Of a stretch of DNA of 29,914 nt, positions 1-29,914 are shown piece by piece. The notes beneath the pieces are model-generated. The model did no database searches, was not told where the DNA came from, and was given only the letters and a program-made list of their open reading frames with translations. This stretch comes from an uncultured Eubacterium sp. GTDB taxonomy: Bacteria > Bacillota_A > Clostridia > Lachnospirales > Lachnospiraceae. A program made the translations under genes and the position numbers. The stretch's first letter is position 1, and every line of letters starts with the position of its first letter. The stretch is taken from NCBI GenBank assembly GCA_947653505.1, contig CANTHI010000001.1, forward strand, positions 1 through 29,914. The letters run 5' to 3'.

Positions 1-1071
1 ATTGTATGCATCTTTACCGTCCATTTCAGCCCAGATCTTGCGCTGTTTTTTTTCCGCATTTTCGCGCCGTTTTACAGCATCATCCACACGCTGCTTAAAC
101 GTTCGCTCCTGTTCCGCCAGTTCCTTTTCGCGTTCCCGGATTTCAGTCACCCTTGCGTTAATGGCTGCATTATCCGCGTTTTGCTGCTGTGCAGCTTCAC
201 TCAGTCTGGCAGCTTCACCCGCAAGCCGCTCCTGTTCTTCCTTAATCTCTGCTTCTTTTTCTTCCAATTCACGCAATTTCAGATTGAAACGGTTTGTTGT
301 ATAAATTGCCTGATTTAACGCTGAATTGTACGACCGCCAACAGTCAACACCCATATGTCCGATCCGGCTTGCTTTTCTTTCCTGGTCAACAGTTCTGTCC
401 AGCTCCACGTCCTGGTACTTCTGAAGCTTTGCTTCCACAATATCCAGCCATTTCTCGCGGCAGGCAGCATCAAACGTTATCTTACGGTAATTAAAACGTC
501 CTTCCGGCTTATCTGGCTCCGGAAGATCGATGCCCGCCTGCTTCATAGACTTTTTCATGCCGGTATGCTTTACACCGTCCGAATCCGTCCAGTACCAAAC
601 GTATCTTTCATGAATATGTGGCGTAGATTCGTCCACATGCAGAACAGCACTGATCAGGATGATGTTATTACCATACTGCTGTTTCCTCCAGCGCGTAAAT
701 TCGATGTAGCAGTCCCATAGGTCATCCGGATCAATATAGCCGTTTATACTACCAACCTGTAGGATATTTTCAACCGCGCGGTGCCGTTCTGCCTGCATCC
801 ACTCTTCCATAGTCCGGATGTATTTGTAATTTCCTTTTTTCCGGTACTTTTTATTCTGCTGCTCCAATTCTTCTGTAAAATATTCATCATAAACCATCTT
901 TTCAGCAAGAACAACATCTGTCACACCCTTCTTACGTGTCCAGATTTTATTTTTGCTGGTCAAATCATAATTAATGTTACCCTTGTCACGTTTAACAGGA
1001 TAATGATTATTATGTTTAGCGTAGCCCTTGCCACTATGATAAGATGCTTTAATCTTGCGTATAGCTGCCAT
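1..1071 (-). CDS. MobV/Pre-family relaxase, C-terminus cut off by the window edge
   Basis: DNA relaxase that would nick oriT and start plasmid mobilization. The minus-strand frame is open from an ATG at 1069-1071 to position 1 with no stop (357 residues seen). Its start has a GAGGAG ribosome binding site at about 1081-1086. All three MobV signatures are visible: the N-terminal His region (H20-N21, matching the catalytic His of pMV158 MobM), N-Y-D-L at residues 34-37, and motif III H145-V-D-E-S-T-P-H-I-H154, the metal-binding site. Residues from about 240 on are a long charged coiled coil, as usual in this family. The gene lies downstream of a palindrome array and a related but catalytically dead gene on the same strand. 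The family call is secure; the C-terminal end is unknown. Confidence 0.93.
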   Translation of the reverse strand, partial: MAAIRKIKASYHSGKGYAKHNNHYPVKRDKGNINYDLTSKNKIWTRKKGVTDVVLAEKMVYDEYFTEELEQQNKKYRKKGNYKYIRTMEEWMQAERHRAVENILQVGSINGYIDPDDLWDCYIEFTRWRKQQYGNNIILISAVLHVDESTPHIHERYVWYWTDSDGVKHTGMKKSMKQAGIDLPEPDKPEGRFNYRKITFDAACREKWLDIVEAKLQKYQDVELDRTVDQERKASRIGHMGVDCWRSYNSALNQAIYTTNRFNLKLRELEEKEAEIKEEQERLAGEAARLSEAAQQQNADNAAINARVTEIREREKELAEQERTFKQRVDDAVKRRENAEKKQRKIWAEMDGKDAYN

Positions 1072-1139
1072 AGTGTATCACTCCTCGTTTTTTTCGATAT
1101 TTAATTTTCAAAGTTCAAAATTTTTTGGGATTTTTTTAG

Positions 1140-1247
1140 ATTTTCAATTTAGATTTTCAATTTAGATATTCAATGCGTTTCAAATTTAGTTCTTCAATGC
1201 GTTTCTTCTATCGTTTCAAATTTAATTCTTCACTGCGTTTCTTTATA
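1140..1247. repeat. Tandem AT-rich repeats in the relaxase leader
   Basis: Two adjacent 36-bp direct repeats (1176-1211 and 1212-1247) each contain CGTTTCAAATTT and CTGCGTTTCTT or a near match. They are preceded by two 13-bp copies of TTTTCAATTTAGA (about 1141-1166) and a partial unit. They sit just upstream of the relaxase start, where autoregulatory operators or oriT-proximal repeats would be expected. The function is inferred from position only. Confidence 0.8.
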
Positions 1248-1459
1248 TATTCTATATAATATCTATATGAATAGTATAATACACCCTACACAGTAATGCA
1301 ATACATTTTTTGATTTTTTGTAAATTTTTTCTGCCTCATTCTGAGCCAGAGTCGAAGCCGAAACTGCATTAAAACAACCCATCAGGTATCTAAAAGCATA
1401 AGTGCATGTGCCCCCGCATGTGTTCCATTCCTCCCGCTCCGATTTTGCAGCCGTAGACA

Positions 1460-1536
1460 GTAACGCAATACTGTTTTGGGAAAAAACACTCCCAAAACCA
1501 TTGCGCCCTGCGGGGCCTGTAAAACCGCAGCGTTAC
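1460..1536. repeat. Nested inverted repeat, candidate oriT-associated structure
   Basis: The outer arms GTAACGC (1460-1466) and GCGTTAC (1530-1536) are exact inverted repeats. Inside, CGCAAT (1464-1469) pairs with ATTGCG (1500-1505), and GTTTTGGGA (1473-1481) pairs with TCCCAAAAC (1490-1498) around an 8-nt loop. A short direct repeat GCATGTG occurs twice just upstream (1404-1410, 1416-1422). MobV origins of transfer usually carry inverted repeats upstream of the mob gene, so oriT is plausible. No nick site could be assigned. Confidence 0.55.
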
Positions 1537-1560
1537 CGACGTACCGCGCTTAATTGTCGC

Positions 1561-1936
1561 AAAGCATACGTGTAAGTGACTTCAGGTCACTTCTCCATAT
1601 GCTTTAAGGAAACTCTTTTTTCAAAAAAGCATACGGGCAAGTGACCTGAAGTCACTTCTCCATATGCATTCGGGAGAGATATTTTTTACTCTAAAAGCAT
1701 ATGGACAGGTGACCTAGCGTAACCTGTCCATATGCTTTGCGACATCTGTTTTTAACCCAAATACATACGGAAAAGTAACCACAGGTAACTTGTCTGTATG
1801 CTTTAAGGACATATTTTTTGCATCCAAAAGCATAAGACAAAGTATCACGGAGACACCCTGTCATATGCATTACGGATATTTTTTTACGCAAAAAACATAT
1901 GGCAAAGTGCAGCGGAGACACAATGCCATATGTTTT
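1561..1936. repeat. Array of six 45-bp imperfect palindromes with T-rich spacers
   Basis: Units lie at 1561-1605, 1626-1670, 1694-1738, 1760-1804, 1827-1871 and 1892-1936 (start-to-start 65, 68, 66, 67, 65 bp). Each is two 20-nt arms around a 5-nt centre. Arm pairing is about 16/20, high, 19/20, 15/20, 15/20 and 16/20. The outer ends keep AAAGCATA/TATGCTTT-like sequence, while the inner arms differ between units yet still pair (for example GGACAGGT/ACCTGTCC in unit 3, TGGCA/TGCCA in unit 6). The 20-23 bp spacers are alike, each with a run of 5-7 T. It is not a CRISPR: the repeats are not identical and the spacers are not unique. It may be a nucleoprotein site (transfer, partition or incompatibility) or a structured RNA. 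Confidence 0.9.
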
Positions 1937-1937
1937 T

Positions 1938-2315
1938 GGGTTTATTTTTAACCTAAATATACTTGTGAGAAAAAAATTTGTACTATTAAGCCAGTGAATT
2001 TGTAAAAGTAGTGGGTATTTTATTTACATTTCTGTAAAATGAAATATTTCGGTAAAATTGTTATGCTGCACACTAGTTAAATTTACAGTTCAACCCGACC
2101 GCAGACTGCCAGGCCAGGTACTTTCCCAGAAACATCATAGTAAATCCTGGCGATCTGCAGTATATATTAATTCCCAGATCCATTTCAGTTTAATCTTTCA
2201 GCTTTTTCTACGAAAATAACGCTGATGCTGATAAAGCCCCCGCTGCTTAAAAACATGGAGGCTTCATTATATTTTCATTCACAAAAATTATGAATATATG
2301 TTTTGCACAGCGCTT
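1938..2315. other. Gene-free stretch with one long inverted repeat
   Basis: No convincing gene was seen. The arms GCAGACTGCCAGG (2101-2113) and CCTGGCGATCTGC (2146-2158) are inverted repeats matching at 11 of 13 positions around a 32-nt centre. The rest is AT-rich and includes the 3' flank of the minus-strand gene that ends at 2316. Confidence 0.5.
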
Positions 2316-3056
2316 TCAGGATGCATTATCAATATCAAAGCCATAATCACAGCATGCGCCTGTCCAGAGCCTGCGAACATCACTGGTATATTCCATCATC
2401 GGATTATTTGTCCTGCTTTCCGGCTTATCCGGTTCAGGCAGTCCAAATCCAGCAGCTTCAAGGGCCCTGGTCATATTCACGCTCTCTACCCCATCATCAT
2501 CCGTATAAATGAATACATACCTCATACAGACATACGGAACGGATGAATGCTCGCTGTCATTGACTGTCCAGTCCAGGACAGGGATGTCCAGCCCTTTTTC
2601 CGCGTGGTATTTTTCAAGTTTCCCAAGAAATAACACAAAACATCCTGAAAGGTCTTCTTTTGTTACCGCGTCACCATTTTTTCCAACCTGGAAAACAGAT
2701 TCACGCGGCGAAGAATATTTAGAAGAACGGTAATCCTCTAATGTCATGAAATCATAACGTCCCTTTTCCCTGCGGAAACTGTTTTCCTTTTTGACATATG
2801 CCGCAAAATGTTTCTTATAAAAAGATTTCTCAAATGAAGCAGCTTCCCCGGAAAGTTCCGGAATTGCGTCTTCACTGAAATTGTCTAATTTATTCTGATA
2901 ATATACAAACTGTTCTTCCAGTTCTGGACGTCTGGATTCACTGGCAAATTTGAGTTCTTCTTTCAATACATTTACTTTTGCTTCAATCCATTCTTTTGAA
3001 TAACAGCATCTTTCATCAGCCATTTTCTGTTTTTTTGACTGGTATGTTGCATTCAT
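2316..3056 (-). CDS. Catalytically dead MobV relaxase paralog
   Basis: This 246-residue protein is clearly related to the intact relaxase at the left edge. Residues 75-232 align with relaxase residues 56-209. Shared blocks include EK...Y near 76-80, KG.Y near 98-101, QVG at 123-125, RYV at 179-181, the D-D-G-V region at 187-190 and LPEPDKPE at 206-213. In motif III the relaxase H145, D147, E148, H152 and H154 are S168, H170, S171, Y175 and C177 here, so the metal site is lost. The first 70 residues are an unrelated charged segment lacking the catalytic His and NYDL motifs. There is no long C-terminal coiled coil. The frame is intact, suggesting a kept non-catalytic role (DNA binding, dimer partner or transfer regulator) rather than a decayed gene. 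A strong leader and a possible 43-codon gene lie upstream. Confidence 0.85.
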   Translation of the reverse strand: MNATYQSKKQKMADERCCYSKEWIEAKVNVLKEELKFASESRRPELEEQFVYYQNKLDNFSEDAIPELSGEAASFEKSFYKKHFAAYVKKENSFRREKGRYDFMTLEDYRSSKYSSPRESVFQVGKNGDAVTKEDLSGCFVLFLGKLEKYHAEKGLDIPVLDWTVNDSEHSSVPYVCMRYVFIYTDDDGVESVNMTRALEAAGFGLPEPDKPESRTNNPMMEYTSDVRRLWTGACCDYGFDIDNAS

Positions 3057-3112
3057 AATATCACCCCCATTAGTATAAATTTATAAACAAATTTCTGAAT
3101 ACAGTTTCCGGT

Positions 3113-3244
3113 TCAAAATGATGCACTGCACCGGCTGGACAGAATTATGCAGTGTTCTGCCGCTTTCTGTATTGCTGCAGCCCGTTCATTAGATTCAGGA
3201 CTTTTACGTCCATAAAGCCGGCTGTCTGTCCTTTTCATTTCCAC
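3113..3244 (-). CDS. Possible 43-residue protein upstream of the dead relaxase paralog
   Basis: A short minus-strand frame starts at GTG (3242-3244) six bases after AAAGGAGG, the best ribosome binding site in this area. An ATG two codons in (3236-3238) is the alternative start. The product begins MEMKRTDSRLYGRKSPESNE and has no recognised domain. It ends 56 bases before the dead-relaxase start and would be its operon partner or leader peptide. The call rests on the strong ribosome binding site and position only. Confidence 0.45.
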   Translation of the reverse strand: MEMKRTDSRLYGRKSPESNERAAAIQKAAEHCIILSSRCSASF

Positions 3245-3752
3245 AATTTTCCTCCTTTATCTAAAGTTTAGATCGAGTTTCAGCACTTTACAATCCCCTA
3301 TTTTACGGGAATCTCACAGAGTAAGCGGGAACACATGTCTGATGAGGGTTCCCGGCTGCTAAAAAATTTTGAGACTCATTTATGCTGCAGTTTTTGTAAA
3401 AAATCATTGGAATTATAAATATAGAATCCCTCCTTAAAAATATAATGAAAATGTATCCTCAACTGTTCAAAAAGAGGAAGAAATATGAATAAACTATCCT
3501 GAGAGAGAAGAATATATATGCTTTTGACACATTCATTATATATATATGAATTTTAAGAGAAAAAATAGAAAAATGAATCTCCATCCATTCTCATAGAATC
3601 GAAAAACATATAATAAATACATTTTTTAACTGTCTATTATACTGTATAACTGTAAAACCATTCTGAAAACTAATTTTTAAATATATATGATATGCCCAAA
3701 ACTATCAAAAGGATATTTTTTAACATTATCAAACTGAATTTTCTCCACACCA
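3245..3752. other. AT-rich gene-free stretch
   Basis: No coding region, clear terminator or repeat family was recognised. A TTGACA at about 3534 is followed by alternating AT sequence and might be a promoter, but no -10 box at standard spacing stands out. Confidence 0.4.
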
Positions 3753-3977
3753 TCAATGGCAAACCATATTCACATGAAAAATAATGCCGGCAACAGACCG
3801 GCCTTTTTTCGCATAGGAATAACTGACACGATACAAGGCAACCCTGTTTATTTCCTCAACGGCTTTGTCAATAACTTTTGCTTTCAAATTATCTGCAGTT
3901 TTATTGTCTGCCTGTGTTTTTATATGATGCAGAATTCGTTTTCTATGCAGGCAGGCCGGATATTCTGTCTGTATCAT
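3753..3977 (-). pseudogene. Remnant of a Rep_3-family plasmid replication initiator (C-terminal winged helix)
   Basis: The last 45 residues read LKAKVIDKAVEEIN followed by KKGRSVAGIIFHV. This is the usual end of Rep_3 initiators (LKxxVLxxAxxEIN ... KKGRKVxGIxF), which bind iterons at plasmid origins. Only 74 codons are open, against about 250-400 in complete members. There is no ribosome binding site before the first ATG, and the N-terminal winged helix is absent upstream. It is best read as a truncated relic. An iteron array lies about 1.8 kb to the right, beyond the recombinase, and may have been its target. Confidence 0.7.
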
Positions 3978-4040
3978 GATTATCTATATCTGTTATCTGT
4001 ATATATCCATCATGTAAAAATAGGGTATACTTTCAAAAGG

Positions 4041-4089
4041 AACCAAAAACTGATTCTTTTTTTGTAAACTACAAATCAGTTTCTGGTTT
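4041..4089. terminator. Long hairpin between the Rep_3 relic and the membrane-protein gene
   Basis: AACCAAAAACTGATT (4041-4055) pairs with AATCAGTTTCTGGTTT (4074-4089) with one or two mismatches around an 18-nt loop. T-rich sequence follows on both strands. It would end minus-strand transcription from the recombinase/membrane-protein genes. Confidence 0.6.
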
Positions 4090-4134
4090 CTTTTCACGTT
4101 ATGTAAAAACTGTATAGATTGTTTGCAACAAATA

Positions 4135-4623
4135 CTATCGTAAATGTTCATTTAATCTAGTGCGCATATAACTGGTATCTTCGTATCGTATAAGAAGCCG
4201 ATTAATATCACGTGCAACAGTAATCATATACTTTTGGCAGTCATTTAAAAATTCCTCGTTGTCAATATTGTTGTTCCATGCTTCGAGTTTAGAATAAAAA
4301 CAATCAAGAGTTTCTGAAAGCTGTTTATCTGCGTAAACATATGACTGGCATATCCATGACATAGTATTTAGTAATTCTTCATCAGTATTCGGGTTTGCAA
4401 AAAGCTTACCTGAACTGTCAAGAAGAGATGTGAGGGTATGGCTACATTTTTCATAATATGATGACCAGTATTTCATTTTTTGTTCATGTTTCTGAGACAT
4501 ATGCTGTGAAATAAGGCTTATAATTCCACTCACACAAGTGGATATAACAGCGGATATGACAGCAGAAAGAGCTATAATTCCATTAATATTCGACGCAGTT
4601 AATACATTATTAAGTAATTCCAT
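4135..4623 (-). CDS. Small membrane-anchored protein of unknown function
   Basis: The 162-residue product starts at the ATG at 4621-4623, after AAGGAGAAG at good spacing; a longer open frame reaching into the recombinase gene lacks such a site. Residues about 5-38 hold a hydrophobic segment (NGIIALSAVISAV and onward) predicted to be a membrane helix. A charged cytosolic-type helical region follows (S-Q-K-H-E-Q-K-M-K and onward) with several Cys and Trp residues. No family is recognised. It begins 74 bases after the serine recombinase stop on the same strand, so the two may be co-transcribed. The size and topology resemble small bacterial proteins with an N-terminal anchor and helical tail. 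Confidence 0.7.
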   Translation of the reverse strand: MELLNNVLTASNINGIIALSAVISAVISTCVSGIISLISQHMSQKHEQKMKYWSSYYEKCSHTLTSLLDSSGKLFANPNTDEELLNTMSWICQSYVYADKQLSETLDCFYSKLEAWNNNIDNEEFLNDCQKYMITVARDINRLLIRYEDTSYMRTRLNEHLR

Positions 4624-4696
4624 AAAGCTTCTCCTTTTGTTTTTAAGGGATTTTATCATATTAGGGAATAATTCAAAAGATGTTTGTAAGCTATGA

Positions 4697-5404
4697 TTAT
4701 GCCAGCTGCTCAAATAATTCTTTTTTGTATTTATAATATGTATTCCGGCTCAGCGTACCGACCCTTGCCCGGATCTGTGTCATCGTATCAATGTCATTCA
4801 ACGTTCCGCCAAAATCCCTGCTGTATTCTTGCATTAGCTTTTTTGCTTCTACACTTTTCTTTGTTGTAACTTTTACACCAGTAGCACGTCCAACCTGCTT
4901 TCCTTTGCGTTTGGCTTCTCTAATTCCCTCTCTGGTTCTTTCATGCAAATCAAGTACTTCCTTTTCTGACTGCTCAAATGCTTTTCTGATCTGCTGTTCT
5001 GCCAGCAGCTTAATTACTTTATTCGTTGCCTGGATATAGATGTCAGCGATTTCATTCCCTGTAGCAGCTATTGTCTGCTGCACTGATTCTTTGTACACTT
5101 CTGTATTAATATATCCCTCTTTAAGAAATACCAGATTAATACCTTTATCGTACAGTTCCATGTATAATCTAATCCCATCATCCGCATTTCGGCTCATTCT
5201 TGATACACTGTCAAAGACAATCGTATCTCCGGGCCGGACAACTGAAAGCATTTTATGAAACTCTTTCCGTCCCTCTGTCTTGGTTCCGGTGTAAGCTTCT
5301 TGATACAACCGCGCATCCGGGTAAGCCCTTGTAAGATTTTCAATCTGCCTCTCTATTTTTTGTGTCTTACGCGATATTCTGGCGTAGGCATATTCTTTCC
5401 CCAT
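4697..5404 (-). CDS. Serine recombinase (resolvase/invertase family)
   Basis: Site-specific recombinase that would resolve plasmid multimers or invert DNA. The catalytic serine is S11 in YARIS, followed by K-x-x-R-Q. The conserved block F-D-S-V-S-R-M-S-R-N with the catalytic arginines lies near residues 65-75, and the E helix and a C-terminal DNA-binding region follow. At 235 residues it is slightly longer than classic Tn3/gamma-delta resolvases (about 185). The C-terminal 60 residues are not a textbook Hin-type HTH but end in a plausible helix-turn-helix (LSRNTYYKYKK). The start at 5402-5404 is chosen because GGGGG lies 8 bases upstream; an in-frame ATG at 5417-5419 has no such site. Confidence 0.9.
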   Translation of the reverse strand: MGKEYAYARISRKTQKIERQIENLTRAYPDARLYQEAYTGTKTEGRKEFHKMLSVVRPGDTIVFDSVSRMSRNADDGIRLYMELYDKGINLVFLKEGYINTEVYKESVQQTIAATGNEIADIYIQATNKVIKLLAEQQIRKAFEQSEKEVLDLHERTREGIREAKRKGKQVGRATGVKVTTKKSVEAKKLMQEYSRDFGGTLNDIDTMTQIRARVGTLSRNTYYKYKKELFEQLA

Positions 5405-5419
5405 CCTGTATTCCCCCAT

Positions 5420-5800
5420 TTCAAAAATCTATCTAGGTATCGTTTTATACGTTCGTCTAAAGTGGTATAAGAATAGTGTACCTCCAGCTGCAGCCAGTGT
5501 CAAGAATCTGGTACAATTTAAAATACTTTTATTCTGGTAATCAAAAACGACTGGATAATAAACATTCGATATTAAATTTATCTGCGTATGGATATAAGTG
5601 GATTTAAAGATATTATTCGATACTTGTAATATGAGTGTGTTTTATATGTATAGATGAATGTGTCCTTACATATCATTTATTTTACAGAGATTAAAACAGA
5701 TTTTATTACAGACCTTAAAAACAGAAATTGCTAAATGGAATGTCCGGAATGCCGCTTGAAATAAAGGCATTCTATATAAATTTACGAATTACGTTCAATT
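5420..5800. other. AT-rich gene-free stretch upstream of the recombinase
   Basis: No gene is seen. It would hold the recombinase promoter and possibly its recombination site. Short inverted GTACC...GGTAC elements are present near 5478-5514, but no convincing res site could be delineated. Confidence 0.4.
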
Positions 5801-5805
5801 AATGG

Positions 5806-6064
5806 TGGATGAAAATTAAAGGATGTAAATGAATTTTTAGTATAATGGATGATTTTCTAAAAAAATGGATGTAATTCTTATTACAAAGATGATTTTCCAA
5901 TCTATTTGATGAATTTATTTTGATAATGATGAAAAATTTTAAAATGTGGATAAACTAAATAGACTGAATATTTTTAAAAAAATATTTTAAAATCGGAAAA
6001 TTTATAAGAAAAACAGAAAATTCAGATTAAAAGGAATAAATTAAAAATTTAGTCAATAAAAAAA
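5806..6064. other. Iteron-type replication origin: 20-bp repeats, DnaA box, AT-rich tract
   Basis: GATG recurs at 5808, 5848, 5868, 5888, 5908 and 5928, exactly 20 bp apart in the run 5848-5928, with a weaker copy at 5828. Each is followed by a T/A-rich tail (consensus near GATGAATTTTTAAAAAAATG). Immediately after comes TGTGGATAA (5945-5953), the exact complement of the consensus DnaA box TTATCCACA. About 110 bp of nearly pure A/T follow, suited to strand opening. Iterons, DnaA box and AT-rich tract in that order are the standard layout of iteron plasmid origins. The cognate initiator could be the Cys-rich protein to the right or the lost Rep_3 protein to the left. Confidence 0.75.
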
Positions 6065-6079
6065 GGGCATAAAATCCCT
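6057..6079 (-). terminator. Weak terminator downstream of the initiator candidate
   Basis: On the minus strand, AGGG-ATTTTATG-CCCT is followed by seven T. The stem is only about 4-5 bp, so this is tentative. It sits 113 bases past the stop of the gene ending at 6192. Confidence 0.4.
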
Positions 6080-6191
6080 GAAGCCATGCAGAATACTTAA
6101 AAACAAAACAGGTGTTCTTTTTATCCCCCATGTAAACTGTCAGCATGAACTGCTGTAACGTGGCGTTAAGTTAAACATATTTTATCCGGTG

Positions 6192-7409
6192 CTATGCTGC
6201 AGCCCTGTCAGCAGACAGCATGGAGCGTATGATGGTGCGCACGATGCCGCCGAAGTTCCGGATTTCCGTCCCGTGTACAGTGTAATCATTATATACTGTT
6301 ATGACAGCTTTCTGCACCATGTCGCGGCTGTACTGTATGCACATGGAGGCAAGATCCTTATAATCTTTTTCAGACAGGCCGAGCAGTGTGTATCCGCTTG
6401 CAGCAGCGATGTGGTAGCTGGCAAGGCGGGCGTCGGCCAGCGGATCGGCACCCTGGATATATTCTTTGCCTGCCATAAAAAGAGTCTGGTTGAGGTTTGC
6501 TATGTAGGATTTCATTTCAGCCTCTTCGTTCTGCATCATGGAGCTGCGCACGTTCTTCTGAGCAAATTCCTTGTTGATGTTAAAAGTTACGGACTTGTCA
6601 TTGCAGTCAAAGCTGAAAATAGAGCTGTTTTTCTGCAGGGCCTTGATGATGACGTTTCGCTTGCAGTAGTCTGGAAGAAAGCCCCGCAGTTTTTTATAGG
6701 TAGCCGTGGCGGATGCAAGTTCAGGATCTTCCGTACTTCGGCAGGAGCTGCTGTCAACTTCCAGTATCCCTTTTAGATTAAGCCTTAACGTGTTCACGCC
6801 TTGTAATCCGAGGATCTTACGCATCATGTCTGAAGACATCGTGATGTAGCCCCTGCCGCCTTCTGCAGCGGTCTTATGGTAATTCTTGTATTCAGGCAGT
6901 ATTATGTTAATGCAGCCGTCATAACGACCGGACTCGCATACACAGCAGTAGCCGTATTCGGAAAGGGTTTTATTGCAGGCACGGATGGTAGCTGCCGTGC
7001 ATCCTACCAGCTCAGCCAGCCCTTTTATGCTTATGTCTTCGACCAAGCCGTAAGCGTTCGGCTGAAGGAAGTGGTAAGCCAGCAGCAGCTTGATGGCGTT
7101 GGATTTTAAGGTCTCCTGGTATCCGAACTGGTTCTTTTCGTTGATGTACTTTTTCTTTTCAGTGTATGTTTCTGTGTAGACAGCCTGCGGGCATTCCCTG
7201 CACTTGGATTCCAGGATTTCTACGGCTTCCCCTGCGCCCAGGTCACGCATCTGGCATTTTGCGCTGCAGACCGGGCAGCCGGCACAGCCGGATTTTTCTT
7301 CGTCCAGTTTTCTTTCTGATACCTCAAATACATCTATGTAGTTTTCCTGCAGGCCGATTGATTTTGTGATTACGCCTTTCCCGATACGGGCAAAATTACT
7401 TAATTCCAT
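6192..7409 (-). CDS. Cys-rich winged-helix-type protein, candidate replication initiator
   Basis: This 405-residue product is not assigned to a named family. The start at 7407-7409 has AGAGG nine bases upstream; an in-frame ATG at 7440-7442 lacks a site. Residues 42-73 hold six cysteines as CxxCxxCxxxC, then 17 residues, then CxxC, able to bind zinc or an iron-sulfur cluster. Residues about 100-165 contain a helix-turn-helix-like segment (LAELVGCTAATIRACNKTL) followed by a wing-like YGYCCV...G region. The C-terminal half is helical. Four context features point to replication: an iteron/DnaA-box origin beyond its 3' end, ParA and its partner upstream on the same strand, an unusually long leader, and an antisense transcript unit over that leader. 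It may instead be a transcriptional regulator. Confidence 0.6.
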   Translation of the reverse strand: MELSNFARIGKGVITKSIGLQENYIDVFEVSERKLDEEKSGCAGCPVCSAKCQMRDLGAGEAVEILESKCRECPQAVYTETYTEKKKYINEKNQFGYQETLKSNAIKLLLAYHFLQPNAYGLVEDISIKGLAELVGCTAATIRACNKTLSEYGYCCVCESGRYDGCINIILPEYKNYHKTAAEGGRGYITMSSDMMRKILGLQGVNTLRLNLKGILEVDSSSCRSTEDPELASATATYKKLRGFLPDYCKRNVIIKALQKNSSIFSFDCNDKSVTFNINKEFAQKNVRSSMMQNEEAEMKSYIANLNQTLFMAGKEYIQGADPLADARLASYHIAAASGYTLLGLSEKDYKDLASMCIQYSRDMVQKAVITVYNDYTVHGTEIRNFGGIVRTIIRSMLSADRAAA

Positions 7410-7473
7410 GGCAATATACCTCTTTTCTAGGATTACTGCCATTTTTATATCTGTGGTTTGTGAAAAAGAAGAT

Positions 7474-7508
7474 AAAAAAGGCAGTGTATGATTTTTACCA
7501 TACGCTGC
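7474..7508 (-). terminator. Attenuator-like terminator in the leader of the initiator candidate
   Basis: On the minus strand, GCAGCGTATG pairs with CATACACTGC (one mismatch, 8-nt loop), then CC and six T follow. It lies inside the proposed leader (about 7728 to 7410), 65 bases before the start codon. That is where a conditional terminator controlled by a countertranscribed RNA would sit. It could otherwise be a plain terminator for the par operon. Confidence 0.7.
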
Positions 7509-7542
7509 TTATTTCTTTAAGAAATATGTATAAAACTCCCAC

Positions 7543-7571
7543 TTGCAAATCTATTATATCTTTGTTATAAT
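7543..7571 (+). promoter_or_regulatory. Strong sigma-70 type promoter for an antisense RNA
   Basis: TTGCAA (7543-7548), a 17-bp spacer and a perfect TATAAT (7566-7571). It faces right, against the leader of the initiator candidate, and no plus-strand gene follows. Confidence 0.7.
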
Positions 7572-7577
7572 AAACGC

Positions 7578-7720
7578 TGAAATAATTAGATTTGTTAGGG
7601 CGTGTTTATGACACTCTGAGCGATATGGTGCGTGCATATCATTCGGAACTTTCGGAACGGCAATTCCTGAAAGAGTCCTACATGATAAAAGCCTTTCCTT
7701 TCGTGGGATTGGCTTTTTTT
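7578..7720 (+). ncRNA. Candidate countertranscribed RNA controlling the initiator candidate
   Basis: Transcription from the TTGCAA/TATAAT promoter would start near 7578. It would end at a terminator formed by AAAAGCC (7687-7693) and GGCTTTTTTT (7711-7720), giving about 143 nt. No reading frame of useful length exists in it. Its centre folds into a strong hairpin: GGA-CTTTC-GGAA, loop CGGCAA, then TTCC-GAAAG-TCC with small bulges. It lies wholly within the leader expected from the minus-strand promoter at 7735-7763, so it would be fully complementary to that leader. This matches the ctRNA/attenuation design known for Inc18 plasmids such as pIP501, though no sequence similarity is claimed. Confidence 0.65.
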
Positions 7721-7734
7721 CTGTTTTTATATGT

Positions 7735-7763
7735 ATTGTATATACTTCATTGATTAATAACAA
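7735..7763 (-). promoter_or_regulatory. Promoter for the initiator candidate, long leader
   Basis: On the minus strand, TTGTTA (7763-7758), a 17-bp spacer and TACAAT (7740-7735). Transcription would start near 7728, giving a leader of roughly 320 nt. Confidence 0.55.
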
Positions 7764-7830
7764 TGTCCATTGTACAGGTTATATAAAGAAATTGCAATAC
7801 TTTTTTTTGTAAATTTAGAAAAATTAAAAA

Positions 7831-7851
7831 TAAGTAATACTTTTTATATAA
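7831..7851. repeat. AT-rich par-type repeat 3' of the ParA partner gene
   Basis: TAAGTAATACTTTTTATATAA matches the arms of the parA upstream inverted repeat and the repeats between parA and its partner. It is a candidate centromere or operator half-site. Confidence 0.6.
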
Positions 7852-7867
7852 CAATTAATACTCAATT

Positions 7868-8152
7868 TTATATATAATCATCTTCATCTAATAAAGATTT
7901 ATTTTCTCTTACATATTTGGTTATTATCATATTTATTGCAGAATTATTTGATAAACCTTGTATTCTATTTATTTTTGTAAATGCATTAAAAACTTGCATA
8001 TTAATTTTAGCAGAAATTTGTTTATCTTTTTGACCTTCTCTGGAAATGATTTTTTCAATTGGTTTTTTGACGTCGCTATCTTTTTTTTCTGCGGCTTGTT
8101 CAGCTTCCTGTGCTTCCATTTTCTGAACGGTATCTAATAATTTTCTTGGCAT
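7868..8152 (-). CDS. Small ParB-like partition partner (ribbon-helix-helix type)
   Basis: This 94-residue product follows parA on the same strand and starts after GAAAGGAAG at good spacing. The first half is charged and flexible (Q-E-A-E-Q-A-A-E-K-K). Residues about 45-85 (K-D-K-Q-I-S-A-K-I-N, then A-F-T-K-I-N-R-I-Q-G-L-S-N-N-S-A-I-N-M-I) have the strand-helix-helix pattern of ribbon-helix-helix DNA-binding proteins. Small proteins of this kind, encoded just after a ParA, bind centromere repeats and stimulate the ATPase (type Ib partition). The repeats on both sides of the gene fit that role. The function is inferred from position and fold pattern, not from a recognised family signature. Confidence 0.7.
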   Translation of the reverse strand: MPRKLLDTVQKMEAQEAEQAAEKKDSDVKKPIEKIISREGQKDKQISAKINMQVFNAFTKINRIQGLSNNSAINMIITKYVRENKSLLDEDDYI

Positions 8153-8179
8153 TTCAAAGCTTCCTTTCTGTAATAATTA

Positions 8180-8248
8180 TTAATACTTTTTATATAATAT
8201 GCATCATTAATTATGCATTATTAATACTTATAATATGTTAAGTATTAA
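8180..8248. repeat. Repeats between parA and its partner, candidate parS
   Basis: TTAATACTTTTTATATAA (8180-8197) is followed by ATGCAT pairs flanking CATTAATT, then an exact inverted repeat TTAATACTTA (8221-8230) / TAAGTATTAA (8239-8248) that overlaps the parA stop codon. The same core, AGTATTA or its complement, recurs at 7831-7851 and in the parA upstream region. Confidence 0.65.
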
Positions 8249-9018
8249 TCAATTTTAAATGCGATTTCCATATATGCTTTTGCAGCTTTTGCTTTTTGGT
8301 TTGCTAAAACAACAGGCTTTCCATCAGCTATCGCCCTGTTAACATCTGCCGAATCTCTTACGATTCCTAGTATGGTTGATTTGCTTTCCAAAAGAGTTAA
8401 AACATCTTTATTATCATTTAGTTTCATTTTATACATGGTAGCAATAATCCCATCTAATACGAGATCTGGATTCAGCGAGCGATCGCCATCACCACTCTGT
8501 ACATCTGCTATTGTATTCATTAAAGCTTTTAATCCTCTGTAGGCAAGGTATTCTGTTTTTACAGGAATAATCACCTCATCCGCAGCTACAAGAGCATTTA
8601 TAAGCAGGGTGCCAAGTTGAGGAGGGCAATCAATAAAAATGTAATCGAAATATGGCTTTAATGCTAAAACAGCCTTTCGTAATTGTACATCGCTATTACG
8701 TCCAACAACCAGTTTCGTTTCTGTAACCGCAAGATCAATATTGGAAGGTATAATAAAAAGGTTGTCCAAACCAGTGTTTTCTACATTGAATGCACATTCA
8801 GCCGGATTTGTTTTACCTGTGAATAATTTACATATATTATAATCTTCAAACTCTTCTGCATCCGGATTCATTCCGCAACTTATTGTTAGACTGGCTTGGG
8901 GGTCTAGGTCAATCATTAACACTTTCTTATTGATGATTGCTTTTGCTGCAGCTAAGTTATATGTTGTCGTTGTTTTTGCAACTCCGCCTTTTTGGTTTGC
9001 TATGGCGATGACTTTCAT
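8245..9018 (-). CDS. parA: ParA-family partition ATPase
   Basis: Walker-type ATPase that positions plasmid copies on the nucleoid so both daughters inherit one. The 257-residue product has the deviant Walker A box KGGVAKTTT at residues 10-18, the A' segment [10 protein letters not shown] near 34-43 and the Walker B-like region F-I-D-C-P-P-Q near 132-138. There is no N-terminal HTH extension, so it is the small type Ib/Soj form. AAGGAG precedes the start at good spacing. It is transcribed leftward together with the small partner gene 92 bases downstream. A long inverted repeat covers its promoter, pointing to autoregulation by the partition proteins. Confidence 0.95.
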
Positions 9019-9038
9019 AGACTATTCTCCTTTCATAT

Positions 9039-9113
9039 AAAAAGTAATACTTATTATATAATTAATAACTCTTGCTATTATTTATTATATAATAAGTATT
9101 ACTTTTTAGTCAA
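9039..9113 (-). promoter_or_regulatory. parA promoter inside a perfect 24-bp inverted repeat
   Basis: The left arm (9039-9062, beginning AAAAAGTAATACTT) and right arm (9084-9107, ending AAGTATTACTTTTT) are exact inverted repeats around 21 bp. On the minus strand TTGACT (9113-9108) and TATAAT (9089-9084) form a promoter with an 18-bp spacer lying across the right arm. Bound protein would block it, so this is probably both operator and partition site. Confidence 0.75.
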
Positions 9114-9145
9114 CATGAAAATCTGAAATAAAATTGTTTGTAAAT

Positions 9146-9170
9146 TTTTCTGCCTGCAGAAAAACGGGTG
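9146..9170 (+). promoter_or_regulatory. Hairpin-GGGTG leader element, copy 1
   Basis: TTTTCTGC and GCAGAAAA pair around two bases, followed at once by CGGGTG. It lies 37 bases before the DUF488 gene. It is one of six like elements in the window. Confidence 0.6.
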
Positions 9171-9207
9171 TTTGTATGAAAATTAAAAGCACAGGGGAGG
9201 TATTGCA

Positions 9208-9633
9208 ATGATTACAGTTACAAACATTCGTAATATAAATTATGCAGCCTATGATCAGGTATGGGCTATTGTAAGATCACTCAAAAATCCAAGAAGTATG
9301 AAGCATGTTTCAGAACTGTCGCCGTCTTGGAACCTTTTTAAAAGATATTTGGGCTTGCGTAATGTCGGCAGATGGAATGCGGAGTCATTCCAGAATATTT
9401 ACGTGCCTGTATTTTTACAGGAAATGCAGAATACAGCAGCACGAAATAAGATCGCAGAGCTTATTGATCTGGACAGACAGGGTAAGCGGATATGTCTGGC
9501 ATGTTTTTGCCAGGACGAAATACTGTGCCACAGGAGCATTGTTGCTGGTATCTTGCAGTATGCAGGTGTTACAATACATGGCGTAAAGGATGATTACTTG
9601 CAGTATGGTAAAATATGGTGCAGTATTGCATGA
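9208..9633 (+). CDS. DUF488 family protein
   Basis: This 141-residue protein has the family's C-terminal signature: a small hydrophobic strand with cysteines (I-C-L-A-C-F-C) followed by L-C-H-R-S-I-V-A. That matches the CxC...CHR(H/S) pattern of DUF488, whose molecular role is not established. GGGGAGG lies 7 bases before the ATG. Length is near the family norm (about 120-160). It is preceded by the hairpin-GGGTG leader and is divergent from parA, with its own transcription expected. Confidence 0.85.
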   Translation: MITVTNIRNINYAAYDQVWAIVRSLKNPRSMKHVSELSPSWNLFKRYLGLRNVGRWNAESFQNIYVPVFLQEMQNTAARNKIAELIDLDRQGKRICLACFCQDEILCHRSIVAGILQYAGVTIHGVKDDYLQYGKIWCSIA

Positions 9634-9715
9634 TTGTGTCTTGCAATGACATCAAAGCTATACATTTTAAAGAAATTCAGATATAATGTGTAACAACAAA
9701 CGGAAACATATTACT

Positions 9716-9739
9716 CTGGAGAGGCTTTTACCTCTCCAG
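9716..9739 (+). other. Perfect 9-bp hairpin before the first Rpn gene
   Basis: CTGGAGAGG and CCTCTCCAG pair around CTTTTA. No T run follows, so it is not a standard terminator. It is 27 bases before the Rpn start and could protect or regulate the mRNA 5' end. Confidence 0.55.
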
Positions 9740-9766
9740 TTACAATAAAGAAAGTGAGATTATCTA

Positions 9767-10630
9767 ATGCAAGAATTTTTAATGAAACCGAAAATAGATT
9801 TCGCATTTAAGGAGATTATGGCAGATGAAAAAGCGCGTACTGGCTTTTTGGCTGCTGTTCTGAAAATTAAGCCAGAAAATATAAAATCAACACAGATCCT
9901 CAATACAAACTTGCGTAGGGAGCATGAGAACGATAAGCAGGGTATTCTTGACGTTAGGCTGCTTCTGAATAATGATTCAGAGATAGACATAGAAATACAT
10001 CTGTCTCAGTTGAAAGTATGGGCAGAACGGTCACTGTTTTATCTGTCAAAAATGTACACCGAACAGATCTCGCCTGGCCAGGGCTATCATGTATTTAAAA
10101 AATGCATCAATATAAGCATTTTGGATTTTGAGCTTTTTCCGGATGAAACAGAGTTTTACTCTTGCTTTCATATCCGGGAAGATACACGTGGATTTGTCTA
10201 TACAGATAAAATGGAGTTCCATCTTATAGAACTGCCAAAACTACCGAAAGAACTTAGAGAGGATAGTAGCGACATAGAGCTTTGGGCGAAGTTCATCAAT
10301 GCAGAGCGGAAGGAGGAATTTGATATGCTGGCACAGAAAAACCAATATATTGAAAGCGCATACGAACGCTTACAGGTAATCAGTCAGGACAGAGAAAAAC
10401 GGCTGGAGTATGAAGCACGTGAGAAAGCTATACTAGATCACAATCAGATGATGCTTGAAGCAGTGGAGCGCGGAGAAGAACGTGGAGAAAGACGCGGAGA
10501 AAAGCAGATGAAAGAACGGATTAATAAGTTAAATATATTTCTGATAAAGGAACAGAGGTTTGACGATCTGGAGCGTGCTGCCAGAGATGATGATTTCCAG
10601 CAGCAGCTAATGTCAGAGTATAAAATATAG
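9767..10630 (+). CDS. Rpn-family PD-(D/E)XK nuclease/transposase-like protein
   Basis: This 287-residue protein has the order typical of Rpn (recombination-promoting nuclease) proteins: N-terminal KPKIDFAFKEIM, then G-I-L-D-V-R with the metal-binding Asp at 62, then D-I-E-I-H with Glu76 and an H at the place usually Gln or Lys. A mid region with W-A-E-R-S-L-F-Y-L-S-K-M-Y and a charged C-terminal tail containing a G-E-E-R-G-E-R-R-G-E-K run follow. Rpn proteins cut DNA and stimulate recombination; several form phage-defence or mobile gene families. The start has GAAAGTGAG upstream. Two strong terminators follow. H78 at the catalytic Gln/Lys position is a mild oddity. Confidence 0.85.
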   Translation: MQEFLMKPKIDFAFKEIMADEKARTGFLAAVLKIKPENIKSTQILNTNLRREHENDKQGILDVRLLLNNDSEIDIEIHLSQLKVWAERSLFYLSKMYTEQISPGQGYHVFKKCINISILDFELFPDETEFYSCFHIREDTRGFVYTDKMEFHLIELPKLPKELREDSSDIELWAKFINAERKEEFDMLAQKNQYIESAYERLQVISQDREKRLEYEAREKAILDHNQMMLEAVERGEERGERRGEKQMKERINKLNIFLIKEQRFDDLERAARDDDFQQQLMSEYKI

Positions 10631-10698
10631 AATATCCATCAAAAGCGTTCAGATAGAAAAATAGAAAGGCTAAAGAAAAAGACAGCGGAAATGAATTT

Positions 10699-10741
10699 GC
10701 GGTTAAGTAATGGTTTTATACTATTACTTAACCGCTTTTTA
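10699..10741 (+). terminator. Rho-independent terminator after the first Rpn gene
   Basis: A perfect 13-bp stem, GCGGTTAAGTAAT / ATTACTTAACCGC, with an 11-nt loop, then TTTTTA. Confidence 0.9.
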
Positions 10742-10787
10742 TAGGCAGTTTTTTCTGTAACCGTTAATCAATATCGTGAATAAAAAG

Positions 10788-10837
10788 CAGCAGTTGAACT
10801 ATAGTCTATAGATTATGGTTCAGCTGTTGTTTTTTTA
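10788..10837 (+). terminator. Second terminator before the PP-loop gene pair
   Basis: CAGCAGTTGAAC pairs with GTTCAGCTGTTG (10 of 12, the rest G-U type) around about 21 nt, then seven T. With the upstream terminator it insulates the following genes. The 10742-10890 stretch holds no gene. Confidence 0.75.
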
Positions 10838-10890
10838 TCCAGTTAATACAAGCCATATGTTTCTATGTGCTGGACGCTGTATAAAAATAA

Positions 10891-10913
10891 CAGCCTGCGG
10901 CTGGCGGGTGCAT
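10891..10913 (+). promoter_or_regulatory. Hairpin-GGGTG leader element, copy 2
   Basis: CAGCC-TGC-GGCTG, then GCGGGTGCAT. It lies 23 bases before the next gene's start. Confidence 0.65.
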
Positions 10914-10935
10914 CTGAAAAAAGGAGTGTTGCTAT

Positions 10936-11553
10936 TTGAAAAGGAGTACACTTGTGCATGTAACCGCCGGGGAAAACGGTATCAGTCTGCGGACAGTGAG
11001 CCGGCTGCACAAATCCCCGCATGGGTTTTACATTATGCGTCAAAAGCTGGCAGATCTGGAGAATACGCCGGAAATCATTGCGCATGACATCAATTCATTT
11101 GCTGTGCTGCGCCGGGATGATCATGCCGGAACTGTAGAGATTGATTTTACATGGTTAAACAGTAACGGGTGTAACGTCATTGGCCGTCTGGAAACTATTG
11201 TCCTCTCCTATGATAAGCTGGCTGCATTTTTGCATGATAGCGCCGCCGGTGGTTCTGCTGAATGGAAAGCCCTGTCCCCGGATAATTCCGGGAAACGTCC
11301 GCAGATCGTGTTCAAAAGCCGGAAGAACCTTCACGCTGCATTGGAAAACCGTGTAGTCCGCCACAAACTGGTACGCTATTTAAGGGATGGATTCTGCTGG
11401 CCGTGTTCTGAAAAAATAGAATTATTTGACGATTTTCTGCCGTACAGCTTTTTCTTTAACGAAATCAGGAATGGGGAAACATTTCTTTCTGGTGGACTGA
11501 TCCTACACAGACAAGAGAATTTAAAAGAAGCCTATTACTCTATCCATACTTAA
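10936..11553 (+). CDS. Unknown protein paired with the PP-loop gene
   Basis: The 205-residue product is not recognised. The start is TTG at 10936-10938, ten bases after AAGGAG; no ATG fits. The sequence is soluble, without membrane or signal segments. It has mixed alpha/beta character with H-G-F-Y-I-M near 30 and F-K-S-R-K-N-L near 128. A W-P-C-S motif lies near 155. It ends 13 bases before the PAPS-reductase-like gene, so the two are probably one operon and may act together. Confidence 0.8.
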   Translation: MKRSTLVHVTAGENGISLRTVSRLHKSPHGFYIMRQKLADLENTPEIIAHDINSFAVLRRDDHAGTVEIDFTWLNSNGCNVIGRLETIVLSYDKLAAFLHDSAAGGSAEWKALSPDNSGKRPQIVFKSRKNLHAALENRVVRHKLVRYLRDGFCWPCSEKIELFDDFLPYSFFFNEIRNGETFLSGGLILHRQENLKEAYYSIHT

Positions 11554-11566
11554 TTGAGGGTGGGCA

Positions 11567-12475
11567 ATGGACTTGGAGCAGAAAGCGGTTGAAAGGATCA
11601 GGGCAGCGTCCGAAATGAGCCTGCATTATTACGGCAAACCTCTTGTATGTACATACTCCGGCGGAAAGGATTCTGACGTGACGCTGGAATTATTCCGGCG
11701 TTCCGGCATCCCGTTTGAAGTGCATAACAGCCATACCTCTGCAGATGCGCCGCAGACAGTATACCACATCCGGGAAGTGTTTCGGGATCTGGAGCTGCAG
11801 GGAATCAAATGCAGCATTGATTACCACAGGCAGAAGGACGGCAGCAACCTCACGATGTGGAAACTGATTGAAATGAAACTGATCCCGCCCATGCGTATAA
11901 AGCGCTACTGCTGTTCGGTTCTGAAGGAAACTGCTGGCAGGGGCAGAATGATCGCGACAGGCGTCCGCTGGGCGGAAAGCAGCGGACGGAAAGAAAGGGG
12001 GACATTTGAGAACATTGCGCGGGACAAGTCAAAAAAGATAAAAGTGGAGGATGAAAAGATGCTCCTGACGGACAACGGAAACGCAAGGCGGCTGTTTGAG
12101 CAGTGCCAGTTAAAAGCAAGGACAGTGGTAAATCCCGTCATTGACTGGCCCGACCGTGACATATGGGATTTTTACTGGCATGAGTGCAGGCTGCACAATC
12201 CGCTGTATCAGATGGGTTATTTTCGCGTCGGATGCATTGGCTGCCCGATGGCTGGAAAGTCACGCTGGAAGGAATTTGCGGATTTCCCGACGTATAAGCG
12301 GGCATACATACGGGCATTTGATAAAATGCTGCAGTTGCGGTCAGAAAAAGGGCTGTGTAACAAGTGGAAGAGCGGAGAGGGAGTTTTCCTCTGGTGGATG
12401 GAGGATGAAAATATACCGGGGCAGATATCAATAGAAGACTATTTAACAGAAAATAGAAAGGCGGGTGCATTTTAA
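11567..12475 (+). CDS. PAPS-reductase-like PP-loop protein with 4Cys iron-sulfur signature
   Basis: This 302-residue member of the adenine-nucleotide alpha-hydrolase superfamily has the PP-loop SGGKDS at residues 31-36. The pairs C115-C116 and C223-x-x-C226 match the CC...CxxC iron-sulfur ligands of assimilatory APS reductases and DndC-like proteins. The C-terminal catalytic Cys motif of true sulfonucleotide reductases (ECG-H) is absent, so sulfate reduction is unlikely. Homologs in phages and mobile elements are often called phosphoadenosine phosphosulfate reductase, and some act in DNA modification. GAGGGTGG precedes the ATG. The TAA is two bases before the next gene's ATG, so translation is likely coupled. 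The exact substrate is unknown. Confidence 0.85.
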   Translation: MDLEQKAVERIRAASEMSLHYYGKPLVCTYSGGKDSDVTLELFRRSGIPFEVHNSHTSADAPQTVYHIREVFRDLELQGIKCSIDYHRQKDGSNLTMWKLIEMKLIPPMRIKRYCCSVLKETAGRGRMIATGVRWAESSGRKERGTFENIARDKSKKIKVEDEKMLLTDNGNARRLFEQCQLKARTVVNPVIDWPDRDIWDFYWHECRLHNPLYQMGYFRVGCIGCPMAGKSRWKEFADFPTYKRAYIRAFDKMLQLRSEKGLCNKWKSGEGVFLWWMEDENIPGQISIEDYLTENRKAGAF

Positions 12476-12476
12476 C

Positions 12477-12887
12477 ATGGATAAAAGCACAGTTGAGAAA
12501 TACCAGAAAGAAGACCGTCCGGTATGGATTATGGGCATTTGGACTGCACTTCCCATAGAAGCTAAGATTGTCAGGATATGTGAGGATGATCGGACAGGAA
12601 TTTATGCTAAAATAGATTACATACCAGATAAAGAATACGGTAATCATGCTTTCCGCGATGTTCTCTTAGATGACATATATCCGTCAAAAGAGGATATATT
12701 CAAATCAATGTATGACGAAATGCGGAGAATGAAAGCAGAAATCAGGGCATCCATACAGACAAAAGATGACTGTATCCGGTTTTTGTTTTATCATCCAGTT
12801 TCTTGTACAGGAATACAAACAGATGGAATAGAAAGACGTGTGATCAGGGAAATCGCAAAAGAGCGCTGGAACCTTGATCTGGAATAA
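12477..12887 (+). CDS. Small unknown protein in the PP-loop operon
   Basis: The 136-residue product starts at the ATG two bases after the PP-loop stop, preceded by AAAGGCGGG. It is rich in charged residues, with R-P-V-W-I-M-G-I-W near the N-terminus and a D-E-M-R-R-M-K-A-E-I helix near 80. No domain is recognised. It is probably the third gene of the operon starting at 10936. Confidence 0.75.
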   Translation: MDKSTVEKYQKEDRPVWIMGIWTALPIEAKIVRICEDDRTGIYAKIDYIPDKEYGNHAFRDVLLDDIYPSKEDIFKSMYDEMRRMKAEIRASIQTKDDCIRFLFYHPVSCTGIQTDGIERRVIREIAKERWNLDLE

Positions 12888-12976
12888 GTATCGTGCATAT
12901 TGTCCTGGCAGGTAGCATAAAGCCACTTGTCAGGGCATTGTAAGTTATCATGTATTTAAGAAAGGACAACGAAGAA

Positions 12977-13303
12977 ATGAAACTGAAGATCGAAACAGAT
13001 GATAAAGATGATATCAGCCTTGATAAGATCATACATATGGTGATTGACAGCTCCGAGGCCGATAAGGATTCGCCCATTTTTCAATTTATAACGGCACATG
13101 ACCGGGAAATCATGGATGAAATCAGGAAGTATTCCAAATCCATGAAAGATTCCGGAATTAGTAATGCCACAGATCAGGAAGCAGAAGACATGGTAGAAGG
13201 GCTGTCTGCATCCCTGTTTGATACGATACTAATAACTAATTACGATTACCTTAAATATGGCATGAAGATGGGCGCAAAACTTTTAATGGAATTAACTGCA
13301 TAA
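12977..13303 (+). CDS. Unknown acidic protein, paralog of the 24289 gene
   Basis: This 108-residue protein aligns along its length with the protein at 24289-24627. Both start M-x-x-(K/T)-(I/F)-E-T-D and have (S-L-D-K/D-I) near 20. Both end N-(Y/F)-D-Y-L-(K/R)-x-G-M-K-(M/L)-G-x-(K/R)-L-L-x-E-L. The ATG at 12977 is chosen because it lines up with the paralog and follows AAAGGA; an ATG nine codons earlier has a worse site. The protein is helical, without membrane segments. The function is unknown. A small hairpin (CCTGGCA/TGTCAGG, about 12903-12935) lies upstream. Confidence 0.8.
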   Translation: MKLKIETDDKDDISLDKIIHMVIDSSEADKDSPIFQFITAHDREIMDEIRKYSKSMKDSGISNATDQEAEDMVEGLSASLFDTILITNYDYLKYGMKMGAKLLMELTA

Positions 13304-13391
13304 AATATGCAGTTAAGAATCGGCTTAAATGAAAAACTGCTTGCATTGTAATTGCTGTATTAATTTATATGCAGAACGGGGTGAAAAGTAA

Positions 13392-13610
13392 TTGAAGTAC
13401 TTAATTTTAACGTCTAATGATGATGAAGTCTGTTATAATCTTGATAAAATATCCAATATCATCTTTGGTCTTGCTCAAAATCTGCTTAGTGAACCAGACA
13501 TGCGTGAAAATGGATATAAGCCATTAGAAACAGTTATGGTAATATATTTTACAGACGGCAGCAGTTCGGCATACAGTACTGTAGACTGTAAAATAAGTTT
13601 TGACCGATAA
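13392..13610 (+). CDS. Small unknown protein upstream of the Fic module
   Basis: The 72-residue product starts at TTG 13392 after GGGGTGAAAAG. The sequence (KYLILTSNDDEVCYNLDKI) looks like a genuine small alpha/beta protein. It has V-M-V-I-Y-F-T-D-G-S-S near 48-58. No family is recognised. It ends 20 bases before the Fic antitoxin start and may be co-transcribed with the module. Confidence 0.65.
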   Translation: MKYLILTSNDDEVCYNLDKISNIIFGLAQNLLSEPDMRENGYKPLETVMVIYFTDGSSSAYSTVDCKISFDR

Positions 13611-13630
13611 ACAAAGGAGAAAAATGTACC

Positions 13631-13807
13631 ATGAAAGAAATGGATGAACAGGAACGATATTATATTGCACATGTTGTGGCTACAATGTCAATAGAAGATA
13701 TGACGCCGGACAGCCGGACTCTTGAAAACCTGGAGCAGATTGCTTCAGGAGATAAAACGGCAGATCAGATAATCGCCGAAATTGTAAAGGAGTACAAAAA
13801 TGGATAA
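13631..13807 (+). CDS. Short Fic antitoxin (VbhA-like)
   Basis: This 58-residue protein starts at ATG 13631 after AAAGGAGAAAAATG. It ends in ATGGATAA, an 8-base overlap with the Fic gene. Residues 28-33 read S-R-T-L-E-N, fitting the Fic inhibitory helix motif (S/T)xxxE(G/N) that blocks ATP binding in class I antitoxins. The C-terminal part, L-E-Q-I-A-S-G-D-K-T-A-D-Q-I-I-A-E-I, resembles the VbhA-type repeat (ladme..I.GeIsvdea). The order antitoxin then toxin with overlap is the normal arrangement. The call is made from motif and position. Confidence 0.8.
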   Translation: MKEMDEQERYYIAHVVATMSIEDMTPDSRTLENLEQIASGDKTADQIIAEIVKEYKNG

Positions 13808-14384
13808 AACATACTGCTATCCCGATACTGATACACTGATAAATAGATTGGATATACATAGCTCAAGCCGGTTGGTAGAGGCTGAAACTAGGATTGTATC
13901 AATCCGTCTGTACCAGATTCAGGTGCATTCGGTTCCTGGCAGCTTTGACTTTAATCACCTCTGCAGCATTCATTATCATGCATTCCAAGATATTTATGAC
14001 TGGGCAGGAAAACCGAGAACCGTAGATATTGCAAAGGGAAACAGCCTGTTTTGCCCGGCGTGGAATATATATGGTTATGCAGATGATGTGTTCCGGGATT
14101 TCTATAAAGACTGTATAAATTCAAGCTCCAGCCTGGAACAGTTTGTCAGGATATTTGCTGCACACTATGCCGATTTGAACGCTCTTCATCCGTTTCGTGA
14201 GGGCAATGGACGTTCACAAAGAGAATTTTGCAGGGAGTTGTGTCTGAAGTGCGGGTATTTATTCGACTTGACTCGTACTTGCAGGGATGAAATGCTGCAG
14301 GCAAGCATAAAATCTTTGGAAATAGGTGATAATACGGGGCTTGAGGCTATTTTTAGAAAATGCATCATACCTTTGCGTAATTGA
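13800..14384 (+). CDS. Fic-domain toxin (AMP transferase)
   Basis: This 194-residue Fic protein would transfer AMP (or a related nucleotide) to a target such as a gyrase or topoisomerase subunit, as VbhT-type toxins do. The active-site loop H130-P-F-R-E134-G-N-G-R138-S-Q-R141 is intact, matching HxFx(D/E)GNGRxxR. The upstream D-W-A-G-K-P-R-T-V near 67-75 (the flap region) and R-D-F near 99 are also present. No inhibitory (S/T)xxxEG is seen within the N-terminus, so control by the separate short antitoxin (class I) is likely. Length fits the single-domain class. A terminator follows. Confidence 0.93.
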   Translation: MDKTYCYPDTDTLINRLDIHSSSRLVEAETRIVSIRLYQIQVHSVPGSFDFNHLCSIHYHAFQDIYDWAGKPRTVDIAKGNSLFCPAWNIYGYADDVFRDFYKDCINSSSSLEQFVRIFAAHYADLNALHPFREGNGRSQREFCRELCLKCGYLFDLTRTCRDEMLQASIKSLEIGDNTGLEAIFRKCIIPLRN

Positions 14385-14423
14385 TTTCAAATCATTTGTA
14401 TTAGTAATAGAAATCTTTCTATA

Positions 14424-14461
14424 AAAATAAGCTGCTCATACTATATGGGCGGCTTATTTTT
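14424..14461 (+). terminator. Terminator after the Fic module
   Basis: AAATAAGCTGCTC and GGGCGGCTTATTT pair with a few mismatches around ATACTATAT, then a T run. Confidence 0.75.
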
Positions 14462-14462
14462 C

Positions 14463-14490
14463 TTCTGCCTGCAGGCAGAAGCGGGTGCAT
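14463..14490 (+). promoter_or_regulatory. Hairpin-GGGTG leader element, copy 3
   Basis: The perfect palindrome TTCTGCCTGCAGGCAGAA (14463-14480) is followed at once by GCGGGTGCAT. It lies 48 bases before the methyltransferase-helicase start. Confidence 0.65.
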
Positions 14491-14538
14491 TAGTAATAAA
14501 ATTACGTATACATACACCCGAAAGGAGGGCTATCTATT

Positions 14539-17500
14539 TTGACAACAAAATTAGAAAAATATATACAGATGGCGGGCAATACAGCAGCAGAGGTGACAAA
14601 GAACGCAAAGAATTGGACGGGATTCCTGGCTACTGCAGCAAACCTTTACAGATATTCATTTCCGGATCAGCTGCTGATCCATGCGCAGCGCTCAAATGTA
14701 AAGGCATGTGCTGATTTTGACGTATGGACAAAAAGAATGAAATACTATGTGCGTGGCGGATCTAAGGGCATTGCCCTGGTAAATATGAAAAATGGACATC
14801 CAAGCCTGCGTTATGTCTTTGATATAAAGGATACCGGCAGGAAAAAAGATTCCCAGAACCTATACTTATGGAAATACAAAGAAGAATATCAGGATATGCT
14901 CACAAAAGCACTTACGGATTGTTTTGGCATTGCCTGCAGCGACGGGCTTGTAGTTCAGCTTTGCCATATCGCCACCCATCTCGCAAAAGATTACTGGAAA
15001 AACTATCATCAGGACATTATTTGTGAAATTGAAGGGAGTATGCTGGAAGGTTTGGATGAACAAAGCTTACGCAGCCGGTTTTGCAAAGCTGCGGCTTTCA
15101 GTATTACATACATTCTTTTGCTACGATGCGGTTTTAATCCAAACAATTATCTATCTCCGGATGTATTTCAGGGAATATCTGATTTTAATACACAGCGTAT
15201 TACAAAAATGCTTGGCCATGTGGTCAGCGAGGCCAGTGGGAATGTGCTGCACCAGCTCGCTATTTTCATATTTGATTACGAGCGCCAGAAACAAGCTGCT
15301 GCACCACATAGCAATAAGCCTGTACAACAGGACAGTAATAAAAGTTCGAAAGAAGAAAACAAAAAGAAACCATCTTCATTTGTCATTACTGTAGATTCTG
15401 CGGAAAAGAAACAGGCTCCGCAGCCATCAATCAAAGACATATATGAGCAGTATAAGCCGATCGTAAAGGATTTCCTCTTAAAAGACAGAGCATACCTGAA
15501 TGCCTGCAAAAATTCTGATAAAGAGAATGCTTTTATGGAAGGATTGGAAGCTGTGAAACGTGCAGCACTTTCGATTAAAGACCTTGAATTTATGAAGATT
15601 TTCTATGATCTGGCTGAGTTCCATAACCGTATGCAGCAGGAGATACTTGCGGAAACGTATCCGGAACTTTCAAAAGTACAGGAAAAACATCAGGAAAAAG
15701 AAGAACCGGCATCTGTTTCTGCAAAGCCTGATTCAGAAGAAAACGCTGCAGAAGAACCGGAAGCTGTAGTTACAGAATCAGAAAAAAGTCCTGAATCTGA
15801 ACCGGAATCTCCTGATACAGGGACAGATTTCAAAGATAGTCCCGCCGCTGAACCGGAACAAGACACGCCGGATGCACAGCCAGCATCTAATCCGGATGCA
15901 GCATCTCCGCCGCAGCCAGCAATCGTTATAGATGAATCAGAAGTTGAGGAATTGCCACCGGCTTGTGCAACATCAAACTATCGTATCACTGACGACCATC
16001 TGGGAGAAGGAGGGCCAAAAGACAAGTACACTTTTAACATGTATGCGATAGTCATGTTGAAAAATGTGGAATCTGAAAAACGTGCTGCTACACCAGGAGA
16101 GCAGGAAGTTCTTGCGCATTACGCAGGATGGGGAGGCATTCCGGATGTATTTGACGCAGAAAAATCTGAATGGTCAAAAGAATATCAAGAACTCCAGTCA
16201 TATCTCACACCGGAGGAATATGCTTCTGCAAGATCATCGGTCTTAAATGCCCATTACACCAGCCCTGTGATTATCAGAGCAATCTATGCGGTTATCAGTA
16301 ACATGGGCTTTAAATCCGGAAATATCCTGGAGCCTGCCTGCGGCATAGGAAACTTTTTCGGATGTTTGCCAGACAGCATGAGCAAATCAAAGTTATACGG
16401 CGTGGAGCTGGACAGCATTTCAGGGCGCATCTCCAGACAACTGTATCAAAAAGCAAAAATCAGTGTGTGCGGATTTGAAAATACTGATTTTCCAGTCAAT
16501 TTCTTTGACGTTGCGATTGGCAATGTGCCTTTTGGTCAGTATAAGGTCAACGACCCGTCGTATAACCGATTCAATTTTGTAATTCATAATTATTTCTTTG
16601 CAAAATCTCTGGAGCTGGTACGTCCTGGCGGCATCCTGGCATTTATCACAAGCCGGTACACGTTTGATGCTCAAAATACAGATGTGCGCAGCTATCTGGC
16701 GGAGAGGGCCGATCTCTTGGGAGCTGTAAGACTTCCAAGAAATGCATTTCGTGCTAACGCTAATACAGACGTTGTATCAGACATTATATTCCTGCAAAAA
16801 CGCGATACGCCAGCTCTGGAGATGCCTGAATGGGTGCAGACAGAAAAAAATGCAGACGGTTTTCCTGTAAACAGATATTTTATAGCACATTCTGAAATGG
16901 TACTTGGTACGCCTGCTTCAAGAAGCACACAGTATGGTTCGGAATACACGGTGCTACCAATTCCTGATGCAGATCTTGGTGAGCAGCTTCGCGAGGCTGT
17001 ATCACATATTCACGGAAAATATAAGGCTGCTGTACATGAAGAAAATGAGGGTAACAACGAAACAGACATAATTCCAGCTGATCCGGATGTGAAAAACTAT
17101 TCATTTACAATGGCAAACGGAAACGTGTACTACCGTGAAAATTCAGTCATGAAAAAGATGGATCTAAGTGCAACAGCCAAATCCCGCGTCGTCGGTATGA
17201 TTGTACTGCGTGACTGTGTGCATCAGTTAATCAGCCTACAAATGGACGAACACGTATCAGATGATGAAATCAAAGCAAAACAGGACGCATTAAACCGCCT
17301 GTACGATGCATATACACGCAAAAACGGCCTGATTAACGACAGGGCGAACAGGCTTGCATTTGACAAAGATTCGTCATATTACTTGTTATGTTCCCTTGAA
17401 ATCCTGGATGAAAATGGCAAGCTGGAGCGCAAGGCAGATATGTTTACACGGCGAACAATAAAACAGCACAAATCAATCACCCACGTTGATACAGCATCCG

Positions 17501-20500
17501 AAGCTCTTGTCGTATCCATCGGCGAACGTGCCTGTGTAGATCTGGATTATATGTCAAAGCTTACCGGGAAGACCGAAGCAGAGATAACAAAAGAACTATA
17601 TGGAGTCATTTACAAAGATCCATTCAAAATTACCTGGCAGACAGCAGACGAATACTTATCTGGAAATGTCAGGAAGAAGCTCCGCCAGGCAAAAGCAGCT
17701 GCAGAACAAGACCCGACATATCAGATCAATGTCGAAGCACTTGAAAAAGCACAGCCGAAAGACCTTGACGCATCGGAGATCGAAGTGCGAATTGGTGCGA
17801 CTTGGATTGATAAGTCTTATATTCAACAGTTCATGACCGAAATTCTTAAAACTCCTGTTAATCTGCGTAATAAAGTTAAAGTCAACTATTCATCAGCAAC
17901 TGCACAGTGGTTTATCAGTAATAAAAACGCTATCAATTACAACGATGTAGCGGCCTATACCACGTATGGAACAGACAGGGCCAATGCTTACCGGATTCTG
18001 GAGGAATCGCTTAATTTGCGCGATATTCGCATTTACGACACAATCGAAGACGAAAACGGTAAAGAAAAACGCATCTTGAATGCAAAACAGACCACGCTTG
18101 CATCGCAAAAGCAGCAGGCATTACGGGATGCATTTCGCGATTGGATATTTCAAGATCCGGAACGCCGTCGGACATTGGTAAAGCAATATAACGAGTTAAT
18201 GAACAGCACCAGACCGCGTGAATACGATGGCAGTCATATAGTATTTGATGGCATCAATCCTTCAATCACTCTGCAACCGCACCAGGTTAATGCCATTGCA
18301 CACATCCTATACGGTGGCAACACGCTTCTTGCTCATGAAGTTGGGGCCGGAAAGACGTTCGAAATGGTTGCAGCCGTCATGGAGGCAAAGCGCCTTGGCT
18401 TATGCCATAAGTCGATATTTGTTGTACCCAACCACTTAACGGAGCAGACTGCAGCCGAGTTTTTACGCTTATATCCTGCTGCTAATATCTTAGTTACGAC
18501 CAAAAAAGATTTTGAAACTGCCAATCGTAAGAAATTTTGCGCCCGTATCGCGACCAGCGATATAGATGCAGTTATCATCGGTCACTCGCAATTCGAGAAA
18601 ATCCCACTCAGCCGGGAACGTCAGGAAAGACTGATCGAAGAGCAGATAGATGAAATCACAGACGGTATCCGGGAAGTGAAAGCCAGCGGAGGCGAACGAT
18701 TTACAGTCAAACAGCTTGAGATAACGAAGAAAAACCTGGAGACACGTCTGGAGAAGTTGCAGGGTAATTATCGCAAGGACGATGTTGTGACGTTCGAGGA
18801 GCTTGGAATTGACATGATGTTTGTTGACGAAAGCGATATGTACAAAAATCTGTTTTTATATACCAAAATGCGCAATGTTGCAGGTCTTTCTACAGCAGAT
18901 GCTCAAAAATCAAGTGATATGTTTGCAAAGTGCAGATACATGGACGAAATCACAGGCGGACGCGGTGTTGTATTCGCAACGGGCACACCGATCAGCAACA
19001 GCATGACGGAAATGTACAGCATCCAGCGTTATCTCCAGTTTGATAAATTACAGTCTATGGGAATGGCACATTTTGATTGCTGGGCATCCCGGTTCGGTGA
19101 GACAGTTACGGCACTGGAATTGGCTCCAGAAGGAACCGGATACCGGGCACGGACGCGCTTTGCAAAATTCTTTAATCTTCCAGAATTGATGCAAATGTTC
19201 CGCGAAATTGCTGATATTAAAACATCGGATCAGCTCAATTTGCCTGTACCAGAAGTGGAATACCACACTGTCGTATCACAGCCTACAGAACACCAAAAAG
19301 AGATGGTCAAAGAGCTTTCCAAGCGTGCAGAAAAAGTACACAAAGGTATCGACTCCAGTATCGATAATATGCTTAAAATCACATCGGATGGCAGAAAACT
19401 TGGCTTAGATCAACGCATCATCAATCCAATGCTGCCGGACGAGCCTGGAACCAAAGTTAATATGTGCGTAGCTAACGTCTTGCAGCAATGGCGGGACGGT
19501 GATGTAGACAGACTTACACAATTAATCTTTTGCGATATTTCGACACCAACCGGAAAGCAGGCCAATCCTGATACTAATTCCCGGTTTACAAATATCTATG
19601 AAGACATTAAAACAAAGCTAATCGCTGGTGGCATGGTTCCAGAGCAGATTGTGTTTATACATAGTGCAAAGAGTGATGTTCAGAAAAAAGAACTTTTCGC
19701 CAAAGTGCGCAGCGGACAGGTGCGTGTCCTGATCGGTTCTACACAAAAGATGGGTGCAGGCACAAATATTCAAGACCGGTTGATTGCATTACATGATTTA
19801 GATTGCCCGTGGCGCCCAAGAGATCTGATTCAACGTGCTGGCAGAATCGTAAGGAGAGGTAATGAAAATCCGAAAGTGCATATTTACCGGTACGTAACAG
19901 AAAACACATTTGATGCGTACCTTTGGCAAACCGTTGAGAACAAACAGAAGTTTATCTCTCAAATCATGACAAGTAAATCCCCAGTACGCTCATGCGAAGA
20001 CGTAGACGAAACGGTGCTGTCATTTGCTGAAATCAAAGCTTTATGCGCTGGAGACCCAAGAATTAAGGAGCGCATGGATCTTGAGCTGGAAGTATCACGC
20101 CTGCGGATCATGAAAGCTGATCATCAGAGCAAATTATATCGCATGGAAGATGATGTGATGAAGCATTATCCAGAACAAATCAAAGAGGCACAAGGCTTTA
20201 TTACAGGAATGGAAACCGACATTCAGACCTTAAAGCAGAATGTGCGCCCGGATGGAGAATTTGCAGGCATGATTGTCAATGGAATGACTTATACGGACAA
20301 AGAAAAGGCCGGAACAGCTTTGATTGACGCTTGCAAAGATGTAGCTAGTCTGGAACCGGTTGAACTTGGCAGTTACCTGGGATTTTCGTTGTCTGTGAAA
20401 TTCAGCGGATTCGTACATAAAATCATCATCAAAGGCGCTGTATCTTATCAGGTTGATCTTGGCGGTGATATTTTTGGCAATATTACCAGAATTAATAACG

Positions 20501-20697
20501 CACTTGGCAAGATAGATGCTCAGCTTGCAGCTTACAAAGCGAAACACGATAATCTGCAGCAGCAGATGGACGCAGCCAAAGTTGAAATCAATAAGCCATT
20601 CCTGTACGAAGACGAGTTAGCACAGAAATCAGCACGCCTTGCAGAGCTTGACGCACAGCTAAACATCGGCGCACCAGATCCACAGACTGCAGCGTAG
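14539..20697 (+). CDS. Giant N6-adenine methyltransferase-SNF2 helicase protein
   Basis: The 2052-residue product starts at TTG 14539 after AAAGGAGGG. Order: an N-terminal domain (1-110) with R-Y-S-F-P-D-Q-L-L-I-H-A-Q and G-S-K-G-I-A-L; an acidic Pro/Glu-rich linker (about 270-475); a DNA methyltransferase with motif I LEPACGIGNFF (about 597-607) and catalytic N662-V-P-F-G (N-P-P-F type); and an SF2/SNF2 ATPase. The ATPase has Walker A V-G-A-G-K-T (1268-1273), V-D-E-S-D (1429-1433), G-T-P-I-S-N-S and motif VI Q1765-R-A-G-R-I-V-R-R-G. A coiled-coil region follows it. Such proteins are widespread in clostridial plasmids and conjugative elements and may protect incoming DNA. No nuclease motif was seen. 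PcfK and PcfJ lie downstream. Confidence 0.92.
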   Translation: MTTKLEKYIQMAGNTAAEVTKNAKNWTGFLATAANLYRYSFPDQLLIHAQRSNVKACADFDVWTKRMKYYVRGGSKGIALVNMKNGHPSLRYVFDIKDTGRKKDSQNLYLWKYKEEYQDMLTKALTDCFGIACSDGLVVQLCHIATHLAKDYWKNYHQDIICEIEGSMLEGLDEQSLRSRFCKAAAFSITYILLLRCGFNPNNYLSPDVFQGISDFNTQRITKMLGHVVSEASGNVLHQLAIFIFDYERQKQAAAPHSNKPVQQDSNKSSKEENKKKPSSFVITVDSAEKKQAPQPSIKDIYEQYKPIVKDFLLKDRAYLNACKNSDKENAFMEGLEAVKRAALSIKDLEFMKIFYDLAEFHNRMQQEILAETYPELSKVQEKHQEKEEPASVSAKPDSEENAAEEPEAVVTESEKSPESEPESPDTGTDFKDSPAAEPEQDTPDAQPASNPDAASPPQPAIVIDESEVEELPPACATSNYRITDDHLGEGGPKDKYTFNMYAIVMLKNVESEKRAATPGEQEVLAHYAGWGGIPDVFDAEKSEWSKEYQELQSYLTPEEYASARSSVLNAHYTSPVIIRAIYAVISNMGFKSGNILEPACGIGNFFGCLPDSMSKSKLYGVELDSISGRISRQLYQKAKISVCGFENTDFPVNFFDVAIGNVPFGQYKVNDPSYNRFNFVIHNYFFAKSLELVRPGGILAFITSRYTFDAQNTDVRSYLAERADLLGAVRLPRNAFRANANTDVVSDIIFLQKRDTPALEMPEWVQTEKNADGFPVNRYFIAHSEMVLGTPASRSTQYGSEYTVLPIPDADLGEQLREAVSHIHGKYKAAVHEENEGNNETDIIPADPDVKNYSFTMANGNVYYRENSVMKKMDLSATAKSRVVGMIVLRDCVHQLISLQMDEHVSDDEIKAKQDALNRLYDAYTRKNGLINDRANRLAFDKDSSYYLLCSLEILDENGKLERKADMFTRRTIKQHKSITHVDTASEALVVSIGERACVDLDYMSKLTGKTEAEITKELYGVIYKDPFKITWQTADEYLSGNVRKKLRQAKAAAEQDPTYQINVEALEKAQPKDLDASEIEVRIGATWIDKSYIQQFMTEILKTPVNLRNKVKVNYSSATAQWFISNKNAINYNDVAAYTTYGTDRANAYRILEESLNLRDIRIYDTIEDENGKEKRILNAKQTTLASQKQQALRDAFRDWIFQDPERRRTLVKQYNELMNSTRPREYDGSHIVFDGINPSITLQPHQVNAIAHILYGGNTLLAHEVGAGKTFEMVAAVMEAKRLGLCHKSIFVVPNHLTEQTAAEFLRLYPAANILVTTKKDFETANRKKFCARIATSDIDAVIIGHSQFEKIPLSRERQERLIEEQIDEITDGIREVKASGGERFTVKQLEITKKNLETRLEKLQGNYRKDDVVTFEELGIDMMFVDESDMYKNLFLYTKMRNVAGLSTADAQKSSDMFAKCRYMDEITGGRGVVFATGTPISNSMTEMYSIQRYLQFDKLQSMGMAHFDCWASRFGETVTALELAPEGTGYRARTRFAKFFNLPELMQMFREIADIKTSDQLNLPVPEVEYHTVVSQPTEHQKEMVKELSKRAEKVHKGIDSSIDNMLKITSDGRKLGLDQRIINPMLPDEPGTKVNMCVANVLQQWRDGDVDRLTQLIFCDISTPTGKQANPDTNSRFTNIYEDIKTKLIAGGMVPEQIVFIHSAKSDVQKKELFAKVRSGQVRVLIGSTQKMGAGTNIQDRLIALHDLDCPWRPRDLIQRAGRIVRRGNENPKVHIYRYVTENTFDAYLWQTVENKQKFISQIMTSKSPVRSCEDVDETVLSFAEIKALCAGDPRIKERMDLELEVSRLRIMKADHQSKLYRMEDDVMKHYPEQIKEAQGFITGMETDIQTLKQNVRPDGEFAGMIVNGMTYTDKEKAGTALIDACKDVASLEPVELGSYLGFSLSVKFSGFVHKIIIKGAVSYQVDLGGDIFGNITRINNALGKIDAQLAAYKAKHDNLQQQMDAAKVEINKPFLYEDELAQKSARLAELDAQLNIGAPDPQTAA

Positions 20698-20710
20698 CAC
20701 CAAACTAAAA

Positions 20711-20732
20711 GGCCCCTACGGGGGCCGGGTGC
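20711..20732 (+). promoter_or_regulatory. Hairpin-GGGTG leader element, copy 4
   Basis: GGCCCC-TACG-GGGGCC, then GGGTGC. It falls 14 bases after the giant gene's stop and 64 bases before the next start. It is not followed by T, so it is not a plain terminator. Confidence 0.6.
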
Positions 20733-20794
20733 TTATGCGAAACATAATTATCTGGCTGATAGTCAGTATTTTACATAAAATGGGGAGGTTTACG

Positions 20795-21097
20795 ATGGAA
20801 AGAAAATTAAAAATCTTGAAAGCTGTCTTATTGCTGCGCAGATTTAACAGATACCAGACAAAGGAAGAACAGATTGCAGAAGTCGAAAAATACGAAATAG
20901 ACCTTGATGAGTGGATTGAATACTTAAAAAAGCCGGAACCTGAAACTGATTTTGAAGAAGATCTTGAGCAGGAAATCAAATATCTTGAAGAAGATCTTGA
21001 GCGAGAACAACAATATACGCCATCCTGTACGGCACATGATTATTCCCCATCAAATCCCTGGGATGCTCCGGGCATGTGTATCAGCGATTTTATTTAA
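20795..21097 (+). CDS. Small acidic protein between helicase and PcfK
   Basis: The 100-residue product starts at ATG 20795, seven bases after GGGGAGG; a longer frame from 20729 lacks a site. A basic N-terminal helix (E-R-K-L-K-I-L-K-A-V-L-L-L-R-R-F) is followed by a very acidic helical repeat (residues about 50-70, E-E-D-L-E-Q-E-I-K-Y-L-E-E-D-L-E). The tail is Pro-rich. No family is recognised; position suggests a PcfK/PcfJ-linked accessory. Confidence 0.7.
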   Translation: MERKLKILKAVLLLRRFNRYQTKEEQIAEVEKYEIDLDEWIEYLKKPEPETDFEEDLEQEIKYLEEDLEREQQYTPSCTAHDYSPSNPWDAPGMCISDFI

Positions 21098-21131
21098 TCT
21101 GTAAAAACACCATTTTAGAGGAGGTCATTGT

Positions 21132-22238
21132 ATGAGTTATTCTGAAATCAGCGGGATTGAGCTGTTTCAAACCCCGTTTAGCCATCATGTTTCAAGACAA
21201 CCTATGACATCTGGCAATCCCAATACCGCAAATCAGCCTGAAGCACAGGATAAATCCCCGCAGCAATCTGTACGCCGGACAGCAATACAGCAGCCTGTGT
21301 CACAAAAAACATCGGAAAATGCTGTAAAACCTGCTTCTGCACATACAGTAAAAAAGCCTGATATTACGCCTAAAAAAGCTGTTGAAAACGGATGTGCTAA
21401 GCCGGAATCCGGAACAAAAGTATATGGCCAGGAACAGGATGAAAAAACACAGGCAGATGTATCGGAAAAACAGCCGTCTACGGAAACTGCTCAGAAAGCA
21501 CAGGCCGTAACAGAAATGACAAAATCACCAGATTGTACAGACCAGCCGGAAACGCAGAAAAAAGAGCTTGTACTGGATATGTCCTCTAGTTCCGGGGCTG
21601 TCAGTAATAATAAAGCCAAAATCACAGACGATACGGAGAAGCGTAAAGCCCACGAAGCTGCTGAAACTAAAAGAAAAAAGGAATGGGATGCCAGGCAGCT
21701 TGAAAAGAAGCAGGCAGAAGCCGAAGCATTAAAGAAGCTCCAGGATATGAGCGATGATGATGTAATATCCGCATCTACAAAACGAATCAGTACAGATGTG
21801 GAGCGGATTACGCGCCGAAATCTTAAAGAATGTGTTGCTGAACACGTTCAGGATTTATGCCGCAAAGACCCTGCATTTGCGCGTCTTACCATGCATCCGC
21901 GTAAAAGCATGGCACATTGCTTTCGATACATAAACCGTAAAGCTAAAGAATTTATTCTACAAGAAATGGAAGAAAACGGCATACCAAAAGACAGCAACGG
22001 ATATGGCAGCGATGTTCCAGATGGTCTTTGTTACCAATGGTCAGAAGACTACTTTCATGATGCGGATGCACCGGAAGACACAGAAAAAGAAGAAAAATTC
22101 GTACCGAAACCATATACAGGAGCAGCAGCAAAACCTAAAAAGGCAGCGTCCAAATCTAAAAAGGCAGCGAAGCCAGATGAAAAAAGCGGTGAAGCAGAGA
22201 AAACAGCCAGCAGCTTTGAACAGATGAGCCTTTTTTAG
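21132..22238 (+). CDS. pcfK: PcfK-like protein with C-terminal clamp-binding motif
   Basis: This 368-residue protein starts after AGAGGAGG. The first 200 residues are low-complexity Gln/Lys/Pro/Ala-rich. Residues about 205-285 (D-V-I-S-A-S-T-K-R-I ... C-R-K-D-P-A-F-A-R-L, H-C-F-R-Y-I-N-R-K-A-K-E) match the PcfK-like domain known from the pCF10 conjugative plasmid. A lysine/alanine-rich tail follows. The last residues, F-E-Q-M-S-L-F, end in Q-M-S-L-F, a close match to the sliding-clamp-binding pentapeptide Q-L-S/D-L-F. This would tether the protein to replication forks. PcfK and PcfJ are normally adjacent, as here. Confidence 0.85.
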   Translation: MSYSEISGIELFQTPFSHHVSRQPMTSGNPNTANQPEAQDKSPQQSVRRTAIQQPVSQKTSENAVKPASAHTVKKPDITPKKAVENGCAKPESGTKVYGQEQDEKTQADVSEKQPSTETAQKAQAVTEMTKSPDCTDQPETQKKELVLDMSSSSGAVSNNKAKITDDTEKRKAHEAAETKRKKEWDARQLEKKQAEAEALKKLQDMSDDDVISASTKRISTDVERITRRNLKECVAEHVQDLCRKDPAFARLTMHPRKSMAHCFRYINRKAKEFILQEMEENGIPKDSNGYGSDVPDGLCYQWSEDYFHDADAPEDTEKEEKFVPKPYTGAAAKPKKAASKSKKAAKPDEKSGEAEKTASSFEQMSLF

Positions 22239-22279
22239 CTGTTGAAATATTCAGGAAATAAAAACAGGGGGTGCATTAC

Positions 22280-24265
22280 ATGCAGATGAATAAAAAAGAA
22301 TGCCGTAAATTTGCTAATCCGGGGTTAAAAATGAATCCACGAAACGGAATCCTGCACGCGGATCAGATTGGTTACATCATCCGTACAGCAGTTAAAATCA
22401 TTGGAAACCATAAAACACTGGTGTTGTACATCTATTCCCGCTCACAGGCAACACAGGGGGATTTTAAGCCGTGTATGACGATGTTTCATGGCAAAGACGA
22501 TTTTATAACCCTGGCATATAAGGACGACGGAAGTACTGCATGGCGTACAGCAGCATTTGACCGTCTGGGCACAGACTGGTCTTTCCGCAGGAAATGTGCT
22601 TTTTATTCGCCTAAAGACAATACCCGTGTCAGCAGGTATTGTAGCAGCAATGAAGACGGATTTACAGCCCTTATCAGCGCACAGGACGCTATACTGGCGC
22701 GGAAAAGGCTGGATAAGCAGCGTATTAAAGAACGGCGTATTTTAGACCGCATGGAAGGAATAAAGAACCTGCCACGCAGCTTGAAAGGGTGGGTACACCG
22801 TTCAGTCATGCCGGCATACTTCTTTTATGACTACGTGAAAGGGAGCCGCAACGTACCTGGCGTCTGTTCCGCATGCGGCCATGAAATACGGCTGTCCGGC
22901 GTGAAACAGGGCGCAAAGAAGATTTGCACGCACTGCAAAAAAGAGATTATCTGCAAACCGCGCAGCAGACGCGGAAGCAGTATGTATGACCGTGATACTG
23001 TACAAGTCCTGCAAAATACTGGTAATGGGGAACTTTTGCTGCGTATCATAAAAATTTATTATAATTATAAAAATGATATTCCGGAAATAAACATTTACGA
23101 AAATGCCCGGCATTTTATACATCAGGACACAGAAAGCGGACGAGTCCGGATTGACAGCTATTATTACGCATACCACAGCGGCATCCTGACAGACTGGAAA
23201 GAGGGCGAACGTCCGCGCAGCAGCATGTTTTATGAGGGCTTTGAGTCAGATGCATCAGGTCATTTATATACAAAAAATCTGCCTGATGCATTTGCCGGAA
23301 CACCCTGGCAGTACTGCCTGATCGATAGTTTTTATAACCACTTCCGCAAGCCGTTTCTGGCACCGCGCTTTCTATCTGCATATCTTAACCATCCTGCTTT
23401 GGAGCACCTTGTCAAAACAGGATTTTATGCCGTTGTAAATGATCTCGTATACAGCTATCAGGAAAGCTGCCTGGACGAATCACAGCACCGCACACACCGG
23501 ATACTTGGTGTAGCAGCAGAAGATATAGGCTTTTTGCGCAGCATCGATCTAGATATGGCAGAATTAAAAATATATCAGGGTTACGCTGGAATAAAAGGAA
23601 GACAGGAACTGATAATCTGGCAGATCCAGAATGAAATCAGCCGTGATGTGCTGCCAATCCTCAAACACATGACCCCGCATAAAGCCATGTGCTATCTTGA
23701 CAGTCAGTATGAATTTCTACGTCTGCGTAAAACCAAATACGGTACACAGAGATACAAAAATATGCAAGATCTTGTGAGTGAGTACCGTGATTACCTTGAG
23801 CTGTGTAAAAAACTGAATTATGACATCAAAAACAGTTTTGTGAAATACCCGGCAGATCTGCAGAAAGCGCATGATAAAGCTGCACACAGGATGAAACATA
23901 AGGCTGATGCAAAGGAAAGACGTGCCTTTGCAGCCGTATACAAAAGAATTGCCGGGCAGTTTGATTTTGAGCAGGGCGGCATGAAAATTGTATATCCGTC
24001 CATTCCGGATGATGTTGTCAGGGAAGGACACGCGCTTCACCATTGTGTAGGCAGTTACGTAGAACGCGTGGCTAAGCATGAATGTGTGATACTGTTCCTG
24101 CGCCAGTGCAGTGATCTTGAAAAGTCGTTCTTTACGATTGAGATTCGTGGTAGTCAAATCGTTCAGGTGCGCGGTACTGGAAACTGTGCTGCAACACCGG
24201 AAGTAGATAAATTTTTAAAAGCCTGGGAGCAGCGGGTGCTTAGCCGGATAGAGGTTGCAGCATAA
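22280..24265 (+). CDS. pcfJ: PcfJ-like protein
   Basis: This 661-residue protein starts at ATG 22280 eight bases after AGGGGG. The in-frame GTG at 22271 lies within the GGGTGCAT motif and is a less likely start. A central zinc-ribbon-like C-S-A-C ... C-T-H-C (near 194-220) is present. The C-terminal PcfJ block (Y-P-S-I-P-D-D-V-V-R-E-G, H-H-C-V-G-S-Y, F-F-T-I-E-I-R) is clear. PcfJ is carried by Gram-positive conjugative plasmids and elements; its role is not defined. It begins 41 bases after PcfK and likely shares its transcript. Confidence 0.9.
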   Translation: MQMNKKECRKFANPGLKMNPRNGILHADQIGYIIRTAVKIIGNHKTLVLYIYSRSQATQGDFKPCMTMFHGKDDFITLAYKDDGSTAWRTAAFDRLGTDWSFRRKCAFYSPKDNTRVSRYCSSNEDGFTALISAQDAILARKRLDKQRIKERRILDRMEGIKNLPRSLKGWVHRSVMPAYFFYDYVKGSRNVPGVCSACGHEIRLSGVKQGAKKICTHCKKEIICKPRSRRGSSMYDRDTVQVLQNTGNGELLLRIIKIYYNYKNDIPEINIYENARHFIHQDTESGRVRIDSYYYAYHSGILTDWKEGERPRSSMFYEGFESDASGHLYTKNLPDAFAGTPWQYCLIDSFYNHFRKPFLAPRFLSAYLNHPALEHLVKTGFYAVVNDLVYSYQESCLDESQHRTHRILGVAAEDIGFLRSIDLDMAELKIYQGYAGIKGRQELIIWQIQNEISRDVLPILKHMTPHKAMCYLDSQYEFLRLRKTKYGTQRYKNMQDLVSEYRDYLELCKKLNYDIKNSFVKYPADLQKAHDKAAHRMKHKADAKERRAFAAVYKRIAGQFDFEQGGMKIVYPSIPDDVVREGHALHHCVGSYVERVAKHECVILFLRQCSDLEKSFFTIEIRGSQIVQVRGTGNCAATPEVDKFLKAWEQRVLSRIEVAA

Positions 24266-24288
24266 TTTTAAGAAAGGGGTAATCCAAT

Positions 24289-24627
24289 ATGACGAAAATA
24301 ACATTTGAAACAGACAATTCGGACAACAGCCGTATGGTCAGCCTGGATGATATTCTGGATCTCATTATAGGCAGGGAATCGGAAAATCAGGAGAAGTCGT
24401 ACTTTGGTTTTATCAAAACAAATGACAGCAACATTCTGACAAAAATTAAAGAGTATACGATGGATATGAAAGAAAAGGATTTCTCAGGGCTGGACAAACT
24501 GCAGATTGAACATCTGATAGAAGAAGCATCCACAGATTTAAAAGATGCAGTTACATCGGCAAATTTTGACTACCTTAGGGGCGGGATGAAACTTGGGGTA
24601 CGGCTGCTGTTTGAGCTTATGGTTTGA
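24289..24627 (+). CDS. Unknown protein, paralog of the 12977 gene
   Basis: The 112-residue product starts after AAAGGGG. It aligns end to end with the protein at 12977-13303, with the best conserved block at the C-terminus (N-F-D-Y-L-R-G-G-M-K-L-G-V-R-L-L-F-E-L). The family is helical and acidic and not recognised. It follows PcfJ by 23 bases, whereas its paralog lies before the Fic module, so the two sit in different operons. Confidence 0.8.
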   Translation: MTKITFETDNSDNSRMVSLDDILDLIIGRESENQEKSYFGFIKTNDSNILTKIKEYTMDMKEKDFSGLDKLQIEHLIEEASTDLKDAVTSANFDYLRGGMKLGVRLLFELMV

Positions 24628-24668
24628 TAACGCGAAATTGTCTGTAATACATACACAATAAAGGTTCT

Positions 24669-24701
24669 GCAGACGGAAATATTCTGACAATTTCCGTCTG
24701 C
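24669..24701 (+). terminator. Perfect 12-bp hairpin after the PcfJ operon
   Basis: GCAGACGGAAAT and ATTTCCGTCTGC pair around ATTCTGACA. The T run is absent, so termination is uncertain; it may also block mRNA decay. Confidence 0.55.
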
Positions 24702-24831
24702 ATGATCCCGATCCAGCTTGTACAGCGTCAAATATCCAGGCAATTTTTTTCATAAAAATCCGGTTGCTGTTTCAAAAAAATTCGCTGCGGGTGCGTCATT
24801 GAAACAAAAACGCAGCAGAGGAGGCAGAGGC

Positions 24832-25401
24832 ATGGATATAAAATCAAGCAGTACCGTATGTTTTACCGGGCACCGTCCAAAATCAATATTTCAGATCAAT
24901 CCATATGGAGAAGCCAGGAGAAAGGACTATCAGGAAATCGTTGACCGGATTGCAGATTTTGTGTATGAAATGGGGGAAAACGGATACAAAAGATTCATTA
25001 CAGGCGGAGCACAGGGCTTTGACCAGCTGGCATTCTGGGCCGTGAACCGTGTTGCAAAAGAAATCAATGGCATACAGAACATCGTTTACATACCATTCCG
25101 GGGACAGGAACGCCGCTGGTCTAAGAATGGATTATTCGGTCAGAACGAATATAACATTATGCTGGCACATGCAGATGAAATCCTGATCTGTACAGAAACA
25201 ATAAACCTTAATGACTTTTCACAAATTACTAAAGCCCTTATGTATCGTAACAAATGCATGGTAAATGATTCTGGTTACGTCTTAGGGCAGTTTGAAGATA
25301 ATAGCTGGCAGGATCGCAGGACTAAAAGCGGTACTGCGGACTGCCTGCGCTATGCAAAAGAAAAAGGGCGTACCATTGAGCTTTTTGGCATCTGTGCGTA
25401 A
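24832..25401 (+). CDS. SLOG (YpsA/DUF1273-type) nucleotide-sensor protein
   Basis: The 189-residue product starts at ATG 24832 after AGGAGG; a longer frame upstream lacks a site. Residues 10-15 read C-F-T-G-H-R, and I-T-G-G-A-Q-G-F-D-Q-L-A-F lies near 58-70. These are the two loops of the SLOG Rossmann fold (YpsA/DprA-like), which binds nucleotide-derived ligands. Such proteins are common on mobile elements and in defence systems, often as sensors. A weak form of the GGGTG leader (GCTGCGGGTGCG at 24784-24795) precedes it. Confidence 0.85.
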   Translation: MDIKSSSTVCFTGHRPKSIFQINPYGEARRKDYQEIVDRIADFVYEMGENGYKRFITGGAQGFDQLAFWAVNRVAKEINGIQNIVYIPFRGQERRWSKNGLFGQNEYNIMLAHADEILICTETINLNDFSQITKALMYRNKCMVNDSGYVLGQFEDNSWQDRRTKSGTADCLRYAKEKGRTIELFGICA

Positions 25402-25490
25402 AAAATAGATAAAAATTAAAGATTGCAGAGAAAATTTCTAAATTATGATATACTGTAAATCAGACAGAATAATGATTACGATGAAAGGGG

Positions 25491-26471
25491 ATGAAGAAAC
25501 TGGGAAAGATAGATACCGTTACAAAAAACTATATGAAAGATCCGGTAATCTTTGCTGATGTGTTCAATAAATTTTTATACCACGGAAAACAGGTAATAAA
25601 TCCTGATAATCTAACTGAAATGGACTCTACAGAGATTGTCGTTCCATACGGAGAGGGGAAAGCAGGCGTACCGGAACAGAAATACCGGGATGTGTTAAAG
25701 CTTATGATGACCGATGGAAACATCGCGTACTGTATTTTAGGTTGTGAAGACCAGGGAACCATACATTATGCAATGCCTGTAAAGAACATGCTTTATGACT
25801 CCATGCAGCTTGCACGTCAGGTCACAAAGGCTGCAAAGTCGCATAGAAAGGAATCTGGTGATACAGAAGATACGGGGTATGAGCCGACATCCGGGGAATT
25901 TCTTGGCGGATTTTACAAAACCGACAGATTAATTCCTGTCGTGACACTGGTAATCTATTTCGGGCCGGACAGATGGGATGGGTCACTGTCATTAAAGGAG
26001 ATGTACGCAGCAGCGGATGATGCGATTATGCAGTACGTGCCGGATTATAAGATCAACCTGATTGCACCGGAACAGATGACAGACGCTGAAATCCAGCAAT
26101 TTAAGACCAGCCTGAAAGAAGTCATGCTGTATATCAAGTATTCTAAAGATAAAGAAAAGCTGCAGGAAGTAACGCAGGCTGATAAAAGTTTTCAAAGTCT
26201 GGACAGACAGGCAGCGGAAGTCATTAATGTTACAACGAACTCGAAGTTAAAATATCCGGAAGGAAAGGAGAAGATAGATATGTGCTTAGCTCTTGAGGAA
26301 ATGCGGATGGACAGCAGAATTGAGGGAATACGCGAAGGTGAGATTAAAGGCGCTGTTGAAACTTATCAGGAAGTCGGTTACTCATTACAGGAAACTTGCA
26401 GGCGTGTTTCAGAAAAATTTAATCTTCCATTACAGCGTGCAGAAGAAGAATCAAAAAGATATTGGAAATAG
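25491..26471 (+). CDS. Second Rpn-family nuclease/transposase-like protein
   Basis: This 326-residue protein has the D-P-V-I-F-A-D-V-F-N-K-F-L-Y start, K-Y-R-D67-V-L-K and a G-C-E86-D-Q88-G-T-I-H-Y-A-M-P-V block of Rpn/DUF-type PD-(D/E)XK proteins (E-x-Q catalytic). C-terminal residues about 275-300 are G-I-R-E-G-E-I-K-G-A-rich. It is unlike the first Rpn protein at 9767 in sequence. AAAGGGG directly abuts the ATG at 25491, so translation may instead begin at the in-frame CTG at 25500, giving the usual M-G-K-x-D-x-V-T-K start. A terminator follows. Confidence 0.8.
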   Translation: MKKLGKIDTVTKNYMKDPVIFADVFNKFLYHGKQVINPDNLTEMDSTEIVVPYGEGKAGVPEQKYRDVLKLMMTDGNIAYCILGCEDQGTIHYAMPVKNMLYDSMQLARQVTKAAKSHRKESGDTEDTGYEPTSGEFLGGFYKTDRLIPVVTLVIYFGPDRWDGSLSLKEMYAAADDAIMQYVPDYKINLIAPEQMTDAEIQQFKTSLKEVMLYIKYSKDKEKLQEVTQADKSFQSLDRQAAEVINVTTNSKLKYPEGKEKIDMCLALEEMRMDSRIEGIREGEIKGAVETYQEVGYSLQETCRRVSEKFNLPLQRAEEESKRYWK

Positions 26472-26475
26472 CATA

Positions 26476-26523
26476 AAAACCGTACCCGTACAGCCGTCAG
26501 AAGCTTTCTGGTACGGTTTTTTA
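26476..26523 (+). terminator. Terminator after the second Rpn gene
   Basis: AAAACCGTACC pairs with GGTACGGTTTT across a 23-nt interval that holds a further small stem, then a T run. Confidence 0.75.
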
Positions 26524-26566
26524 TGACTATTAACAATCATAAAAATGAGAAAGGTTGGTAATTAGA

Positions 26567-27160
26567 GTGATTGAGATTGAAGCGTTTGGCGAAAAGATCA
26601 AAGTTAAAGACTGGCATGAGCGTTTGGCAGATGCAAAGAAATGGATTAAAGTATCGGATGAAGAAAAACGTATTTTATCTATGAGTGAAGAAGAATCGCA
26701 CGAGTATTTTAAAAAATCTATAGCTGAAACAGAAGCAAATTTTTGGGGATCTGAGGAACGTCTTGCCTATTATCGGTCACATGGATTAACAGATTGTTCG
26801 GATTATCCGGGCGGAGATGCAGCGTTTGAAAGGGATGTTCTTGCTGGTAATCAACGTGAAGAACGTCATCCGTTTACATTTATATTGAAGCAAGAGGATG
26901 AATATATTTACAAATGTATTGAAGATGGTCGTTTTAAAATTGATTGGGACTTTAGACGTCATTTTTATATGCATCCAAAGCTTATTTTAATTGTGGAAAA
27001 CACATACGAAAAAATTTACTTTGGTATGTTTCATCGGCCACCTGAGTATGAAAAAAGTATTTTGTCTCCGGATTCAGATTGGTATAACGATAAACCCTCT
27101 GTCTGTGAAGTTTACTGTCCATATCCTACTTTTCCATCATCAGAAGCAGATGATGAATGA
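26567..27160 (+). CDS. Unknown protein with a conserved DCSDYPGGDAAF core, copy A
   Basis: The 197-residue product starts at GTG 26567; AGAAAGG lies upstream, and an in-frame TTG at 26555 abuts it. Residues about 65-100 (E-R-L-A-Y-Y-R-S-H-G-L-T-D-C-S-D-Y-P-G-G-D-A-A-F-E-R-D-V-L-A-G) are nearly identical to the protein at 28216-28647. Outside this core the two differ. The protein is acidic with no membrane segment. Its stop overlaps an ATG of the Rpn-like remnant. Confidence 0.75.
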   Translation: MIEIEAFGEKIKVKDWHERLADAKKWIKVSDEEKRILSMSEEESHEYFKKSIAETEANFWGSEERLAYYRSHGLTDCSDYPGGDAAFERDVLAGNQREERHPFTFILKQEDEYIYKCIEDGRFKIDWDFRRHFYMHPKLILIVENTYEKIYFGMFHRPPEYEKSILSPDSDWYNDKPSVCEVYCPYPTFPSSEADDE

Positions 27161-27240
27161 GCAGATTTAAGTGCAGATTGAACGAAGCCATCCTCTGCAT
27201 TAAGCATTCTAAAGATAAAGAAAAGCTGTAGAAGGTACAA
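27157..27240 (+). pseudogene. Remnant of a third Rpn-type gene
   Basis: Reading from 27157, F-K-C-R-L-N-E-A-I-L-C-I-K-H-S-K-D-K-E-K-L then a stop then K-V aligns with F-K-T-S-L-K-E-V-M-L-Y-I-K-Y-S-K-D-K-E-K-L-Q-E-V of the Rpn gene at 25491 (near residue 206-229). The bases ATTCTAAAGATAAAGAAAAG are identical in both. Only about 24 codons remain, ending in a TAG at 27229-27231. Confidence 0.8.
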
Positions 27241-27254
27241 GAAAGGAAGGCATT

Positions 27255-27866
27255 ATGGCAGTACGCTCTAATACATACGAAAAAGCCGTTAAATATTTAG
27301 AAAAAATATACAGCCTGATCAACCAGGAATACTTTTATGGCGAGCTGGAAGAAATCACATTGACCGTACAAGAAAGCGTCAGATCCTACGGTCATGTTTC
27401 AGTCGATAATACATGGTTTACAGATAAAAAATCAATGAAAGAATTGAACATATCGGCTAATTATCTGAAACGTGACATATCTGAAATCGTAACAACACTG
27501 ATCCATGAATGCAGCCATATTTGGAATATGCAGCACGGCATACAAGACACAAGCAACAGGTATGTATACCATAACAAGTATTTTAAACAGACAGCGGAAG
27601 AACTTGGAAAGATAAAAGTTGAAAGGCACAAAAGATATGGCTGGACAATCAGCAAGCCGTCACAGGAGACACTTGATTTCTGTAAACGTCACAGGCTGGA
27701 GGAAATACAGATCTGGAGACAAGAAAAAGATTCAGACGGCAAAACAAAAAAGCCGTCAAGCACAAGAAAATACATATGTCCATGCTGCGGAAGTTCATTT
27801 CGCGCAACAAAAGAAATAAATGTGCTGTGCATGGACTGCAATGAAAAATTTATAAGATCCGAATGA
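27255..27866 (+). CDS. SprT-like zinc metallopeptidase
   Basis: This 203-residue protein has the gluzincin motif H84-E85-C-S-H88 in L-I-H-E-C-S-H-I-W, and a second conserved segment (N-K-Y-F-K-Q-T-A-E-E-L-G) that supplies the third ligand region, H-N-K. A C-terminal zinc ribbon C175-P-C-C178 ... C192-M-D-C195 follows, as in SprT-like/Spartan-type proteins. These act on DNA-bound proteins such as crosslinks. AAAGGAAGG precedes the ATG at 27255. A mobile-element copy could help DNA clear of bound proteins during transfer. The family call is clear; the substrate is unknown. Confidence 0.88.
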   Translation: MAVRSNTYEKAVKYLEKIYSLINQEYFYGELEEITLTVQESVRSYGHVSVDNTWFTDKKSMKELNISANYLKRDISEIVTTLIHECSHIWNMQHGIQDTSNRYVYHNKYFKQTAEELGKIKVERHKRYGWTISKPSQETLDFCKRHRLEEIQIWRQEKDSDGKTKKPSSTRKYICPCCGSSFRATKEINVLCMDCNEKFIRSE

Positions 27867-28040
27867 ATAAAGCTGAATCTGATACAGTTATGGAATTCAA
27901 TGTGCCTCCTTATTTGGCGTTTTAAGACGTTTTTATTACTAGCCGTATAAAACTCTATATTGCGTAAAAACATGCCTTCCTGCCCGTTCTGCGCGGCCTG
28001 GATGGCATATTTTTTATGCCGTTTAAATTTAAAACTGGCG

Positions 28041-28085
28041 TCAGGGCTTCGCCCTGAAATCATCACAAGGGGGATTTCCCCCTTG
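28041..28085 (+). repeat. Two adjacent perfect hairpins, terminator or transfer-site like
   Basis: TCAGGGC-TTC-GCCCTGA (28041-28057) is followed 8 nt later by CAAGGGGG-ATTT-CCCCCTTG (28066-28085), then ACCCCCTTTTCTC. The rest of 27867-28161 holds no gene. It could terminate SprT transcription, or be a transfer-origin-type structure. Confidence 0.65.
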
Positions 28086-28161
28086 ACCCCCTTTTCTCTG
28101 TTCTGTTTCCTTTTATCTTTTTTCTATAGCTGCATCTTTCTTTCATCAATCCACTTAAATA

Positions 28162-28180
28162 TGCCCTGCGGGCACGGGTG
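28162..28180 (+). promoter_or_regulatory. Hairpin-GGGTG leader element, copy 5
   Basis: TGCCC-TGC-GGGCA, then CGGGTG. It lies 35 bases before the 28216 gene. Confidence 0.65.
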
Positions 28181-28215
28181 TTTAATTAAATTATACATTA
28201 AGGAGGATATTACTC

Positions 28216-28647
28216 ATGACAGAACATGAAGCTTTCTTACAACGTCGCCACAGATTACGCGATCTGCTGCACAGGCGCGAAAAGCATTACAAAGGCTCAA
28301 AAGAACGTCTTGCTTATTACCGTTCGCATGGCCTGGCAGACTGTTCCGATTATCCCGGCGGGGATGCTGCGTTTAAAAGGGATGTGCTAGCCGGTGACCA
28401 GCGGCAGGAAAAAGATTTTACATTCGATACAAAACGTGAGGATACTTATATTATAAAATGCCTGAAAGACGGACGGTTTAAGCCGGATGCTGACTTTACC
28501 AAGTTGTTTCCCATGCATCCAAAGATTTTCGGCCTTTCGCGCGAGGCAGCCGGATGCCTTCATTTAACAACAGGCATAGACGATCCTGTATATCATGTCT
28601 ACAACGCATGGTCTCCTGATTATGTTGGTTACAAAAAGAAAGGCTGA
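28216..28647 (+). CDS. Unknown protein with a conserved DCSDYPGGDAAF core, copy B
   Basis: This 143-residue protein starts after AAGGAGG. Residues about 30-65 share E-R-L-A-Y-Y-R-S-H-G-L-A-D-C-S-D-Y-P-G-G-D-A-A-F-K-R-D-V-L-A-G with the protein at 26567, and a second shared stretch reads C-(I/L)-(E/K)-D-G-R-F-K near 90. The N-terminus is Arg/His-rich instead of the longer acidic lead of copy A. No known family is recognised. Confidence 0.75.
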   Translation: MTEHEAFLQRRHRLRDLLHRREKHYKGSKERLAYYRSHGLADCSDYPGGDAAFKRDVLAGDQRQEKDFTFDTKREDTYIIKCLKDGRFKPDADFTKLFPMHPKIFGLSREAAGCLHLTTGIDDPVYHVYNAWSPDYVGYKKKG

Positions 28648-28702
28648 TATTCTTGCACGTTTCCTAATGGTGTTCTTTCAGTTGCAGCCTGTTCATTAAA
28701 AA

Positions 28703-28724
28703 TGCCCTCCTGGCACGGGTGCAT
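28703..28724 (+). promoter_or_regulatory. Hairpin-GGGTG leader element, copy 6
   Basis: TGCC-CTCCT-GGCA, then CGGGTGCAT. It lies 36 bases before the 28760 gene. Confidence 0.65.
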
Positions 28725-28759
28725 TTCTGTATAAATCTTACAGAGAAAGGAATACAGAA

Positions 28760-29092
28760 ATGAAAAAAAGAATGAGCAAATATGAATTTGCTGAAAAAGT
28801 TGCACAGTACGTCAAAAACGCACTCCCGGAAGAACTGGGCGGAGCAGAAGTACGCATTGCAGAACCGGATCTGTGGGCAGACGGACCGCATACGTCCCTG
28901 CTTATCATCCGTCCCTGGAACGGCACTACAACGGGATTCATGCTCGACAAATGGTATCAGAAGTACATGGACGGGGACGCTGCTGCAGAATCCGCTGCTG
29001 CAGCAGTCATTAATAACCGCAGGCTGTATTTCATGCCGCTGGACGGCATGGACGCATCAGACCTGACAGGCGGTGCCGTCATCTATGCCTAG
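28760..29092 (+). CDS. DUF5688-like protein (N-terminal part only)
   Basis: This 110-residue protein starts with M-K-K-R-M-S-K-Y-E-F-A-E-K-V after GAAAGGA. The pattern K-V-x-x-Y-V-K-N-A-L-P-E-E-L and the later L-D-K-W-Y-Q-K-Y-M-D-G fit the N-terminal part of the DUF5688 family (about 300 residues when full length), so it may be a shortened member. Its last four bases overlap the stop codon of the convergent XRE gene. The family call is from memory of pattern only. Confidence 0.6.
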   Translation: MKKRMSKYEFAEKVAQYVKNALPEELGGAEVRIAEPDLWADGPHTSLLIIRPWNGTTTGFMLDKWYQKYMDGDAAAESAAAAVINNRRLYFMPLDGMDASDLTGGAVIYA

Positions 29093-29373
29093 CCCTGCCG
29101 GTTCCTCATATACTGTGCCATCTCAGTCAGTATACGCACGCTCTCTCCGTCCAGATCCGATATGTCGAGCACCGCCCTGTGCTCCAGCCCAAGCAGGTAG
29201 TCTGTTGATACCGCAAAAAGCCTGGCCAGCTCCACAATATACATGGTGGATGGCACAGAGATTCCCATCTCCCATGCATTTACGCTGCTTCGTGTGATTC
29301 CCAGACGTTTTGCTATGTCATTCTGTGTCATGCCGTTGGATTCCCGTAATGTCTTTATCTTTTCAGCTACCAT
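29089..29373 (-). CDS. XRE-family HTH regulator
   Basis: This 94-residue repressor-like protein has the Cro/CI helix-turn-helix at residues 8-62 (M-T-Q-N-D-I-A-K-R-L-G-I-T-R-S-S-V-N-A-W-E-M-G) and a short C-terminal segment (D-Y-L-L-G-L-E). GGGGATAAGG lies upstream of the ATG. The promoter ATGACA-16 bp-GATAAT lies upstream, close to an opposing plus-strand promoter. It likely controls itself and neighbours. Confidence 0.9.
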   Translation of the reverse strand: MVAEKIKTLRESNGMTQNDIAKRLGITRSSVNAWEMGISVPSTMYIVELARLFAVSTDYLLGLEHRAVLDISDLDGESVRILTEMAQYMRNRQG

Positions 29374-29423
29374 GATCCTTATCCCCTTTTGGATTAAGGA
29401 TAGAACAGCTCAATGGATATTTC

Positions 29424-29451
29424 ATTATCTAACAAGATATTATATTGTCAT
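29424..29451 (-). promoter_or_regulatory. Promoter for the XRE regulator at 29089
   Basis: On the minus strand ATGACA (29451-29446), a 16-bp spacer and GATAAT (29429-29424). Confidence 0.5.
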
Positions 29452-29466
29452 TTATGATGTTTAAAT

Positions 29467-29495
29467 TTGACATATAGGATATAAATGTATATACT
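29467..29495 (+). promoter_or_regulatory. Strong plus-strand promoter between the two XRE genes
   Basis: TTGACA (29467-29472), 17-bp spacer, TATACT (29490-29495). No plus-strand gene follows, and the transcript would run antisense to the XRE gene at 29619. A hairpin CAGCCA/TGGCTG lies near its start (29506-29523). Confidence 0.6.
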
Positions 29496-29568
29496 TTTCA
29501 GTATCAGCCAGATTATTGGCTGCACAGTGTATGGGCAGTAACTGGATACACATAGACGGGAAGCGCTG

Positions 29569-29602
29569 AAAAACAGCAGCGGTACAGGCGGTACCACTGC
29601 TG
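29569..29602 (-). terminator. Terminator of the second XRE gene
   Basis: On the minus strand, CAGCAGTGGTAC and GTACCGCTGCTG pair around five bases, then TTTTT. Confidence 0.8.
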
Positions 29603-29618
29603 ATAGAGCACAGCATGG

Positions 29619-29828
29619 TCAGATGTCTTCGTCATCCGGAACAAAAACCAGAATATCTGTGACTGTACACTCAAGCTCTTTGCAGAGCTGGTCCAGCGTC
29701 TTGATGCTTATGTTTTTGCCGGATCTCAGGCGCTGGATTACATCTGGGTTGATACCGTCGTTGATCAGCCGGTACGTAGATATGCCATGCTCTTTAATGT
29801 AATTCCAGAACGGCTCATAACTAATCAT
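29619..29828 (-). CDS. Second small XRE/Cro-CI regulator
   Basis: This 69-residue protein is one helix-turn-helix domain (S-T-Y-R-L-I-N-D-G-I-N-P-D-V-I-Q-R-L-R-S-G) ending in D-I-L-V-F-V-P-D-D-E-D. It matches the small YozG/Cro-like class. GGAGGTG precedes the start. A 12-bp palindrome and direct repeats lie about 60 bases upstream. Confidence 0.88.
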   Translation of the reverse strand: MISYEPFWNYIKEHGISTYRLINDGINPDVIQRLRSGKNISIKTLDQLCKELECTVTDILVFVPDDEDI

Positions 29829-29877
29829 TTATGCACCTCCATAAAGGAGCGTACACTAGATGATTAAAAGTTTATGA

Positions 29878-29912
29878 ATGCTATATCATCTATAGATGCT
29901 ATATTATCTATA
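29878..29912. repeat. Operator-like direct repeats upstream of the second XRE gene
   Basis: ATGCTATATCATCTATA (29878-29894) and ATGCTATATTATCTATA (29896-29912) are 18 bp apart. The exact palindrome CATCTATAGATG (29887-29898) joins them. Such sites near a Cro-like gene are candidate operators; the array may continue past the window. Confidence 0.6.
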
Positions 29913-29914
29913 TT

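Follow-up and report, generated by a model that had tools for sequence, protein, structure and literature searches.

The window, a stretch of 29,914 nucleotides from an uncultured Eubacterium sp. (GCA_947653505.1, contig CANTHI010000001.1), contains a real, strand-specific array of hairpins beside a predicted MobV oriT, and the array is present in the only relative found, the Eubacterium MAG contig CANDMV010000270.1 (L001). The array likely has a role in transfer, as an earlier note on this DNA had suggested, given that it abuts the predicted oriT and is kept in L001; nothing was seen that points to the incompatibility or copy control that the same note had also offered. The preferred reading, which is a tentative one, is that the array resembles a single-strand origin (sso) and would act through folding of the mob-sense strand.

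Units, pitch and linkers of the array

The array occupies 1561-1936 and is composed of six 45-bp units, which are numbered on the minus (mob-sense) strand from the unit closest to oriT, unit 1 (1561-1605), through units 2 (1626-1670), 3 (1694-1738), 4 (1760-1804) and 5 (1827-1871) to the most distant, unit 6 (1892-1936). Watson-Crick pairs form at 16 of 20 positions in units 1, 2 and 6, at 15 in units 4 and 5, and at 19 in unit 3, the only unit that is nearly perfectly paired. The outer AAAGCATA and the inner AGTGAC of the units are conserved in sequence, and the middle is variable. Successive starts are separated by 65, 68, 66, 67 and 65 bp (mean 66.2), in agreement with the six units at a pitch of about 66 bp described in the earlier note, and the T5-T7 tract that it placed in every spacer is found on the plus strand of all five linkers (1606-1625, 1671-1693, 1739-1759, 1805-1826 and 1872-1891), corresponding to A5-A7 on the mob strand. 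On the mob strand, the linkers resemble those of L001. Helically phased bends, which the note had proposed as well, were rejected, since the pitch amounts to 6.2-6.5 helical turns at 10.5 bp and is not integral.

The six units are real and exceed chance. Ten mononucleotide shuffles of the whole window yielded two 45-mers in total with at least 15 Watson-Crick pairs, and the real window holds six further 45-mers outside the array that likewise reach 15 pairs; the array folds with z-scores of -19.9 (mob strand, minus) and -12.3 (plus strand). Unit 1 scores 60.8 bits on the minus strand and 49.6 bits on the plus strand against model R1, which itself contains unit 1. No further R1 unit was found elsewhere in the window, and none that was convincing in 30 loci.

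Covariation and strand preference

Covariation was assessed on nine units, comprising the six of the window and three of L001. Seven of the 20 pairs have changed on both sides, and paired cells amount to 87.2%, compared with 83.0 +/- 1.6 in shuffles, of which 4 of 500 were equally high. When whole arms were swapped among the six window units (720 permutations), 0.7% matched the real pairing with Watson-Crick pairs only and 3.1% paired equally well or better once G-T was counted; positions 12 and 13 of the unit are paired in just four and five of the nine units, respectively. The covariation is real yet modest, and is taken as support and not as proof because the kinship of the copies breaks the independence of the test. 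The covarying palindromes of the earlier note are thus upheld by the two-sided changes, but the effect is modest, and near-perfect pairing is confined to unit 3.

The two strands differ in how well they pair. In a fixed 20-bp register on the mob-sense strand, the nine units contain 19 G-T wobbles and 4 A-C mismatches, at 7 to 3 in the window and 12 to 1 in L001. RNA energies favour the mob strand in eight of the nine units (L001 units taken with one extra base), unit 4 being the sole unit with better folding of the plus strand, and DNA energies favour it in six of nine with small margins, so that the wobble excess is stronger evidence of RNA than of DNA. With a hairpin finder that is blind to strand and trims stems, G-T and A-C counts were 5 and 4 in the window and 7 and 4 in L001, below the 19 to 4 of the fixed register. 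None of the window units has a GNA loop. Selection on structure, which the earlier note had deduced, is supported by the presence of the array in L001 and by the better pairing of the mob-sense strand. A promoter-like pair within the units, GTGAC-16-TATGCT, was set aside as evidence, since the unit palindrome reads alike on both strands. Classical terminators were also rejected, with 2 in 2.4 kb compared with 2.1 in shuffles, one of them falling in unit 5.

Predicted oriT and mob promoter

A predicted oriT lies at 1455-1504 on the minus strand and is built of nested inverted repeats, in the order GCAATGG, the hairpin TTTTGGGA...TCCCAAAA and CAGTATTGCG/TTACTG (the slash marking the predicted nick), a plan that runs from 1504 to 1458. 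In its sequence plan it has the features of a MOBV-type oriT, namely an inner hairpin within a longer repeat, a G/T at the 3' foot, and a position upstream of the relaxase gene. The nick is predicted between 1464 and 1463 of the minus strand because the MOBV prototype, pMV158, in which the mob-coding strand is the one transferred, is nicked at a G/T where its nested repeats have their foot (PMC5863519), and because a MOBV IME of group B streptococci is nicked at GTGCG/T (PMC5090054). By analogy with pMV158, the mob-sense strand of the window is presumably the transferred strand. The array sits just 5' of the predicted oriT; on the mob strand, 97 nt separate its edge from the predicted nick.

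A block that is highly conserved with L001 (1392-1560, minus strand) begins at the array edge, spans oriT and ends in a lone half-unit (1389-1413, minus strand), which is a right arm on the mob strand, is 80% identical to a stretch of unit 3, and is present in L001 too. The nic-like sequence is duplicated in the window: one copy belongs to oriT (1458-1471), and the second, GTATTGCATTACTGTGTAGGG (1284-1304, minus strand), overlaps the -35 of the likely mob promoter in an operator-like position, with a similar copy at the corresponding place in L001. Self-repression has been described for MobM (PMC5863519), and regulation of this kind would fit with the second copy at the mob promoter. The likely mob promoter itself (1273-1301, minus strand; TTGCAT-17-TATACT, 8 of 12) is downstream of the array and was picked, as one of 18 matches of at least 8 (TG counted) in 1229 nt, because L001 carries TTGCGT-17-TATAAT at the corresponding place. 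Between the likely promoter and the mob start, the leaders of the window (1135-1217, minus strand) and of L001 (541-658) contain tandem repeats of about 13 bp of the ATTGAAGAA type, possibly operator or leader repeats.

Relaxase and paralog

The gene at 1-1071 (minus strand), which is truncated by the window start, encodes a MobV/Pre-type relaxase. Its product matches Mob_Pre (7e-07, 29.7 bits, cut-off 25.5) and keeps HVDESTPHIH (motif HxDExxPHxH), and is called MobV-like by Pfam and motif rather than by the NCBIfam MobV equivalog, since it scores 31.6 bits against a curated cut-off of 100. An identical database protein (P0001) occurs on 16 contigs, the largest of 76,657 bases, and the closer relaxases among the protein matches (P0002-P0021) are 59-88% identical. 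The array lies, as the earlier note had placed it, between this relaxase and a dead paralog (2316-3056, minus strand), a relaxase-like protein that is 30% identical to the relaxase over 158 aa and lacks the catalytic motif, its HxDExTPH stretch reading VNDSEHSSVPY. The paralog is a full protein of 246 aa in two relatives, which are 78-79% identical, and protein searches returned three matches for it, compared with 1353 for the relaxase.

Distribution of the array

L001, the one DNA relative found, encodes a relaxase that is 74% identical to that of the window and has three units, which lie upstream of mob at 53-231 with a pitch of 66 and 68. The block corresponding to 1392-1560 of the window is situated between array and mob in L001 too, with the half-unit at its end in both. 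The units are 88% alike within L001 and 69% alike between L001 and the window, suggesting that the hairpin persists as copy number and sequence drift. The earlier note had regarded absence of the array from close relatives as telling against it; the array is kept beside mob in L001, this being a single relative.

Among 13 genomes of the genus and 392 of the order, which are samples of larger groups, array DNA was found only in G001, the genome of L001. Relaxase matches were present in 78 of 397 family genomes and, at 1e-30, in 4 of 391 class genomes, again samples of larger groups, and the only close relaxase among these was once more that of G001. Sets of plasmids and phages contained no DNA relative over the array, the single match being a recombinase gene, and viral contigs contained neither a relaxase relative nor a match to the oriT block. 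Nine matches of viral contigs to a loose array pattern were rejected; they have no like array in their flanks and look like chance.

Hairpin-rich stretches ahead of oriT in other MobV loci

Thirty-two MobV loci comprise 21 with an oriT motif (two duplicate pairs among them) and 11 without the motif, which were left uncounted. The motif, CCCAGT-hairpin-GTACTGGG/TATTAC, is located upstream of mob in loci that all come from genomes of the family of L001, except L045, which is from the class sample; the window follows the same plan with different letters. Among 394 family genomes, 23 contain the core GTACTGGGTATTAC, and the reversed control gave a single match. Raw folding energy, which tracks base composition, is lower on the mob strand in all 21 motif loci over a 355-nt stretch ending 25 nt into the motif. 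Dinucleotide-shuffle z-scores over about 200 nt ahead of the oriT hairpin are lower on the mob strand in 15 of the 21, with means of -3.7 on the mob strand and -2.9 on the other, compared with -0.4 and -0.6 inside relaxase genes.

An enlarged set of 48 oriT hits, from which hits with short flanks or without a CCCA partner had been excluded beforehand, was reduced by removal of duplicates to 23 non-redundant loci that are distantly related to the window. Hairpins cover a mean of 0.49 (range 0.27-0.72) of the 260 nt ahead of the oriT hairpin, compared with 0.23 directly past oriT (21 loci), 0.23 at a greater distance upstream (23 loci) and 0.21 in later pieces (122 pieces); two loci are near background, at 0.27 and 0.28. 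In 50-nt bins, coverage is about 0.25 far upstream and rises to 0.64 between -100 and -50 and to 0.68 in the last bin, which contains the oriT hairpin itself; in the bins that follow it is 0.38, 0.32 and then 0.19, with 0.18-0.41 beyond these.

The stretches ahead of oriT contain 101 hairpins, compared with 41.8 +/- 5.3 in 60 shuffles, and their sequences differ from those of the window units. Mismatches comprise 106 G-T and 31 A-C, a G-T share of 0.77 that exceeds all 60 shuffles (mean 0.60, highest 0.73); in three control regions the ratios are 33 to 25, 44 to 31 and 194 to 130, a share of 0.57-0.60. G-T outnumbers A-C in 19 of the 23 loci, A-C outnumbers G-T in three, and the two are equal in one. 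Triloops close 37 of the 101 hairpins, including 15 GNA and no TNC, compared with 0.6 and 0.1 in shuffles, and a GNA triloop is present in 15 of the 23 loci. None of these counts represents independent events, because the loci are related to one another. Tetraloops number seven, none of which is GNRA by the usual definition, with the possible exception of GGCA (three). A simple scan of the 450 nt ahead of oriT, where the sequence is GC-rich, gave no promoter-like match in 16 of the 23 loci. Taken together, the loci show that the mob-sense strand is the one that folds, whatever its sequence, and since the hairpin rows of distant relatives have other sequences at the same place and on the same strand, it is suggested that the transferred strand itself must fold. 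A recurring unit type was also observed in L046 (1004-1120) and L015 (1075-1171), where a shared tandem repeat of 49-52 bp with the hairpins AAGGCAGAGCCTT and GGAGCAAGACTCC sits ahead of the oriT of two MobV genes.

A proposed sso-like element and alternative explanations

The explanation preferred here, with confidence that falls somewhat short of even, is that the array is an sso-like folding element of the transferred (mob-sense) strand, for which we infer the strand, the action as single-stranded DNA and the priming. Since it is directly 5' of oriT, the array would come last in the element, both in becoming single-stranded and in entering the recipient. In the recipient, the mob-sense strand would fold into a row of hairpins that would recruit host RNA polymerase or primase, and the recruited enzyme would begin second-strand synthesis at the array. 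Known sso regions (ssoA, ssoU, ssoT, ssoW and ssoL of plasmids, and sso1 of ICEBs1) are orientation-specific, are active when single-stranded and form stem-loops on one strand near oriT or mob (PMC4595007), and in most rolling-circle plasmids they are upstream of the nick origin, or dso (PMC4595007, PMC5703833, PMC5090054). Priming of ssoA is by RNA polymerase (PMC5703833), and a MOBV mobilisation module has been described as consisting of oriT, mob and a putative ssoA (PMC5090054). The array likewise has stem-loops on the strand that, judging from pMV158, would become single-stranded, and it lies close upstream of the predicted nick.

With a little more caution still, we suggest that MobV relatives may share a previously undescribed hairpin-rich segment of the transferred strand, set against the 5' side of oriT and marked by free sequence, strand-specific folding and GNA triloops (15 of 23 loci). 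Such segments could form a new class, either of conjugative single-strand origins or of transfer-end signals, and the window would be a regular, six-unit case of it. Action as single-stranded DNA is favoured by the GNA loops, by the position right up to oriT, by the scarcity of tetraloops and by the few promoter-like signals in the other loci. The d(GNA) triloops are a stable family of DNA loops, and their interaction has been likened to that of RNA GNRA loops (PMC5815330).

Transcription of the array in the mob direction, to yield a structured RNA comparable to the sgm-sRNA of SGI1, is a less likely explanation, albeit one that would fit the G-U type pairs on the mob strand of the window, L001 and other loci, and the clear separation of the strands by RNA and not by DNA parameters. 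A source of transcription could be sought in the extended -10 box TGTTATAAT of L001, which is 14 nt before the first unit (chance 0.0043 in 52 nt), or in the weak AGTACA-17-TATATT (8 of 12) ahead of unit 6 in the window. However, the L001 box lacks a good -35 (there is a TTGCTT, with a spacing of 15) and is absent from both promoter scans, 8-of-12 matches are common (18 in 1229 nt), the likely mob promoter is downstream of the array, and the simple scan of GC-rich sequence left 16 of the 23 other loci without a promoter-like match ahead of oriT. The loops also argue against RNA, with 37 triloops and 7 tetraloops ahead of oriT in the 23 loci; many triloops and few tetraloops are more the habit of DNA than of RNA. 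No Rfam family was matched at gathering score. SGI1, for its part, needs its own sgm-sRNA, which is made beside oriT (PMC9299015).

Conservation of the outer AAAGCATA and inner AGTGAC around a variable middle is what would be expected if the units were double-stranded binding sites, or dyads, for the relaxase, the dead paralog or an accessory relaxosome protein, and the lone half-unit kept past oriT in both the window and L001, together with the full-length form of the paralog in two relatives, points the same way. A dyad has no preferred strand, yet G-T exceeds A-C on the mob strand; the hairpins ahead of oriT in other loci differ in sequence, and the paralog has far fewer protein matches than the relaxase, so that binding sites are considered improbable. 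Least probable, at a level that we regard as slight, is a functionless by-product of tandem duplication and arm-to-arm copying in a region that is often single-stranded. The likeness of units within L001 (0.88) compared with that to the window units (0.69) suggests that arrays may be re-homogenised. Arm-templated repair can make both arms match, and C-to-T change in exposed single-stranded DNA could yield G-T pairs. Against a by-product stand the change of seven of 20 pairs on both sides and the occurrence, at the same place in MobV loci, of hairpin-rich stretches with other sequences and polar loops.

Relation to known systems

Rfam gave no match at gathering score in the window or in 20 MobV loci, microRNA-type matches being rejected as far below gathering scores, and no such array was found described for MobV elements in the literature searched, most subscription papers being beyond reach. 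The earlier note's statement that no named element is of this kind therefore holds for Rfam and for this literature, but the nearest kind, an sso near oriT or mob, has been described. Structured DNA near an origin is in itself no new idea; what is new is the regular array and its generality. In conjugative plasmids, the single-stranded promoters Frpo/ssi are likewise formed by the folded transferred strand, which is recognised in the recipient, and belong to the leading region. The array, in contrast, would be trailing, and one of its stems, at 20 bp, is probably too short for both a -35 and a -10.

The array is likened to sso regions by placement and folding, with priming as the expected activity, and differs from them in being a regular tandem row of three to six like units. 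Its location also differs from that of the putative ssoA of IMESag-rpsI, which is downstream of mob (PMC5090054), and from that of the sso of ICEBs1, which is downstream of oriT (PMC4595007). The oriT of pMV158, which is served by MobM (MOBV1), resembles that of the window in its nested inverted repeats, in its G/T nick at the foot and in its position upstream of the relaxase gene, whereas it has three overlapping short repeats, and the accessible part of its description mentions no array (PMC5863519); the window relaxase departs from the MOBV1 family in scoring below the NCBI MobV cut-off. The sgm-sRNA of SGI1 is, like the array, encoded beside oriT and is needed for transfer, but it is a processed sRNA of a tyrosine-recombinase-type mobilisation system, for which the accessible text describes no tandem array (PMC9299015).

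As of 2015, virtually nothing was known of how the transferred single-stranded DNA of ICEs becomes double-stranded (PMC4595007). A strand-specific hairpin segment fixed beside MobV origins of Clostridia-type bacteria would be a cis element open to deletion, reversal or re-pairing in the laboratory. It would also aid in locating oriT, with its strand, in elements from metagenomes, and would put to the test whether MOBV modules have an sso region as standard.

Other features of the window

A near-perfect palindrome of 61 nt (9043-9103) is found directly ahead of parA (8245-9018, minus strand), and a 14-bp direct repeat (8198-8225) directly after it; both appear centromere-like or operator-like. 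The gene at 14539-20697, whose product of 2052 aa has domains of Eco57I-type methylase and of SNF2/helicase, is followed by PcfK-like and PcfJ-like genes, and a Fic/DOC-family protein is encoded at 13800-14384.
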